Shown: positions 1-64,000, counted from the stretch's first letter. The stretch is 64,000 nucleotides of DNA from Ignavibacteria bacterium (GCA_019187405.1 JABAQZ010000004.1:124001-188000); one strand, 5' to 3'. Notes: generated by a model not told the origin, from the letters alone. A program made the numbers and translations.

Positions 1-842
1 TTGCAGGATTTGACAGAATAAAAAGCCGTGATGCACTAGGAAACCAAAAGGATATTTACGGCGTGCTTCCCGAAGACGGCTCGAAGCCTTATGATACTTA
101 TGAACTAATAACAAGAATAATTGATGACGGCGACTTTGACGAATTCAAACCTAATTTTGGTAAGACAGTAATAACAGGATATGCAAGGATTGACGGTTGG
201 GCTGTGGGCATCGTTGCAAATCAAAGAAACATGGTTAAAAGTAAGAAAGGCGAAGTTCAGTTTGGAGGAGTAATTTATTCCGATAGCGCGGATAAAGCTG
301 CGAGGTTTATAATGAACTGCAATCAGAGGAAAATTCCGATTCTATTCCTTCAAGACGTTACTGGGTTCATGGTCGGTTCAAAATCCGAACACGGTGGTAT
401 AATCAAGGATGGAGCAAAAATGGTAAATGCTGTTGCAAACTCGGTGGTTCCGAAGATTACTATAATTACCGGAAACAGTTACGGAGCAGGGAATTATGCA
501 ATGTGCGGCAAAGGTTATGATCCCCGATTTATTTTTGCTTATCCTAATGCAGAGATTGCCGTTATGGGCGGCGCAAATGCAAGCAATGTACTTCTCGATA
601 TAAAAATTGGTCAGCTGAAGAAGCAGGGTAAGGAACTTTCCGAAGAAGAGAAGAAAAAATTTTTACAGGAAATTCACAGTAAATATGACGAACAAACTCA
701 TGTTCTTTATGCCGCATCAAGACTTTGGATAGATGAAATCATCGACCCAAAAGATACAAGAAAGTTTGTTTCATACTGCATTGAACTGGCAAACAATAAT
801 CCTGATATGAAAAAATTTAATGTCGGCGTTATTCAAACCTGA
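1..842 (+). CDS. Acyl-CoA carboxylase, carboxyltransferase (beta) subunit, C-terminal part; methylcrotonyl-CoA carboxylase-like
   Basis: The frame is open from the window edge (codons in phase with base 3), so the N-terminal half lies outside. The visible part, about 280 residues, is the C-terminal crotonase-like half of a biotin-dependent carboxyltransferase, which moves CO2 from carboxybiotin to an acyl-CoA. The stretches LFLQDVTGFMVG, GAKMVNAVAN, GNSYGAGNYAMCGKGYDPRF and NAEIAVMGG match this family; the GNYAMCG/PRF wording looks closer to methylcrotonyl-CoA carboxylase beta than to propionyl-CoA carboxylase beta. That would place it in leucine degradation, but substrate cannot be settled by eye. 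A GTG at 63 lies inside the domain and is not the true start. The biotin-carboxylase partner is not in the window. Confidence 0.9.
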   Translation, partial: AGFDRIKSRDALGNQKDIYGVLPEDGSKPYDTYELITRIIDDGDFDEFKPNFGKTVITGYARIDGWAVGIVANQRNMVKSKKGEVQFGGVIYSDSADKAARFIMNCNQRKIPILFLQDVTGFMVGSKSEHGGIIKDGAKMVNAVANSVVPKITIITGNSYGAGNYAMCGKGYDPRFIFAYPNAEIAVMGGANASNVLLDIKIGQLKKQGKELSEEEKKKFLQEIHSKYDEQTHVLYAASRLWIDEIIDPKDTRKFVSYCIELANNNPDMKKFNVGVIQT

Positions 843-1312
843 TTAGCAAGAAATCATTTCTTAAATTCAATTCTTTTTTTTTCTTATAGCAGCATCCACC
901 TTTTTAGTTTGACATTTCATTTTAGCTTTTTATCTGCGCGAGTATGTAATGTCCGAAACCGTTTATGAAGAAAAAATTGAATACAATTTTAATTTTAATT
1001 TTGTATATATTAAAACAGATATACGGAAAGTTTGTTCTTTTAATATAATATCTGATTAATCTGACTCTAACCCCAAATAGCATCGGAGCTTTCCGGATAT
1101 TACCCCAAAATAATAAATGTTTTAACGAAGAATCCCCCACACTTAAAATATTTTTTTTATTCCCCAAAAGTATTATTAACAGCATCGACAGCTTAGTTAA
1201 TATTTAGTCATTAGTTTGTGCTGTTTTGCCCATTAACTATCTGCAGATTTCTTTTTTAAATATCTGCAGCCGGTTTCATAAAAATAATTTTACAAACTTT
1301 AAAATTACTTTA
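843..1312. other. Intergenic region, AT-rich, no gene seen
   Basis: Between the carboxylase stop and the chosen start of the next gene I see only AT-rich sequence with poly-T and poly-A runs. An open frame on the minus strand (922-1185) has low-complexity, Ile/Phe/Lys-rich content and no recognizable domain, so I regard it as chance. The promoter of the downstream BNR protein should lie here, but no clear box stands out. Confidence 0.5.
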
Positions 1313-3226
1313 ATGGACAAAACATTACTACGCTTTTTATGTGTTACATTTCTTGCAGCGAGTTTTAATTTCTCTAAAATGAATCCGGATTTGTATGCGT
1401 ATGTGAATTCAGCTACTTCTTCTCCGGGCTCTGACGATGTTATCGTAAACAACAGTTTCAGAATTTTCCCTGATACAGTGCTTCAAGTGGAGACATCTGT
1501 TTACTGCAGACCTGAAAATCCATCTTTCATCGCAGCCGCAGCAATTACTGACATTTATCCAGGCGGATATACGATGGGCTTTTACAAGTCAACCAACGGA
1601 GGTTTTAACTGGAGCGGAACTGAAGCAATCAAGACTTCTTCTGGTTCGATAATTGTAACCATCGGAGATCCATCAATTTCAATTGATAAAAACGGGAAAA
1701 TAATACTTTCATTCATTGCTCCAAGCAGTAATGTTGGTGTAAGCTTTTCTACAAATAACGGATTAAACTGGTCGGCAACTACAAACATTCCTGGGGTAAC
1801 AATTCCCGATAAGATTTCAAACACATCCGACAATAATCCGTCAAGCCCTTATTACGGCAATACTTATATTGTTTACAATGAAAGAGAAGGCATCAACTTT
1901 TCTAGAACAACAAACGGCGGATTAAATTGGTCTGTATCTCAGAGAATAAGTCCAGCTTTAAATTTTGTAAGAACAGGCGCAAGTATTGCAGTTGGAAGCC
2001 TCGGTGAAATTTATGTTACATGGCCATTTCTGCTGGAAACTCAGAGATATGTGGGATTTGCAAAATCTACTGATGGAGGTGTAACCTGGACTTCATCCGA
2101 TTACGGCTTCCCGGTATTTCCGGTAAATACAGGATTCAGAATTAATCTTAATCTTGTTAAAACAAATGGTCTTCCGGTAATTGCCGTCGATAATTCAGGA
2201 GGACCAAGAAATGGTTGGATTTATGTAGTTTGCTCTGAACGAGCAGATCCGCTTTCACCGGCAACCGACAGCTGTGATATTGTAATTCACTGCTCGACAA
2301 ATAAAGGCAGTACATGGCCAATGTCATTTAGAGTTAATCAGGATTCCGGTCCTTACAGACATCAGGTATTTCCATCTGTAAATGTTGACAGTTACGGCGG
2401 TGTTAATGTAGTTTATTATGACAATAGAAACACACCGACAAAAGATTCTTTTGAAGTATATGTTTCTAGATCCGTTAATGGTGGATTTTCTTTTGAAGAT
2501 TATAAAGTATCTTCGGGAAAGTTTAAAATTAAACAGCTGCCATCAAACAAAATGCTTTTTGGAGTCCCTTCTTACATTGGATCTTACTGCGGAATTACTT
2601 CTTCCGAGAATAGAATTATTCCCTTATGGTATGATAATAAGACCGGTGAAGATTATCAGGCAACGACTTCCGTAATTCAGATTATTCCACAGTCTGTTAT
2701 AAAATTAATTCCGGAAGGATTTTATAATGAATATACCGACAGGTTAAACATTTGTGATTCTGTAGGTTTTTTTCTTAGAAACAGTTTATCTCCATACAGC
2801 AAAGTTGATAGCGCTTCCTGTACAATAGACTCACTTTCATTTGAAGCATTAGTCAAATTTAAAAATGTTATATCTGGAAATTATTTCATCGAGATACATC
2901 ACAGAAATTCTCTTGAAACCTGGAGTATGACTCCGGTAAATTATTCTTCAGTATCCGGGATTATCTATGATTTTTCTGATTCTTCATCAAAAGCTTTCGG
3001 AGAAAATATGGTCATAAAGGGTAGCAGGTACTGTATCTATTCGGGAGATGTAAACTGTGACGGGATAATAGATCCAACAGATTTGCTTGAAATTGATAAC
3101 AATGTTTCGGGATTTATAATCGGCTATCAGCCTACAGATCTTAACGGTGATTATATTACTGACTCATCTGATCTTCTGATTTGCGATAACAATATTAATA
3201 AATTTATTTCGAGGATAATTCCGTAG
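1313..3226 (+). CDS. Secreted BNR-repeat (sialidase-like propeller) protein with C-terminal dockerin-like module
   Basis: About 637 residues from the ATG at 1313. This start is preferred over one at 1226 because it opens a signal peptide (MDKTLLRFLCVTFLAASFNFS). The body carries at least six Asp-box/BNR motifs (STNGGFNWS, STNNGLNWS, TTNGGLNWS, STDGGVTWT, STNKGSTWP, SVNGGFSFE), the mark of a six-bladed sialidase-type propeller. Catalytic sialidase residues were not identified, so enzymatic activity is unproven. The last 180 residues form a beta module (SPYSKVDSA, HHRNSLETWS) followed by two EF-hand-like dockerin loops (SGDVNCDGIIDPTDLLEID; DLNGDYITDSSDLLICD) and end in IIP. Two other proteins in the window (14643-17414, 23740-26460) share this tail. 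There is no T9SS type-A sorting domain. It stands alone as a transcription unit. Confidence 0.75.
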   Translation: MDKTLLRFLCVTFLAASFNFSKMNPDLYAYVNSATSSPGSDDVIVNNSFRIFPDTVLQVETSVYCRPENPSFIAAAAITDIYPGGYTMGFYKSTNGGFNWSGTEAIKTSSGSIIVTIGDPSISIDKNGKIILSFIAPSSNVGVSFSTNNGLNWSATTNIPGVTIPDKISNTSDNNPSSPYYGNTYIVYNEREGINFSRTTNGGLNWSVSQRISPALNFVRTGASIAVGSLGEIYVTWPFLLETQRYVGFAKSTDGGVTWTSSDYGFPVFPVNTGFRINLNLVKTNGLPVIAVDNSGGPRNGWIYVVCSERADPLSPATDSCDIVIHCSTNKGSTWPMSFRVNQDSGPYRHQVFPSVNVDSYGGVNVVYYDNRNTPTKDSFEVYVSRSVNGGFSFEDYKVSSGKFKIKQLPSNKMLFGVPSYIGSYCGITSSENRIIPLWYDNKTGEDYQATTSVIQIIPQSVIKLIPEGFYNEYTDRLNICDSVGFFLRNSLSPYSKVDSASCTIDSLSFEALVKFKNVISGNYFIEIHHRNSLETWSMTPVNYSSVSGIIYDFSDSSSKAFGENMVIKGSRYCIYSGDVNCDGIIDPTDLLEIDNNVSGFIIGYQPTDLNGDYITDSSDLLICDNNINKFISRIIP

Positions 3227-3380
3227 AAAAAATTAAATCAAAATCGGCTGTTGCGGTATATTGAATGGAATTTATTGATTTTATGTACCGGATTTTTTTA
3301 TTCATCGCTGAGTAAGAAATTAATAACAAGATAAGCAGTTATCTGACTGATCTTTTTGTGAGATGAAAAGAATGTTCTAT

Positions 3381-3812
3381 TTATCTGCTTTCGCCGACAA
3401 TGGTATATTCTTCGGTTTTATTATTGAAATATTTTATTTTCAAATTTCCTGACAGCTTTTCTCCGGCAAACACTTCGCCGGTAAATTCAATAAGAACTTC
3501 CGAACCATTATAAACAGTTGTAAAAGATGAACTGAATACAATTACTTCAATTGCAATTGCTCTTCTTCCGTCAACTTCAGCTGTATAATTACTTTTATCT
3601 ACTGAAAAATTTTTAAACAAACCGCAGGAAACATTTCCTTTATCGAATACAATAACCTCATCCATAAGAACGGGTGTCCTGTCATTTTCAGGTGAAGCAA
3701 TCTCTACGGCTTTTCCAAAAAATATTTTCCCATCAAGCAGGTTTGGCTTAATTTGAAACCCGGAAAATAAAATTACCGAAAAGATAAATATGTAAATAAG
3801 AATTTTTTTCAT
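3381..3812 (-). CDS. Small secreted or membrane-anchored protein of unknown function
   Basis: A 143-residue protein with an N-terminal hydrophobic segment (MKKILIYIFIFSVILFSGF) that reads as an uncleaved anchor or a signal peptide without lipobox. The rest is rich in alternating hydrophobic residues, suggesting a beta fold, with a single cysteine (VSCGLF). I do not recognize a family. It is the last gene of the minus-strand MNIO cluster, but a hairpin with a T-tract (3812-3852) sits directly in front of its start codon, so it is probably expressed at a lower level than the peptide gene, through read-through. A link to the MNIO system is inferred only from position. Confidence 0.6.
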   Translation of the reverse strand: MKKILIYIFIFSVILFSGFQIKPNLLDGKIFFGKAVEIASPENDRTPVLMDEVIVFDKGNVSCGLFKNFSVDKSNYTAEVDGRRAIAIEVIVFSSSFTTVYNGSEVLIEFTGEVFAGEKLSGNLKIKYFNNKTEEYTIVGESR

Positions 3813-3852
3813 AAAAAAAATAAAAGCGGAACCTGTTTCCCAGATTCCGCTT
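3812..3852 (-). terminator. Intrinsic terminator/attenuator after the 71-residue peptide gene
   Basis: On the minus strand an 8-bp stem (AAGCGGAA at 3824-3831 pairing with TTCCGCTT at 3845-3852) is followed by a run of mostly T (complement of the A-run 3813-3823). The T-tract ends at the start codon of the downstream secreted protein gene. This geometry would end most transcripts after the peptide gene and leave the last gene to read-through. Confidence 0.7.
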
Positions 3853-3857
3853 CAAGA

Positions 3858-4073
3858 TTATTTTAGAGAGATGCTGACCTTGTCAACTGATTTTATTTTG
3901 TTGATTGTTTCTCTGATACCAGCAATGTCTCTCAGCTTACCAACAAAACCGCATGCAAGACAGCCGTATTTACCCTTCACTAATCCTACAATTCGGGATA
4001 CGTCAGTTGCTTTTACGTTTTTGTTAAGAGCGACAGTTACCCTGCCTAATCTTAAACTTGCAATTGATGCCAT
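3858..4073 (-). CDS. 71-residue peptide with YGCLACG core; candidate precursor substrate of the MNIO enzyme
   Basis: A small basic protein (MASIASLRLGRVTVALNKN...), with its only two cysteines in the centre in a CxxC arrangement, KGKYGCLACGFVGKL, and a helical-looking C-terminal segment (RETINKIKSVDKVSISLK). The start is fixed by an excellent Shine-Dalgarno AAGGAGG (complement of 4081-4087) 7 bases ahead, stronger than those of its neighbours, which suggests high expression. It lies 71 bases after the DUF2063-like partner and is followed at once by a terminator. Known MNIO enzymes (MbnB, BufB) modify cysteines in short precursor peptides encoded beside the enzyme and a partner protein; the size, Cys-Gly core and position fit this, but no family was recognized. 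It might instead be an unrelated small Cys protein, for example a metal-binding one. Confidence 0.6.
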   Translation of the reverse strand: MASIASLRLGRVTVALNKNVKATDVSRIVGLVKGKYGCLACGFVGKLRDIAGIRETINKIKSVDKVSISLK

Positions 4074-4080
4074 TTCATTA

Positions 4081-4087
4081 CCTCCTT
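4081..4087 (-). promoter_or_regulatory. Strong Shine-Dalgarno of the 71-residue peptide gene
   Basis: The complement reads AAGGAGG, 7 bases before the ATG at 4073. The genes next to it lack such a perfect ribosome binding site, so it both supports the start and suggests the peptide is made in excess over the enzymes. Confidence 0.7.
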
Positions 4088-4144
4088 TGCAGCAGTGTTA
4101 TTTTAATATATCCGCTTTCCCACCGCTTTATAAAAAAGCGAACA

Positions 4145-4666
4145 TTATTCTTTTACTTCGACTGTGTAAAAGTTTTCCAGTCTTTCACTGACAATTACTA
4201 AGAATTTTTTAATGCTTTGTTCGGGATATTTACCATTGTCGAGTATGAATCTAAATATATCATCCGGCTCAAAATCAGATTCTATTGAATATTCTTTGTC
4301 GCTCCCGAGATTTACATTTATCAATGCAAGTTCAAATCTTGAAACAAATGAAATCAATTTATCATCATCATCAGAAAGATATTGCAGAAAAGTTTTCCCC
4401 AACTCTTCAATGTATCCTGAAAAATTAATATCACGGTAAAAACTTTCTACTTTCTCCTGAAACTTGTCAAGCTTAATGAGTAATTCTGAAGTTATCGCGC
4501 AATATTCTCTTATACCATGAGCTCTCCAGTAAATTACTATATCATTTAATACCCGGAAATTTTTCGACTCGGCAACTTCTCTGAAATATTCGTCTTTAAA
4601 ATCAAGCGAATTTCTTCTTCCTTTGAGAAGGTCCAGATATCCGGTCTGAATTTCTTTTAAATTCAT
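4145..4666 (-). CDS. DUF2063/MbnC-BufC-like partner protein of the MNIO enzyme
   Basis: A 173-residue soluble protein starting directly after the stop codon of the DUF692 gene (4667), so the two are translationally coupled. It opens with LKEIQTGYLDLLKG, like the LxxLQ...F start of DUF2063 proteins, and has near its C-terminal part SFVSRFELALINVN, comparable to the conserved (R/F)xExA segment of that family. In methanobactin and bufferin systems such partners bind the precursor peptide and form a complex with the iron enzyme. Similarity is distant and partly inferred from gene order; a specific family assignment needs a profile search. Confidence 0.6.
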   Translation of the reverse strand: MNLKEIQTGYLDLLKGRRNSLDFKDEYFREVAESKNFRVLNDIVIYWRAHGIREYCAITSELLIKLDKFQEKVESFYRDINFSGYIEELGKTFLQYLSDDDDKLISFVSRFELALINVNLGSDKEYSIESDFEPDDIFRFILDNGKYPEQSIKKFLVIVSERLENFYTVEVKE

Positions 4667-5524
4667 TTAATTGAAAATTCCGTTTAATCTTTTATATTCT
4701 TCTGCAATGACATCTTCGCCAAGCAAAGGTATAGCTTCATCAAGCAATTCATAATTTATCAGCTTAACGCAATTGCCAGGTAAATTAATTATTTTTTTTG
4801 TAAGCTCAATTGTAGAATCCATGACAGTTCCGCAATGAGCATCGAGCATAAATCCATCCTCAATGGAGCCGTTGGCAATGTGAATCTCTTTAACTTTTGA
4901 GAGATCCAGTTCATCAATATATCCTTCAATATCAAATCCGTGATTATAATTGTCACATTCGAGATTATAGACATCCAAAATAAAACCGCATCCGGTACTT
5001 TCCGATATCTTATTCATAAATTCAGCTTCCCTGAAATCGGATTTATAATCCGGAACAATCCTGATAATATTTTCAAGCAGAAATTCCTTGTTATATCTTT
5101 TCATTATTTCATTTACTCTTTCGCAAATCATGTCAAGAGTTTCATTTGTCCGGGGCAGAGAAAGCATTGTTCCAAGCGATTCACCGCTGACTTTTGTATA
5201 TCCAAGATGCTCGCTGTGCCATTCAAAATCAATTTTATCATAAAGACTGTCAAGAAGATTCAGATATTCTTCGGAATATCCGTCAAACGATCCAATTGAA
5301 AGTCCGACGCCGTGCACTACTATTTTTTTATCTGCAGACAGAGCTTTTATCTCATCGATAATTTCATTCGGTATGTAACTTCTCTTTCCGTCAAATGTAG
5401 ATATTGAATCAGGCGTTATTTCAAGGTAGTTTATATATGGATAAATTTTTTCAAGCAGTGAAGGATTTTTAAATTCATAAGTTGCTCCGAGAAAAGTATT
5501 TTGCATGCTTTTAATTTTTCGCAA
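4667..5524 (-). CDS. DUF692 family multinuclear non-heme iron-dependent oxidative enzyme (MNIO; MbnB/BufB-like)
   Basis: 285 residues, the usual size for a DUF692 TIM barrel. Family motifs appear in order: YINYLEITPD near the N-terminus, VVHGVGLSIG, the hallmark EWHSEHLGY, EFLLENI, CGFILDVYNLECDN and KEIHIANGS...DAHCGTV. The His, Glu, Asp and Asn residues in these motifs are those that bind the two or three irons in characterized members. Such enzymes use O2 to rearrange cysteine (or other) residues in ribosomal peptides. It is first in a minus-strand set followed without gap by the partner, then by a 71-residue CxxC peptide. The start could also be the internal ATG six codons later. Function as a peptide-modifying oxygenase is well supported by family and context; the product is unknown. 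Confidence 0.88.
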   Translation of the reverse strand: MRKIKSMQNTFLGATYEFKNPSLLEKIYPYINYLEITPDSISTFDGKRSYIPNEIIDEIKALSADKKIVVHGVGLSIGSFDGYSEEYLNLLDSLYDKIDFEWHSEHLGYTKVSGESLGTMLSLPRTNETLDMICERVNEIMKRYNKEFLLENIIRIVPDYKSDFREAEFMNKISESTGCGFILDVYNLECDNYNHGFDIEGYIDELDLSKVKEIHIANGSIEDGFMLDAHCGTVMDSTIELTKKIINLPGNCVKLINYELLDEAIPLLGEDVIAEEYKRLNGIFN

Positions 5525-5668
5525 ATATATAATAAAATATTTTTTATATCTCCATAAATTTTATTCTGACGGTAAATTTATGACAATCGTATTTTTAAGG
5601 AAGAAGTGTGTTTTAGAGAAAAAATTTACCTAAATAAATAAATTATTAAGTGCAGAAAACAAAACAGC

Positions 5669-6745
5669 TCAATCAATGATTACAGGCTCTTTAATGAGTC
5701 TTATGCCGAACTTTATAAATACGCTTTCTTCAATTTTATTAGCTAGATTCAGAATATCCGAAGTATTGCCTCCGCAGTTTATTACAGCCAGAGAATGTTT
5801 CTCCGAAATACCTGCACCTTTAAGTTTAAAACCCTTTCGAAATCCTGAATTCTCAATGAGCCAAGCAGCAGGCACTTTATATCCTTTGTCTGTTTTAAAA
5901 AATGGAAAATCCGAAACTCTCGACTTTAATTTATTAAATTCATTTTCATTTAAAACTGGATTTGTAAAAAACGAGCCGCATGATCTCGAATTAGGATCTT
6001 TTTCATCTATAATCATAGACTTACTTTTTCTTAAATTTATCACGGTATTTCTTACTATCATTAATTTGTCTTTGACAGAATCCGATGCTTCAAAGTCTTT
6101 GTCGTTAAGAATTATTTTTTCAAGTTCGGGATATTTAATTTCCGGAGTTTTATTTTTATTTAACTTAAATGTAACTTCAGTAATAATAAATCGTCCGGCA
6201 TCATTGCTCTTAAATCTGCTGCAGCGATAACTGAAATTGCATTCTTCATTGCTGAATGTAATTGTTTTTAGCGAGTCCCAGTCGATTGCCGTTACGGAAG
6301 TAATTACATCCTTCACTTCCTGTCCGTATGCTCCGACATTCTGAACTGGTGTTGCGCCGACCGAACCCGGAATTCCCGACATGCATTCGATCCCCTGTAA
6401 TCCTGAAGCTACGGCGTAATTTACAAGTCCATCCCAGCTTTCACCAGCTTTCACCGTTAAAAAAACATTTCCATTTCTGATAATCTCTGTTATTCCTTTT
6501 GTGCTGATTTTCATTACAATGCCGTCAAACATTCTATCATGAAAAATTATATTGCTGCCGCCTGATATAATCTGAATTATTTCGGAATGCGCTTGCGAAT
6601 ATTTGATGGATTCAATAATTGTTTCGTCATCTTCGCAGCAGATGAATTTTTTAGCAATTCCACCTGATGAAATTGTGGTATGATGCGAAAGAGGCTCGTT
6701 AAATTTAAAATTAAGCATAAAATTTTGTGAATCAATATATGCCAA
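5669..6745 (-). CDS. murB: UDP-N-acetylenolpyruvoylglucosamine reductase
   Basis: 358 residues. The flavoenzyme MurB reduces UDP-GlcNAc-enolpyruvate to UDP-MurNAc with NADPH, an early cytoplasmic step of peptidoglycan synthesis. Seen: LSHHTTISSGG at the N-terminus, the FAD-binding IISGGSNIIF, GLQGIECMSGIPGSVGATPVQNVGAYGQE, the YRCSRFK segment characteristic of the longer E. coli-type (type II) enzymes, SRSCGSFFTNP with the catalytic serine, and the C-terminal PAAWLIENSGFRKG and EKHSLAVINCGG. An alternative start is the methionine ten codons in (MLNFKF). It stands as a single gene, divergent from the subtilase at 6903. Confidence 0.95.
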   Translation of the reverse strand: MAYIDSQNFMLNFKFNEPLSHHTTISSGGIAKKFICCEDDETIIESIKYSQAHSEIIQIISGGSNIIFHDRMFDGIVMKISTKGITEIIRNGNVFLTVKAGESWDGLVNYAVASGLQGIECMSGIPGSVGATPVQNVGAYGQEVKDVITSVTAIDWDSLKTITFSNEECNFSYRCSRFKSNDAGRFIITEVTFKLNKNKTPEIKYPELEKIILNDKDFEASDSVKDKLMIVRNTVINLRKSKSMIIDEKDPNSRSCGSFFTNPVLNENEFNKLKSRVSDFPFFKTDKGYKVPAAWLIENSGFRKGFKLKGAGISEKHSLAVINCGGNTSDILNLANKIEESVFIKFGIRLIKEPVIID

Positions 6746-6902
6746 TACAATAGATTTTTAAATGAAAAAAAATTAAGTGATTAAATTGATTTGCATTGCA
6801 TGTGTAAGAAAGCATTGGCAAAAATTAAAAACAATACATGATCCAAGTCATTTCATTTTACAAAATTTCAATTTAATTTTATCAAAACAAAATAAAACAA
6901 TC

Positions 6903-9035
6903 ATGAAAAAAAAATTCTTTAATGCATTATGCATGCATTTATTTGTATTTGCAATTTTTTCTGCTGCTACGGCAAACGATAAAATCGGATCAAATCTGAA
7001 AAATGCCGAAGCGAATTTAAATCAGGACAGATTTACGGTATGGATTTATTTTACTGATAAAGGACCTGATGCAAATACGATAATCCTGAACCCCATGAGT
7101 TTTATTTCCAGAAAATCTTTTGAAAGGAGATTAAAGGTAAAGTCGGTTATGAACGCCGTAGATATTACGGATGTTCCCGTTTATCAAAATTATGTTTCTG
7201 AAGTAAGCAAAATTGCATTACGTATGAGGCATAAGTCAAAATGGCTTAATGCAGTCAGCGCTGAATTGAGCAAAGAAGCAATATTTGAAATTATAAAACT
7301 GCCATTTGTAAAAAAGATAGAGCTTGTAGAAAGATATGCTGTAAAAGTTAAGGAAGAAGATCTTCATCTCTCTGAATATATATCTCATCAGAAGTTTCAG
7401 ACGGATGATATACTTGCAGATTCATTAAATTACGGTACCGGAAATGCAGTTACGCAGATTTCAATTATAAAAGTTAATCAGGTTCATAATGAAGGAATCT
7501 TCGGGCAGGGAATATTAATCTGCGATCTTGATGCAGGATTTTCAAATCTTACGCATGAAGCTTTTACAACTCTGCCAATGAAAATTATTTCTACCTATGA
7601 TTTTGAAAATCATACTCCGGTTTTGACTGGTCACTCACACGGAACGAATACATTATCACTTGTCGGTGGTTACAAGCCGGGAAAACTTATCGGCGTATCT
7701 TTTGCCTCTGAATTTATGCTTGGGAGGACGGAAGTTGCCGCTACAGAAACCCCATCAGAAATGGATAACTGGATTGCAGGCGCTGAATGGGCTGACAGTC
7801 TCGGTGCCGACATTATTACAAGCTCTCTCGGCTATCTCGATTTTGATCCGCCGTATTCCAGTTATACTTGGAATGATATGAACGGATATACAATGCCAAT
7901 TACTAACTTAGCCGACCTTGCAGTTAACAAAGGAATCGTAGTTTGCAATTCGGCAGGAAATAACGGCAACAGCTCTCACAATACTTTAATCGGTCCGGCT
8001 GACGGAGACAGCGTGATAACAGTCGGAGCAGTTACATCATCAGGAACAAGATCTAGTTTTAGTTCAGTAGGTCCTTCTACCGATGTCCCAGCAAGAATTA
8101 AACCTGATGTAATGGCAATGGGGAGTAGTAATTATGCGGCTTCATCTTCGGGAAATAATTACAGCACAGTCAGCGGAACATCGTTTTCCTGTCCGATGAC
8201 AGCAGGAGTGTGCGGCTTGATACTTTCGGCAAATAAGAATTTGACTCCAATACAAGTAAGAAATATTTTGAGAAAATTTGGCAGTAATACAAATTCACCA
8301 AATAATACAATGGGATGGGGGATTATCGATGCAAAGAAGTCAGCCGATACGGCAAGGAAGCTCGACGTTACACCTCCCGAAATAAAATATACACACCAGC
8401 TTAATACGGTAACAAATACAAATCCGGTAATTATAAGATGCAAAATTACCGATAACGGTATTATCAGAAACAGAGTTAATGAATCACCGAAATTGTATTA
8501 TAGAAAATTCATATATAATTCATGGAGTGCTTTTTCAATGATAGGGTACAGTTCATACTCAGGAGATAAATACATTTTCAGCATACCCGGAGGCGATACA
8601 AAAGCAATTGTGGAGTTTTACATTGCCTCGCAGGATATTGCCTTGCCTGTACCGCTTTGCACAACTCTTCCTGCTGGTGGAAGCGGCGTAAATCCGCCTG
8701 GCAGCATTGCGCCGGTACAAAGATACAGTTATAAAGTTGCTGCAGTAAGCAGTCTGATATCGGATAAATTTAATCAAGAGCCGGAAATTAACTGCAGTCC
8801 AAATCCGTTTAATCCGTCAACTTCAATTTCATACAGTTTACCGCAAGCGGGAAATGTAGTTTTAAAAGTATTTGATATATCAGGTAAAGCTGTAAAAACT
8901 CTTGTTAACGAATTTCAGTCAGAAGGTAAATATTCAGTCAGATTTGACGGAAGCAGTTTATCAAGCGGAATATACTTTTACAGGTTGAAAAGCGGAGATT
9001 TTATTGAAACAAAACGAATGATTTTAATAAAATAA
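6903..9035 (+). CDS. Secreted subtilisin-like serine protease (S8) with T9SS type-A sorting domain
   Basis: 710 residues from the ATG at 6903, chosen over 6777 because it opens a signal peptide (MKKKFFNALCMHLFVFAIFSAATA). The S8 catalytic set is complete: Asp210 in ICDLDAGF, His246 in GHSHGTNTL, oxyanion Asn353 in NSAGNNG and Ser427 in GTSFSCPM. Residues about 30-150 look like an inhibitor I9-type propeptide. The last 80 residues are the T9SS C-terminal domain (NPFNPSTSISYSLP, SSGIYFYRLKSGDF, ending ILIK), which directs export across the outer membrane and is then removed. It is predicted to be a surface or extracellular protease. It is transcribed alone, away from murB. Confidence 0.92.
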   Translation: MKKKFFNALCMHLFVFAIFSAATANDKIGSNLKNAEANLNQDRFTVWIYFTDKGPDANTIILNPMSFISRKSFERRLKVKSVMNAVDITDVPVYQNYVSEVSKIALRMRHKSKWLNAVSAELSKEAIFEIIKLPFVKKIELVERYAVKVKEEDLHLSEYISHQKFQTDDILADSLNYGTGNAVTQISIIKVNQVHNEGIFGQGILICDLDAGFSNLTHEAFTTLPMKIISTYDFENHTPVLTGHSHGTNTLSLVGGYKPGKLIGVSFASEFMLGRTEVAATETPSEMDNWIAGAEWADSLGADIITSSLGYLDFDPPYSSYTWNDMNGYTMPITNLADLAVNKGIVVCNSAGNNGNSSHNTLIGPADGDSVITVGAVTSSGTRSSFSSVGPSTDVPARIKPDVMAMGSSNYAASSSGNNYSTVSGTSFSCPMTAGVCGLILSANKNLTPIQVRNILRKFGSNTNSPNNTMGWGIIDAKKSADTARKLDVTPPEIKYTHQLNTVTNTNPVIIRCKITDNGIIRNRVNESPKLYYRKFIYNSWSAFSMIGYSSYSGDKYIFSIPGGDTKAIVEFYIASQDIALPVPLCTTLPAGGSGVNPPGSIAPVQRYSYKVAAVSSLISDKFNQEPEINCSPNPFNPSTSISYSLPQAGNVVLKVFDISGKAVKTLVNEFQSEGKYSVRFDGSSLSSGIYFYRLKSGDFIETKRMILIK

Positions 9036-9158
9036 ACTGCAAAAAATTTATGATAAAAATCATATCCAAAAATCATTCATTGCTTTTAATTTGAATTTAA
9101 AATTATCTAATTAAAGTTTATTTTTGAATAAGAATTTGATAAACCTATAAAAAAAAAC

Positions 9159-10469
9159 ATGATCGCAACTAGAAATAAAACGAAATTTGTAAGCGCTGAC
9201 GAAGCAGTAAAGTGCATTAAATCAGGTCATAATATTTTCGTTCATGGCAACTGTTCATATCCAAAAGTTTTGATTGATGCATTATGCAGAAGATACAAAG
9301 AGCTTCATAATGTTAAGATAATTCATCTGCTTGAATTTATGGATGCACCGTATTCGTCGCCCGAAATGGAAGGTCATTTTCACTTATGTTCATTATTTAC
9401 CGGATCAAATGTCCGTAAAGCAGTAAACGAAGGTCGCGCAGATTTTGTACCGGTGTTTTTATCGGAGATTCCGCTTTTAATCGAAAGAGGTAAGATACAG
9501 ATTGATGTTTGTCTATTGCATTTGTCTCCACCTGATGAACACGGATTTTGTTCATTCAGTTTAAGCAATGATTGTTCAAAGACAGCGTCTGAACATGCAA
9601 AGATTATTATTGCGCAGATAAATCCGAATATGCCAAGAGTGCTTGGTGATAATTTTATTCATATAGATAAGATTGATTTTGTAGTCGAGACCATTGAGCC
9701 TGTTCCGGAATTTTCATCAGGAAAAGAATTGAAATCAGAAGAAAAAGAAGTTTATGAAAAAATCGGCAGAAATATTGCCGGAATGATTGATAATGGAGCG
9801 ACACTTCAGATGGGAATAGGGGTAATACCCGATATGGTGCTTCAGTTTCTGACTGATAAAAAAGATCTCGGAGTACATACTGAAATGTTTTCTGACGGAT
9901 TAATAGATCTGATTGATGCGGGAATAATTAACGGTGAAAGGAAGACTCTTCTTCCGGGTAAAGTGGTTTCATCTTTTATACTCGGAACAAAGAAAGTATT
10001 TGACTATATGAATGACAATCCGATTTTTGAATTCAGACCGACAAAATTTGTAAACGATCCGTTTATAATTTCAAGAAACGACAATATGGTTTCAATAAAT
10101 TCAGCTCTTGAAGTGGATATAACAGGACAGGTCTGTGCCGATTCTATCGGACCGAAAAACTATTCAGGATTCGGAGGACAGCTTGATTTTATAAGAGGCG
10201 CAACAAGAAGCGTGAACGGCAAACCGATTTCTGCATTTGCTTCAACGGCAAAAGGCGGTACCGTATCGAGGATTGTGCCATATCTTAGACCAGGCGCAGG
10301 AGTAACAACCACAAGAGGTGATGTTCATTATGTAATTACAGAGTATGGAATTGCCGATCTTTACGGAAAATCCATCAGAGAAAGAGTAAGAAGTCTCATA
10401 AACATTGCGCATCCAAATTTCAGAGAAGAACTTGAAAAATACGCATACGAAGTTAAGTTCATCAGATAA
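9159..10469 (+). CDS. Acetyl-CoA hydrolase/transferase family protein (4-hydroxybutyrate or acetate CoA-transferase-like)
   Basis: 436 residues covering both halves of the family. Motifs: GHNIFVHGNCSYP near the N-terminus, LQMGIGVIPDMVL, HTEMFSDG, SINSALEVDITGQVCAD with the likely catalytic Glu at about residue 318, the CoA-site GFGGQLDFIRGA, and VHYVITEYGIADLYGKS near the C-terminus. These enzymes exchange CoA between acyl groups through a glutamyl-CoA intermediate, or hydrolyse acetyl-CoA. The exact acyl substrate is not readable here. It is monocistronic, followed by a strong terminator, and could work in fermentation or acyl-CoA turnover. Confidence 0.9.
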   Translation: MIATRNKTKFVSADEAVKCIKSGHNIFVHGNCSYPKVLIDALCRRYKELHNVKIIHLLEFMDAPYSSPEMEGHFHLCSLFTGSNVRKAVNEGRADFVPVFLSEIPLLIERGKIQIDVCLLHLSPPDEHGFCSFSLSNDCSKTASEHAKIIIAQINPNMPRVLGDNFIHIDKIDFVVETIEPVPEFSSGKELKSEEKEVYEKIGRNIAGMIDNGATLQMGIGVIPDMVLQFLTDKKDLGVHTEMFSDGLIDLIDAGIINGERKTLLPGKVVSSFILGTKKVFDYMNDNPIFEFRPTKFVNDPFIISRNDNMVSINSALEVDITGQVCADSIGPKNYSGFGGQLDFIRGATRSVNGKPISAFASTAKGGTVSRIVPYLRPGAGVTTTRGDVHYVITEYGIADLYGKSIRERVRSLINIAHPNFREELEKYAYEVKFIR

Positions 10470-10492
10470 AAATTATTGTTCATAATATTAAA

Positions 10493-10530
10493 AAACTGCT
10501 GACGGGATTTTCTCTCGGGCAGTTTTTTTT
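10493..10530 (+). terminator. Rho-independent terminator after the CoA-transferase gene
   Basis: The sequence AAACTGC (10493-10499) pairs with GCAGTTT (10519-10525), with an inner CCCGAGAG-like loop region, followed by a run of T. Confidence 0.85.
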
Positions 10531-10850
10531 TATTTCACAAGGTTTAGTTAGAAATAATTTAAGGATTAATTTGTATTAAGCAGATTCTTTTTTTATAAAT
10601 ATAATTAATTTAATTCACATCCGTTCAAACAAAATTGAGGTAGTAAAGTTAAGAAAAAGTTTTTAGCTTTTATGTTATTTGAAAACATCAAGAGCGGGGT
10701 ATTCTGAAGATTAGAGAAATCCTGTTAACAATCATTTTATAAAAAAGTCTTTATTGAATTGAAAAAATGTTTTGGAAACTAATGAATCTCCGTTGAATAT
10801 AGATTCAATCCTGACTTCAAATTTGCCTTTAAAATGGGTAAATTTAATAA
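10531..10850. other. Intergenic region upstream of queC
   Basis: AT-rich leader of about 320 bases. I looked for a preQ1 riboswitch because the next gene makes the queuosine precursor, but the characteristic C-rich loop and A-rich tail are not evident. A small hairpin is possible (GAATCT near 10783 with AGATTC near 10802). The function of this stretch is unknown. Confidence 0.4.
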
Positions 10851-11558
10851 ATGAATAAAGCCGGGGCAATAAAGAAAAGTGCAATTGTTTTAGTCAGCGG
10901 CGGAATGGACAGCGCATTGACTGCTGCAATAGCAAGTATCAAATATAATTTATATTTCCTTCATGTAAATTACGGACAGCGGACACAGGCAAGGGAGCTT
11001 AAGGCATTTTATGACATTGCAAATTATTACAAAGCAAAGAAATGTCTGGTTGTGAATCTGAATTATCTGAGAGAAATTGGCGGTTCGTCTTTGACTGACA
11101 AGAAAATAAAAATAGAGAAAGCTGATTTGAGCAATAAGAGTGTTCCTGTAAGCTATGTTCCGTTTAGAAACGCAAATATCTTATCGGTAGCCGTAAGCTG
11201 GGCTGAGACAACAGGTATAAATAAAATTTATATAGGAGCTGTAGAAGAAGATTCAAGCGGTTATCCCGATTGCAGGAAAAAATTTTTTAATGAATTTGAA
11301 AAGATGGCAAACTCAGGCACAAAGCCCGGAACGAAAATCAGAATCGAAACACCAATAATTGATCTTTCCAAAAAAGATATTGTTCTGAAATCAGTAAAAC
11401 TTAAATCACCACTTCACCTCACATGGTCTTGTTATAAAAGCAGTTCAAAAGCTTGCGGAGAATGCGACAGTTGTGCTTTAAGATTAAGAGGATTTCAGAG
11501 AGCGGGAATCGATGATCCTCTGATATATAAGAAAATCATTAATTACAAACTTACGTGA
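10851..11558 (+). CDS. queC: 7-cyano-7-deazaguanine synthase (QueC)
   Basis: 235 residues. QueC converts 7-carboxy-7-deazaguanine to preQ0 with ATP and ammonia, in queuosine tRNA modification. The PP-loop IVLVSGGMDSALTAA lies near the N-terminus, followed by HVNYGQRTQAREL, VPFRNANILSVA, the segment IYIGAVEEDSSGYPDCR, and a four-cysteine zinc site (SCYKSSSKACGECDSCALR). The gene overlaps the next one by a single base (TGATG), implying translational coupling. The other queuosine genes are not in the window. Confidence 0.95.
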   Translation: MNKAGAIKKSAIVLVSGGMDSALTAAIASIKYNLYFLHVNYGQRTQARELKAFYDIANYYKAKKCLVVNLNYLREIGGSSLTDKKIKIEKADLSNKSVPVSYVPFRNANILSVAVSWAETTGINKIYIGAVEEDSSGYPDCRKKFFNEFEKMANSGTKPGTKIRIETPIIDLSKKDIVLKSVKLKSPLHLTWSCYKSSSKACGECDSCALRLRGFQRAGIDDPLIYKKIINYKLT

Positions 11559-12607
11559 TGTCTAACAATTCATTGAAGTTTGTAAATTTTACTGCTGCAG
11601 TTCTATTGATAGGATTTTTTGTTTTCATACTCATACAGCTTCAGTCTATATTGCTTCCCTTTTTTTTGGCAGTAATTATTTCTTTTGTATTTCTGCCATT
11701 GTATAATTTTCTTAATTCCAAAAAAATACCTGCTGCAGTATCGATGATAATTATCGTACTGCTGCTGCTCGTGCTTTCTAATGTTACAAGCATTTTTATT
11801 TATGCAAGCATAAATGCTATAGTAAATGAATTCCCTGTTTATGAGAAAAAAGTTATTGAGATTTATGACAAGCTGATAGTTTACTTTGATCTATCTGCAG
11901 AAGAGATAGCCAGTATTAACAACAGCTTAGACATAAAAAACCTTTTAATGCAGGGCTCGCTTACAAATCTGATTACCGGAATACTTACAAACATAACCAC
12001 ACTGATGGGAAATTACATACTCATAATGTTTTATGTGATTTTCATGATTACTGAAGCTGACAGCATAGAAAAGAGAACCGAGCTGGCATTTACCGAAGAG
12101 AAAAGCAATTTGCTGAAAGAAACATTGAAGCACATTTTCGAAGGATTAAAAGATTACATATCCGGAAAAACTCTGCTTAGTTTTATTCAAAGCATACTCA
12201 TTGGTTTGTTTTTATGGATAATGAATGTAGATTTTTATTTCATTTGGGCATTTCTTTTTTTTCTGACAGACTTTATTCCAAACATTGGTTCAATGCTGGC
12301 GACAATACTGGTGGCATTGTTTGCCCTGCTTCAGTTTGACGGAATCCTGACTCCCATAATAATAGTAATAGTACTGATAGTTATTCAGAATCTTAAAGGA
12401 AATGTAATTGAGCCGAGAGTAATGGGTGCAAAACTTGACTTAAGTCCGCTTCTTCTCTTTTTCTCACTGGTTTTCTGGGGATATGTATGGGGAGTGGTCG
12501 GCATGATTCTCTCCGTTCCGATTATGAGCATGTTAAAAATTATTCTAATGAATATTCCAGCAACTAAACCTATAGCAATTTTAATGAGTAATAATCCAAA
12601 AAAATAA
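11558..12607 (+). CDS. AI-2E family transporter (PerM/TqsA-like permease)
   Basis: About 349 residues from the ATG at 11558, which shares its first base with the queC stop codon; a GTG one codon earlier is also possible. The sequence is strongly hydrophobic, with about seven or eight membrane segments: two at the N-terminus (LLIGFFVFILIQLQSILLPFFLAVIISF), then a soluble stretch of charged helix, then LLSFIQSILIGLFLW, FFLTDFIPNIGSMLATILVAL, and the conserved IEPRVMGAKLDLSPLLLFFSLVFWGYVWG near the C-terminus. The P-N-I-G and EPRVMG motifs define the family. The transported substrate varies between members and is unknown here. Confidence 0.9.
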   Translation: MSNNSLKFVNFTAAVLLIGFFVFILIQLQSILLPFFLAVIISFVFLPLYNFLNSKKIPAAVSMIIIVLLLLVLSNVTSIFIYASINAIVNEFPVYEKKVIEIYDKLIVYFDLSAEEIASINNSLDIKNLLMQGSLTNLITGILTNITTLMGNYILIMFYVIFMITEADSIEKRTELAFTEEKSNLLKETLKHIFEGLKDYISGKTLLSFIQSILIGLFLWIMNVDFYFIWAFLFFLTDFIPNIGSMLATILVALFALLQFDGILTPIIIVIVLIVIQNLKGNVIEPRVMGAKLDLSPLLLFFSLVFWGYVWGVVGMILSVPIMSMLKIILMNIPATKPIAILMSNNPKK

Positions 12608-12643
12608 AATACAATTTACAAAATAATTAATTAAGGAGATACA

Positions 12644-14428
12644 ATGACAATCAGCAAAAAATTACAAAAATGGGTTGACGAATGCGCCAATCTCTGCAAA
12701 CCTGACAGCATTCACTGGTGCGACGGCTCAGAAGAGGAATATCAAAATATGGCTCAATTATTAATTAAAAACGGCTCTGCAAAAAAGCTAAATGAAAGCA
12801 AGCGGCCAAACTGTTATTACTCCGCATCTGATCCTTCAGACGTAGCAAGAGTTGAAGACAGAACTTTTATTTGTTCAAAAAACAAAGATGATGCAGGTCC
12901 GACAAACAACTGGAAAGACCCGGAGGAAATGAAAAAAATTCTGAACGGTTTGTTTGACGGGTGCATGAAAGGCAGAACGATGTATGTAATACCATTCAGC
13001 ATGGGACCTCTCGGATCAAATATAGCTCATATAGGAGTTCAGCTGACGGATTCGCCTTATGTAGTGATGAATATGAAAATAATGACAAGAATGGGTTCAA
13101 AGGTTCTCGACATTCTCGGTGATGGAGATTTTGTGCCTTGTTTGCATTCGGTCGGTTATCCGCTTACAGACGGCAAAAAGGATGTTGCCTGGCCTTGCAA
13201 TAAAGAAAAATACATAGTTCATTTTCCGGAAGAAAGAAGCATCTGGTCGTTTGGCAGCGGTTACGGAGGTAATGCATTGCTCGGGAAAAAATGTTTTGCA
13301 TTAAGGATAGCATCTGTAATGGCAAGAGATCAGGGATGGATGGCTGAGCACATGTTAATCGTGGGAATTACTTCTCCTGAAGGAGTAAAGAAGTATATTG
13401 CGGCTGCATTTCCGAGTGCGTGCGGAAAAACAAATTTAGCAATGCTGACGCCGTCTATACCGGGATGGAAAGTTGAAACTGTAGGTGATGACATTGCGTG
13501 GATGAAATTCGGCGAAGACGGAAGACTATATGCGATTAATCCCGAATACGGATTTTTTGGAGTAGCTCCGGGAACATCAATGGATACAAACGGAAATGCA
13601 ATGAAGTCCATGGAGAAGAATTCATACTTTACTAATGTTGCATTGACGGAGGACGGCGATGTATGGTGGGAAGGTATGACAAAGGATAAACCAAAGCACC
13701 TGACCGATTGGCACGGCAAAGAGTGGACGCCTGATTCAGAGACTCCTTCTTCGCATCCAAATTCAAGATTCACTGCGCCGGCATCCCAATGTCCGGTGAT
13801 TGACAAAGACTGGGAGAACCCGAAGGGAGTTCCGATCTCGGCAATATTATTCGGAGGCAGAAGAGCTACGGTGGTACCTTTGGTAAATGAAGCATTAAGC
13901 TGGCAGCATGGTACATTCCTCGGAGCATCCGTCTCTTCTGAAATGACGGCAGCTGCAGTCGGTGGCAAAGGACAGGTCAGACACGATCCGTTTGCGATGC
14001 TTCCGTTCTGCGGGTATCACATGGGAGATTATTTCAACCACTGGCTGAATATCGGAAAGAAAGCCGATGCATCAAAGCTACCGAAAATATTTTATGTCAA
14101 CTGGTTTAGAAAAGACGAGAATGGTAAATTCATCTGGCCCGGATACGGTGAAAATATCAGAGTGTTGAAATGGATTTTTGAAAGACTTGACGGAAAGAAT
14201 AATTTTGAAGATAAACCCTACGGAAGAATACCTGCCAAGAATTCATTAGACATTTCCGGATTGAAGCTTGGTGAAAAAGATATTGACAAGTTGTTTGATA
14301 TTTCAATAGAAGATGGTATCTCCGAAGCATTGGAACTCAGAGAATACTTCAAGAAATTCGGTGACAAACTCCCAAAAGAGCTGACTAAAGAGCTTGACGA
14401 TCTGCAAGAAAGATATAATAAATTGTAA
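12644..14428 (+). CDS. pckG: Phosphoenolpyruvate carboxykinase, GTP-dependent
   Basis: 594 residues, the full size of the GTP-type enzyme, which interconverts oxaloacetate and phosphoenolpyruvate in gluconeogenesis. Seen: the substrate loop [20 protein letters not shown], the nucleotide P-loop [14 protein letters not shown] at about residues 254-267 with the reactive cysteine, the metal site [23 protein letters not shown], the guanine-binding region [19 protein letters not shown], and [14 protein letters not shown] good Shine-Dalgarno (AAGGAGA) lies about 6 bases before the start, and a strong terminator follows, so it is a single-gene unit. Confidence 0.97.
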
Positions 14429-14436
14429 TTGAGATA

Positions 14437-14477
14437 TTCCCCCTGCAGGATTTATTTCCTGTTAGGGGGATTCTTTA
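14437..14477 (+). terminator. Terminator hairpin after pckG
   Basis: CCCCCT(GC)AGGA starting at 14439 pairs with TCCT(GTT)AGGGGG ending at 14469, followed by a T-rich stretch. Confidence 0.75.
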
Positions 14478-14642
14478 TTATACAGAAAATTTATTTTTCT
14501 CTTTCATAAAATTTCCATTCTTATTTAAAATATTGACATCGCTTTTGTAAACGGATTTTTTTTCCACATGAAAATTATATCCCCTTTTTTATCATTCCTG
14601 AAATTCATAATATATTCCGACCCCATCAAAAAAATAAAACCT

Positions 14643-17414
14643 ATGAAAAATTCCAGCAATCTGTTATTCGGATTATTTTTAATGATCCTTTATTCCCTTA
14701 TTCCTGCAAATTCAAATTCTCAGGTAATAAACAACTGGACTTCTAAAGGCAATGGGGGCGGAGGAGCGCTTTTTTCACCTGCTTTCAGTCCACATAATGA
14801 AAATGAAATTTATATAGCATGTGATATGAGCGAACTGTTTCATTCTACCAATCTCGGTTTTACCTGGACAGAAGTCGATTTTAAGGAAATGATCGGAAAT
14901 AACGGTGCAGCAGTTCAGTTCACCGAAAATCCTATGATAAACTACTGTATTAATTTTGAAGACGACCTCCGTACTCCTTTTAAAACAACTGACGGCGGAA
15001 TTACATGGAGCACACTGACTTCAGATCCGACATTCGGCGAAGCATATTCACTTTATGCAGATCCTTTAAATTCCGGTAATTTATTAATATCGAGTTATAC
15101 AGATCTATATTTTTCTTCAAATGGCGGAAATTCTTTCTCATCAAAGTTTACGGATGCATCGGGATGTTATATAGCCGGAGTATTTTTTGACGGAACAAAT
15201 ATTTATGCAGGGACAAATTCAGGTTTACTCATTTCCACAAATTCCGGAATAAGTTTTTCCTTATCTTCAGCCGGAGGAATTCCTTCTACCGAAGCCATGG
15301 TATCTTTTTGCGGTGCAAAGCAGTCAGGTATTACAAGATTATTTTGTATAACTCTTGGCAGCGGTGATGTATATCCCGGAGTTACCGGTGCGGATTTTTA
15401 TTCTTATAAGAATATTTACACACTAGATATTGGAAATCCAAATTGGCTTTTAAATACAAGCGGAATTAATCCTACTCATTATCCATTTTTCGCTTCAATG
15501 TCTCGGACAAATATTTCTACTGCTTATATAGCTGGAGGAAGTGATGCAGGCTCGCCTATTGTGTACAAAACTACAAACGGCGGAATGAACTGGACGAGCG
15601 TTTTGTTAACCGTAAATAATCAAAATATTTTTACAGGCTGGTCTGGACACGGTGGAGACAGGGGATGGTCTTACGGAGAATATGCACTCGGATTTCAATG
15701 CTCACCTGTGAATCCGGATAAAGTAATAATTACGGATCTTGGATTTCCTCATATTACAACTAATGGGGGACTGACTTGGAATCAGGCATATCTGAATCCC
15801 GAAGATCAGAATCCGGCAAATGCGCCGACTCCGACTGGAAAAAGTTACAGGACATCCGGTTTGGAAAATACAAGCTGCTGGTGGCTGACATGGGCTGATT
15901 CGTTGAACATCTTCGGTTCATATTCAGACATTAGAGGCACTCGCTCGACTGATGGAGGAAATAATTGGTCATTCAATTATACCGGTCATACTAATAATAC
16001 CATGTACATGTCGGTAAAGCATCCTACAAGCAGTATTTTATACGCCGCAACATCTTCGGTTCATGACATGTATCAAAGCACATATCTTACCGATGCAAGA
16101 ATAAACGGCGGATTGGGAAGAGTTTTATTTTCAACGAACAAAGGTCAAACGTGGCAGACACTGCATGACTTTGGACATCCCGTAATATTTCTTGCTCTCG
16201 ATCCAAACAATGCAAACAGAATGTACGCGAGCGTAATTCACAGCACACTCGGAGGTATCTTTGTTTCGAACGATATACAAAACGGGAGCTCAAGCATTTG
16301 GACTAAACTTACAAACCCTCCGCGAACAGAAGGACATCCGTTTAATGTGAGAGTTTTAAATGACGGTACATTGCTTTGTTCATATTCCGGAAGACGAAAT
16401 TCATCCGGCACATTTACTCCAAGCTCGGGAATTTTCATAAGCACAAATTCAGGCGCTGCATGGATTGACAGATCTCATACGGGGATGTATTACTGGACAA
16501 AGGATGTTATAGTCGATCCGCATGATGCTGGTCAGAATGTCTGGTACGGATGCGTATTCAGCGGCTGGGGCGGACCGCCTAACGGACTTGGAGGATTATA
16601 CAAAACTACCAACAGAGGGATCAACTGGACAAGAATAAACAATCTTGATCGTGTAGGTTCATGCACCATCAGTCCGGTTAATCCTGATGAAATGTATATG
16701 AGTACTGAAGTGAATGGATTATGGTACAGTAGTAATATAAATACTGGAACTCCTGTATTTACACAAGTGAGCGGATACAAATTCCGGCAGCCGGAAAGAA
16801 TATTCTTTAATCCTTTCAATGCAAATGAAGTATGGGTAACAAGCTTCGGTAACGGAATAAAAGTCGGATATACAAATCCGCTGCCGCTGACATTAAACAT
16901 TACTTTGGGAATAGAAGGCTTCTGGAACGGAGTAACTCAGACTCCCGATACTATAAAGTTGTATTTAAGAAATAATATTTCTCCCTATTCTTCAATGGAT
17001 TCATCAACAGTTATTATAAATTCATCGGGGAATGCGACGGGAAATTTTTCAAATGCAACTGGAGGGAATTATTACATTCAGACAAAGCACAGAAATGCAC
17101 TTGAGACATGGAGTTCATCAGCATTATATTTTACTAACGGTTCCGTAACAAATTATAATTTTACACTTTCTCAATCACAGGCATTTGGAAACAACCAGAT
17201 ATTAAAAACATCGAAATGGTGCTTATACAGCGGCGATGCGAACAATGATGGAATAATAGATGCTGTTGATATCCTGTTAATAGACAATGATGCATCAAAT
17301 TTTTTGACTGGTTACAAAAATACAGATATTAACGGGGATAATATTATTGACGGATTGGATATTTCAATAACCGATAATAATGCTGCGGGTTTTGTGAGTG
17401 TGATAAAGCCGTGA
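14643..17414 (+). CDS. Large secreted sortilin/VPS10-type beta-propeller protein with dockerin-like C-terminus
   Basis: About 923 residues from the ATG at 14643, preferred over 14568 because it begins a clear signal peptide (MKNSSNLLFGLFLMILYSLIPANSNSQ). The body is a series of BNR/Asp-box motifs (STNLGFTWTE, TTDGGITWST, TTNGGMNWTS, TTNGGLTWNQ, STDGGNNWSF, STNKGQTWQT, TTNRGINWTR) spread over about 700 residues, as in sortilin or GH74-type double propellers. The catalytic acids of GH74 were not identified. The last 180 residues are the shared module (SPYSSMDSS, KHRNALETWSS) with two dockerin-like calcium loops (SGDANNDGIIDAVDILLID, DINGDNIIDGLDISITD) ending VIKP. No T9SS type-A domain. Confidence 0.75.
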   Translation: MKNSSNLLFGLFLMILYSLIPANSNSQVINNWTSKGNGGGGALFSPAFSPHNENEIYIACDMSELFHSTNLGFTWTEVDFKEMIGNNGAAVQFTENPMINYCINFEDDLRTPFKTTDGGITWSTLTSDPTFGEAYSLYADPLNSGNLLISSYTDLYFSSNGGNSFSSKFTDASGCYIAGVFFDGTNIYAGTNSGLLISTNSGISFSLSSAGGIPSTEAMVSFCGAKQSGITRLFCITLGSGDVYPGVTGADFYSYKNIYTLDIGNPNWLLNTSGINPTHYPFFASMSRTNISTAYIAGGSDAGSPIVYKTTNGGMNWTSVLLTVNNQNIFTGWSGHGGDRGWSYGEYALGFQCSPVNPDKVIITDLGFPHITTNGGLTWNQAYLNPEDQNPANAPTPTGKSYRTSGLENTSCWWLTWADSLNIFGSYSDIRGTRSTDGGNNWSFNYTGHTNNTMYMSVKHPTSSILYAATSSVHDMYQSTYLTDARINGGLGRVLFSTNKGQTWQTLHDFGHPVIFLALDPNNANRMYASVIHSTLGGIFVSNDIQNGSSSIWTKLTNPPRTEGHPFNVRVLNDGTLLCSYSGRRNSSGTFTPSSGIFISTNSGAAWIDRSHTGMYYWTKDVIVDPHDAGQNVWYGCVFSGWGGPPNGLGGLYKTTNRGINWTRINNLDRVGSCTISPVNPDEMYMSTEVNGLWYSSNINTGTPVFTQVSGYKFRQPERIFFNPFNANEVWVTSFGNGIKVGYTNPLPLTLNITLGIEGFWNGVTQTPDTIKLYLRNNISPYSSMDSSTVIINSSGNATGNFSNATGGNYYIQTKHRNALETWSSSALYFTNGSVTNYNFTLSQSQAFGNNQILKTSKWCLYSGDANNDGIIDAVDILLIDNDASNFLTGYKNTDINGDNIIDGLDISITDNNAAGFVSVIKP

Positions 17415-17496
17415 GATATTTTTTATACTCTTGTTCCGATTGAAAGAGAAGGAAATTATTTTCTTTGGGAAATTAATTATAAAAATAAGAATTAAA

Positions 17497-17757
17497 TTAA
17501 ACAGCTTCTTTAATTCTAATATTAAGATCAGTGATTTTTTCATTAAACCATTCCCGGAAAAGTAAATCAGAATTAAAGTATTTATTGAGATAATAAGATG
17601 AAATTTTATTTGGTGTGATTTTAAGTTGAATAAGATAATTCACTAAGTTAATGAAATTTTTCAGTCTTTGTTTAACTGTTTTTGATAATGTTTTGTCATT
17701 TGATAAGAAATGCCTATAGGAATCTATTAGAGATAAAGCGCTTTCAAACTTTTTCAT
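17497..17757 (-). CDS. Small basic hypothetical protein
   Basis: 86 residues, rich in Lys, Leu and Asn, predicted mostly helical (MKKFESALSLIDSYRHFLSN...). There is no signal peptide, no cysteine, no recognized domain, and no clear Shine-Dalgarno. It lies between secreted-protein genes and beside the decayed peptidase at 18036, a region that seems to have lost sequence. It could be a real small protein or a remnant of a mobile element; I cannot tell which. Confidence 0.4.
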   Translation of the reverse strand: MKKFESALSLIDSYRHFLSNDKTLSKTVKQRLKNFINLVNYLIQLKITPNKISSYYLNKYFNSDLLFREWFNEKITDLNIRIKEAV

Positions 17758-18035
17758 TTCAAAAAAAGTAATTAGAAGAATATTTTTACATTCAATTTTG
17801 AAAATAAAATCTTCAAAATTAATTTCGCTTATATGAATTAGTGAATTTTTAAATTAAAAAATATTCATTTACACAAAAAAATTTACAGCCTCAATTTCAG
17901 ATGAATTTTCGTTTATTTAGTAGTTTATTTTATAATTAATTTAGATCTATTTTACTCGCAGTATGGGAATTTCTATTTTTATAATCCAAATCTAAATTGT
18001 GGTATGGATGAGGTAAGTTCTGACTATTCTTTCCC

Positions 18036-18715
18036 TTTTTTTCCTATGTAGATGATACACTTCATGCGCTGGTCATATATTGCAATTTCCCGAGTCCAAG
18101 TGGAGATTTTGATATTAGTGGTACGTCTATATTGCAATATTGGTCTGGTACATCTTCTCAAATAATGCCCTCATGGGCTGATTCAATTATTTGTCCTTCA
18201 ACTACTAATATATGGAATAGAAGCTTGACTGGTTTATACAAAGATGCAAGCTTTGGTAATTTCTGGCTTATTGGTGATATTTATCTACATTTGTATATAT
18301 TTCAAGAGCAAGTTGTATTTTATTCACCGGATTCCCTTAAAATTGGAGCTGCAGTAAAAGAACTTCTAATAAATTTAGATGATAGTATTAATTTTGCCGA
18401 ATATGATAAATTTGATCCCTTTGACTTAAATAATAATGATAACAAAAGAGAGCCGGACGGTATAGTTGATTTTATTTTTATAAATTTTAGGTTCAATAAT
18501 TCAGCAACAATTGACTATCCATCATATTCCGGAATCGCAGAATTAAGGGGGTAGGGACGGAAGGTTTGGTTACGGAGTATCAGAGTTAACTCTTGATGGC
18601 AAAAGGGAGATATTCAGTTCCTTTTAATGCAACTAATTATTCCAGCGGAATATACTTTTATAAATTGCAAACAGAAAATTATATAAACATTAAGAAAATG
18701 GTTTTATTAAAATGA
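18036..18715 (+). pseudogene. Degenerate M6-type metallopeptidase with T9SS sorting-domain remnant
   Basis: One frame (18036-18554) reads VDDTLHALVIYCNFPSPSGDF, then SLTGLYKDASFGNFW and INFAEYDKFDPFDLNNND...DGIVDFIFINFR, resembling the propeptide/start region of immune-inhibitor-A-like M6 peptidases. Stop codons at 18009 and 18021 cut off the 5' end, and a TAG at about 18552 ends the frame. In another frame, 18602-18715 encodes the end of a T9SS type-A domain (GRYSVPFNATNYSSGIYFYK... ending MVLLK). The catalytic HExxH part and most of the middle are missing, so an internal deletion plus frameshift is likely. A short open frame from an ATG at 18132 is part of this ruin. Confidence 0.65.
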
Positions 18716-18820
18716 AAATGATTTGAATTATTTATAGATCGTCATGAATTATTGGCAACCTATTAAATAAATCGAAAAACTTTTAACTTCATATAAATTT
18801 AAACTATTAATTATTTAACT

Positions 18821-20101
18821 ATGAAAACATTTATCAAAATACTTATCGTTATTTCATTAAATCTGATTTTTATAGCAAATGCTTTCTCACAATCAGGATG
18901 GGTTAATCAGACTTTTGGGACTCGAAAATATATTACTATTAATTACATAAACAGCTTAACCGGGTATATTGCTTTCGATGATAAGAAAATTTTAAAAACA
19001 ACAAATTTAAGTTTAAACTGGACAGTGTTAAACTCCAATATTTTATTGGATGCAACAGTTATAGATGCTCAATTTTATAATGACAATGTATATGCATTTT
19101 TATTCGGCGGTATTATATTTATTACATCAAATGCCGGATTGACTTGGAATCAGGGTAACATATTTCCTGTTGGAAACGGTTATGTTTATTTATATGCTAT
19201 TGATTTACTTAATTCTCAAACCGGATATGTTTGCGGTGCTGATTTTGGTATTGGCGATTATCTTGACGGAATAATTTACAAGACAACTAACTCAGGTGTC
19301 AACTGGTTTCAATCAGCCAGAATAGGATTTTACTATACTGATATAAAATTTATTGATGAAAATACGGGATATGCAACTAATGGATCAGTTATAAAGACTA
19401 CTAACGGAGGAATTAATTGGGGATATATAGGGAGCGTAAATTATCTCGTTCTTTCTATTAGTCTTCCTTCAAGTGATACAATTTATATGTGCGGCAAGGA
19501 AGGAAAAATTCACAGATCAATAAGCGGTGGTGTTAACTGGACTACATTTCAAACTGCAGGAAATGATACATTGAAGGATATGCATTTTGCAAATGCAAAA
19601 ACAGGATATGCTGTCGGCGACAGCGGTGTAATTGTGAAAACTACAAATGCGGGTGAAAACTGGACACTTCAATTTACAGGAACAACAAAAAATTTAAAGA
19701 GCATCTGCTTTATTAATAAAGATACAGGTTTTGTTGTAGGTGACAGCGGAATAATTTTAAGAACTTATACAGGCGGTGTAATGGTAAATGTAAATAATGA
19801 AAGTGAATTGTCACCTGAAAATTACTCTCTTGAGCAAAATTATCCGAATCCGTTTAATCCTGCAACACTTATCGGATATAATTTAGATGTCAGGAGTTTC
19901 GTTAAACTGACTGTATATGATATACTGGGGAATGAAGTAGTTACGCTTGTAAATAAAAAACAAGAGGCAGGAAGATATCAAGTAAGATTTGAAGCCGGCA
20001 TTAAAAATCAAAGCGCAAATCTGCCGTCCGGAATATATTTTTACAGCATGTTTGCAGATGGGAAGTATATTGATACTAAGAAATGTCTTCTTGTAAAATG
20101 A
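18821..20101 (+). CDS. Secreted YCF48/BNR-repeat propeller protein with T9SS type-A sorting domain
   Basis: 426 residues. A signal peptide (MKTFIKILIVISLNLIFIANAFSQ) is followed by repeats of the type seen in YCF48/HCF136-like propellers: NSLTGYIAFDDKKILKTTN, TGYAVGDSGVIVKTTNAGEN, TGFVVGDSGIILRTYTGG. The final 80 residues are a T9SS sorting domain (NYPNPFNPATLIGYNL, LPSGIYFYSMFADG, ending LLVK). It should therefore be exported across the outer membrane. The role of these propellers in FCB bacteria is not known. It is followed by a terminator shared with the convergent gene at 20365. Confidence 0.85.
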   Translation: MKTFIKILIVISLNLIFIANAFSQSGWVNQTFGTRKYITINYINSLTGYIAFDDKKILKTTNLSLNWTVLNSNILLDATVIDAQFYNDNVYAFLFGGIIFITSNAGLTWNQGNIFPVGNGYVYLYAIDLLNSQTGYVCGADFGIGDYLDGIIYKTTNSGVNWFQSARIGFYYTDIKFIDENTGYATNGSVIKTTNGGINWGYIGSVNYLVLSISLPSSDTIYMCGKEGKIHRSISGGVNWTTFQTAGNDTLKDMHFANAKTGYAVGDSGVIVKTTNAGENWTLQFTGTTKNLKSICFINKDTGFVVGDSGIILRTYTGGVMVNVNNESELSPENYSLEQNYPNPFNPATLIGYNLDVRSFVKLTVYDILGNEVVTLVNKKQEAGRYQVRFEAGIKNQSANLPSGIYFYSMFADGKYIDTKKCLLVK

Positions 20102-20268
20102 GTAAAGATTTTTTAAAGGAAAAATCAAGAAAGAAGACTGTCTGTTAATAAGTACAGTATAGTATCGGCATACTTTTACCGTAGAATGATATTTCAAGGA
20201 TTTCAGTGAGTTTTTGATTTTAAAAGTTAAATTAATCTGACTGAATATCAGGAACAACTTTATAATAA

Positions 20269-20305
20269 GAAAATCCTCACGGATTATAAACCCGCGAGGA
20301 TTTTT
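20269..20305. terminator. Bidirectional terminator between convergent genes
   Basis: AAAATCCTC (20270-20278) pairs with GAGGATTTT (20296-20304), with A before and T after the stem, so it can act for both the + gene ending at 20101 and the - gene ending at 20365. Confidence 0.8.
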
Positions 20306-20364
20306 ATTAATTTGAAGCTATTTCGGAATAATAAAAATTAAATTATCCGAAGAATTTCATTGCG

Positions 20365-21654
20365 TTATTTGACGAGCATCATCTTCTTTGTTTCGGTAAA
20401 TCCGCCGGAATTAATGGTGTAGAAATATATTCCGCTCGAAAGTCCTGAGCCGTCAAAGCTTACCGAATAATAACCTGCTTCCTTGTTTTCATTTACAAGC
20501 GACTTCAGCTCTTTGCCGCTCATGTCATAGACGGATAATTTTACGAATCCGCTTTTCGGAATCTGATAGTTAATTACAGTTGACGGATTAAACGGGTTCG
20601 GGAAGTTTTGTGAAAGCTCATAATTTCCTGGAGCTCCTATAATAACTTCATTTCCGAGATTGAAATATTCGTAATTGCCGTTGAAGTCAATCTGCTTTAA
20701 TCTGTAATTGTATGTTCCGGCAGATAAACCTCTGTCAGTAAATGAATAACTTGATTGGTTAATTGTCGAACCGTTACCGGATACAAAACCTATTTTTGAC
20801 CATGTTCCGTTTGATGATGATCTTTCAATATCAAATCCGGAATTGTTAATTTCGGATGAGGTAATCCAGTTAAGTGTAACGTCATTATTTGTAATACTTG
20901 ATACAAAACTCATCAGCTCAACAGGCAATGGTTCATCCCGTTTTACAACAAGTGCATCGATTCCGATGAAATCGCTGTTGTTTCCAAAAAGACCTGCGTC
21001 AACGACAGAATATCTAATTGCAAATCTTGCATTTGTACCTGAGCCGGGAGCCATGAAACCTCTTAATTCCCAAAGACCGGTTGTATTTACTTGAAATCTG
21101 CCCAACTCAGTCCAAGCCGGATCGGATGGAACTGTATTTCCTAATGGATTATACATTACCCGGATAGAATCAGGGTAAGTAGAGCCTTCAGGTGATCTTG
21201 AATAAAAACAGATCGAATCTCCAGTAAGTACTACAGGAAGAGAAGGCAATACGAGCCAGTTATCAATATCACCACCGTTTCCTGCCGTCTGATAATTTGA
21301 TGCTACATATCCTGAACCAGGACCGTTAAAAGCAGGGAATACAGTTGGAATTCCCTGATACCATGTAGTCGTCAAAGCAGATCCGCTTGAAGTTCCGTTT
21401 CTGTAAATCAGGTAACCTCTTCCTTCTAAAGCAACAGAATCATTTGCACCGTCGAAATCATCCGTATAAATGGGAATTAAGTCAGTTTCCTGGCTTCCGT
21501 TTCTTTCAAGAATCATCTGCGTTGAAGGTCTCTCCGAAAATACTGTTGTCTTCGAATAATCTCCAAGCTGATTCTTTGGATTGTCAGCGGATAAATTAAA
21601 TGAGATAAAAAAAGTTAAAGCGATAAAGCTGAAAATGGTACAGAAGGTTTTCAT
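20365..21654 (-). CDS. Secreted choice-of-anchor-J-type protein with T9SS type-A sorting domain
   Basis: 429 residues with signal peptide (MKTFCTIFSFIALTFFISFNLSA). Residues about 65-240 (YTDDFDGANDSVALEGRGY, DNWLVLPSLPVVLTGDSICF, NSDFIGIDALVVKR) look like the cleaved-adhesin/choice-of-anchor-J jelly-roll domain. Then comes the LPVELMSFVSS...VTLNWITSSEINNSGFDIER segment, a fibronectin-like linker common in these phyla, and a T9SS domain (NFPNPFNPSTVINYQIP, LSSGIYFYTINSGGF, ending MLVK). A Shine-Dalgarno AAAGGAAA precedes the ATG. Probably a cell-surface adhesin-like or carbohydrate-binding protein; no catalytic motif seen. Confidence 0.85.
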   Translation of the reverse strand: MKTFCTIFSFIALTFFISFNLSADNPKNQLGDYSKTTVFSERPSTQMILERNGSQETDLIPIYTDDFDGANDSVALEGRGYLIYRNGTSSGSALTTTWYQGIPTVFPAFNGPGSGYVASNYQTAGNGGDIDNWLVLPSLPVVLTGDSICFYSRSPEGSTYPDSIRVMYNPLGNTVPSDPAWTELGRFQVNTTGLWELRGFMAPGSGTNARFAIRYSVVDAGLFGNNSDFIGIDALVVKRDEPLPVELMSFVSSITNNDVTLNWITSSEINNSGFDIERSSSNGTWSKIGFVSGNGSTINQSSYSFTDRGLSAGTYNYRLKQIDFNGNYEYFNLGNEVIIGAPGNYELSQNFPNPFNPSTVINYQIPKSGFVKLSVYDMSGKELKSLVNENKEAGYYSVSFDGSGLSSGIYFYTINSGGFTETKKMMLVK

Positions 21655-21837
21655 TACTGTTTCCTTTCGATTTAATTATTTAAATTTTGTTAATTAAATG
21701 ATTTTAAGTAAAGCTCCTAAACTTCTGTGTTAATGCAGATTAAGATTAAGCTATAAAATTTTAAATTTGGGTTTGTCAAATTTATAATTTTATTTAATAA
21801 AATACAAATACTTTATAAAATTCAAAAATAATTTTTT

Positions 21838-21872
21838 AAAAAAAAAACGAAATGATTGAATCATTCCGTTTT
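21838..21872 (-). terminator. Terminator after the outer-membrane barrel gene
   Basis: On the minus strand a 12-bp stem with one mismatch (complement of 21846-21857 and 21859-21870) is followed by a run of T (complement of the A-run before 21848). Confidence 0.75.
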
Positions 21873-21894
21873 GAAAATTTAACTTATTTTAATG

Positions 21895-22659
21895 TTACAA
21901 ATCAACCCCGATACGAAAACCAGTAAATACTCCCCACATGTTTGTATTTGTCTTTTCAACTTGTGCGGTGCTTGCAAGATTATTAAGTCCGCCACGCTGG
22001 TATTTCCCGCCGAGAATAATTCCCATGAACTGATTTAACATGTAATTAACAGTCAATATTCCATTCAGACCCAAATCAAAATTCTTGTATCCAAATCCTT
22101 CAATGCTCTGATCATTCATCCGGAAAGCAAGATAAGGACCAAAGCTGAGATTGACACCGACATTATCCGAAATCATTGTACCGACATTAAAATTAATCGG
22201 GATATTGAAATAGCTGCTTGTAAATTCTTCAATTTCCGAAACGGGATCTCCGAGAGTATCAGAAGGATTTGTTTTGTCAACTTCAAAATTCTTTTTTATG
22301 AAGTCAATTCCCGTAGTGAAATTTGCCGAACCGAAAAGAGAAAAATTAATCAAAGCTCCTAAAGTAAAACCTGCTTTTGGATCGGTAGGATAATCGGCTT
22401 TGCCTCCGGTAGCTTCAATGTTAGCATTAGTAGAATTGTATCCGAGCTGAAAATCAATAGAAGCGCCGAGTAACGAACCGGCATTCTTTTCTGAAATTCT
22501 TTTTGCCTTATTGTAGTCGGATAATAACTTTTCCTTTGCGTAATTTTTCTTTGAGTTGAATTTCAGTTCCGGCTTATAATAAAAACCTGACTGGGAAAAA
22601 GATATACCCGGTAAAACAAACAATACTGCAATAACTGTTGTTGCCAATAAATTTTTCAT
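21895..22659 (-). CDS. Outer-membrane beta-barrel protein (porin-family, OmpA-like barrel)
   Basis: 254 residues with signal peptide (MKNLLATTVIAVLFVLPGISFSQ). After a charged linker (KFNSKKNYAKEKLLSDYNKAKR) the sequence shows amphipathic beta strands in the pattern of eight-stranded barrels: IDFQLGYNS, GFTLGALINFSLFGSANFTTGIDFIKKNF, YFNIPINFNVGT, GVNLSFGPYLAFRM, DLGLNGILTVNYML, MGIILGGKYQRG, ending with the aromatic-poor FRIGVDL. This fits the Bacteroidota outer-membrane barrel (OMP_b-brl_2) type. The specific function is unknown. A ribosome binding site AGAAAGG lies before the start. Confidence 0.8.
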   Translation of the reverse strand: MKNLLATTVIAVLFVLPGISFSQSGFYYKPELKFNSKKNYAKEKLLSDYNKAKRISEKNAGSLLGASIDFQLGYNSTNANIEATGGKADYPTDPKAGFTLGALINFSLFGSANFTTGIDFIKKNFEVDKTNPSDTLGDPVSEIEEFTSSYFNIPINFNVGTMISDNVGVNLSFGPYLAFRMNDQSIEGFGYKNFDLGLNGILTVNYMLNQFMGIILGGKYQRGGLNNLASTAQVEKTNTNMWGVFTGFRIGVDL

Positions 22660-22933
22660 AATCCTTTCTTTTAATTTGTTTAGTTTATTGAACCAATGTA
22701 AACAAGCTGTAACTCTTGAATATTCGATTATTTTTTTTATAAAATATAATTAATAATTTCCCAGTTATACAGTCATAAAATATCTGCAAATAAATGCTTG
22801 TATTACAGAGCAGTTTATTTGTTGACATCAGAATAGGGTGTAAAAACTGAATATGATATTTGTCATAAGTTAGAAAATTGGATAGACATAAGAGTTATCT
22901 TTAAGTAATTTTAATCAAAAGGAGGTAAAAGAA

Positions 22934-23533
22934 ATGAAATCGCTCATTACATCTCTGATATCAATACTCTTCATTCTATACGGCGTAACGGCATATTCTC
23001 AATATTCTGATATTGAAAAAATCGGATTGAATTATACACTTCAGGAAGAAAAAGCAGCTTATGATTTTTATACACAGATGTTTAGCAAATACAACTTTAA
23101 AGTTTTCGAAAATATAATGAAAGCCGAGAAAACTCACCAGGAACATGTACTTAAAGTTATGAAGAACTTGAATATCGAAAATGAAAGTTATACTGAAACG
23201 CAGGGTGAATTTTCAATAAAAGAAATACAGGATTTATATAATGAAATGCTGAAAACCGGCGGATATTCTTTGACAGACGCATTGCTTGCATCCGCAAGAT
23301 ATGAAGAAAAAGATATCAGCGATTTGAAAAAATTTTATTCCGAAGCTCAGAATGAAACGATCAGAGCTCTTTACGAGTGTCTGGAAAGCGCATCACATAA
23401 CCATTTAAGAGCATTTGTTAGAAATCTGAAAAGGGAAGGTATTAATTATAGTCCGAGAATACTGAGCACGGAAGAATTTAATTTAATCATAAAATCGAAA
23501 AATACTCCGGGTGACTGCTTTCAGAATTTTTAA
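22934..23533 (+). CDS. DUF2202 ferritin-like four-helix protein, secreted
   Basis: 199 residues with signal peptide (MKSLITSLISILFILYGVTAYSQ). The rest follows the DUF2202 pattern: LQEEKAAYDFYTQM, FENIMKAEKTHQEHV, the DLYNEMLKTGGYSLTDALLASARYEEKDISDL stretch, and the ending SASHNHLRAFVRNL. The Glu and His residues in EExxA, AExxHxxH and YEE are in positions that would bind a di-iron centre, as in ferritin-like proteins. Role unknown, possibly iron storage or oxidative protection in the periplasm. A near-perfect Shine-Dalgarno (AAGGAGGT) lies 8 bases before the ATG, and a TATCTTTA box at 22896 may be its -7 element. Confidence 0.85.
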   Translation: MKSLITSLISILFILYGVTAYSQYSDIEKIGLNYTLQEEKAAYDFYTQMFSKYNFKVFENIMKAEKTHQEHVLKVMKNLNIENESYTETQGEFSIKEIQDLYNEMLKTGGYSLTDALLASARYEEKDISDLKKFYSEAQNETIRALYECLESASHNHLRAFVRNLKREGINYSPRILSTEEFNLIIKSKNTPGDCFQNF

Positions 23534-23555
23534 ATTCTAATCCGGATGTGATTTT

Positions 23556-23612
23556 AAAAAAGGGGAAATATATTTTGAGCTGTTAATTTCGAGATATATT
23601 TCTCCCTTTTTC
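23556..23612. terminator. Long hairpin terminator after the DUF2202 gene
   Basis: AAAAAGGGGAAATATAT (23557-23573) pairs, with one bulge, with ATATATTTCTCCCTTTTT (23594-23611); the T-run forms the 3' side. Confidence 0.75.
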
Positions 23613-23739
23613 AGACCAAAGAAAAAAATTTTAATTGCAAAGTTAAAATTTATCACTTCTAATTTATGTCATTTCAATTACTGATTTAATTTAAATTTAA
23701 TTTTTCTATTTTACCCCATTCCAAAATTTTTCTTTCAAA

Positions 23740-26460
23740 ATGAAACTAATTACAATCTTATTACTGATTTTCACAAGCGGTATGGTTTTATCTCAGGATC
23801 TTAAAATCAAAAACAATCCTTATGATGATGCCGATGAAATTACCAAAAGCAGGAAAGCATTTCAAAGGGAGAGATGGTTTTATGAACAAAGAATGTATCC
23901 CTACAATTATATTCCCAAAGATGCTTATCAAAAAGCTTATGAACAAAGAGAAGCGATGAGAAGCCAAAAAGGATTTATGCTTAATAATGCTTTTAATACA
24001 TGGAAAAATCTGGGTCCTACAACAGGGTTTTACTTTGCGTATTCAAATATTACATCAAGAATGCCAACGGTTAAATACGATCCTAACAACGGGAATATTA
24101 TTTATGTTGGAGCTGCTTATGGCGGAGTCTGGAAAACTACCGACGGCGGAATTACATGGTCTGCAAAATCCGATAATGAAGTTTCTCTTTCTTCCGGCGC
24201 GCTCGCAATAGATCCGAATAATTCAGACATTATTTATTATGGTACCGGAGAAGCCACATACAGCGGAGCTTCTTATTATGGAAGAGGATTGCTGAAATCT
24301 ACAGACGGTGGAAATACATGGACACATTATAATTCAGGACTTGAATCATATTCTTTCTTTTCAAGAATTGCAATTAGACCGGGACACAGCAATGAACTTC
24401 TTGCAGCGCTTGGAAACAGAACTAGTCTTAGCGTGGGCGGAGGTCTATACAGAAGTACAAATGGCGGTCAAAGCTGGATATCTCTTTTCCCCGGAAGATG
24501 CGATGATGTAATTTTTTCTCCATCTGGTGATACGGCGTATGCTGTCGGCAGCGGAACAGGATATTTAATTTCGACAAACGGTGGAAGCGTATTTTTTTCA
24601 AATTCCTCAGTCTCGATGGGAACGCGTCATCATCTTGCAGTTGCAAAGACTTCACCAAACATATTATACTTTGCCAGACATACAGGCAGCAGCATAAATG
24701 TTTTTAAATCAACAAATGCCGGATTTAATTTTACTCAGATTGTGTCCGGTCAGAATTTCAGCGGAAGTCAGGCATGGTATGATTTTTATATGCACGTAAG
24801 TCCATTCGATGCAGATCTTGCCTTTGTTGGTGCGATAGATGTTTGGAGAACGACAAACGGCGGGACATCAAATTTTACAAACGTAACTAACGGATACAGC
24901 GGCGGAAATGTTCACGTTGACCAGCACAATGTTGATTTTCATCCTGCTGATCCTAATCAGATGGTTTGTGTAAATGACGGAGGTATTTGGAAATCAACTG
25001 ACAAAGGATCAACCTGGATAAATCTAAATAATGCATTAACGCTTACACAGTTTTACAGAATTGCTTCTAATCCTTCAAATGCAGATCAGATACTCGGAGG
25101 AACGCAGGACAACGGCACTCAGCAGACATTCGGAAGTTTAAACTGGAGTGCAGCATACGGGGGCGACGGGGGTGAAGTCTGCTTTCACGCGGTAAATAAT
25201 AATTACATACTTGGAGAAACACAGAATAATGGAGTATTCAGGTCAACTAACGGCGGAAGTTCGTTTAGTTCTGCCACTTCAGGATTAAGCGGAAGCGGTT
25301 CATGGGTAGGTCCGCTGATTTCTCATCCGGATTCGGCAGGGATATTTTATACTGCAAGAGCGCTTGTATTTAAAACTACAAACTGGGCGCAAAACTGGTT
25401 TTCCATTTCGTCGGGAACAAGCGGAACAATAAGGGAAATGGCAATTTGCAAATCATCACCTGAAATAATGTATGCTACTTCCGGAAGTTCGATTTATCGT
25501 TCAACAAACAGAGGATATAATTTTTCAAATGTAACTACAGGTTTACCATCTCGAACAATTACAAGTGTATATGCGCATCCTGATTCAGGACTTGTTGCCA
25601 TTATTACATTCTCGGGTTTCGGTACAGGAAAAATATACAAAACTACAAATGGTGGTGCTTCCTGGTTCAACATCAGCGGTAATCTGCCTGATTCGCCTGC
25701 AAACGATGCACTTATATATTATCCGGGAACGGCAACAAGTACATACTTTATTGCAATGGATATCGGAGTGTTTGTTACGGGAGATTACGGAAACAATTGG
25801 TTTGAACTTTCAAATGGTCTTCCAAATACGGTTGCCATGCACTTGGATTTTCATACTGCCACAAACAAACTTAGAATAGGAACTCACGGCAGAGGAGTAT
25901 GGGAAATTCAGCTTGATGGAATTTATAATATTTCTGTAATTCCACAGGGTTTCATGAATACAACTTTAAATAAACTGAATATGACTGATACTGTAAGCGC
26001 ATATTTAAGAAGTAATACTTCACCTTACAATATAGTAGATTCAGCAAAAGCAATAATTGATTCATTGAGGTTTTCGGGAAGCTTTGTTTTTGCAAATGCC
26101 ATGACAGGAAATTATTACATTGTTATAAAACACAGAAATTCAATCGAGACTTGGAGTAAAAGTCCGGGTCAAAGTTTTACTAACGGTGGTTTTATGAGTT
26201 ACGATTTTACTTCGTCAGGATCGCAGGCATTCGGAAGCAATCAGATTCTTGTGGGAAGCAGATATTGCATTTTCAACGGTGATGTAAATCAAAATGGAAT
26301 AATTGACGGAAGTGATTTAATTGAAATTAATAATGACTCTCAGAATTTTATTTCAGGGTATGTAGATACGGATTTAACCGGAGACAGAATTGTTGATGCC
26401 TCAGATTCATCTATTGGCGATAACAATGCTTCAAATTTTGTAATTATAATTACTCCTTAA
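23740..26460 (+). CDS. Large secreted sortilin/VPS10-type propeller protein with dockerin-like C-terminus
   Basis: 906 residues, signal peptide MKLITILLLIFTSGMVLSQ. Residues 25-75 are a charged linker (QRERWFYEQRMYPYNYIPKDAY). Then come many BNR/Asp-box motifs: TTDGGITWSA, STDGGNTWTH, STNGGQSWIS, STDKGSTWIN, STNGGSSFSS, STNRGYNFSN, TTNGGASWFN. Interspersed are IAIRPGHSNELLAALGN and GGTQDNGTQQTFG, typical of sortilin-type ten-bladed propellers. The last 180 residues carry the shared module (SPYNIVDSAKAIIDS, IKHRNSIETWSKSPG) and two dockerin-like loops (NGDVNQNGIIDGSDLIEIN, DLTGDRIVDASDSSIGD), ending IITP. No T9SS type-A domain. The next gene starts 22 bases downstream on the same strand. Confidence 0.78.
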   Translation: MKLITILLLIFTSGMVLSQDLKIKNNPYDDADEITKSRKAFQRERWFYEQRMYPYNYIPKDAYQKAYEQREAMRSQKGFMLNNAFNTWKNLGPTTGFYFAYSNITSRMPTVKYDPNNGNIIYVGAAYGGVWKTTDGGITWSAKSDNEVSLSSGALAIDPNNSDIIYYGTGEATYSGASYYGRGLLKSTDGGNTWTHYNSGLESYSFFSRIAIRPGHSNELLAALGNRTSLSVGGGLYRSTNGGQSWISLFPGRCDDVIFSPSGDTAYAVGSGTGYLISTNGGSVFFSNSSVSMGTRHHLAVAKTSPNILYFARHTGSSINVFKSTNAGFNFTQIVSGQNFSGSQAWYDFYMHVSPFDADLAFVGAIDVWRTTNGGTSNFTNVTNGYSGGNVHVDQHNVDFHPADPNQMVCVNDGGIWKSTDKGSTWINLNNALTLTQFYRIASNPSNADQILGGTQDNGTQQTFGSLNWSAAYGGDGGEVCFHAVNNNYILGETQNNGVFRSTNGGSSFSSATSGLSGSGSWVGPLISHPDSAGIFYTARALVFKTTNWAQNWFSISSGTSGTIREMAICKSSPEIMYATSGSSIYRSTNRGYNFSNVTTGLPSRTITSVYAHPDSGLVAIITFSGFGTGKIYKTTNGGASWFNISGNLPDSPANDALIYYPGTATSTYFIAMDIGVFVTGDYGNNWFELSNGLPNTVAMHLDFHTATNKLRIGTHGRGVWEIQLDGIYNISVIPQGFMNTTLNKLNMTDTVSAYLRSNTSPYNIVDSAKAIIDSLRFSGSFVFANAMTGNYYIVIKHRNSIETWSKSPGQSFTNGGFMSYDFTSSGSQAFGSNQILVGSRYCIFNGDVNQNGIIDGSDLIEINNDSQNFISGYVDTDLTGDRIVDASDSSIGDNNASNFVIIITP

Positions 26461-26482
26461 TTTCCATAAAAAAAATATCGGA

Positions 26483-27448
26483 ATGAGAAAAATATTATCC
26501 ATTGACGGCGGAGGTATTAGAGGAATTATTCCTGCCATAGTTCTTGCTCATATAGAAAAAAGAACCGGCAAGAGGATTTGCCGGATTTTTGATCTAATTG
26601 CAGGAACATCAACAGGAGGGATTCTTGCTTTATGTCTGACAAAACCGGATGCCAAAGGAAATCCGCAGTATTCGGCTGATGACATAGTAAAATTATATGT
26701 GAATGAAGGGATGAACATTTTTAGAAAATCACCATGGAAAAGCGCAGTTCCAATAATGAACATGATAGAATCAAAATATCCGAAAGAAGGCATTGAATCC
26801 GTACTTCAGAAATATTTCGGAAACACAATGCTTTCTTCGTCATTGACAAAAGTAATTATACCGAGCTATGATATAGAAAGGAGAAAACCATTTTTCTTTA
26901 AGTCATCTGAAAAAGAAGCTCACAAAAAAAAGGATTTTATGATGAAGCATGTTGCAAGAGCAACAAGCGCTGCGCCAACTTATTTTGAATCTGCAAAAAT
27001 TGATCTTCCCAAAAACGAAGATTACTTTTTACTTATTGACGGAGGAGTATTCGCCAATGATCCTGCAATGTGTGCTTATGCGGAATGTAAGAAATTATTT
27101 GAGAAAACAGATGAGTTTATACTTGTCTCTATCGGAACAGGGAAGCATACAAGGAAAATTACAAAATCGGAAACAGAAGATTGGGGACTTGTACAATGGG
27201 CTCGTCCATTGTTAAGTGTGGTATTTGACGGTGTGAGCAGAGCTGTTGAATACCAGCTAAAACAACTCGAGAACTCTGATCAAAATTTTAAAAGATACTT
27301 CAGATTTCAGGCAGATCTTGAAGAAGCCAATGATGACATGGATGATGCGTCGAAAAGAAATACAAGAGATCTTAGATTAGTTGCCGAAGAAATCCTCGAT
27401 AAGCAAAGAGATGATATGGATGTGCTATGTGAAATGCTTGTTGTTTAA
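26483..27448 (+). CDS. Patatin-like phospholipase/acyl hydrolase
   Basis: 321 residues. The patatin signature is complete: the oxyanion loop DGGGIRGIIP at residues 7-16, the nucleophile-elbow serine in GTSTGG at about 42-47, ARATSAAPTYFES, and the catalytic aspartate in LIDGGVFANDPA. No signal peptide, so it is cytoplasmic or inner-membrane associated. Such enzymes cleave fatty acids from phospholipids. In defence systems similar domains act as membrane-attacking effectors, but no nucleotidyl cyclase or other defence gene is nearby. It is followed, after a long inverted repeat, by the membrane-GMC oxidoreductase on the same strand, suggesting a lipid-linked pathway; that link is inferred. Confidence 0.92.
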   Translation: MRKILSIDGGGIRGIIPAIVLAHIEKRTGKRICRIFDLIAGTSTGGILALCLTKPDAKGNPQYSADDIVKLYVNEGMNIFRKSPWKSAVPIMNMIESKYPKEGIESVLQKYFGNTMLSSSLTKVIIPSYDIERRKPFFFKSSEKEAHKKKDFMMKHVARATSAAPTYFESAKIDLPKNEDYFLLIDGGVFANDPAMCAYAECKKLFEKTDEFILVSIGTGKHTRKITKSETEDWGLVQWARPLLSVVFDGVSRAVEYQLKQLENSDQNFKRYFRFQADLEEANDDMDDASKRNTRDLRLVAEEILDKQRDDMDVLCEMLVV

Positions 27449-27600
27449 ATTACAGATTACAAATTGCAAATTACTGATGTACTGATAAACTAATATAAAA
27501 AGTTACAATTATTAAATGTTAAATGATAATTTCAAAAATTGATCATGAACATTTACATTTAATAATGCATTTGTTATTTGAAATCTGTAATTTGTAAATA
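27447..27600. repeat. Long imperfect inverted repeat between the patatin and GMC-oxidoreductase genes
   Basis: AAATTACAGATT at the left end pairs with AATCTGTAATTT at the right end. Further in, ATTATTAAATGTTAAATG (near 27509) pairs imperfectly with AACATTTACATTTAATAAT (near 27547). The whole 150-base stretch can fold into a long AT-rich hairpin. It fills the gap completely, and the next gene starts 6 bases after it. It resembles a MITE or REP-like element. Confidence 0.6.
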
Positions 27601-27605
27601 AAAAA

Positions 27606-30600
27606 GTGCCGGCGTTATTTACATTAAAGGGATATTCAAAAGTTGATCCGCTCGATAAAGTTCCAACACTGATACAATACCTAATTGTAAGTTTTATCTC
27701 CCTCATACTTTCTATAGTTCTGGTTTACTGCATTACAGATGTATTTAGACTTCTGGAGTTCAGATCATTCTCCATAAAAGTTTTTGAAATTGTTGTGTTT
27801 ACGTTTATTGCCGCGCCGCTAATGACATTTTTGAGAAAGTCGGCGTCATGGGTATTGATGTTAATCATTTTCATACCTCTGTTTATTTTTGATATATATC
27901 TTCAGGCAAATGTAAGGGACAGAGGAGAAATTGCATTATGGACATATCTTCCGGGAACATTTATCGATGATGTGAAGATACTTCCGTTAAGGTTTTTGAT
28001 GACACTTATGTTTGATGCATTTATATTTGCTCCGATTTGTCTTTGGTTAAGCAGGATTGCAGCGAATATTTTTTATATGCGAAAATCCGACGATTCAAAG
28101 CAAAGGTTTGATTTACAAGAAAAGCTTTTTAAGAAAGAATGGACAGAAGAAACGATACAAAAGCCCGACAGAGATGCCGGTTTTTGGATACTTCGTCTGC
28201 TCGGTTTTTCGTACTTAACATATCTTTTAGTATTACTTATAGGAATGCTTGGAGAATCGCCTTGGCCGGAGCAAGTCAGCGATTTAATTTCCATGACTTA
28301 TCAAAACCCTGCAATGGCAATCAACACTTTCAGCAAAATAGGAGTGATGATTCTTCTTACATTTACAGGAGCATATAATAGAAATGTGAGATATTACTGT
28401 GTTTGGGGACTCATTACAGGTCATGCGGTATCAACAATAAGTTCGATTGCATTTTATTTTTACGATCTGCCGGGAACTGATTACAGGGATTTCCTTCTGA
28501 CATCTGCAATAGTTGACGGTGTAATGATACTGCTTTTTATTTTCATTCTGATTAAGAGCAGTAAAAGCGCTATCAGAATTAGAGAAGAAAAAGATTTTCC
28601 GAATTATTTTTCATTGCCTTCACAGTTAGTCAGAATTGCATACTATAAAATTGCAATCATATCCATCCTTATTACTCTTCTTGCATTGTATCTAAGAATA
28701 TTTACAGACGGAAAATCAGGACTCGATGCAGTATTTGGTTATCCGGATCCAACGCTTGGGAATACCTTTACACTGTATCTTACTGTTGCTTTCATCAGCA
28801 TATTGCTTGCAATAAGTGAAAAGCTTAGACATTATCTTTTCGGGGTTTTATTGTTTCCTTTTTTTGTGGGCATAATTATTACCATACCTCTGTTTATCAT
28901 CAAGGACATATCCGGAGATTTTTTAATAAAGACAAGAACAGGATCCAATGTTGAAGTCAACTGGTACTTTATGATATTCGTTATTGCAAATATCTATATA
29001 TTTGCCGGACTTCTTGCTTTGAGAAAAATGTATTATGATATTGATTTTGTAATTACTTCAATCAGTCCTTCAGGGGCAAAAAATGTAATAGCGCTTGCTT
29101 CGGCTTTTTTCGGTGGAGATTCAAAAAAGAATGCATGGATTCTGCAGATGATTGATCAGTACATTGGAGGCATTAAAGGAAGAAAAAGGGGATTGCTTAA
29201 TTTTCCATTTTGGCTGGTTGAGAATGTATTGAATGTAATTTACGGACTACATCCGAATTTTTCCACAATGAGCAGAGATGAGCAAAGGTGGTTTTTAAAA
29301 AAATATCTTTTTAAGAATAAGAATGAAATCAGGAGATCATTAGTACCTATTGCGGCTGAATTTGGATTCCAGATAGGACTTGCCGTTAATGCAATGATAA
29401 TGTTTGCTAATTATTCAAATATAAATGAAAGAAACCGAATCGGTTACATACCACCTGATGCAAGAGACAGACTGCAGGGAGATTTTCCGCTTTATCAGCC
29501 TCCATTTAAAAATGCTGCGCCATTGCCGGCGGATCAAAACGATCCTGCCAATAATAAACCTGATAGTAAAAGTGCGGGACTTCCTTTAATAGCTCCGAGA
29601 GTAACTACTCCTTATTATGAATCGGAAATTCCTGACGATGTAGATTATTTGATTATCGGATCAGGCGCAGGTGGAGCAATGATGAGTTACCGGCTTGCTT
29701 GCGGATGCAAATCTCCTGACAGGATACTTGTCGTTGAAAGAGGCAGCAGGTATCAGCCATTGCAGGATTTTAGTTATTCCGAAATGGATATGATGAGAAA
29801 GCTTTACAAAGAAGGCGGATTACAGCAGACAAAGAAATTTACAATGTCTGTGCTGCAGGGTGAATGTCTGGGAGGGACGACTGTGATGAATAATTCAGTC
29901 TGCATAAAAATGAGTAATATTACAAAAAGTTTATGGCAGGATACTTATGACATAGATTTAAGCGAACTTGAAAATCACTATGATAAGATTGCGCAGGAGT
30001 TGGAAATTAAAGAGCTTGATATGATTGGAATAAATTCGAGAGTTTATGAAAAATTTTCAAAAGGAATAAACGGTTTCAATAATAATTCCACATACAAGCT
30101 TAAACCTGTTTTGCCTTTAATGGCAAATTACAGAAATCTTACAGGTGACGAAAACTGGAATCTTGGCAACAAGCTCATGAGAAAAAGAACAATGCTTGAG
30201 ACATATCTGCCATGGAGCGAATCAAGAGGCGTAAAAATCGTTTCCGATACAACGGCAGTTAAATTTGTTACAGAAAATAATAAAGCGGTTGAAGTTTTGC
30301 TCAGATATATAAACGGAGAAATCAAAAGAGTAAGGATTAATAAAGCGGTTATAGTTGCAGGCGGAGTTATAGCCAGCAGTCATTTCCTTTTAAGAAGCGG
30401 AATAAATAAAAATACAGGAAAGAGAATGAGCTGTAATTTTGCATTCCCGTTTACATTTTTATTTGATGAAGAAATTAAAGCTTATGATGGTAATCAGATT
30501 ACATTAGGTGCAATGGGACATAATGACATTTCTGTGTTTGAAACATATTTCAATCCACCTGCTTCATTTTCTCTTTCTTCGGTACCATTTTATTTTGACA

Positions 30601-31142
30601 GGAGAGAAGATCTAATGAACAATTACAGCAGGTTGATTAATTATGGAACTCTTGTAGGTTCAGAACCAAACGGTGTAATACAAAAGAAGGCAGATTTGCT
30701 AAACGGGCAGTCATTTACGTGGGAGTTGGGCAGTCGTGATTCAGAAAATATTAAGGACGCATTCAATACAATATTAAGGCTCGGATATTTTTCAGGTGCA
30801 GTTAAAGCCGTTGTTCCTTCAAAGCCCGGAATTGAAATAAAGCTCAACGAAAATAATCTGCATGAGTTTGAAGAAAATCTTAGAGATTATCCGTTGAAAA
30901 TGGAGGATCTTTTGATTGGCACGGCACATCCGCAAGGCGGTAATATCATGACGGGCATGAATTCTGAATATAAAAATAAGAGAGTGATAAATGAGGAATA
31001 TCTTGTAGAAGGATTGGATAATGTTTATGTTTCTGATGCTTCATTATTTCCATGCAGCATGGGCTTGAATCCACAATGGACGATAATGGCAATGAGCTCA
31101 ATGGCATCGGAGAAAGTGATAGAAAGATTTGAGCAGCGCTGA
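27606..31142 (+). CDS. Fusion protein: N-terminal polytopic membrane domain plus C-terminal GMC-family FAD oxidoreductase
   Basis: 1178 residues from a GTG at 27606, the only plausible start after the in-frame TAA at 27588. Residues about 20-480 contain some ten or eleven hydrophobic segments (LIVSFISLILSIVLVYCI, LLGFSYLTYLLVLLIGML, YFMIFVIANIYIFAGLLAL). Residues 490-660 hold a soluble helical stretch (FPFWLVENVLNVIYGLHPNF, SRDEQRWFLKKYL) and a Pro-rich linker. From about residue 675 a GMC oxidoreductase follows: DYLIIGSGAGGAMMSYRLA (FAD-binding GxGxxG), ILVVERG, GECLGGTTVMNNSVC, AHPQGGNIMTG near 1105 and VSDASLFPCSMGLNPQWT at the end. GMC enzymes oxidize alcohols or sterol-like substrates. 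The membrane part is unusual for the family. The 3' end is partly duplicated downstream. Confidence 0.85.
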   Translation: MPALFTLKGYSKVDPLDKVPTLIQYLIVSFISLILSIVLVYCITDVFRLLEFRSFSIKVFEIVVFTFIAAPLMTFLRKSASWVLMLIIFIPLFIFDIYLQANVRDRGEIALWTYLPGTFIDDVKILPLRFLMTLMFDAFIFAPICLWLSRIAANIFYMRKSDDSKQRFDLQEKLFKKEWTEETIQKPDRDAGFWILRLLGFSYLTYLLVLLIGMLGESPWPEQVSDLISMTYQNPAMAINTFSKIGVMILLTFTGAYNRNVRYYCVWGLITGHAVSTISSIAFYFYDLPGTDYRDFLLTSAIVDGVMILLFIFILIKSSKSAIRIREEKDFPNYFSLPSQLVRIAYYKIAIISILITLLALYLRIFTDGKSGLDAVFGYPDPTLGNTFTLYLTVAFISILLAISEKLRHYLFGVLLFPFFVGIIITIPLFIIKDISGDFLIKTRTGSNVEVNWYFMIFVIANIYIFAGLLALRKMYYDIDFVITSISPSGAKNVIALASAFFGGDSKKNAWILQMIDQYIGGIKGRKRGLLNFPFWLVENVLNVIYGLHPNFSTMSRDEQRWFLKKYLFKNKNEIRRSLVPIAAEFGFQIGLAVNAMIMFANYSNINERNRIGYIPPDARDRLQGDFPLYQPPFKNAAPLPADQNDPANNKPDSKSAGLPLIAPRVTTPYYESEIPDDVDYLIIGSGAGGAMMSYRLACGCKSPDRILVVERGSRYQPLQDFSYSEMDMMRKLYKEGGLQQTKKFTMSVLQGECLGGTTVMNNSVCIKMSNITKSLWQDTYDIDLSELENHYDKIAQELEIKELDMIGINSRVYEKFSKGINGFNNNSTYKLKPVLPLMANYRNLTGDENWNLGNKLMRKRTMLETYLPWSESRGVKIVSDTTAVKFVTENNKAVEVLLRYINGEIKRVRINKAVIVAGGVIASSHFLLRSGINKNTGKRMSCNFAFPFTFLFDEEIKAYDGNQITLGAMGHNDISVFETYFNPPASFSLSSVPFYFDRREDLMNNYSRLINYGTLVGSEPNGVIQKKADLLNGQSFTWELGSRDSENIKDAFNTILRLGYFSGAVKAVVPSKPGIEIKLNENNLHEFEENLRDYPLKMEDLLIGTAHPQGGNIMTGMNSEYKNKRVINEEYLVEGLDNVYVSDASLFPCSMGLNPQWTIMAMSSMASEKVIERFEQR

Positions 31143-31147
31143 GTAAA

Positions 31148-31177
31148 GGGGTAAAACCGTTTAAACGGTTTTACCCC
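31148..31177. repeat. Perfect 30-bp palindrome, copy 1
   Basis: GGGGTAAAACC, the centre GTTTAAAC and GGTTTTACCCC form a perfect palindrome with no unpaired loop. No T-tract follows (GCGGAGG), so it is not a classical terminator, though it could still end or stabilize the mRNA of the GMC gene. Confidence 0.85.
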
Positions 31178-31335
31178 GCGGAGGAATATCTTATTGACGG
31201 ATTGGATAATATTTATGTTTCTGATGCTTCATTATTTCCATGTAGCATGGGCTTGAATCCACAATGGACGATAATGGCAATGAGCTCAATGGCATCGGAG
31301 AAAGTGAAAGAAAGATTTGAGTAGCGCTGAGTAAA

Positions 31336-31365
31336 GGGGTAAAACCGTTTAAACGGTTTTACCCC
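31336..31365. repeat. Perfect 30-bp palindrome, copy 2
   Basis: Identical to the copy at 31148, 188 bases on. It lies between the convergent GMC and T9SS-protein genes and could serve as a two-way transcript end. Confidence 0.85.
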
Positions 31366-31377
31366 GCTGTTGTTACT

Positions 31378-32451
31378 TTACTTCAGTAACATCATTGACT
31401 TTGTTTCAGAAAAATCTCCTGCACTAAATTTATAAAAATATAATCCGCTAGGAAGATTTTCCGCCGAAAATACAACTTCAAATGTCCCCCTGTTTTTTAT
31501 ACCGTCAGCAAGTACGACTATTTCTTTGCCAAGAGCATCAAATACTCTTAATGAAATGAATTCAGTTTTCGGAATACTATATCTGATTTTTGTTACCGGA
31601 TTAAATGGATTCGGGAAATTTTGATCGAGATAATATTCTGACGGAATAGTAATCTGCGTTGAAGTTATAGCGCTTGTCGGTGTTGTAAGTTCTGTCAAAA
31701 TACCGGGAACATAAAATGAGAAATTATAACCGAGTGAAGATAAATCCACATTTACAGAAGGCATGACTTCCTTTATTTTCCATATCCCGGAAGCAAAATA
31801 AACGGTATCAGGTCTTTTTATTATTGGAATTTCTACTGTAGGAAAAGGCGGAATAGTCAGTAGATAACTTAAAGCAAAAGTTAGAACAAATTTTTTTGCA
31901 AGATAAGTACCGTTAACTGTAGTGATGTTCTGATCATTCAGCCGTTTACCCGAAGCAGATAATCTTAAAGGTAATGTAAGTGTATCAATTGTAATTGTTG
32001 TATCTCTTGAAAAAATTGTATAATTGTTATTAATATTTTCTGCAAATCTGTAAGTATTATACCAAGCTTCGAATGATCTTAAAAAAGCAATGAAAGCAAC
32101 GGAGTCAATAATTGGTATAGAACCAACAAGACTCAATACATTTAGATAATACCAAGAATTCGAAGATTGAAAATTATAATGGTTTGTATCAGTGTAAGGT
32201 ATATTCTGATTAAAGTTTGTCAATCCTGATTTTGACAATACCTGACTCGCCGGTAATCCTTTGTAAGTTACATTCGCAGAGAAAGAATCAATCTGAAAAG
32301 TCGATTGAGAATTTACGGGATTGTTAAGAGAATCGAGCGGAGTGTTTTTGAAAAACCACTTATATCCGGTAGAGGATGGAAAATAAGTAGATGCATTTTG
32401 AGCATAAGTTACTGGACAGAGGAGCAAGAATATTATAATTACTTTTTTCAT
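31378..32451 (-). CDS. Secreted protein of unknown function with T9SS type-A sorting domain
   Basis: 357 residues, signal peptide MKKVIIIFLLLCPVTYAQ. The mature part (YFPSSTGYKWFFKNTPLDS, YFASGIWKIKEVMPSVNV) is beta-rich and resembles the FCB proteins that open with a YFP...G..W phrase; I recognize no catalytic motif. The last 80 residues are a T9SS sorting domain (NFPNPFNPVTKIRYSIP, LPSGLYFYKFSAGDF, ending MLLK). Its coding end lies 12 bases from a large palindrome, which may act as its terminator. Confidence 0.75.
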   Translation of the reverse strand: MKKVIIIFLLLCPVTYAQNASTYFPSSTGYKWFFKNTPLDSLNNPVNSQSTFQIDSFSANVTYKGLPASQVLSKSGLTNFNQNIPYTDTNHYNFQSSNSWYYLNVLSLVGSIPIIDSVAFIAFLRSFEAWYNTYRFAENINNNYTIFSRDTTITIDTLTLPLRLSASGKRLNDQNITTVNGTYLAKKFVLTFALSYLLTIPPFPTVEIPIIKRPDTVYFASGIWKIKEVMPSVNVDLSSLGYNFSFYVPGILTELTTPTSAITSTQITIPSEYYLDQNFPNPFNPVTKIRYSIPKTEFISLRVFDALGKEIVVLADGIKNRGTFEVVFSAENLPSGLYFYKFSAGDFSETKSMMLLK

Positions 32452-32564
32452 TCTAATTGTTTTTATAAAATATAAATAAGGATTATTAAAAAAAATTCAG
32501 ATTGAGTATTTTATATATAAATTTTAAATCCGTTTGAGTATAATTGCAAATAAAAAAAGTAAAT

Positions 32565-33428
32565 ATGCAGATAGGGGATTACAAATTATTTTCGGTGCAG
32601 ACCGGATTGTTTAAGCTGGACGGCGGCGCCATGTTTGGAGTAGTTCCAAAAAATATGTGGCAAAAGACAAACCCATCCGATGAGAACAACAGAATTGATA
32701 TGTGTACGAGAGCTTTGCTAATGGATAATGGAAAAAGGAAAATACTTGTTGACAACGGCATCGGATACAAGCTTTCAGAAAAATTAAATAAAATTTACGG
32801 AGTTGATTTTTCTGAATTTACAGTCGAACAAAGCCTGAATTCCTTAAATGTCTCTCCTGAAGAAATAACCGATGTAATCTTGACTCATCTTCATTTTGAC
32901 CATGCTGGAGGAAGCACATATATGGATGATGAAGGAATTTTGAAGCTTTCATATCCTAATGCTGTTTACCATGTGCAGAAAAAACAATTTGAATGGGCAC
33001 TGAATCCTTCAGACAGAGATAAAGCAAGCTTTTTCCCGGAGAACTATATTCCTTTGAAAGAAAATAATTCGTTAAATCTGACAACCGGCGAAACGAAGTT
33101 TGATGAATTTATTACATTGCTTCCGGTTAATGGACATACAAGCCACATGCAGCTTATTAAAATATCCGATAATGAGAATAAGACAATTCTTTTTTTAGCT
33201 GATTTAATCCCTACTGCCGGACATGTACCTGCTGCGTTTATCATGGGATATGATCTTTTCCCGTTGACAACTCTTGATGAAAAAAAAATGTATCTTAATG
33301 AAATCTCTTCTAAAGACTGGACGGTTTTTTTTGAACATGACCCTTTTACTGAATGTGCAAAAATCGGCAAAGGCGAAAAAGGATTTTTTGTAAAAGAAAA
33401 ATTCAAATTAAATGATAATTCTGATTAA
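32565..33428 (+). CDS. Metallo-beta-lactamase-fold hydrolase
   Basis: About 287 residues from the ATG at 32565; a TTG seven codons earlier is possible but less likely. The metal-binding motif LTHLHFDHAGG (HxHxDH) lies at about residue 109, LPVNGHTSHMQLI gives the third histidine, and FLADLIPTAGHVP the bridging aspartate. The general form is that of the lactonase/quinolone-lactonase group (MLLVDNGIGYKL-like start of the fold, DNGIG). These enzymes hydrolyse lactones, thioesters or phosphoesters; the substrate here is not readable. The symporter gene begins 28 bases downstream, and the two may be co-transcribed. Confidence 0.9.
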   Translation: MQIGDYKLFSVQTGLFKLDGGAMFGVVPKNMWQKTNPSDENNRIDMCTRALLMDNGKRKILVDNGIGYKLSEKLNKIYGVDFSEFTVEQSLNSLNVSPEEITDVILTHLHFDHAGGSTYMDDEGILKLSYPNAVYHVQKKQFEWALNPSDRDKASFFPENYIPLKENNSLNLTTGETKFDEFITLLPVNGHTSHMQLIKISDNENKTILFLADLIPTAGHVPAAFIMGYDLFPLTTLDEKKMYLNEISSKDWTVFFEHDPFTECAKIGKGEKGFFVKEKFKLNDNSD

Positions 33429-33456
33429 TGTTTTTTCTATCTATAAAATTATTTGA

Positions 33457-34953
33457 TTGATTAATTTTTCCGGTTTAGATTACTTAATTGTAGTTGTTTA
33501 TTTGATTGCCGTTGCATTTTTTGGAATATATACTTCCGGCAGACAGACATCGGCAACAGATTACTTCCTTGGCTCAAAAAGCATACCTTGGTGGGCAGCT
33601 TGCTTTTCTGTCGTGGCAACTGAAACAAGCACCCTGACTTTTATCAGTATTCCCGGGCTTGCCTATACTTCAAACATGAATTTTCTTCAGCTTGCAATGG
33701 GATTTATCATTGGAAGAATTATTGTCGCTGTAATTTTTATTCCGAGATATTACTCTGGTAATATGGAAACTGCTTATCAGTATCTTGGAACACGGTTTGG
33801 TTCTTCAATGAGAAAATATGCTTCAGTTACTTTCATCCTACTAAGAATTTTTGCTGATGGCGTCAGACTTTTTACTACGGCAATTCCCATAAAATTCATT
33901 ACGGGTCTGGGATATCCTGAATGCATTTTGATTGTTGGAGTAATCACACTTGTATATTCCTACATAGGCGGAATCAAAGCAGTGATTTGGACAGATTTTA
34001 TACAGATGTTTATTTATCTGGCTGGTGCTGTTGCATCAATGTTTGTAATATATCAGCTGCTTCCAGGAGGCTGGACAGATGTTGTAAGTTTTGCCGAGCC
34101 AGGAAATAAGTTTCAGATATTAAATTTTAAATTACCTGAAAATTTCTGGAATATGTTTACGGGAAATTATGGACTGATCGGTGGACTGATAGGAGGAGCT
34201 TTTCTTGCTATGGCTTCACATGGAACAGATCAGCTGATTGTGCAGAGGTTACTCACATGCAAAGATAAAAAATCTTCGCAAAAAGCTGTAGTAATCAGCG
34301 GGGTCATTGTGTTTTTTCAGTTTGCACTTTTTTTGATTATTGGAATAATGTTATTTGCACTATATAAAGGAGCAGATTATAAAACTCTCGAAATGAACGG
34401 ATTAAATTTGACAAAATCTGATGAAATTTTTCCTATGTTCATTGTTCAGAACCTTCCTTCAGGATTGTCCGGACTTGTTGTAGCTGGTCTTCTTTCAGCT
34501 TCAATGTCAACATTGTCCTCGACATTCAATTCTCTCGCTTCAACTACTATTCTTGACTTATTTAAAGGGAAGAAGTTTCTTGAAAGTCCTCGAAATGAAA
34601 TAAAGTATTCAAGAATTGCGACTATTTTCTGGGCTTTTGTAATAATGGGAACCGGGTTACTTTTCCAAAGTGAGACAAATCCGGCAGTCGATTTTGCCTT
34701 GAAGATACAATCTTTGATTTATGGCGGACTGCTGGGAGTATTTTTACTAGGTATATTTCAGTTGAAAGCAAATCTGAAAAATGCAATAGTATCATACACA
34801 TTTGCAGTAATTTCAATGAGTTTATTGTTTATACTTCCGAAGTTTAATTTAATTCCTTCCATTAATCTTACCTGGTTTACTTTTATTGGTGTTTTGATAA
34901 CCTTTGTCATTTCTCATTTGTTGATTTTAGCAGGAATAAAAAACCGTTCATAA
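33457..34953 (+). CDS. Sodium:solute symporter (SSS family)
   Basis: 498 residues from a TTG start at 33457. The first helix (DYLIVVVYLIAVAFFGIYTSG) begins a few codons in, as usual for the family. Signatures: DYFLGSKSIPWWAACFSVVATETSTLTFISIPG, the SSS consensus around GGIKAVIWTDFIQMFIYLAG, ASHGTDQLIVQRLL, and SGLVVAGLLSASMSTLSSTFNSLAS with Na+-binding serines. About 13 membrane helices are expected. The family carries sugars, amino acids, iodide or sialic acid with Na+; the substrate is not determinable. Confidence 0.93.
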   Translation: MINFSGLDYLIVVVYLIAVAFFGIYTSGRQTSATDYFLGSKSIPWWAACFSVVATETSTLTFISIPGLAYTSNMNFLQLAMGFIIGRIIVAVIFIPRYYSGNMETAYQYLGTRFGSSMRKYASVTFILLRIFADGVRLFTTAIPIKFITGLGYPECILIVGVITLVYSYIGGIKAVIWTDFIQMFIYLAGAVASMFVIYQLLPGGWTDVVSFAEPGNKFQILNFKLPENFWNMFTGNYGLIGGLIGGAFLAMASHGTDQLIVQRLLTCKDKKSSQKAVVISGVIVFFQFALFLIIGIMLFALYKGADYKTLEMNGLNLTKSDEIFPMFIVQNLPSGLSGLVVAGLLSASMSTLSSTFNSLASTTILDLFKGKKFLESPRNEIKYSRIATIFWAFVIMGTGLLFQSETNPAVDFALKIQSLIYGGLLGVFLLGIFQLKANLKNAIVSYTFAVISMSLLFILPKFNLIPSINLTWFTFIGVLITFVISHLLILAGIKNRS

Positions 34954-34982
34954 TTGAATAAGAGTAGTTATATATTATCCTA

Positions 34983-35700
34983 AAAGTTACAAAATTCTAA
35001 GAACTTGAAACCTACGAATGAGAGAAGACGGTGAGTTTGAAAAAGTTGAAATTAGCGCTAGAATTGAGGTTAATTCACCGGACTTCTGAAGTCTTAAGAC
35101 TTCTGTAGTCAGATGGATTAGAAACCTACGAATACAACACTTTTTTCGGAATCTTAAACCTTCAATTCTTCTTGTCTTCCTCAAGCCTTAATTAAATTCT
35201 ATAATTTCTTTTTAGAGATAAAAGCAGTTAAAATTTATATTTAAAGTTGCAGAAATCCTTGAACTTGAAACCTACGAATGAGAGAAGAAGGTGAGTTTTA
35301 AAAAGTTGAAATTAAAGCCGTAATTGAGGTTAATTCACCGGACTTCTGAAGTCTTAAGACTTCTGTAGTCAGATGGATTAGAAACCTACGAATACAACAC
35401 TTTTTTCGCAACCTTAAACCTTCAATTCTCCTTGTCTTCCTCAAGCCTTAATTAAATCATATAATTTCCTTTAAGAGATAAAAGCAGTTAAAATTTATAT
35501 TTAAAGTTGCAGAAATCCTTGAACTTGAAACCTACGAATGTGATAAGAAGGTGAGTTTGAAAAAGTTGAAATTAGCGCCAGAATTGAGGTTAATTCACCG
35601 GACTTCTGAAGTCTTAAGACTTCTGTAGTAAATTGTATTAGAAACCTACATTTAACACCAAAATTATCAAATCTATACTCTCAATTCTTTCTTCTCACTT
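34983..35700 (+). repeat. Three tandem copies of a 260-bp non-coding repeat
   Basis: The phrase GAACTTGAAACCTACGAATG occurs at 35001, 35261 and 35521 (exact period 260; the third copy reads GTGATAAG just after it). Each unit also holds GAAGTCTTAAGACTTC, a 16-base perfect palindrome, within a longer inverted repeat, and a second GAAACCTACGAA box about 110 bases on. The third unit is truncated. Copies are mostly identical with scattered changes. A minus-strand frame across the first unit is not conserved in the others. No gene is recognized in this 0.8-kb interval. Confidence 0.85.
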
Positions 35701-35731
35701 TTGCATAATTTACCCAAAATGTTTAACTTTA
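35700..35731 (+). promoter_or_regulatory. Bacteroidota-type promoter of the 35764 gene
   Basis: A TTTG box (35700-35703) and a TAACTTTA box (35724-35731) are separated by 20 bases, matching the TTTG-N19-21-TAnnTTTG pattern of Bacteroidota sigma factors with one mismatch. Transcription would start at about 35738, just ahead of a good Shine-Dalgarno (AAGGGAG). Confidence 0.5.
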
Positions 35732-35763
35732 CCATTATTTGATTAAACAAAAGGGAGTTTACA

Positions 35764-36276
35764 ATGAAAACAATTTTATTTTCCATGGTTATCATTCTTT
35801 TCGTATCCGGAATCTCTTTCTCACAAGATATGAAACCAAAACCAATATCATCACCTATGTTAAAGACATTGGAAGGAACCTGGATTTCCGATCCTTATGA
35901 ATTCATGGGCGCTAAAATGACAGATGAAGCGGTCCATAAAATGATTTTAAACAGTCAATTTTTGGAAGTCAGTATAAAATCCACCGGAGACAACGGGTTT
36001 GTATATGAAGGACTCGGTATCATTGCGCCTTCGGAAGATGGCACTTTTACAGGTTGGTTTTATGATATTTATGGCAAAGATGGTATTATGACATATACAG
36101 GTAAAGTAGATAACGGCAAATTAATTATGACCGGAAGTAATAATTTTATGGATGAAAAAAGAGAAATTTCAATTGAAGACAATAAAATTGTTCATAATAT
36201 CGTTATTGAAATGAAGTATCCCGGTGCAGACAAAACGCAACAAAAATTAACTGTTACGTATAAAAAAAGGAATTAG
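35764..36276 (+). CDS. Small secreted protein, DUF1579-like
   Basis: 170 residues with signal peptide (MKTILFSMVIILFVSGISFSQ). The mature part opens with SSPMLKTLEGTWISDPYEFMGAK and continues with VYEGLGIIAPSEDGTFTGWFYDIYG, GKVDNGKLIMTG and IEMKYPGADKTQQKLTVTY, a beta-barrel/lipocalin-like layout comparable to DUF1579 proteins. No catalytic residues are obvious. It has its own promoter and terminator and is a monocistronic unit directly after the 260-bp repeats. Confidence 0.65.
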   Translation: MKTILFSMVIILFVSGISFSQDMKPKPISSPMLKTLEGTWISDPYEFMGAKMTDEAVHKMILNSQFLEVSIKSTGDNGFVYEGLGIIAPSEDGTFTGWFYDIYGKDGIMTYTGKVDNGKLIMTGSNNFMDEKREISIEDNKIVHNIVIEMKYPGADKTQQKLTVTYKKRN

Positions 36277-36298
36277 TATTTTTAAAATCATTTGTCAG

Positions 36299-36334
36299 AA
36301 ATCCGTTTCTTATCTTTAGAAACGGATTTTTTTT
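36299..36334 (+). terminator. Rho-independent terminator
   Basis: AAATCCGTTTC (ending 36309) pairs with GAAACGGATTT (from 36319), followed by eight T. Confidence 0.92.
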
Positions 36335-36545
36335 ATAAATCTTCATTTCTTAAATTGATTAATATAAACTTATTCAATAAATCATTAAGAGCATAATTTG
36401 AAAATTGCTAAATAAATCAACTGATTATGATACACTATAAAATATCAAATGAATTTTAGGTTAGTTATTTTTAGTAAGTGAAAATCTATCAGCTTTAATG
36501 TTTAAGAATTTATTAATTTCAAAATCTATTTGATAAAATTTATTC

Positions 36546-39050
36546 ATGAAAAATGAATATGTAAATGTTGCACTGAACATTCCCGTAAATAAAGTTTTTA
36601 CTTATAAAATACCGGACAATTTCATTGACATTGCTGAACCGGGTTTAAGGATACTTGTGAAATTTGGTAATAAAGAGAAAACCGGCATTATAACGGATTT
36701 TACTGATATGACTGAACTAAAATACGTAAAAGAATTTATTACCATACTCGATGATGTGAAAATCTTGACTCATGAAATTATGAAATTCTGCAAGTGGATG
36801 TCTGATTATTATGTTGCGCCGATTGGTGAAGTTTTGTTTTCAGTAATACCGGGAAATATAAACATTAAATCAGATGTCTATTATTCTCTAAATGAAGAAT
36901 ATGAAGAAAGAATTAATTCTTTTAAGATAAGCGATAATATAATATTTGATATCATTGATTTGTTTAAAAAAGATTTTAAGACCAAGCTTACATCAGGTCA
37001 GATAGAAAGCAGATTGAATTATAAAAATTTGTCTTCTAAAATCTCATTAATGAAATCGGAAAATATTCTTTTAAGCGAATCGCTGTATTCCAAACCCGTC
37101 AAAGAGAAATTTGTAAAAATTATCAGTAACAATTTTGAAAATGAAAATCTTGAGGAAGTCATTTCGGAAAATAATATCAAATCATCAAAACAAATTGAAA
37201 TCCTGAAAACCCTTTCCGGCATCAAGGAAACAGAGCTTAATGAATTTATTAAGTTAAACAAATTTTCTCTGTCGCCTATAAATACTCTTCATAAAAAAAA
37301 TCTTATTGTTATTTCCGAAAAAAGAAAAATCAGAGAGAGTGAAGAAATATTCAGCGAAGAGCATAAGGAGATTGTGCTGACAGCCGAACAATCTGAATGT
37401 CTGATAAAAATAAAAAACTCATTACAAAAGGGCAAATTTAAATCCTACATGCTTTACGGTGTGACAGGAAGCGGTAAGACCGAAATATACATTAATTCAA
37501 TTAAAGAAGTTTTAAAGTATGGAAAATCTGCGCTTGTTCTTGTACCGGAAATATCACTTACTCCTCAGCTCATTCACAGATTCAGAAAAAATTTTAAAGA
37601 AAGAATTGGAATCATACACAGCAAAATCCCCGACGGAGAAAAATTTGATACTCTTCACGGTATTTGTTCCGGAGAAATTAAAATAGTTATAGGAGCCCGA
37701 TCGGCATTGTTTGCTCCGTTGAAAAACATCGGTCTGATTGTTGTTGACGAAGAGCATGATTCTTCATATAAGCAGGAAAATTCACCCAGGTACAATGGAA
37801 GAGATTCTGCGGTTTACAGAGCTATGCTGAATTCCGCAGTTGTTATACTCGGCTCGGCAACTCCTTCATTTGAATCTTATCATAATGCTGTTTCAGGAAA
37901 ATTCGAACTTTTATCTCTTCCTTTGAGGGCAACTTCAATCAACATGCCTGAAATTGAAATCGTTGACCTTCTGAAAAAAGAAATTGAAGAAGAAGATGTA
38001 CTTGATTTTTTTAAAATTCTCGATAAACAAATCAGAGTTAAATTTTTGTCAAAGGATCTGATATTTGAAATAGGTAAAAGACTCGAGAAAAAAGAAAGCG
38101 TGATTATTTTACAAAACAGAAGAGGATATCATGCATATATTGAATGCCATAATTGCGGAAAAGTTGAGATGTGTCCGAGATGCAATATTTCTCTTACTTT
38201 TCACAAAGCATTTAACCTGATGAAATGCCATTATTGCGGATTTTCGAGAAAGTTTGACGGAATTTGTTCTTCCTGCGGAAGTACGTTTCTCATTCCTATG
38301 GGAGCGGGAACAGAAAGAGTAGAAGAAGAACTAATGAAGATTTTTCCAAGAGCCATTATAAAACGAATGGATTCGGATGTGCTAACTTCCAAAAAACAGT
38401 TTCAACAGATATTGAAAGATTTTTATGATAAAAAAATCGATATTCTCACCGGTACACAACTCATTTCAAAAGGACTGGATTTTCCTGAAGTAACTCTCGT
38501 TGGAGTGGTTAATGCAGACATAGGTCTTCTTAATCCGGATTTCAGGGCAACCGAAAAAACGTTTCAGATACTTACGCAAGTCTCCGGACGCAGCGGCAGA
38601 AGTTATAAAAAAGGAGAAGTATTAATTCAAACCAATCACTCCGATTACTTTGTTTTTGATAAAATAAAAAATCATGATTACAAAGGATTTTATGAACAGG
38701 AAATTAAATTCAGAGAAAAACTGAATTATCCGCCATTCAGCAGGCTTGCTATTATTGAATCAAAATCTGCCGATAAAAATCAATCTGAATCTAAGATTAA
38801 AGAAATATACAATCTTATAAAAAAGCTGGATGTCAATAAAAAAATTGATCTCTTAACACCAAGTGTTCCATTATTTTCTAAACTTAAAGATAAATACAGA
38901 TTTCATCTGATTGTAAGATCAAACAAAAAAACCGATACTGCGGGAAATTACCTGACTGAGATATTAAGAAACGTGAGAGATTATTCCGGGAAATACATCC
39001 CAAAAAACGTACTGATTACCATTGATATGGATGCAATAAATTTATTATAA
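36546..39050 (+). CDS. priA: Primosomal replication restart helicase PriA
   Basis: 834 residues. PriA binds stalled forks and reloads the replicative helicase. The N-terminal DNA-binding domain opens with VNVALNIPVNKVFTYKIPDN, then KWMSDYYVAPIGEVLFSVIPG. The helicase core has Walker A GVTGSGKTEIY at about residue 305, VPEISLTPQ, the DEEH box VVDEEHDSSYKQE at about 400, LGSATPSFES and GTQLISKGLDFPEVTLVGVV. A zinc-binding insert with eight cysteines (CHNCGKVEMCPRC ... CHYCG ... CSSCG) lies at about 535-580. All expected elements are present. It is transcribed alone, with the tRNA-Arg gene convergent 17 bases downstream. Confidence 0.96.
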   Translation: MKNEYVNVALNIPVNKVFTYKIPDNFIDIAEPGLRILVKFGNKEKTGIITDFTDMTELKYVKEFITILDDVKILTHEIMKFCKWMSDYYVAPIGEVLFSVIPGNINIKSDVYYSLNEEYEERINSFKISDNIIFDIIDLFKKDFKTKLTSGQIESRLNYKNLSSKISLMKSENILLSESLYSKPVKEKFVKIISNNFENENLEEVISENNIKSSKQIEILKTLSGIKETELNEFIKLNKFSLSPINTLHKKNLIVISEKRKIRESEEIFSEEHKEIVLTAEQSECLIKIKNSLQKGKFKSYMLYGVTGSGKTEIYINSIKEVLKYGKSALVLVPEISLTPQLIHRFRKNFKERIGIIHSKIPDGEKFDTLHGICSGEIKIVIGARSALFAPLKNIGLIVVDEEHDSSYKQENSPRYNGRDSAVYRAMLNSAVVILGSATPSFESYHNAVSGKFELLSLPLRATSINMPEIEIVDLLKKEIEEEDVLDFFKILDKQIRVKFLSKDLIFEIGKRLEKKESVIILQNRRGYHAYIECHNCGKVEMCPRCNISLTFHKAFNLMKCHYCGFSRKFDGICSSCGSTFLIPMGAGTERVEEELMKIFPRAIIKRMDSDVLTSKKQFQQILKDFYDKKIDILTGTQLISKGLDFPEVTLVGVVNADIGLLNPDFRATEKTFQILTQVSGRSGRSYKKGEVLIQTNHSDYFVFDKIKNHDYKGFYEQEIKFREKLNYPPFSRLAIIESKSADKNQSESKIKEIYNLIKKLDVNKKIDLLTPSVPLFSKLKDKYRFHLIVRSNKKTDTAGNYLTEILRNVRDYSGKYIPKNVLITIDMDAINLL

Positions 39051-39067
39051 AGTACCGCAACTTTTTG

Positions 39068-39139
39068 TACCCCTGCAAGGACTCGAACCCTGACCAAAGG
39101 TTCCGAAGACCTTTGTGCTATCCGTTACACCACAGGGGC
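39068..39139 (-). tRNA. tRNA-Arg (anticodon UCG)
   Basis: The minus strand folds as a cloverleaf: acceptor GCCCCTG with CAGGGGT (first pair G-U), D-arm GTGT...GCAC, anticodon stem AAGGT/ACCTT with loop CTTCGGA, giving anticodon UCG behind U33, and T-arm CAGGG/TTCGAGT/CCTTG. CCA is not encoded. It reads the arginine codon CGA and others of the CGN box. A T-rich stretch before the gene in this orientation and the priA stop on the other strand mark its limits. Confidence 0.9.
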
Positions 39140-39461
39140 TTTTTTCTTAATTATGCATTAATCCGTATTGGCGGATTACAATTTTAAACTGGAAAAAGCA
39201 TTTGATATTATCGATTAAACTGCAAAAAAAGCTCTTATGCAAATTTTAATGGAAAAAATTTAATACCATTTTAATTTTAATTTAAAATTCCTCTTCAAAA
39301 TAAATGAATTAATTAAAAAATTCTCTGCCTATATTAATTCCCAAGATTAAGCAAATTGCGGTGAATTATTTTGTATACCATTTTCAAAGATTAATTGGAT
39401 TTTAAAAAACAATTTCCGTATTTTTACAATACCAAAAATTATCTCAGACTAAATTTTTCAA
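39140..39461. other. Intergenic region with possible promoter for the choice-of-anchor-B genes
   Basis: AT-rich region of 320 bases without a gene. ATTG (39394-39397) and TATTTTTA (39419-39426), 21 bases apart, could form a Bacteroidota-type promoter for the gene at 39462. Nothing else is recognized. The tRNA-Arg promoter should also lie here on the minus strand. Confidence 0.35.
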
Positions 39462-40847
39462 ATGAATAAATATTTTTTATCTATTGCAATGTTATTCATG
39501 TTTTACGGAATAACATCAGCGCAGCTTCCTAATCAAAATACATATTTATTAAGGCAGCTTGACAGTTACGGCAGCGGTTACTCGGCATTGTGGGGGTACA
39601 CTGCTCCAAACGGCAGAGAATATGCAATTCTCGGATGCCGTGATGGTACATCTTTCGTTGACATTACTGATTCCGCCAATATCAGAGAATGTGATTTTGT
39701 TACCGGAGTTCAGAGCGGATGGAGAGAAATGAAAACTTATTCTCATTATGCGTACGTTGTTTCGGAAGGTACTAACAGCCGTTTGCAGATAATTGATTTG
39801 CAATATCTGCCTGATTCCGTAAGTCTTGTTAATACCTGGAGCTATTCAGGCTACACAAAAACCCACTCGATCCAGCAATATAACCATTATCTTTATCTCA
39901 ACGGTGGAAATGCAGCGACTTCTGTCGGCGGAGTAGCAGTTATTGATGTAATTGATCCGGTTGCTCCGGTAAAACTCGGTCAATGGGCAACAGAATATGT
40001 TCATGACTGCAGAGTAAAAGATGATACAATATGGGCGGCAAATATTTATTCAGGAAAGATTTCGATTATTAACGCAACAAATAAAAATAATCTTGAATTT
40101 GTCCGCTCGTTTCAAGAGTATCCACAAAATACAGTCTCGGCACACAATTGTGACTTTTCTCCCGAAGGAAAATATCTTTACGCAACGAATGAAATTTCAA
40201 GCCCCGTCGGCAAGCTGAGCATCTGGGATATTACTGACAGAGCAAATATTACTTTTGTGAGAAACTGGCAGCCGACCGGAATTACAACGTCAATCGTTCA
40301 CAACGTGGAAATTTACGGAAACTTTGCTGTAATAGCACACTATACCGCTGGTATCAGAATATTAAACATATCAGATCCATCTAACCCGACTGAAGTTGCC
40401 TGGTATGATACATATACAAGCAGCAATAGTTCAAGTTTCAGCGGCTGCTGGGGAGTTTATAAATTCCCTTCGGGAAAAATCGTCGGCTCTGATATAAGTG
40501 GCGGTCTTTTTGTCATCAAAACCAATTTCCCTCTTACCTCCAATGAGAATGAAAATCAAAATGCTGAAAGCTTTACTTTAAGTCAAAATTATCCTAATCC
40601 ATTTAATCCGGTAACAAACATCAAATTTTCTATCAAAGAAAATTCAAATGTAACTCTGAAGGTATATGACATCAACGGAAAACAAGCGGCAGATGTATTC
40701 AGCGACAGAAGAGACGCCGGTAATTATGAAGTCCTGTTCGATGCAGCAAATTACGGCTTGAGCAGCGGAACTTATTTTTATACTCTAACTGCTAATAACG
40801 GTAAACAAAATTTTCAGGAAACAAAAAAAATGCTGTTAATTAAATAA
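39462..40847 (+). CDS. Choice-of-anchor-B family secreted protein with T9SS type-A sorting domain (paralogue 1)
   Basis: 461 residues. A signal peptide (MNKYFLSIAMLFMFYGITSAQ) is followed by a propeller made of LVIVD-like repeats: YSALWGYTAPNGREYAILGC, GTSFVDITDSANIRE, LQIIDLQYLPDS, VAVIDVIDPVAPVKLGQW, GKISIINATNKNN, GIRILNISDPSNPTEVAWYD, as in choice-of-anchor-B proteins. The end is a T9SS sorting domain (NYPNPFNPVTNIKFSI, LSSGTYFYTLTANNG, ending MLLIK). It is followed 34 bases later by a close paralogue of equal length. Surface protein of unknown function. Confidence 0.88.
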   Translation: MNKYFLSIAMLFMFYGITSAQLPNQNTYLLRQLDSYGSGYSALWGYTAPNGREYAILGCRDGTSFVDITDSANIRECDFVTGVQSGWREMKTYSHYAYVVSEGTNSRLQIIDLQYLPDSVSLVNTWSYSGYTKTHSIQQYNHYLYLNGGNAATSVGGVAVIDVIDPVAPVKLGQWATEYVHDCRVKDDTIWAANIYSGKISIINATNKNNLEFVRSFQEYPQNTVSAHNCDFSPEGKYLYATNEISSPVGKLSIWDITDRANITFVRNWQPTGITTSIVHNVEIYGNFAVIAHYTAGIRILNISDPSNPTEVAWYDTYTSSNSSSFSGCWGVYKFPSGKIVGSDISGGLFVIKTNFPLTSNENENQNAESFTLSQNYPNPFNPVTNIKFSIKENSNVTLKVYDINGKQAADVFSDRRDAGNYEVLFDAANYGLSSGTYFYTLTANNGKQNFQETKKMLLIK

Positions 40848-40881
40848 CTTAAACAATAATAATTACCCCAAACTTTAAAAA

Positions 40882-42267
40882 ATGAAATTTAAATTTTTAA
40901 TCATTACATTTTTTCTGATAATATCTGGATTGTCAGAATCATTTTCACAGCTTCCAAATCAAAATACTTATTTGTTAAGAAATCTTAACGAACATTATAC
41001 CAGTACGCTTTATTCCGCAATATGGGGATATGTAGCTCCTGATAACAGGGAATATGCTTTACTCGGATGTCCAACGGGAACGGCTTTCATTGATATTACC
41101 GATTCTGCAAATATTCATGAAGTGGATTATCTTACCGGGCTTACTTCTGCATGGAGAGAAATGAAAGTTTATTCACACTATGCATACATCGTTTCAGAAG
41201 CAACTAACAGCAAACTTCAGATTGTTGATCTTCAGTATCTCCCTGATTCTGTTCATCTTGTCAAAACCTGGAACTATACCGGATATACAAGAACACATTC
41301 GATTTCACAGTGGGATCATTATATTTTTCTCAATGGAGGAAATTCTGCTTCTAACGGCGGTATTACCGTGCTTGATGTAAGTGATCCGGAAAATCCGGTG
41401 AAGATGGGACAATGGACTACACTTTACGTGCATGACTGCAGAGTAGTAAATGATACAATATATGCAGCTAATATAAATGACGGAAAAGTTTCGATTATTA
41501 ATGCAACAAACAAAATGTCATTAGCAACAGTCGTAACATTTAATAATCTTGTAAACAGCGGTCCTCATAATACTGCTTTGACAACTAACAGAAAAAGATT
41601 ATTCGTTACTGATGAAATCGGCTCTGCTCCTTATTTGCTTAAAGTATGGAACATTGAAAATCCTTCAAACCCGGTTTATGTTTCTTCATGGCAGCCAACT
41701 GGAATTACTACTTCAATCATTCATAATGTAGAATCTTACGGGAACTGGCTGGTTATCGGCCATTATACTGCAGGAATTAGAATTCTGAATATCACAAATC
41801 CTGATGCTCCGCAGGAAGTAGCATGGTATGACACCTACCCGCAAAATAACAACGAAAGTTATAACGGCTGCTGGGGTGTTTATATGTTTCCATCGGGTAA
41901 AATTGCAGCATCCGACAGACAGACGGGATTGTATGTGATTAAGACAAATTTCCCGATGACTGGCACAGGATTACAGAGTAACATAAATTCTATTCCGGAT
42001 AAATATGAACTTTCACAAAACTATCCTAATCCGTTTAATCCTGAAACTAAAATAAATTACTCAATACCAGCTGCAGGAAAAGTAAGTCTCAAGGTTTATG
42101 ACATACTTGGAAATGAAATAGCAACGCTTGTTAACGGTGACAAACCTGCAGGGAATCATACTGCAGAATTCAGCGCGGACAAATACGGACTCTCAAGCGG
42201 AGTGTATTTTTATACGCTCAAAGCAGGTGAATTTTCCGAAACAAAGAAAATGAATCTGATCAAGTAA
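40882..42267 (+). CDS. Choice-of-anchor-B family secreted protein with T9SS type-A sorting domain (paralogue 2)
   Basis: 461 residues, same length and architecture as the gene before it (signal peptide MKFKFLIITFFLIISGLSESFSQ, then LPNQNTYLLRNLNE). Shared phrases include ITDSANIHEVD, WREMKVYSHYAY, NAGNWL-like WQPTGITTSIIHNVESYG, HYTAGIRILNI and GCWGVYMFPSGKIA. The T9SS tail reads NYPNPFNPETKINYSIP, LSSGVYFYTLKAGEF, ending MNLIK. Many substitutions separate the two, so the duplication is old. A strong terminator follows; with only 34 bases between them the two genes probably share a transcript. Confidence 0.88.
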   Translation: MKFKFLIITFFLIISGLSESFSQLPNQNTYLLRNLNEHYTSTLYSAIWGYVAPDNREYALLGCPTGTAFIDITDSANIHEVDYLTGLTSAWREMKVYSHYAYIVSEATNSKLQIVDLQYLPDSVHLVKTWNYTGYTRTHSISQWDHYIFLNGGNSASNGGITVLDVSDPENPVKMGQWTTLYVHDCRVVNDTIYAANINDGKVSIINATNKMSLATVVTFNNLVNSGPHNTALTTNRKRLFVTDEIGSAPYLLKVWNIENPSNPVYVSSWQPTGITTSIIHNVESYGNWLVIGHYTAGIRILNITNPDAPQEVAWYDTYPQNNNESYNGCWGVYMFPSGKIAASDRQTGLYVIKTNFPMTGTGLQSNINSIPDKYELSQNYPNPFNPETKINYSIPAAGKVSLKVYDILGNEIATLVNGDKPAGNHTAEFSADKYGLSSGVYFYTLKAGEFSETKKMNLIK

Positions 42268-42289
42268 GTTTAAAATAAATTTTAAAATT

Positions 42290-42326
42290 AAATCCCGTTT
42301 TGTTATTTCAAAACGGGATTTTTTTA
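42290..42326 (+). terminator. Rho-independent terminator after the paralogue pair
   Basis: AAATCCCGTTTT (from 42290) pairs with AAAACGGGATTT, loop GTTATTTC, followed by seven T. Confidence 0.92.
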
Positions 42327-43783
42327 TGGTTTAATTGTGACATTGTTATCATTCATGATGCTGCAATTTCTTCCCACCGAACTTTACCCGGCGATATTGA
42401 GAAAATTGAAATCAATCAAAAAACCAGTTTAATCTAAAAGTATCTGTACTTGAATTGATATTGGAGGTGATGATGATTACCATTGAATTCAATACAGACT
42501 CCCGACAGTAGTGAATGTACATGAATTCAATGCAGACTCCCACAGATGCTGAAACAAGTTCAGCATGACAGAATGTTGTTCAGCATGTCAGGGGACTGTG
42601 TCATCCCGAACTTGTTTCGGGATCTGACAGTGGTTGTACTTGAATTAATTACAGACTTGCGATAGTAGTGAACGTACATGAATTCAATGCAGACTCCCAC
42701 AGATGCTGAAACAAGTTCAGCATGACAGAGTGTTGTTCAGCATGACAGAATGTTGTTCAGCATGTCAGGGGACTATGTCATCCCGAACTTGTTTCGGGCT
42801 CTGACAGTGGTTGTACTTGAATTAATTACAGACTTGCGATAGTAGTGAACGTACATGAATTCAATGCAGACTCCCAGATGCTGAAACAAGTTCAGCATGA
42901 CAGAATGTTGTTCAGCATGTCAGGGGACTATGTCATCCCGAACTTGTTTCGGGATCTGACAGTGGTTGTACTTGAATTAATTACAGACTTGCGATAGTAG
43001 TGAACGTACATGAATTCAATGTATACTCCCACAGATGCTGAAACAAGTTCAGCATGACAGAGGAGGTGATGATGATTACAATTGAATTCAATGCATACTC
43101 CCACAGATGCTGAAACAAGTTCAGCATGACAGAGTGTTGTTCAGCATGTCAGGGGACTGTGTCATCCCGAACTTGTTTCGGGATCTGACAGTGGTTGTAC
43201 TTGAATTAATTACAGACTTGCGATAGTAGTGAATGTACATGAATTCAATGCATACTCCCACAGAAGCTGAAACAAGTTCAGCATGACAGGGTGTTATTCA
43301 GCATGACAGAGTGTTGTTCAGTATGGCAGAATGTTGTTCAGCATGTCAGGGGACTGTGTCATCCCGAACTTGTTTCGGGATCTGACAGTGGTTGTACTTG
43401 AATTAATTACAGACTTGCGACAATAGTGAATGTACATGAATTCAATGCAGACTCCCATAGATGCTGAAACAAGTTCAGCATGACAGAGGAGGTGATGATG
43501 ATTACAATTGAATTCAATGGCATACTCCCACAGATGCTGAAACAAGTTCAGCATGACAGAATGTTGTTCAGCATGTCAGGGGACTGTGTCATCCCGAACT
43601 TGTTTCGGGATCTGACAGTGGCTGTACTTGAATTAATTACAGACTTGCGATAGTAGTGAATGTACATGAATTCAATGCATACTTTCACAGATGCTGAAAC
43701 AAGTTCAGCATGACAGAATGTTGTTCAGCATGACAGAGTGTTGTTCAGCATGACAGAGTGTTGTTCAGCATGACAGGGTGATT

Positions 43784-43887
43784 GTCATCCGAACACATAA
43801 TAAGTCATCCCGAACACATAATAAGTCATCCCGAACACATAATATATCATCCCGAACACCTAATATGTCATCCCGAACACCCAAAAT
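43784..43887. repeat. 21-bp tandem repeat (five units) within the array
   Basis: GTCATCCCGAACACATAATAA-type units start at 43784, 43804 (the first lacks one C), 43825, 43846 and 43867; at 43888 the next GTCATCCCGAAC runs into a normal hairpin A. The unit is the left arm of hairpin A joined to ACA(C/T)(A/C)TAATA. Confidence 0.9.
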
Positions 43888-44739
43888 GTCATCCCGAACT
43901 TGTTTCGGGATCTGATAGTGGCTGTACTTGAATTAATTACAGACTTGCGATAGTAGTGAATGTACATGAATTCAATGCATACTTTCACAGATGCTGAAAC
44001 AAGTTCAGCATGACAGAATGTTGTTCAGCATGACAGAGTGTTGTTCAGCATGACAGAGTGTTGTTCAGCATGTCAGGGGACTGTGTCATCCCGAACTTGT
44101 TTCGGGATCTGACAGTGGTTGTACTTGAATTAATTACAGACTCCCGACAGTAGTGAATGTACATGAATTCAATGCATACTCCCACAGATGCTGAAACAAG
44201 TTCAGCATGACAGGGTGTTATTCAGCATGACAGAGTGTTGTTCAGCATGTCAGGGGACTGTGTCATCCCGAACTTGTTTCGGGATCTGACAGTGGTTGTA
44301 CTTGAATTAATTACAGACTTGCGATAGTAGTGAATGTACATGAATTCAATGCATACTCCCACAGATGCTGAAACAAGTTCAGCATGACAGGGGAGGTGAT
44401 GATGATTACAATTGAATTCAATGCATACTCCCACAGATGCTGAAACAAGTTCAGTATGACAGAATGTTGTTCAGCATGTCAGGGGACTGTGTCATCCCGA
44501 ACTTGTTTCGGGATCTTACAGTGGCTGTACTTGAATTAATTACAGACTTGCGATAGTAGTGAACGTACATGAATTCAATGCATACTCCCACAGATGCTGA
44601 AACAAGTTCAGCATGACAGAGTGTTGTTCAGCATGTCAGGGGACTGTGTCATCCCGAACTTGTTTCGGGATCTGACAGTGGCTGTACTTGAATTAATTAC
44701 AGACTTGCGATAGTAGTGAACGTACATGAATTCAATGCA

Positions 44740-45000
44740 GACTCCCATAGATACTGAAACAAGTTCAGCATGACAGGGGAGGTGATGATTATTACAATTG
44801 AATTCAATGCAGACTCCCATAGATGCTGAAACAAGTTCAGCATGACAGGGGAGGTGATGATTATTACAATTGAATTCAATGCATACTCCCACAGATACTG
44901 AAACAAGTTTAGCATGACAGGGGAGGTGATGATGATTACAATTGAATTCAATGCATACTCCCACAGATGCTGAAACAAGTTCAGCATGACAGAATGTTAT
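44740..45000. repeat. 72-bp tandem repeat (four units) within the array
   Basis: Units of hairpin B plus TGACAGGGGAGGTGATGAT(T/G)ATTACAATTGAATTCAATGC recur with AAGTTCAGCA (or AAGTTTAGCA) at 44761, 44833, 44905 and 44977. The period of 72 is a multiple of three, which keeps minus-strand frames open and produces spurious protein repeats. Confidence 0.85.
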
Positions 45001-45758
45001 TCAGCATGTCAGGGGACTGTGTCATCCCGAACTTGTTTCGGGATCTGACAGTGGTTGTACTTGAATTAATTACAGACTCCCGACAGTAGTGAATGTACAT
45101 GAATTCAATGCAGACTCCCATAGATGCTGAAACAAGTTCAGCATGACAGGGGAGGTGATGATGATTACAATTGAATTCAATGCATACTCCCACAGATGCT
45201 GAAACAAGTTCAGCATGACAGAATGTTATTCAGCATGTCAGGGGACTGTGTCATCCCGAACTTGTTTCGGGATCTGACAGTGGCTGTACTTGAATTAATT
45301 ACAGACTTGCGATAGTAGTGAATGTACATGAATTCAATGCATACTCCTACAGATGCTGAAACAAGTTCAGCATGACAGAGTGTTGTTCAGTATGACAGAG
45401 TGTTGTTCAGCATGACAGGGGACTGTGTCATCCCGAACTTGTTTCGGGATCTGATAGTGGTTGTACTTGAATTAATTACAGACTTGTGACAATAGTGAAT
45501 GTACATGAATTCAATGCATACTCCCATAGATGCTGAAACAAGTTCAGCATGACAGAGTGTTGTTCAGTATGACAGAGTGTTGTTCAGCATGACAAAGTGT
45601 TGTTTAGCATGGCAGAGTGTTGTTCAGCATGACAAAGTGTTGTTTAGCATGGCAGAGTGTTGTTCAGCATGACAGGGGACTGTGTCATCTCAACAGGTTT
45701 ATGTCCGCACATGAATTCATCCTTCTACTTCTATTGAAATTAACAATACCAGTATTTA

Positions 45759-45802
45759 TTTTGACATCAAAACAGTTAATCACTGAGTAATCTCAAAAGA
45801 GA
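45759..45802 (+). promoter_or_regulatory. Putative promoter/operator of the toxin-antitoxin operon, copy 1
   Basis: Two inverted repeats precede the antitoxin start: TTTTGA-CA-TCAAAA (45759-45772), which overlaps a TTGACA hexamer, and TCTC-AAAA-GAGA (45791-45802) running into the ATG. Such palindromes are typical operators for autoregulating antitoxins. The same elements stand 1205 bases on (46964-47007). Confidence 0.4.
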
Positions 45803-46011
45803 TGGAAACATATAAAACAAAAACAAAAATTAAGAAAAGTCATAAGTTAGAATTAGAAGATATTCCTTTCGATAATGGCGAGGAAGTTGAAGTTACAATT
45901 TCGAAAGTTGAAAAAAAAAGTAACGGGAAATATACATTAAGAGGAAGTTTGATTAAATATGACGAACCATTTGAACCGATAGATGAAGATGACTGGGAAG
46001 CATTGAAATGA
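45802..46011 (+). CDS. Antitoxin of PIN-domain toxin-antitoxin pair, copy 1
   Basis: 69 residues, highly charged (METYKTKTKIKKSHKLELEDIPFDNGEEVEVTIS...). The N-terminal half looks like a short beta-strand DNA-binding segment with LEDIPFDNGEEVEVTI resembling AbrB/VapB-type swapped-hairpin antitoxins. The acidic tail (YDEPFEPIDEDDWEALK) would wrap the toxin. It overlaps the toxin gene by four bases (ATGA), the standard arrangement. The role as antitoxin rests on this pairing. Confidence 0.8.
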   Translation: METYKTKTKIKKSHKLELEDIPFDNGEEVEVTISKVEKKSNGKYTLRGSLIKYDEPFEPIDEDDWEALK

Positions 46012-46400
46012 TTCTACTTGATACTCACATTTGGATATGGTGGATTTCTGATGATTCGAAGCTTTCAAAAAATTATATTCAATTAATTAAGGATAATGAA
46101 TCTGACAACTTATGCATTTCAATGATTTCAATTTGGGAGCTTACAAGACTTTTCCAAAAAGGGAGATTAAGTTTTAATGTTCCGCTTTTGGAATGGATAG
46201 ATGATGCAATCAGATATCCTGGAATGAAAGTTCTTAATCTAAGTAAGGAAATTATTCTTCATACAACAAAATTAGAAAACTTTCATAAAGATCCTGCAGA
46301 CCAACTAATTGTTTCAACGTCTATTGTAGAAAATATTCCATTGCTTACAATGGATAAGAGAATTCTAAAATATAAATTAGTTCAAACTCTAACTCCTTAA
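46008..46400 (+). CDS. PIN-domain toxin (VapC-like ribonuclease), copy 1
   Basis: 130 residues. The PIN-domain acidic residues are all present: Asp5 in MILLDTHIWIWW, Glu44 in ISIWELTRL, Asp98 in KDPADQLIVSTS and Asp116 in LLTMDKRI. These coordinate Mg2+ for cleavage of RNA, often initiator tRNA or rRNA. The LLDTHIWIWW start is typical of the PIN subfamily paired with short acidic-tailed antitoxins. A perfect second copy lies at 47213. The module is embedded in the palindromic array. Confidence 0.9.
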   Translation: MILLDTHIWIWWISDDSKLSKNYIQLIKDNESDNLCISMISIWELTRLFQKGRLSFNVPLLEWIDDAIRYPGMKVLNLSKEIILHTTKLENFHKDPADQLIVSTSIVENIPLLTMDKRILKYKLVQTLTP

Positions 46401-46441
46401 TGAATTAATTCGTAATACTCACTTAAAATCTGATATTATAA

Positions 46442-46552
46442 ATGTCCACTGGCATTCAGAAAGCCGGCATCGGCCCGGAACTCGATAAAGCGCTGAAGCT
46501 GAAGATAGAACAATTGGATAATAAATCGGTGGAATTACTGATGAAGATTTGA
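46442..46552 (+). CDS. 36-codon ORF after the toxin gene, copy 1 (possible gene remnant)
   Basis: Begins MSTGIQKAGIGPELDKALKL and ends VELLMKI. The codons are richer in G and C (GCC GGC ATC GGC CCG GAA CTC) than the neighbours, suggesting a foreign origin or the remaining start of a larger gene; the following bases (AAAATTTGAAAAGATGA) could be a frameshifted continuation. It has no clear ribosome binding site and no recognized family. Its exact copy stands at 47647. Confidence 0.3.
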   Translation: MSTGIQKAGIGPELDKALKLKIEQLDNKSVELLMKI

Positions 46553-47006
46553 AGAAAAATTTGAAAAGATGAGATTCTCAATAACTCATATTCAATCCTC
46601 CCACAGATGCTGAAACAAGTTCAGCATGACAGGGGAGGTGATGATGATTACAATTGAATTCAATGCATACTCCCACAGATGCTGAAACAAGTTCAGTATG
46701 ACAGAATGTTGTTCAGCATGTCAGGGGACTGTGTCATCCCGAACTTGTTTCGGGATCTGACAGTGGCTGTACTTGAATTAATTACAGACTTGCGATAGTA
46801 GTGAACGTACATGAATTCAATGCATACTCCCATAGATGCTGAAACAAGTTCAGCATGACAGGGTGTTATTCAGCATGACAGGGGACTGTGTCATCTCAAC
46901 AGGTTTATGTCTGCACATGATTTATCCTTCTACTTCTATTGAAATTAACAATACCAGTATTTATTTTGACATCAAAACAGTTAATCACTGAGTAATCTCA
47001 AAAGAG

Positions 47007-47216
47007 ATGGAAACATATAAAACAAAAACAAAAATTAAGAAAAGTCATAAGTTAGAATTAGAAGATATTCCTTTCGATAATGGCGAGGAAGTTGAAGTTA
47101 CAATTTCGAAAGTTGAAAAAAAAAGTAACGGGAAATATACATTAAGAGGAAGTTTGATTAAATATGACGAACCATTTGAACCGATAGATGAAGATGACTG
47201 GGAAGCATTGAAATGA
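47007..47216 (+). CDS. Antitoxin of PIN-domain toxin-antitoxin pair, copy 2
   Basis: Identical in protein sequence to the copy at 45802, from the 1205-bp tandem duplication. The leader, including both inverted repeats, is also kept, so both copies should be expressed and autoregulated alike. Overlaps the toxin gene by four bases. Confidence 0.8.
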   Translation: METYKTKTKIKKSHKLELEDIPFDNGEEVEVTISKVEKKSNGKYTLRGSLIKYDEPFEPIDEDDWEALK

Positions 47217-47605
47217 TTCTACTTGATACTCACATTTGGATATGGTGGATTTCTGATGATTCGAAGCTTTCAAAAAATTATATTCAATTAATTAAGGATA
47301 ATGAATCTGACAACTTATGCATTTCAATGATTTCAATTTGGGAGCTTACAAGACTTTTCCAAAAAGGGAGATTAAGTTTTAATGTTCCGCTTTTGGAATG
47401 GATAGATGATGCAATCAGATATCCTGGAATGAAAGTTCTTAATCTAAGTAAGGAAATTATTCTTCATACAACAAAATTAGAAAACTTTCATAAAGATCCT
47501 GCAGACCAACTAATTGTTTCAACGTCTATTGTAGAAAATATTCCATTGCTTACAATGGATAAGAGAATTCTAAAATATAAATTAGTTCAAACTCTAACTC
47601 CTTAA
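47213..47605 (+). CDS. PIN-domain toxin (VapC-like ribonuclease), copy 2
   Basis: Identical 130-residue protein to the copy at 46008, with the same four acidic catalytic residues (Asp5, Glu44, Asp98, Asp116). No inactivating change has occurred, consistent with a very recent duplication or with gene conversion between the copies. Confidence 0.9.
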   Translation: MILLDTHIWIWWISDDSKLSKNYIQLIKDNESDNLCISMISIWELTRLFQKGRLSFNVPLLEWIDDAIRYPGMKVLNLSKEIILHTTKLENFHKDPADQLIVSTSIVENIPLLTMDKRILKYKLVQTLTP

Positions 47606-47646
47606 TGAATTAATTCGTAATACTCACTTAAAATCTGATATTATAA

Positions 47647-47757
47647 ATGTCCACTGGCATTCAGAAAGCCGGCATCGGCCCGGAACTCGATAAAGCGCTG
47701 AAGCTGAAGATAGAACAATTGGATAATAAATCGGTGGAATTACTGATGAAGATTTGA
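47647..47757 (+). CDS. 36-codon ORF after the toxin gene, copy 2 (possible gene remnant)
   Basis: Second copy of the small ORF at 46442, same sequence, 1205 bases on. Function unknown; see the first copy for its unusual codon composition. Confidence 0.3.
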   Translation: MSTGIQKAGIGPELDKALKLKIEQLDNKSVELLMKI

Positions 47758-48919
47758 AGAAAAATTTGAAAAGATGAGATTCTCAATAACTCATATTCAA
47801 TCCTCCCACAGATGCTGAAACAAGTTCAGCATGACAGGGGAGGTGATGATGATTACAATTGAATTCAATGCATACTCCCACAGATGCTGAAACAAGTTCA
47901 GTATGACAGAATGTTGTTCAGCATGTCAGGGGACTGTGTCATCCCGAACTTGTTTCGGGATCTGACAGTGGCTGTACTTGAATTAATTACAGACTTGCGA
48001 TAGTAGTGAACGTACATGAATTCAATGCAGACTCCCCCAGATGCTGAAACAAGTTCAGCATGACAGAATGTTGTTCAGCATGTCAGGGGACTGTGTCATC
48101 CCGAACTTGTTTCGGGATCTGACAGTGGCTGTACTTGAATTAATTACAGACTTGCGACAATAGTGAATGTACATGAATTCAATGCATACTCCCACAGATG
48201 CTGAAACAAGTTCAGCATGACAGCGAAGGTGATGATGATTACAAATGAATTCAATGCAGACTCCCAAAGATGCTGAAACAAGTTCAGCATGACAGGGTGT
48301 TATTCAGCATGACAGGGTGTTATTCAGCATGACAGAGTGTTGTTCAGCATGACAGAGTGTTGTTCAGCATGTCAGGGGACTGTGTCATCCCGAACTTGTT
48401 TCGGGATCTGACAGTGGTTGTACTTGAATTAATTACAGACTTGCGATAGTAGTGAATGTACATGAATTCAATGCATACTTTCACAGATGCTGAAACAAGT
48501 TCAGCATGACAGAATGTTGTTCAGCATGACAGAATGTTGTTCAGCATGTCAGGGGACTGTGTCATCCCGAACTTGTTTCGGGATCTGACAGTGGCTGTAC
48601 TTGAATTAATTACAGACTTGCGATAGTAGTGAACGTACATGAATTCAATGCATACTCCCACAGATGCTGAAACAAGTTCAGCATGACAGGGTATTATTCA
48701 GCATGACAGAGTGTTGTTCAGCATGACAGAGTGTTGTTCAGCATGATAGGGGAGGTGATGATGATTACAATTGAATTCAGTGCAGACTCCCACAGATGCT
48801 GAAACAAGTTCAGCATGACAAGGTCGAAAAGCAATTACCCTTCTTAACAATTTCTTAATATAAGCTGAGATATTTATTTTATATTTTGCTTAAGTAAGAA
48901 AAGACAAATCTGAAAATTA

Positions 48920-49969
48920 ATGAAATGTTTAATTGCCATAATCGCATGTCTGATACTGGTTTCATGTTCAAAAGAAAAAAATAAACCGGTAGGGAAGTCG
49001 TCAGGCGGTCAAATAATCGGCGCAGGTGCAACTTTTCCTTACCCTATATATTCAAAATGGTTTTATGAATTTGCAAAGATTAATCCCGAAGCTAAAATTA
49101 ATTATCAGTCTATTGGAAGCGGCGGGGGTATTAGACAAATTACGGAGGGAACAGTTGACTTCGGCGCATCTGACAGCCCGATGAGCAAAGATGATATCGC
49201 AAAAGCAAATTCTAAAAACAATAATAAAATCATACATATCCCGACAGTTATCGGAGCAATTGTACTTACATACAACATACCCGGTATAAATGAAAGCATT
49301 AATCTTTCTGGAGATGTTATTTCGGATATTTATCTGGGAAACATTAAAAAATGGAATGATCCAAAAATTAAAAAAGATAATCCAAATGTAAATCTTCCAG
49401 ATAAGGACATACTTGTAACTTACAGAACTGACGGAAGCGGAACGACTTATGTGTTTACCGACTATCTTGGAAAAGTCAGCGACGAATGGAAATCAAAAGT
49501 CGGCGTTGCAAAAGATGTCAGGTTTCCTGTTGGACAAGGTGGAAAAGGAAATGAAGGAGTTACCGGAATTGTTAAGCAGATGGAATATTCGATTGGATAT
49601 GTTGAACTAATTTATGCACTGCAGAATAAACTTAATTTTGCAAAAGTAAAAAATTCCGAAGGAGAATTTATTTCTCCGGCGCTTGAGTCGCTGACAATTG
49701 CAGCTGCTGGATCAGTTGAGGAAATTCCGGATGATTTAAGACAGTCCATTACAAATGCAAAAGGAAAAGGTGCTTATCCGATTTCAAGTTATACTTACAT
49801 TCTGATTTATGAAAATCAAAAGGATGTCATTAAAGGAAAAATCTTGAAAGAATTCCTTCAGTGGGCATTGTCAGATGGAGGAAAATTTGCCAAAAATCTC
49901 GGATATGCACCGTTGCCTGATCAGGTAATTCAAAAAGCAAATTCAAAAATTGCAGGAATCAGATATTAA
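48920..49969 (+). CDS. pstS: Phosphate ABC transporter substrate-binding lipoprotein
   Basis: 349 residues with a lipoprotein signal (MKCLIAIIACLILVSCSKE, lipobox LVSC). The mature part matches PstS: GAGATFPYPIYSKWFYEF, YQSIGSGGGIRQI, VDFGASDSPMS, IPTVIGAIVLTYNIPG, the phosphate-binding TYRTDGSGTTYVFTDYL, and GQGGKGNEGV. It captures periplasmic phosphate for PstCAB. First gene of pstS-pstC-pstA-pstB; its end overlaps pstC by 20 bases. The palindromic array ends about 100 bases before it, so its promoter is in the short gap. No clear Pho box was identified. Confidence 0.95.
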   Translation: MKCLIAIIACLILVSCSKEKNKPVGKSSGGQIIGAGATFPYPIYSKWFYEFAKINPEAKINYQSIGSGGGIRQITEGTVDFGASDSPMSKDDIAKANSKNNNKIIHIPTVIGAIVLTYNIPGINESINLSGDVISDIYLGNIKKWNDPKIKKDNPNVNLPDKDILVTYRTDGSGTTYVFTDYLGKVSDEWKSKVGVAKDVRFPVGQGGKGNEGVTGIVKQMEYSIGYVELIYALQNKLNFAKVKNSEGEFISPALESLTIAAAGSVEEIPDDLRQSITNAKGKGAYPISSYTYILIYENQKDVIKGKILKEFLQWALSDGGKFAKNLGYAPLPDQVIQKANSKIAGIRY

Positions 49970-50909
49970 AATATCAGAAGAAATAAGTACAAAGGAAATA
50001 AGAAGTAAAAGAAAACCTGGAGACATTTTCTTTGAAAATCTTACACTGTTGTTTGCACTTCTTCTTATCGGACTTGTATTGTTCATTGCAATTGAAATCT
50101 ATGGAGACTCAGCCGAAAGCATTGAACATTTCGGGTTTAGTTTTATTTTTTCTTCCGATTGGAATCCAGTTACTGAAAAATTCGGCGCGCTGGCATTTAT
50201 TTATGGAACAATAGTTTCATCTATTCTCGCACTGCTTATTTCATTGCCGGTAAGTATAGGTGTTGCCGTCTTTCTTTCGGAGATAGTTCATAAGTCAGTA
50301 AGAACTCCGGTAAGTTTTCTTGTGGAAATACTTGCGGCAATACCGAGTATCATTTACGGATTCTGGGGAATCTATGTGCTGGCTCCTTTTATGGCAAGTA
50401 CTGTTCAGCCGGCATTGAGTTCTTTGTTTGGTTTTCTTCCGTTATTTCAGGGACCAATCTTTGGAACAGGAATGCTGACGGCATCCTTAATACTTGCAAT
50501 AATGATAACGCCGATTATTTCTTCAATTACAAGAGATGTATTAAAAGCAATACCGGTATCACAAAGAGAAGCGGCTTATGCTCTCGGCGCAACAAGATGG
50601 GAAGCAATTAAAATGGCATTGCTTAATGCAAGAAGCGGAATTCTTGGTGGAGCAGTGCTTGGACTCGGCAGAGCAATTGGAGAAACTATGGCAGTTACAA
50701 TGGTAATCGGAAACAAAGCACAGATCAAAGCATCGCTGTTTGAGCCAGCATATTCAATGGCATCAGTCATTGCCAATGAATTTGCCGAAGCATCGGGGAG
50801 CTTGCATATCAGCTCTTTGATTGAAATAGGATTGCTGCTGTTTGGAGTAACATTCATAGTAAACACTTTTGCGAGAATTTTAATATACAGTGTAACAAGA
50901 AAAACATAA
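49950..50909 (+). CDS. pstC: Phosphate ABC transporter permease PstC
   Basis: 319 residues from a TTG at 49950 that overlaps the end of pstS; no ATG exists in frame until deep in the protein, so a rare start is required. Six membrane segments are visible (LTLLFALLLIGLVLFIAIEIYG, GTIVSSILALLISLPVSIGVAVFLSEI, VEILAAIPSIIYGFWGIYVL and others). The EAA loop REAAYALGATRWEAIKMALLNARSGILGG contacts PstB, and GRAIGETMAVTMVIGN is the family signature. Forms the membrane channel with PstA. Confidence 0.95.
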   Translation: MQESDIKISEEISTKEIRSKRKPGDIFFENLTLLFALLLIGLVLFIAIEIYGDSAESIEHFGFSFIFSSDWNPVTEKFGALAFIYGTIVSSILALLISLPVSIGVAVFLSEIVHKSVRTPVSFLVEILAAIPSIIYGFWGIYVLAPFMASTVQPALSSLFGFLPLFQGPIFGTGMLTASLILAIMITPIISSITRDVLKAIPVSQREAAYALGATRWEAIKMALLNARSGILGGAVLGLGRAIGETMAVTMVIGNKAQIKASLFEPAYSMASVIANEFAEASGSLHISSLIEIGLLLFGVTFIVNTFARILIYSVTRKT

Positions 50910-50911
50910 GC

Positions 50912-51787
50912 ATGGAATTGACTGAAAAGAAATTTAAAATGCCGGGAAATATCAGAAGACGTAAGCTTGTAAATTCAGTCATGATAATTTTATGTGTAAT
51001 TGCTGGAATAATTACGATACTTCCTTTGCTTTATATTTTCTTTTACACAACAAAATCGGGGATCACTTCTCTTAATCTTGATTTCTTTATAAATATGCCT
51101 AAACCCGTCGGTGAAGAAGGCGGAGGTATGGCAAATGCAATTGTCGGAAGTATTATTCTTATTGGAATTGGTTCATTAATAGGCATACCTGTGGGAGTCA
51201 TGTCCGGGATTTACATTTCAGAATATTCAAAAAACATAACTGCATTCATTATTAAATTTGTTACCGACATATTAAGCGGGATTCCTTCAATTATTATAGG
51301 AATATTTGCCTACGGGCTGATAGTAATAAACATGCAGAGATTTTCGGCGCTGGCAGGAGGTTTTGCGCTCGGAATACTAATGATACCGACAATTACAAAA
51401 GTTACGGAAGAAATGCTTAAGCTTGTACCTCAGTCAATCAGAGAAGCATCTCTTGCGCTTGGTGTATCGAGATGGAAAACGGTATTGAGAATAGCGCTTA
51501 CGACAGCTTCATCGGGAATTATTACAGGGATTCTTCTTGCAATTGCAAGAGCTGCAGGAGAGACGGCTCCATTGTTGTTCACGGCATTTGGTAATTCATT
51601 CTGGCAGACGGAGATAGACCAGCCGATTGCTGCATTGCCATTACAGATATTTGCTTATGCAATTTCACCTTATGAAGACTGGCACAGACAGGCATGGGCA
51701 GGAGCGTTTGTATTGATTCTGCTTGTGTTCGTTATAAATCTTATTGTCAGATTTGTAACAAGAAATAAATTTTCAGGGAATCAGTAA
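50912..51787 (+). CDS. pstA: Phosphate ABC transporter permease PstA
   Basis: 291 residues, starting two bases after pstC. Membrane segments include [22 protein letters not shown] and [49 protein letters not shown] is the permease core, and [30 protein letters not shown] the EAA loop for Pst[18 protein letters not shown] is the PstA signature, with the [11 protein letters not shown] approach to the first permease helix. Confidence 0.95.
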
Positions 51788-51791
51788 ACAA

Positions 51792-52625
51792 ATGGAAAAC
51801 GATACAATAATAACCGACACAATAGATGATTCTGAAGATATTCATGATTCCGGAAAGCATGACACGGCAGATACGAAAACAGCTTTAAGGACGATAAATC
51901 TTTCAGTAAAGTTTTTTGACAAGCTTGCGATTAAAAATATTAACATCAGAGTCAAAAAAAATAATGTTGCGGCAATTATCGGTCCGTCAGGATGCGGAAA
52001 ATCCACATTTCTCCGTTCGATAAATTTAATGCATGATCTTACGCCCGGTGCAAAAGTTTACGGCGATATCTATGTTCACAATGAACACATAACCGATAAT
52101 AATGTGGTTGATCTCAGGAAAAAAGTCGGAATGGTTTTCCAAAAGCCGAATCCATTTCCTACGATGTCAATTTATGATAATGTAGCCGCAGGATTAAAGC
52201 TGAACGGAATAAGGAATAAATCCTTGTTTGATGAAACAGTTGAAAAGAATCTTACATACACAGGTCTCTGGGATGAAGTCAAAGACAGATTGAAATCTCC
52301 CGCGATAAGTCTTTCCGGAGGGCAGCAACAGAGATTATGCATTGCAAGAACGATTGCCGTAAAACCGGAAATCATTTTAATGGATGAGCCGACAAGCGCT
52401 CTTGATCCTGTCTCTACTTCAAAAATTGAAGAGTTAATAATAAACTTTAAGAAGCATTACACTATTATTATTGTTACACATAATATGCAGCAAGCGGGAA
52501 GAATTAGCGATTATACAGCATTCTTTTATTTAGGAAAACTGGTCGAGTATTCCAGAACAAGAAGATTATTTACCAATCCCAGAGAAAAGCTAACAGAAGA
52601 ATATGTTACGGGTAAATTCGGTTAA
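51792..52625 (+). CDS. pstB: Phosphate ABC transporter ATP-binding protein PstB
   Basis: 277 residues. Walker [10 protein letters not shown] is at about residue 63, the Q-loop [20 protein letters not shown] follows, the ABC signature is [17 protein letters not shown], Walker [18 protein letters not shown] and the switch His [10 protein letters not shown]. An N-terminal extension of about 30 acidic residues ([20 protein letters not shown]) is longer than in most PstB proteins. phoU, which usually follows, is absent: the next gene is an L,D-transpeptidase. Confidence 0.96.
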
Positions 52626-52778
52626 TTTTTTCAAATTTACCTTAATCGTTTAGAAAATATTCAAACTGCTGTGTCGTATTTATATTTCCCGATTGAGAAC
52701 AAGGTATATAAAAAAAATTTTGATCTTTTAATTTGCAAATATGTTTAATTTTATTCAAATAATTGATATTTTGCAGAG

Positions 52779-53891
52779 GTGAATTACGCAAAAAACATAG
52801 AAAGCTTAGAAATCAGAGATTCCTCTGCGCCGAATTCTTTTGAAAAAGAAAAAGGAAAGAAGATTTATGCCTTTATTTATCCTTTAATTATTGCGCTTGT
52901 TTCTTTTTCAGGTCTTCTATTTGAATCTCAATATGATTCAGTTCGATTGAATAATGAAGAATTAAACGAAACAACAGGGGGAAGTATAAAAAATTCTGGA
53001 AAGTTTAACATACTTTCGCCAGATGACAATTCATCCGGGATTAAGGACACTGTTTATACTGAACTTGATACCTGGCTTGAACTGCGAATTGATCAGCAGA
53101 TGCTATATCAGCATCGCAGGGACGGAAGTGTTATAAAATATCCGGTTTCAACAGGCAATAAATCTTCCGGTGATCCGGAAGCTCTTGAGTCTAGACCCGG
53201 AGTTTTTGCAATATTTCTTAAAGTGGAACATCATAAATCATCACAGTTTAATTCAGCAAACATGTATCATTTTATGCCTTTTAATCAGGGAATAGGTTTC
53301 CATTCCATTGATGGTACGGGATATTATTCTCATCTCGGAGTAAGACCTTCTTCTCACGGCTGTATAAGGATGAAGCATGAACATGCCAAAAAACTTTTTA
53401 GTGAATCTCCGGTGGGAACTTTGGTGCTTGCAAGCAGAGGATATTCAGCCAGAACAATTGCATTTGCAGAAAAAGATTTTAAGAATGAAAAGAATTATGA
53501 AAAAGATGAAATGAAGTATATGCTTGCAAATAATCTTTACAATATTGCCAACGGAAGGTATTATCTTGAGGGAAGGAAAAAGTTCGTCGTAAATCCAAAA
53601 TACATACCCGTTTCAGGAATATACAATGGTTATGATTTAAAACTTCCCGAAAAACAGTTGATCCCGAGAAGCTTTGCGGCATTTTATGAAAAACCGGATA
53701 AGCTGAAAATTTATGTTAATTCTGAAATTGAAGCCGATAGAATACCTGATGAATTTGAAGAGGTACTGGTAAACGCCGAAGAGAACACCGGTGAATTACA
53801 CGAAAAGAATGTCAATTCTTCGTCGGAGTTGATTAAAGAATATTTCAACAATCCGATCGGTATTCTGCCTTATTTCGGACCAAAGAAGTGA
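52779..53891 (+). CDS. Membrane-anchored L,D-transpeptidase (YkuD domain)
   Basis: 370 residues from a GTG at 52779. One membrane segment near residues 30-48 (IYAFIYPLIIALVSFSGLLF) anchors it, and the rest is periplasmic. The YkuD catalytic motif is complete: MPFNQGIGFHSIDGTGYYSHLG, then RPSSHGCIRMKHEHAKKLF with the His and the nucleophilic Cys of SHGCIRM. It links diaminopimelate residues in peptidoglycan or attaches proteins to it. The C-terminal 130 residues are charged and of unknown role. It follows the pst operon after 150 bases and is probably a separate unit. Confidence 0.9.
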   Translation: MNYAKNIESLEIRDSSAPNSFEKEKGKKIYAFIYPLIIALVSFSGLLFESQYDSVRLNNEELNETTGGSIKNSGKFNILSPDDNSSGIKDTVYTELDTWLELRIDQQMLYQHRRDGSVIKYPVSTGNKSSGDPEALESRPGVFAIFLKVEHHKSSQFNSANMYHFMPFNQGIGFHSIDGTGYYSHLGVRPSSHGCIRMKHEHAKKLFSESPVGTLVLASRGYSARTIAFAEKDFKNEKNYEKDEMKYMLANNLYNIANGRYYLEGRKKFVVNPKYIPVSGIYNGYDLKLPEKQLIPRSFAAFYEKPDKLKIYVNSEIEADRIPDEFEEVLVNAEENTGELHEKNVNSSSELIKEYFNNPIGILPYFGPKK

Positions 53892-54053
53892 AAAGGAAAT
53901 TTATAATTTTGAATTAAAAATCAGAAAAGTATTATGATATTTAGCTTTTATTTATAAAATTTTTCGTTTAAGTTGAAAAAAAATTGGAACTAAAAATATT
54001 TCAGTAAGTTAAATATTTAAAAGAATTTAAAACCTAACTTAACGGAGGTTAAA

Positions 54054-54917
54054 ATGTCAGAGACTATCGACAACAGCAACGAGATGTTTGCTGAAATTAA
54101 CAAAAACATGAAATACGGCGCACCCGAGCTGAAAAAGCTATATCAGAAATATTTAACTCGAGGTTTGATTATTGCCGTAGTTGCTCATTTGTTATTACTT
54201 GGAACTTATGTAGGCGCGATGTATCTCGAAAAAGTAAAAGCCGAGCAGGAGAAAAATCTTCAGGATAAAGTTTTTAACTTAGAGGATCTGGAACTTCCTC
54301 CTCCAATTGATGAGATACCTCCGGATATTCCAAAGGATGTAGCTCTGAAAGACCTTTCTGCACTTGTTCCCGAGCCGGTAGCAAAAAAGTTTGTAACTGA
54401 AGAAGTAAAATTAAAAAGCCAGCAAGAGCTCGAGGAAGTTAAGCTGCCGGTTGCATCTACTGGAACCGACGACCCTACAAAGGTAGATCCAAATGCACAC
54501 GTAGGAAAAATTGAAGAGAAAAAGGTAGAAGAGAAAGTAGAGAAGAAGGAAGAGAAAAAGAAGGAAGTATTCCAGCAGTTTGAAGTAGAAAAAGCTCCGG
54601 TTGCGGTAAATCTCGGACAGGTAAAAGGCTCGATGCGATATCCTGAAATAGCAAGGCAATCGGGAATTGAAGGTAGAGTGGTGGCAAAGGTGCTTGTCGG
54701 AACAGACGGCTCGGTAATAAAGGTTGGCGGCATAAGCGGACCGGAAGTTTTCCATGACGAAGTAGCCGATAAAGTTATGAACCTTCAGTTTAATCCTGCA
54801 ATTCAAGGGGGACAGACTGTAAAGTGCTGGGTAAGCGTTCCTTTTAGTTTTACATTGAGCGCAAAGGATAAAAAGAAAACCGAAGATGAAGAAGAAAGTT
54901 CGGATGAAGGAAATTAA
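54054..54917 (+). CDS. tonB: Energy transducer TonB
   Basis: 287 residues. One membrane span at about residues 34-52 (GLIIAVVAHLLLLGTYVGAMYL), then a long Pro/Glu/Lys-rich periplasmic linker (LPPPIDEIPPDIPKDV, EEKKVEEKVEKKEEKKKEV), and the TonB C-terminal domain (GSMRYPEIARQSGIEGRVVAKVLVGTDGSV, ending with CWVSVPFSFTL). It transmits proton-motive force to outer-membrane receptors. The Shine-Dalgarno ACGGAGGT is strong. It heads a four-gene set (tonB, small membrane protein, PstS-like, TPR); exbB and exbD, usually beside it in Bacteroidota, are not in the window. Confidence 0.93.
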   Translation: MSETIDNSNEMFAEINKNMKYGAPELKKLYQKYLTRGLIIAVVAHLLLLGTYVGAMYLEKVKAEQEKNLQDKVFNLEDLELPPPIDEIPPDIPKDVALKDLSALVPEPVAKKFVTEEVKLKSQQELEEVKLPVASTGTDDPTKVDPNAHVGKIEEKKVEEKVEKKEEKKKEVFQQFEVEKAPVAVNLGQVKGSMRYPEIARQSGIEGRVVAKVLVGTDGSVIKVGGISGPEVFHDEVADKVMNLQFNPAIQGGQTVKCWVSVPFSFTLSAKDKKKTEDEEESSDEGN

Positions 54918-54922
54918 TCAAT

Positions 54923-55165
54923 GTGAACGCAGCAGTTATAATTAATTATGTTACATCAGTTCTTACATTTTTTATCGGCATAATTCTGGTATCGGGTTAT
55001 TTTTCACAATTGAAGAACAATACTATGATTGTATTTGGTATTGTTCTCATTATTTATGGACTGTTCAGGTTTGTAAATACAACGTACAAAGTCAATCAAC
55101 AGAAGATGAGCGACAAGCTTGAAGCGCTGAAATCGGAAAGAGATAAATTGTTTAAAGGAAAATGA
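54923..55165 (+). CDS. Small membrane protein of the tonB operon
   Basis: 80 residues starting from a GTG at 54923; an ATG two bases earlier is immediately stopped. Two membrane segments (VIINYVTSVLTFFIGIILVSGYF and NTMIVFGIVLIIYGLFRFVN) are followed by a charged helix (KLEALKSERDKLFKGK). Small two-span proteins of this kind lie between TonB and PstS-like genes in FCB bacteria. The function is unknown. The stop overlaps the start of the next gene by four bases (ATGA). Confidence 0.75.
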   Translation: MNAAVIINYVTSVLTFFIGIILVSGYFSQLKNNTMIVFGIVLIIYGLFRFVNTTYKVNQQKMSDKLEALKSERDKLFKGK

Positions 55166-56124
55166 AAATATTAAACTGCATAATATTATTTTTGATTACT
55201 TCTTTATTTTATTCATGCAAGTTTGATGAAATAAAATCTGTAACTACAACAGGGGAATTAAACATTACTGTTGACGAGAATGTCGAACCGCTTATGAAAG
55301 ACGAGATTAAAGAGTTCATGAGATTAAATCCTGAAGCTAAGATTAATATGAAGGTTGTTCCAACAAGAGTTGCAAAAGCCGACTTGATAAACGGCGATAC
55401 AAAGCTGATTGTAGTTACTCGAAATTTTGACGAAAAGGAAAATGAGATTCTTCAGAAGAATAAAATGGAAGTAAAAGAATATCCGATTGCAATTGACGGA
55501 ATTGGTTTCATTGTAAATGTAAAAAATCCGATAAAGAGAGTTACTTCGGAGGATTTGAAAAAGATTTTTACGGGTGAAATAACAAAATGGACAGAGGTTA
55601 AATCTTCGCAGGATGAAGAACAAAACAAAGAAGCCGCAAAATTTTTTAATGCTTCAAATGATAAAATTAAACTCTTCATCCAAAGAAAGAATTCATCCAC
55701 TCATGATTTCGTTTTAGACAGCATTTTAAAACAGGTTCAATATTCTACTTCCGGCACTGTATGTTCGACTTCCGTTCAAATGCTTGGTTCAATCAGGGAA
55801 AACGAAAGCGCTATTGGAATAATTAACATGAACTGGCTGACAACGGGAAAACATGATACCATTGACACAACAGTAAAAGCTCTAAGGATTTCCAAAATAC
55901 GGGACAATGGATTTCAAGAAGACTTTGCGGAGTTTCACCAGGGACTCATTTATAATGCAAAATATCCATACAGGAGAACTATTTATGTAATTACATCTGA
56001 ACAAGATATGGGTTTGGGAACAGGGTTTATAACTTTTTTGACAAAGACAGACGGACAAAAGGTAGTTTTGAAAAACAGCCTTGTGCCGGTTACACAGCCT
56101 GTCAGATCAATACAGCTAAATTAA
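55162..56124 (+). CDS. PstS-like substrate-binding lipoprotein of the tonB operon
   Basis: 320 residues, lipoprotein signal with lipobox FYSC (MKILNCIILFLITSLFYSCK). The mature part has a periplasmic binding-protein fold of PstS type: LNITVDENVEPLMKDEIKEF, LIVVTRNFDEKE, AIDGIGFIVNVKNPIKRVTS, LKKIFTGEITKWTEV, SSTHDFVLDSIL, but lacks the canonical GSGTT phosphate loop, carrying RKNSSTHDF instead. It belongs to the tonB gene cluster rather than to the pst transporter, so a structural or regulatory role, or a different anion, is possible. Confidence 0.85.
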   Translation: MKILNCIILFLITSLFYSCKFDEIKSVTTTGELNITVDENVEPLMKDEIKEFMRLNPEAKINMKVVPTRVAKADLINGDTKLIVVTRNFDEKENEILQKNKMEVKEYPIAIDGIGFIVNVKNPIKRVTSEDLKKIFTGEITKWTEVKSSQDEEQNKEAAKFFNASNDKIKLFIQRKNSSTHDFVLDSILKQVQYSTSGTVCSTSVQMLGSIRENESAIGIINMNWLTTGKHDTIDTTVKALRISKIRDNGFQEDFAEFHQGLIYNAKYPYRRTIYVITSEQDMGLGTGFITFLTKTDGQKVVLKNSLVPVTQPVRSIQLN

Positions 56125-56159
56125 AAACTTTTACAAATATTGTTTAACATAAATCTAAA

Positions 56160-57596
56160 ATGAGAATTACACTTAAGAATTTACTTGCGTTAACATGTGC
56201 TTTGATAGCTTTTTCTTACAGCTATTCACAGGATAGTTTTGAAAAAGGAATTAATGCGGCAAAGAATGGTGATTATGTTACTGCCGTGAACTTACTCAAA
56301 TCCACTGTTAATTCAGAAGACAGTTATGAGGGATTTTATTATTATGGTCTTGCTTTGCTTAATACAGGTTCCATTAAACAGGCGGAGAATGAATTTCAAA
56401 AAGCCCTGAAAAAAGACTCTGAAGGTATTGGAGCGCTCAAAGGCATGGGAGATCTATACAGCAAGAAAAAAGATTATACAAAAGCTGATTCATATTATGA
56501 TAAAGCAATAAAAGTCGAACCTGAAAATTTAGATTTAATGCTTGCCAAAGCAAAGAATTTAACAGTTGCGGGAAAGATAGATGATGCGCTGAATGTACTT
56601 GCTCTTGCAAAAACCGTTGGTTCGGAAAGTCCAGAAATATATGTAGGGCTTGGCGATGCTTACTATTATAGAAGGGCATTCAAGCCTGCGGAAGAAAATT
56701 ATCAGAAAGCATTAAAGCTGAAATCGGGAAATGCAAAAGCTTTTTATGGACTTGGAATGATTGCTTTTAGAGAAAGGGAATTTAATAATGCTCTTGATTA
56801 CTTTAATAAGGCAATTACCTCCAATCCGAACTTTGCAGATGCATATCTTGAAAAAGGAAGACTTTTATATTTTAACGAGAATTATGACGAAGCTTTGAAA
56901 ACATTCGAAAAGTATGCACAGCTTCAGCCCGGATCCGTTGATGGTCTTACATACATTGCAAAAGTAAAATACGGACAGAAAAAATATGATGAAGCACTTT
57001 CTGATCTTGAAAAGATAATCAAAGAAAATCCGGATGCCGATTTATCTTCAGCATATAAATACATGGCTTACGTTTATAATGAAAAAGAAGAATATGAAAA
57101 GGCAAAAGAATACTTTTCTAAAGTACCAAAAGATTTGTTTGATATTGAAGACCACATTAAACTTGCGCAGATATATTCGAATACAAATGAATTCAGCAAG
57201 TCTTATGCTGAATTTGACGAAGCAATAAAACAGGACAGCACAGTGCCTTACATATATTATCAGATGGGAATTGTTCAGTTCAATGAAAAAAAATACAGCG
57301 ATGCCATAATTAATTTTCAAAAGGCAATAGACATGGGAACGACACAGCTTGCGGCGTATGTATATAAAGGTCTTTCGCTTTATTCTCTGCAGAAATACGA
57401 TCAATCGCTGGCTGAATTTAACATTGCCATTTCCAAAGACGACAAGTATGTGCCGGCATGGCTTTGGAGAGCAAGATCCGAAGTCCAGCTGGATAAATTT
57501 GAGGATGCAAAGATCAGTTACAAGAAAGTGCTTGAGCTCGAACCGGACAACAAAAGCGCTCGGGAGGATTTGGATATTATAGAGAAGAAACAATAA
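56160..57596 (+). CDS. Secreted tetratricopeptide-repeat (TPR) protein
   Basis: 478 residues with a signal peptide (MRITLKNLLALTCALIAFSYSYSQ). About twelve TPR units fill the rest, for example DYTKADSYYDKAIKVEPENL, KPAEENYQKALKLKSGNAKA, NNALDYFNKAITSNPNFADA, KYSDAIINFQKAIDMG and FEDAKISYKKVLELEPDNKS. TPR arrays make protein-binding scaffolds; this one ends the tonB-hypothetical-PstS-TPR cluster common in Bacteroidota, where it may help assemble an envelope complex. A terminator follows immediately. Confidence 0.9.
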   Translation: MRITLKNLLALTCALIAFSYSYSQDSFEKGINAAKNGDYVTAVNLLKSTVNSEDSYEGFYYYGLALLNTGSIKQAENEFQKALKKDSEGIGALKGMGDLYSKKKDYTKADSYYDKAIKVEPENLDLMLAKAKNLTVAGKIDDALNVLALAKTVGSESPEIYVGLGDAYYYRRAFKPAEENYQKALKLKSGNAKAFYGLGMIAFREREFNNALDYFNKAITSNPNFADAYLEKGRLLYFNENYDEALKTFEKYAQLQPGSVDGLTYIAKVKYGQKKYDEALSDLEKIIKENPDADLSSAYKYMAYVYNEKEEYEKAKEYFSKVPKDLFDIEDHIKLAQIYSNTNEFSKSYAEFDEAIKQDSTVPYIYYQMGIVQFNEKKYSDAIINFQKAIDMGTTQLAAYVYKGLSLYSLQKYDQSLAEFNIAISKDDKYVPAWLWRARSEVQLDKFEDAKISYKKVLELEPDNKSAREDLDIIEKKQ

Positions 57597-57629
57597 TAAA
57601 TTTATTCTGAAATTATAAATAGCTAATTT

Positions 57630-57660
57630 AATGCGGTTAAAATTTAATCGCATTTTTTTT
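57630..57660 (+). terminator. Terminator after the TPR gene
   Basis: AATGCGGTTAAA (57630-57641) pairs, with one G-U, with TTTAATCGCATT (57643-57654), then runs into T up to 57660, four bases before the next start codon. Confidence 0.8.
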
Positions 57661-57664
57661 GAAA

Positions 57665-59041
57665 ATGGAAGCAGTAACCGGATACATAAATAAAAACGAA
57701 AAAAATTTTGTTGAGGAGCTCAAGGAGTTTTTAAGAATTCCTTCAATCAGTACAAATCTCGAGAATAAGTCTGATGTCAGAAAATGCGCAGAGTATGTAA
57801 GCGGGCAGATGGAAAAAATTGGTCTTGAGAATGTCAAAATATTTGAAACTCCCGGTCACCCAATTGTTTATGGCGAGTATCTGAAAGCAGGCAAAGATAA
57901 ACCGACAGTGCTTGTGTATGGTCATTATGACGTTCAGCCTGTTGACCCGCTGAATTTATGGACTACACCGCCGTTTGAGCCGGATATAAGAGGGGATAAT
58001 ATTTATGCAAGAGGCTCTGCTGATGATAAAGGACAGGTGTTTATTCATTTTAAAAGCATACAGTCTCATCTCGAGATTAACAAGACTCTTCCTGTTAACG
58101 TTAAAGTTTTAATAGAAGGCGAAGAGGAAATCGGAAGCATTAATTTGGATAAATTCATTGAAGACAACAAAGAAATGCTTAAGTGTGATTATGTTGTTGT
58201 TTCAGATACTTCAATGTTTGATCATGAAGTCCCGTCGATTTGCTACGGATTAAGAGGACTTGCTTACATGCAGGTTGAAGTAACCGGACCCAACAGAGAT
58301 CTACATTCGGGTTCATTTGGAGGCGCTGTTGATAATCCGGTAAATGCGCTTGCAAGAATTATCTGTAAGTTAAAAGATGAGAAGGGAAAGATTCTCATTG
58401 ATGGATTTTATGATGATGTACTCAACCTTACTCCAAAAGAAAGAGAAGAATATTCAAAGCTTCCATTTGACGAAAAGAAATACATGAAAGGTCTTGAAGT
58501 GGATGAGTTATTCGGTGAAGAGGGATATACAACTCTTGAGAGAGCGTCTGCAAGACCGACGCTTGACTGCAACGGAATCTGGGGAGGTTTTCAGGGTGAA
58601 GGTGCAAAGACAGTGCTGCCATCAAAAGCCGGAGCGAAAATTTCCATGAGACTTGTTCCGAATCAGGATCCACAAAAAATAGAAAAGCTATTTACCGACT
58701 TTGTAAAAAAGATTTCTCCCAAATCGGTTAAGGTGGAAGTAAAATCTCTTCACGGAGGAAATGGCGCGATAACACCGCTTGATTCTCCTGCAATGGATGC
58801 GGCAGTGGAAGCAATGAAAAAAGGATTTGGTAAAACTCCTTTATTTACAAGAGAAGGCGGTTCGATTCCAGTCGTAAATTCTTTTCAGACTCTTTTAAAT
58901 GCTCCGGTTATACTTCTCGGTTTCGGACTTCCGGATGAAAATGCTCATTCGCCGGATGAACATCTGAATTTGAAAAATTTTCAAAGAGGGATACTGAGCA
59001 TCGCACATTATTTAAACGAATTATCAAAAATCAAAAAATAA
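57665..59041 (+). CDS. M20-family metallopeptidase/dipeptidase
   Basis: 458 residues from the ATG at 57665; a TTG two codons earlier sits in the terminator T-tract and is unlikely. The zinc ligands of the family stand in order: VYGHYDVQPVDP (His), ARGSADDKGQ (bridging Asp), EGEEEIGS (catalytic and ligand Glu), VVSDTSMF (Asp) and NAHSPDEHL (His). Peptidases of this group (M20 type, carnosinase/CPG2-like) cleave dipeptides or short peptides in the cytoplasm. Its start lies just 4 bases after the previous terminator, so its promoter probably overlaps that hairpin. Confidence 0.94.
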   Translation: MEAVTGYINKNEKNFVEELKEFLRIPSISTNLENKSDVRKCAEYVSGQMEKIGLENVKIFETPGHPIVYGEYLKAGKDKPTVLVYGHYDVQPVDPLNLWTTPPFEPDIRGDNIYARGSADDKGQVFIHFKSIQSHLEINKTLPVNVKVLIEGEEEIGSINLDKFIEDNKEMLKCDYVVVSDTSMFDHEVPSICYGLRGLAYMQVEVTGPNRDLHSGSFGGAVDNPVNALARIICKLKDEKGKILIDGFYDDVLNLTPKEREEYSKLPFDEKKYMKGLEVDELFGEEGYTTLERASARPTLDCNGIWGGFQGEGAKTVLPSKAGAKISMRLVPNQDPQKIEKLFTDFVKKISPKSVKVEVKSLHGGNGAITPLDSPAMDAAVEAMKKGFGKTPLFTREGGSIPVVNSFQTLLNAPVILLGFGLPDENAHSPDEHLNLKNFQRGILSIAHYLNELSKIKK

Positions 59042-59045
59042 ATTA

Positions 59046-59396
59046 ATGGCAAAATCAAAACAGCACAATGTGCAGTCATTAAAATCGAAAAAACAGAAGA
59101 AAGAATTAAGCCATCTGCATTTTGCAATGACGGCGAAAAATTACATGATAATCGGCGCGGGAATACTTGTTATCATAATAGGATATGTATTGATGTCGGA
59201 AAATTCCGTTGACGGATTTATGCCGACGGTTGTTGCGCCTATTCTGCTGATTTTAGGATACTGCGTCATTGTTCCGGTTGGAATTTTATTTAACGATAGA
59301 GGTGTTACTGAAAGCGAAACGGAAGAAATTAAAACCGAAACAAAGGCTAATATTCAAAATGTATCTTCTGTTTCATCAAACATAAAAACATCATAG
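59046..59396 (+). CDS. DUF3098 membrane protein
   Basis: 116 residues, starting 4 bases after the peptidase gene, so likely co-transcribed. LHFAMTAKNYMIIGAGILVIIIGYVLMSE matches the DUF3098 pattern (F.....NY...G......G..LM.), with a second membrane segment TVVAPILLILGYCVIVPVGILF. Lys-rich head, and a charged, Glu/Thr-rich tail that is longer than usual. Function unknown. tmRNA begins 28 bases downstream. Confidence 0.8.
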   Translation: MAKSKQHNVQSLKSKKQKKELSHLHFAMTAKNYMIIGAGILVIIIGYVLMSENSVDGFMPTVVAPILLILGYCVIVPVGILFNDRGVTESETEEIKTETKANIQNVSSVSSNIKTS

Positions 59397-59424
59397 TTTT
59401 TTTGTATTTGTTCTTTGAAATTTT

Positions 59425-59780
59425 GGGAATGCAACGGTTTCGACGGATTGAAAGATGGTTAGAACTGCATATAGTGTTTCTGCAACCACTTTAAAAAGGC
59501 AGAAAAACAATAAACAACAACGTAGATTATAACTACGCTATGGCTGCTTAATCATTAAGCGCCTCGTTTTAAAGATTCCCGCTCATCGGAGTTTTTAAAA
59601 TGTCAATTAGATGAGATAGTTTTGAAAATTGTCCGGGTTTTCAAAATGAAACCTTACCGGAATTGCAGCTGATCAGGTAAGTCTGTTTGCCGGTTCACTG
59701 TGAAATCAACCAACAGACTATATATGTAGACGTTTTAATGGTCTTCTTTTCGGACCCGAGTTCGACTCTCGGCATTTCCA
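59425..59780 (+). ncRNA. ssrA: tmRNA (transfer-messenger RNA)
   Basis: The 5' end GGGAATGCAACGGTTTCGACGG and the 3' end GACCCGAGTTCGACTCTCGG CATTTCC form the tRNA-like half (acceptor GGGAATG with CATTTCC, one G-U; T-arm CCCGAG/TTCGACT/CTCGG). The tag reading frame is 59498-59548, encoding GRKTINNNVDYNYAMAA, stop TAA at 59549. A G (GGC) is the likely resume codon. The RNA rescues stalled ribosomes and tags proteins for proteolysis. CCA is not encoded. The 3' end meets the stop codon of the convergent glycosyltransferase gene. Confidence 0.95.
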
Positions 59781-59781
59781 C

Positions 59782-60765
59782 TTAGTTTTTTAATCTGATT
59801 CTTTCGGCAGTCTTAATTACTTTTTGAGATATCTCTTCTGCATCAGCATCTTTTACATCATTTTCGTTTTTTGAACGCACTACTTCATTTATTTCTGACA
59901 ATGGTCTGAATTTTTCCAGATTCCATTCCGGAGCTGGATATACTGCAATGACAGGCTTGTTAAATGCAGAACAAATGTGGACAACAGAAGTATCAGGAGT
60001 AAGCACAAAATCAGACTTAAATATTACCTGTGAGGTTTCAATGATGTCTGAAGTCTCGATAAAACTGATTTTACCTTCATTGAAATTATTCAATAAATTA
60101 TCAATCAGATCTTTATCTTTTTGTAAACCTATCAGATAAACATTTGCAATTTCGGATGTGATTATATTATTCAACACATCAATCCATAATTCTTTTGATA
60201 AATATCTGCTTTTATTTCCTGCAGAAACATTAACAACAAGATTCAGTTTATCTTCATTTTTAAATAAATCAATAAACTTATTTTTTACCAAACGCGGAAT
60301 ATTGTATGAAGGTCTCATTAATCCTGCATGTGAAGAGCTGTCAAGAAAATTTATGGGAGACAGATTTATGCATACTGCATGTTTACAAAGAGTATGGTCT
60401 TTGAGGTCAATGTCGAATATTTTCTTGTCAAAATTAAAGCCGAGAGAAAATTTTGGTTTTAGAGTTTTGACAAGATATTCGGAAGTTCTCGAGTAATTAT
60501 CTTTTGTGTCAATCCAGATATCAGATTTCCCGAAAAGATTTTTAAGCAGTTTTAGAATTCCCGTCGGAGATTTTTCAAATACAATTACATTATCAACCGA
60601 ACTGTTGTTTAGCGGAATGTCTTTATTCACGGCTGAAGCAAGAACATTGATTTTCGAATGTGGAAATAATCTCTTTAGTTCATAGAACAGGGGAGTTGTA
60701 AGTATCATGTCCCCAATTCTTCCTATCTGAACTATCAGAATTTTTTCGGCATTCTTAAAATTCAA
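59782..60765 (-). CDS. Glycosyltransferase family 9 (ADP-heptose:LPS heptosyltransferase-like)
   Basis: 327 residues. The opening KILIVQIGRIGDMILTTPLFYELKRLFP is the GT9 signature; later come LVVNVSAGNKSRYLSKELW, VYLIGLQKDKDLI, and the nucleotide-sugar site VLTPDTSVVHICSAFNKPVIAVYP. GT9 enzymes add heptose or related sugars to lipopolysaccharide core on the inner face of the inner membrane. The start codon directly adjoins the yidC stop (60766). The gene's end abuts the 3' end of tmRNA, so the two convergent genes have no spacer. Confidence 0.9.
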   Translation of the reverse strand: MNFKNAEKILIVQIGRIGDMILTTPLFYELKRLFPHSKINVLASAVNKDIPLNNSSVDNVIVFEKSPTGILKLLKNLFGKSDIWIDTKDNYSRTSEYLVKTLKPKFSLGFNFDKKIFDIDLKDHTLCKHAVCINLSPINFLDSSSHAGLMRPSYNIPRLVKNKFIDLFKNEDKLNLVVNVSAGNKSRYLSKELWIDVLNNIITSEIANVYLIGLQKDKDLIDNLLNNFNEGKISFIETSDIIETSQVIFKSDFVLTPDTSVVHICSAFNKPVIAVYPAPEWNLEKFRPLSEINEVVRSKNENDVKDADAEEISQKVIKTAERIRLKN

Positions 60766-62622
60766 TCAACTTCTTTTAGATTTCTGAGCAGGAATTTGCC
60801 GGGGTTTTGTATTCTTTCCGTTCTGCTGATCACTTTTAACCGATAAGACTTCAGGCTTTTCGGGAGGATTCTTTTTATTCGTGTACCACTGCTGTGCAAT
60901 CGAGAATAAATTGAACATGAAGTAATAAAGATTTAAACCTGCCGGAAAACTGAAGAACAATAACGTCAACATTACCGGCATAATATACACAAGAGCTTTT
61001 TGTTTTGGATCGGTCATGGTCATCTTCTGCTGAAGGAACATCGTTACACCCATAAGTATTGCAAGAAGCGATATTTGATCAATTCCGAATATCGGGATTT
61101 TAAAAGGAAGCTTAGCAATGACATCAGGTGAAGATAAATCACTTATCCACAGAAAGCTTGCATGTCTTAATTCAATCGTCGAATTAAAAACTCCGAACAA
61201 TGCATAAAGTATCGGCAACTGAATCAGCATAGGAAGGCAGCCGCCTGCAGGATTGATTTTTTCTTCCTTATAAATTTTCATTATCTGCTGATTTGCCTTT
61301 ACCGGGTCGTCTTTATACTTTTCTCTGATTGAATTAATTTTTGGATTTAACTGCGCCATTTTTTTCATCGAGTTCATCTGAGACTTTGTCAGAGGATTTA
61401 GCACAATTTTCATCAACAGAGCAAAAATAATTATCACAAGCCCCCAGCTTGGAATGACCGTATGTATCAGTAAAAATACGGGAAGAATTACATACTGGGC
61501 AATTGGTCTGACAATGAAGTCAAGAGAAAATCTTAAAGTCTTTTCAAGTTCAAGAGAATACGATTTCAGGATGCTGTAATCGAGAGGCGTAAGAAGAATT
61601 TTGAATGTTGACTTGTCGGAATTGTCATCTTTGAGATTCATTTTTACGGCAATCGAATAATTTTCTCTTGCTCCTTTATCTTTTAATAGTTCTTTGAATC
61701 CCGATAAATACGCACCGTCGCCTTTCATGTCATTTGGAATTATGAAAAGACCGAAATACTTTGTTCTCAAACTAACATAATCCGTATTACCGTTAAAATC
61801 TTCTTTGTAAGTTTCTTTTTCATCTGAGGCATCGAGTGTTTCCAGCTCTCCTCCCATGTGGGCAAAAGCTTCCGAATAAGTAATTTCCTGATCGCTCCTG
61901 TATTCAGTCATGTTAAGCGATGATTCCCATACGACCTGATATTTGTTATCGGAAATAAATTTCACGGGCTGACTGAATTTATATTCAACGTCAAACTCAT
62001 ACTTATCTTTATAAAAAGTATAAATCTTTTTTATGCCGGTTAAGCTGTCTCCGGGAAGCGATAAGCTGTATTCAAGCTTAAACGAATTATCGGTGTTAAG
62101 ATCCACTTTTTTCCATTCCGGATAATCAGAATTAAAGACAAGATCTTTTGTATTTATCAGTCTTCCTTCTTTTGAAGTAAAAAGCAGATGCAGTTCTTTT
62201 CCTGCTTTCCAGTCAACAAGCTGAAGAGGTTTGTTGTCCCAGGTAGTATAATTCTTTATTGTATATTCTCTCAGACTTCCGCCGTAATTTGTGAATTCCA
62301 TTTTCACGATATCATTTTCAAGAATGATTATCTTTTCGGGATTAACGGAAGGATATTCTCTGCTTTTTGTATAAAATAAATTACCGTATTTAATTACCAG
62401 TGAATCCGTTTTTAAGGAATCAGTTAATTGCTTCCCTGAAATCGTTGTATCGATTTTTCTTAAGGATTCCTGATTGTCTTTTAATTTCTGCTCTGATCTT
62501 AACAGCGAGTCAGCAGCTCTATTTTGCTGTATTACTTTTTGTTGATTGCCTGAATTCCAGTAAAGCCATACCATCAGAACTATGCCGATTAACACGAATC
62601 CGAAAACTGATCTTTTATCCAT
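60766..62622 (-). CDS. yidC: Membrane protein insertase YidC
   Basis: 618 residues. The N-terminal span is GFVLIGIVLMVWLYW, then a large periplasmic beta domain (residues 30-355, with VKMEFTNYGGSLREYTIKNY and EAFAHMGGELETLDASDEK). The conserved core begins at LDFIVRPIAQYVILPVFLLIH, with SWGLVIIIFALLMKIVLNPLTKSQMNSMKKM, LNPKINSIREKYKDDPVKANQQIMKIYKEEKINPAGGCLPM and later membrane helices. Basic C-terminal tail (KPRQIPAQKSKRS). It inserts and folds inner-membrane proteins with or without Sec. Follows yidD, rnpA and rpmH in the same direction. Confidence 0.95.
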   Translation of the reverse strand: MDKRSVFGFVLIGIVLMVWLYWNSGNQQKVIQQNRAADSLLRSEQKLKDNQESLRKIDTTISGKQLTDSLKTDSLVIKYGNLFYTKSREYPSVNPEKIIILENDIVKMEFTNYGGSLREYTIKNYTTWDNKPLQLVDWKAGKELHLLFTSKEGRLINTKDLVFNSDYPEWKKVDLNTDNSFKLEYSLSLPGDSLTGIKKIYTFYKDKYEFDVEYKFSQPVKFISDNKYQVVWESSLNMTEYRSDQEITYSEAFAHMGGELETLDASDEKETYKEDFNGNTDYVSLRTKYFGLFIIPNDMKGDGAYLSGFKELLKDKGARENYSIAVKMNLKDDNSDKSTFKILLTPLDYSILKSYSLELEKTLRFSLDFIVRPIAQYVILPVFLLIHTVIPSWGLVIIIFALLMKIVLNPLTKSQMNSMKKMAQLNPKINSIREKYKDDPVKANQQIMKIYKEEKINPAGGCLPMLIQLPILYALFGVFNSTIELRHASFLWISDLSSPDVIAKLPFKIPIFGIDQISLLAILMGVTMFLQQKMTMTDPKQKALVYIMPVMLTLLFFSFPAGLNLYYFMFNLFSIAQQWYTNKKNPPEKPEVLSVKSDQQNGKNTKPRQIPAQKSKRS

Positions 62623-62646
62623 TTATGAAATTAATGATTGTAAATT

Positions 62647-62892
62647 TTAATGCTGAAGAGATTTTAGATTTATAGATTTTTTATTGGGAACAGGGTCATA
62701 ACCGCCCTCAAAAAAAGGATTACATTTCAGAATTCTTTTTACCGTAAGATAAAATCCGTAAAAGAAACCATGAAGTCTGAACGCTTCAATGCCGTAATGT
62801 GAACAAGTAGGATAAAATCTGCAGGTTTTCGGTAAAAGAGGCGAGATCAGAAACTGATATATTTTAATTAAACCGATTGCCGCGTATTTCAT
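62647..62892 (-). CDS. yidD: Membrane protein insertion efficiency factor YidD
   Basis: 81 residues. The family pattern is clear: [30 protein letters not shown] then [29 protein letters not shown]. It assists YidC and Sec insertion. It overlaps the end of rnpA by 29 bases, the usual tight arrangement. Confidence 0.95.
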
Positions 62893-63337
62893 ATTTTTTT
62901 AAAAATTTATTTATTGACGGAATTAAAGTTTCCATTTCATTTAAGAAAAAACCGGCTTTTACGTCAGGATAAAGCTTTACGTAATTATATCCCTTTTCGC
63001 TTAGTGTGAAAATCATATTTACCTTGATATCTTGGCAATGCAAGGAATTTTTTCTTAATCTGTACGATTCTTTAATAAGTCTTTTTAAACGGTTTCTGAA
63101 AACTGATTTTCTGATTCTTTTCTTTGCAATAATAAAGCCCACTTTTATTGAAAATCTTAAAAGCGGGCTTTCTGAATTCTTTTTAAAATCTTCGGTTAAT
63201 TTATCTGTTTGAATGTAAACTTTTAAAAATTCCGAACTTAAAACTTTTGAATTTGAAAGTACTTTTGAAAATGCATCAAAACCTCTCAGGATCTCATTTT
63301 TTGTCAGCTTAAATTTATATTTGCCATCATCAGACAA
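62864..63337 (-). CDS. rnpA: Ribonuclease P protein component
   Basis: 157 residues, somewhat longer than the usual 110-130. The signature [14 protein letters not shown] and [15 protein letters not shown] identify RnpA, the basic protein that supports the catalytic RNA of RNase P in 5' tRNA processing. The start is a TTG; the frame is in phase with rpmH and stays open back to its stop, so a different rare start (for instance ATT) is possible. Ends inside yidD. Confidence 0.93.
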
Positions 63338-63370
63338 GCTATGCCCTTGTGACTTTATAATAATGAAATC

Positions 63371-63529
63371 CTAAGAATGCCTTGTAAATTCATCACTGAC
63401 ACTGAGTTTCTTTCTCCCTTTAGCTCTTCTTCTTGCAAGTACTTTTCTGCCGTTTTTGGTAGCCATACGCTCTCTGAAACCGTGTTTATTTTTTCTTTTT
63501 CTATTGCTTGGTTGATAAGTTCTTTTCAT
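63371..63529 (-). CDS. rpmH: 50S ribosomal protein L34
   Basis: 52 residues from ATG at 63529 to TAG at 63371. It begins [20 protein letters not shown] and continues [20 protein letters not shown], the unmistakable L34 sequence, with a short extra tail ([11 protein letters not shown]). It lies 33 bases before rnpA and is the first gene of the rpmH-rnpA-yidD-yidC set. Confidence 0.97.
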
Positions 63530-63550
63530 TGCTTATTTAAAATTAATGTG

Positions 63551-63582
63551 CAAAAATACTAATGTTAACGACGAATTACAAG
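63551..63582 (-). promoter_or_regulatory. Bacteroidota-type promoter of rpmH operon
   Basis: On the minus strand CTTG (complement of 63579-63582) and TATTTTTG (complement of 63551-63558) stand 20 bases apart, matching TTTG-N19-21-TAnnTTTG with one mismatch. Transcription would begin near 63545, about 16 bases before the rpmH start codon. Confidence 0.5.
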
Positions 63583-63644
63583 GAATTTAATATATGAGTC
63601 ATCAGGCTTGTATATTAACAAAATCTATTCTTTTAATTCAAATA

Positions 63645-64000
63645 TTAAACTGTTTTTGAAATTAACTTTTCCTGATTAAGTTTATTAAAAAGCAGGTAAA
63701 TCCCTCCGAAAATCATTATTACGGAGATTATCTGTGCCTGACTTAATCCAATCGCGACAATAGGATTTAATCTGATAATCTCTACTAATAACCTCGCTAT
63801 TCCTGTTAATATCAGATAATAAGCAAAAATTATTCCTGACGTTTTGTAGATTTCTCTGCGCTTCCATAAAAAAATAAATATCAGCAATGACGCAATGAAT
63901 TCATATATCGGGGTGGGATGGACATATACTCCCTCATGTGTTGGAACGGTTCCGTTTAGATAACTGTATCCGATAAATTCCCAGAATGTTCCGTTAACCG
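63645..64000 (-). CDS. lgt: Prolipoprotein diacylglyceryl transferase, C-terminal part
   Basis: The frame is open to the window edge, so the N-terminal part is missing. Read from the edge it has FWEFIGYSYLNGTVPTHEG, VHPTPIYEFIASLLIFIFLW and GIARLLVEIIRLNPIVAIGLSQAQIISVIMIFGGI, all Lgt signatures: HPTP(I/L)YE and the E-x-x-R before GLSQAQ. Lgt attaches diacylglycerol to the lipobox cysteine of lipoproteins such as the PstS proteins here. It precedes rpmH in the same direction with 115 bases between, where the rpmH promoter lies. Confidence 0.93.
   Translation of the reverse strand, partial: VNGTFWEFIGYSYLNGTVPTHEGVYVHPTPIYEFIASLLIFIFLWKRREIYKTSGIIFAYYLILTGIARLLVEIIRLNPIVAIGLSQAQIISVIMIFGGIYLLFNKLNQEKLISKTV

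Follow-up and report, generated by a model that had tools for sequence, protein, structure and literature searches.

In the MbnBC, TglHI and BufBC systems, substrate binding falls to the partner protein and the oxidation of cysteine with O2 to the iron enzyme. The combination of an MNIO, a partner and a cysteine-containing peptide is already a known kind of system, and its products are diverse. Systems with type 1 partners yield 5-thiooxazoles (PMC12668002), ChrH and DybH build a macrocycle out of CPACGMG (PMC12636315), and the type 2 partner systems TglHI, ApyH and PbsC catalyse differing reactions (PMC12452194). Precursors without a signal peptide associate with type 2 partners (Antoine et al. 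2025, PMC12452194). The same 2025 survey predicted a group of MNIO-adjacent CxxC precursors lacking signal peptides, adjamnio-7 (SSN cluster 7; PMC12452194), exemplified by WP_078758616 of the gammaproteobacterium Novilysobacter spongiicola, a prediction made without experiment (PMC12452194). Below, we describe a locus from an Ignavibacteria bacterium that shares features with several of these systems.

Layout and extent of the cassette

The window, the whole 64,000-nucleotide stretch of DNA that was analysed, carries an MNIO gene, a partner gene and a gene for a 71-residue CxxC peptide, transcribed in that order from the minus strand. The features of the region, numbered from the first nucleotide of the window, are:

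4667..5506, minus strand: MNIO (DUF692) oxidase gene, matching PF05114; likelier start ATG 5506
4145..4666, minus strand: gene for a putative type 2 MNIO partner, with a helical DUF2063-like domain and an RRE-like C-terminal part
3858..4073, minus strand: gene for the 71-residue CxxC peptide, the presumed MNIO substrate; conserved in three other genomes (G022, G526 and G795)
4026..4043, minus strand: codons of the N-terminal strand, residues 11-16, a candidate recognition strand (from the alignment and the model)
3939..3968, minus strand: codons of YGCLACGFVG, residues 36-45, the presumed modified motif; all 14 aligned peptides keep the two cysteines
4080..4088, minus strand: strong Shine-Dalgarno sequence aaaggaggt of the peptide gene
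3823..3853, minus strand: intrinsic terminator behind the peptide gene, with a 13-bp stem and then a T-run
3381..3812, minus strand: gene for a 143-residue exported protein, a neighbour outside the cassette

A DUF692 enzyme, an abutting partner, a 71-residue peptide with a cysteine pair, a Shine-Dalgarno sequence and a terminator had all been reported by an earlier, sequence-only reading of this DNA, and all five were recovered. The MNIO stop codon and the partner ATG abut, at a spacing of 0 nt. In its longer reading, the MNIO frame runs from a TTG at 5524 to 4667 on the minus strand; the ATG at 5506 (MQNTFLGATYEF) is the likelier start because the counterpart in G022, a gene whose N-terminal part is broken by undetermined bases, begins MHNISLGATYEF. 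Terminator-like sites number 2 in the region, as compared with 1.0 +/- 0.9 expected in shuffles.

The earlier reading had drawn the system as the interval 3381-5524, which is too wide, as it also takes in the independent 143-residue protein gene (3381-3812) past the terminator. As a fourth component, this exported protein was rejected: its gene is present in 8 of the 44 genomes of the order, 6 of the 8 have no MNIO, and in four relatives without the cassette (G012, G021, G001 and G016) it adjoins clpB. G012 belongs to the same genus as G022. In G022, the 143-residue protein gene and clpB are separated by exactly three genes, those for peptide, partner and MNIO, and in the window the same three separate it from murB. 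The comparison of G022 with its empty-site relatives indicates that the unit gained or lost is exactly three genes, and on this genomic evidence the cassette is these three, the 143-residue protein gene excluded.

The enzyme and its partner

The enzyme matches PF05114 (MbnB_TglH_ChrH) with E=1.7e-49 and 168.9 bits, against a curated cut-off of 25. None of the named NCBIfam MNIO models reaches its cut-off with this protein; the scores, each set against the required value, are 159.5/310 bits for the bufferin maturase BufB, 115.8/360 for HvfB, 57/400 for ApyH, 51.9/600 for ChrH and 32.8/325 for MbnB. The iron ligands of TglH are His71, His107, Glu151, Asp184, His216 and Glu258, with Asp184, Asn187, Asp229 and His231 serving the third iron (PMC10880893). 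The window enzyme, numbered from the TTG reading, has H71, H106, E151, D184, N187, H215, D228, H230 and E259, all invariant among five relatives, two of which are only 21-25% identical. E151, D184, N187, H215, D228 and H230 align residue by residue onto TglH ligands, H71 and H106 are covered by an alignment to 3bww, and E259 is matched through its position and invariance only. All nine TglH iron ligands have invariant counterparts, which agrees with the full motifs first ascribed to this DUF692 enzyme, and with these ligands kept the MNIO is expected to be active.

The 173-residue partner has no Pfam or NCBIfam match, which includes the DUF2063 and MbnC signatures. Its AlphaFold2 model, built from three sequences (pLDDT 79, pTM 0.73), is helical towards the N-terminus and closes with a strand-helix-strand-strand element, residues 126-172, that falls within the structurally matched range. 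Foldseek alone gave no significant match to this model. When the Foldseek candidates were aligned by VIA-align, TglI took ranks 1 and 2 (Z 11.3 for 8hci_A and 11.2, over 140 residues), followed by NGO1945 (3dee, Z 8.8) and MbnC (7dz9_C, Z 5.4), with the best unrelated chain at Z 5.0. TglI, NGO1945 and MbnC are the structurally known MNIO partners. Because the modelled fold matches these three proteins and the DUF2063 signature is missing, the window partner fits the group that Antoine et al. 2025 named ‘PME-type 2’ (PMC12452194). The partner gene lies 3' of the MNIO gene, at a spacing of 0-3 nt, in the window, G022, G526 and G795.

The closest described pair by these measures is TglH-TglI of the pearlin (3-thiaglutamate) pathway (PDB 8hci, 8hi7), which shares the nine ligand positions and has the nearest partner fold. 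The substrates differ, as TglA receives a C-terminal cysteine from a peptide aminoacyl-tRNA ligase and this residue then loses a carbon, whereas the cysteine pair of the window peptide is encoded mid-peptide. By inspection, no peptide aminoacyl-tRNA ligase is found around the cassette in the window, G526 or G795. The methanobactin pair MbnB-MbnC likewise combines an MNIO with a partner of related fold, but the window has no MbnA-type precursor and the enzyme falls far short of the MbnB model.

A small CxxC protein that accompanies the enzyme pair

The third gene encodes MASIASLRLGRVTVALNKNVKATDVSRIVGLVKGKYGCLACGFVGKLRDIAGIRETINKIKSVDKVSISLK, a 71-residue peptide of calculated pI 10.4 with the motif GCLACG, in which CxxCG occupies residues 38-42. 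It has no match to Pfam, NCBIfam or any known redox or metal-carrier family. The reading frame is considered real because its length and 59% identity are kept in G022, from another genus (59-61% identity over the same length), and because the differences between the two genes are distributed 20/18/40 over codon positions 1/2/3. Beyond this nearest relative, the peptides are only 14-32% identical to that of the window; Cys 38 and Cys 41 are invariant in 14 of 14 aligned peptides, and the N-terminal strand, which appears in the peptide model, keeps its hydrophobic pattern in the alignment. That model, at a pLDDT of 66 only and without a significant Foldseek match, is too uncertain to interpret; it shows strand-helix-loop-helix-strand with the CxxC in the loop, which would suggest a small folded protein rather than a typical leader-core RiPP precursor. 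Profile matches in the PDB to cytochromes c have only the CxxC/H pattern in common with the peptide and were rejected, and a weak PHROG match (0.005) has no function attached.

The earlier description of the peptide stands in three respects. No signal peptide is apparent, a hydrophobic N-terminal stretch being absent and the best mean hydropathy over 12 residues being 1.1; neither a methanobactin nor an EGKCG bufferin core is present; and the cysteine pair, residues 38 and 41 of 71, lies mid-peptide.

The peptide follows the enzyme across taxa. Within the order of the window organism, an MNIO occurs in 2 of 44 genomes and the peptide in those same 2, G022 having the three-gene arrangement of the window. 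G526, from another family of the class and found by a wider MNIO search, encodes an MNIO 50% identical to that of the window and, directly in front of it, a 93-residue peptide with GCPSCGLAG. G795, from another class of the phylum and found by the peptide profile, encodes an MNIO 43% identical to the window's, with a 72-residue peptide carrying GCTACGLNG directly in front. The gene order varies, being MNIO-partner-peptide in the window and G022 and peptide-MNIO-partner in G526 and G795, and the gene set is constant. A related peptide thus stands beside the MNIO in 4 of 4 clusters of the window enzyme clade, that is, at four loci of which two are syntenic relatives. Confinement to Ignavibacteriota-like bacteria, as first proposed, does not hold: G526 places the same clade in another family of the class, and G795 places it elsewhere in the phylum.

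In the 395 genomes scanned from the phylum, real matches to the peptide profile occur only adjacent to an MNIO; they are the three peptides of window or fusion type present in that sample and a paralogue without cysteines in the cluster of G223. The next matches, at E 0.002 or worse, fall in large or stop-containing frames. Weak peptide matches in other genomes (E 0.001 to 1) were discarded as chance, having internal stops or lying in large unrelated ORFs with no MNIO nearby, and an apparent MNIO match in L075 was set aside as a 27% identity inside a 477-residue ORF whose product looks like a MiaB-type protein. The genome and viral contig collections contained no close relative of the peptide, profiles of peptide and enzyme gave no match in viral contigs, a peptide search of plasmids gave none, and there was no defence-system match. 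Two expectations of the sequence-only reading are borne out here: the profile found no relative away from an MNIO in the 395 genomes, in keeping with a peptide that always sits next to DUF692, and loss of both cysteines among conserved orthologues, which would have told against a substrate role, is not seen in any of the 14. Other sampled MNIO loci have different precursors (EGKCG repeats, DGCKGK repeats or CPACGMG ends), which argues that CxxC peptides are no general trait of MNIO neighbourhoods. Nor does any second gene recur as a possible precursor in the clusters of G526, G795 and the fusion clade.

A second clade extends the association. In G372 and G223, MNIO and partner form one polypeptide of about 487 residues, directly preceded by peptides with CPACHSGF and CPTCYSGF. 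Further fusion clusters were collected from MNIO matches in the genus of G795 by reading the surrounding regions, and a related CxxC peptide lies directly upstream in 10 of the 10 with complete upstream sequence, at -30 to +18 nt from the MNIO reading frame. The window partner aligns weakly with the C-terminal part of the fusions (hhalign probability 53, E 1e-4), which is no more than suggestive of homology. In window-type and fusion-type peptides alike, a hydrophobic strand followed by a helix precedes the CxxC motif; the two types are likely homologous, as judged with a profile seeded from both. In a tree of 54 MNIO sequences, the four window-type enzymes group together (98/96), as do the fusions (100/100) and the enzymes with CPACGMG peptides (100/100), with bufferin-type and other MNIOs making up the remainder (98/92).

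These observations bear on whether the peptide could be a chance neighbour of an MNIO pair that has lost its own substrate. The cassette is known from only two genomes of the order, and its flanking genes are common to both on one side; the linkage is nevertheless kept in G526 and G795 despite the changed gene order and at 10 fusion-type loci, and the three genes behave as one unit against the empty-site relatives. This explanation is largely refuted, and we regard it as highly improbable.

Three fusion-type clusters (L058, L163 and L162) also encode second peptides in which both cysteines are replaced, with the motifs GYPDGYAGF, GYPDSYTGF and GYPNYNQR. Every one of these paralogues is an extra copy beside an intact cysteine peptide, and for this reason they do not refute a substrate role. 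They do show that the peptide fold has some use without cysteines, which keeps alive the proposal that the 71-residue protein is a third subunit, for example a small CxxC protein of redox or metal function that would reduce the MNIO-partner pair or load it with iron, the substrate being encoded elsewhere. MNIO chemistry requires electrons and iron, and a protein with no signal peptide, a folded look and exactly one CxxC would suit such a role. Against it, G526, G795 and the fusion-type clusters have the peptide directly before the MNIO, where precursors usually lie (PMC12452194); no other candidate precursor recurs, and no known redox or metal-carrier family is matched. We consider a third subunit unlikely and favour the peptide as the substrate, a role that is well supported genomically and probably correct.

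Candidate chemistry and relation to described pathways

The three genes likely form a cassette through which an enzyme-partner pair oxidatively modifies a small cytosolic protein after translation. In the mechanism that we propose, the 71-residue protein would dock on the partner, its conserved N-terminal strand probably contacting the RRE-like C-terminal region there, by analogy with RRE-leader binding. Bound in this way, its GCxxCG loop would be presented to the multi-iron MNIO for oxidation of one or both cysteines with O2. By analogy with described systems, the 71-residue protein is the best candidate substrate and its GCxxCG loop the putative site. The absence of a signal peptide, together with the lack of an exporter or protease within the unit, suggests an intracellular role for the modified product, such as metal or redox handling.

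Which reaction takes place may be approached through the known families. Bufferins, oxazolins and captophorins (BufB-BufC, HvfB-HvfC) resemble the window system in combining an MNIO, a partner and a cysteine peptide, and a metallophore of this kind would have each cysteine converted into a 5-thiooxazole and the product bind copper. The bufferin maturase is the best-scoring NCBIfam MNIO model, and among known MNIO outcomes the formation of thiooxazoles is the most frequent (PMC12668002). Those pathways, however, use exported EGKCG or DUF2282 precursors, a DUF2063 partner and DoxX, while the window system has no signal peptide, no precursor of either type, no DoxX neighbour and a partner without the DUF2063 signature; its enzyme scores below the 310-bit equivalog cut-off, and its clade lies outside the tree group of the bufferin-type MNIOs. 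A thiooxazole metallophore appears rather unlikely here, though somewhat less so than the third-subunit role.

Chemistry of the chryseobasin and DybA type (ChrH, DybH), in which two cysteines become a macrocycle with a heterocycle, would in this case act on an internal CxxCGxxG. The two cysteines of a CxxCG core are shared, C-x-x-C-G-x-x-G resembles CPxCGxG, some precursors of the ChrH subfamily have an internal motif, and some substrates are proteins of more than 30 kDa (PMC12636315). The described cores are nonetheless C-terminal, and their MNIOs are remote in sequence: the window enzyme scores 51.9 bits against the ChrH cut-off of 600 and stands apart from the CPACGMG group (100/100) in the tree. 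The ChrH subfamily also generally lacks a separate partner gene, whereas the window system always has a partner. This outcome we judge about as doubtful as the third-subunit role. An affinity to the type 2 partner systems is favoured instead, because the partner is of type 2 and the peptide has no signal peptide, and by sequence comparison the window system is neither methanobactin, bufferin nor chryseobasin.

The sequence-only reading had gone further and proposed a new substrate class. The peptide is indeed not of the methanobactin or bufferin kind; the claim of novelty is weakened, as precursors like those of adjamnio-7 had already been predicted (PMC12452194). The resemblance, compared by description only, lies in a CxxC, the lack of a signal peptide, adjacency to an MNIO and enough structure for modelling, and on that comparison the window peptide may or may not belong to the same family. 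A literature search found no publication on MNIOs with CxxC, or on MNIOs tied to Mucilaginibacter or Ignavibacteria, and, among the papers available, no description of the window enzyme clade, the peptide family, MNIO-partner fusions with CxxC peptides or the companions without cysteines. We tentatively suggest, as a possibility short of an even chance, a new MNIO pathway of Bacteroidota-type bacteria in which an MNIO and a type 2 partner rebuild an internal GCxxCG loop of a small folded cytosolic protein instead of a leader-core peptide. If so, the GCxxCG would become a cross-link, a heterocycle or another oxidised form, yielding an intracellular cofactor-like or metal-binding protein, and the companions without cysteines found in some clusters would have a structural or regulatory role alongside the modified protein.

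MNIOs yield several unusual chemical groups, and systems with type 2 partners and precursors that are not exported are mostly uncharacterised. The cassette offers the smallest possible test case, with three genes and one cysteine pair in a family of 14 clusters. Natural variation is available in the split or fused state of enzyme and partner, in the two gene orders, in the companions without cysteines and in the two forms of the motif across the 14 clusters, C-x-x-C-G-x-x-G or C-P-x-C-x-S-G-F. The cassette could reveal whether small folded proteins of the cytosol are among the substrates of MNIOs, and what becomes of the CxxC if they are.

Chromosomal neighbours of the cassette

The exported 143-aa protein (3381-3812 in the window; loci L151-L158) occurs in 8 of the 44 genomes of the order, and its conserved neighbourhood includes clpB. 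Several genomes also encode a convergent BNR-repeat protein nearby. In the window, an exported BNR-repeat-like protein (1226-3226), convergent to the cassette, shows a weak C-terminal dockerin-like match, and the synteny of its gene is kept in relatives.

Fusions of MNIO and a partner-like domain, and their peptides

Loci L039, L058, L108 and L159-L166 encode natural fusion proteins of about 487 aa, in which the MNIO continues into a C-terminal domain that resembles the partner, and a CPxC-x-SGF peptide lies immediately 5' of each fusion with complete upstream sequence. Three of these fusion-type clusters carry a second, GYPDGYAGF-type peptide copy without cysteine, in each case close to an intact CxxC copy.

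Cysteine-less peptide copies in fusion-type MNIO clusters
L058, 2726-2992, minus strand
L163, 2240-2467, plus strand
L162, 530-787, minus strand

MNIO loci with other precursors or partners

Long precursors built of DGCKGK-type repeats, several beginning with a visible signal-peptide-like stretch, precede the MNIO genes of loci L061, L062, L063, L064 and L065; their plan resembles that of EGKCG-repeat precursors, but the repeats are distinct. An Escherichia albertii IncF plasmid (L117; NZ_CP030786.2) bears a bufferin-like cluster in which MNIO and a DUF2063-type partner are accompanied by DoxX, metallo-hydrolase and cytochrome ubiquinol oxidase genes.
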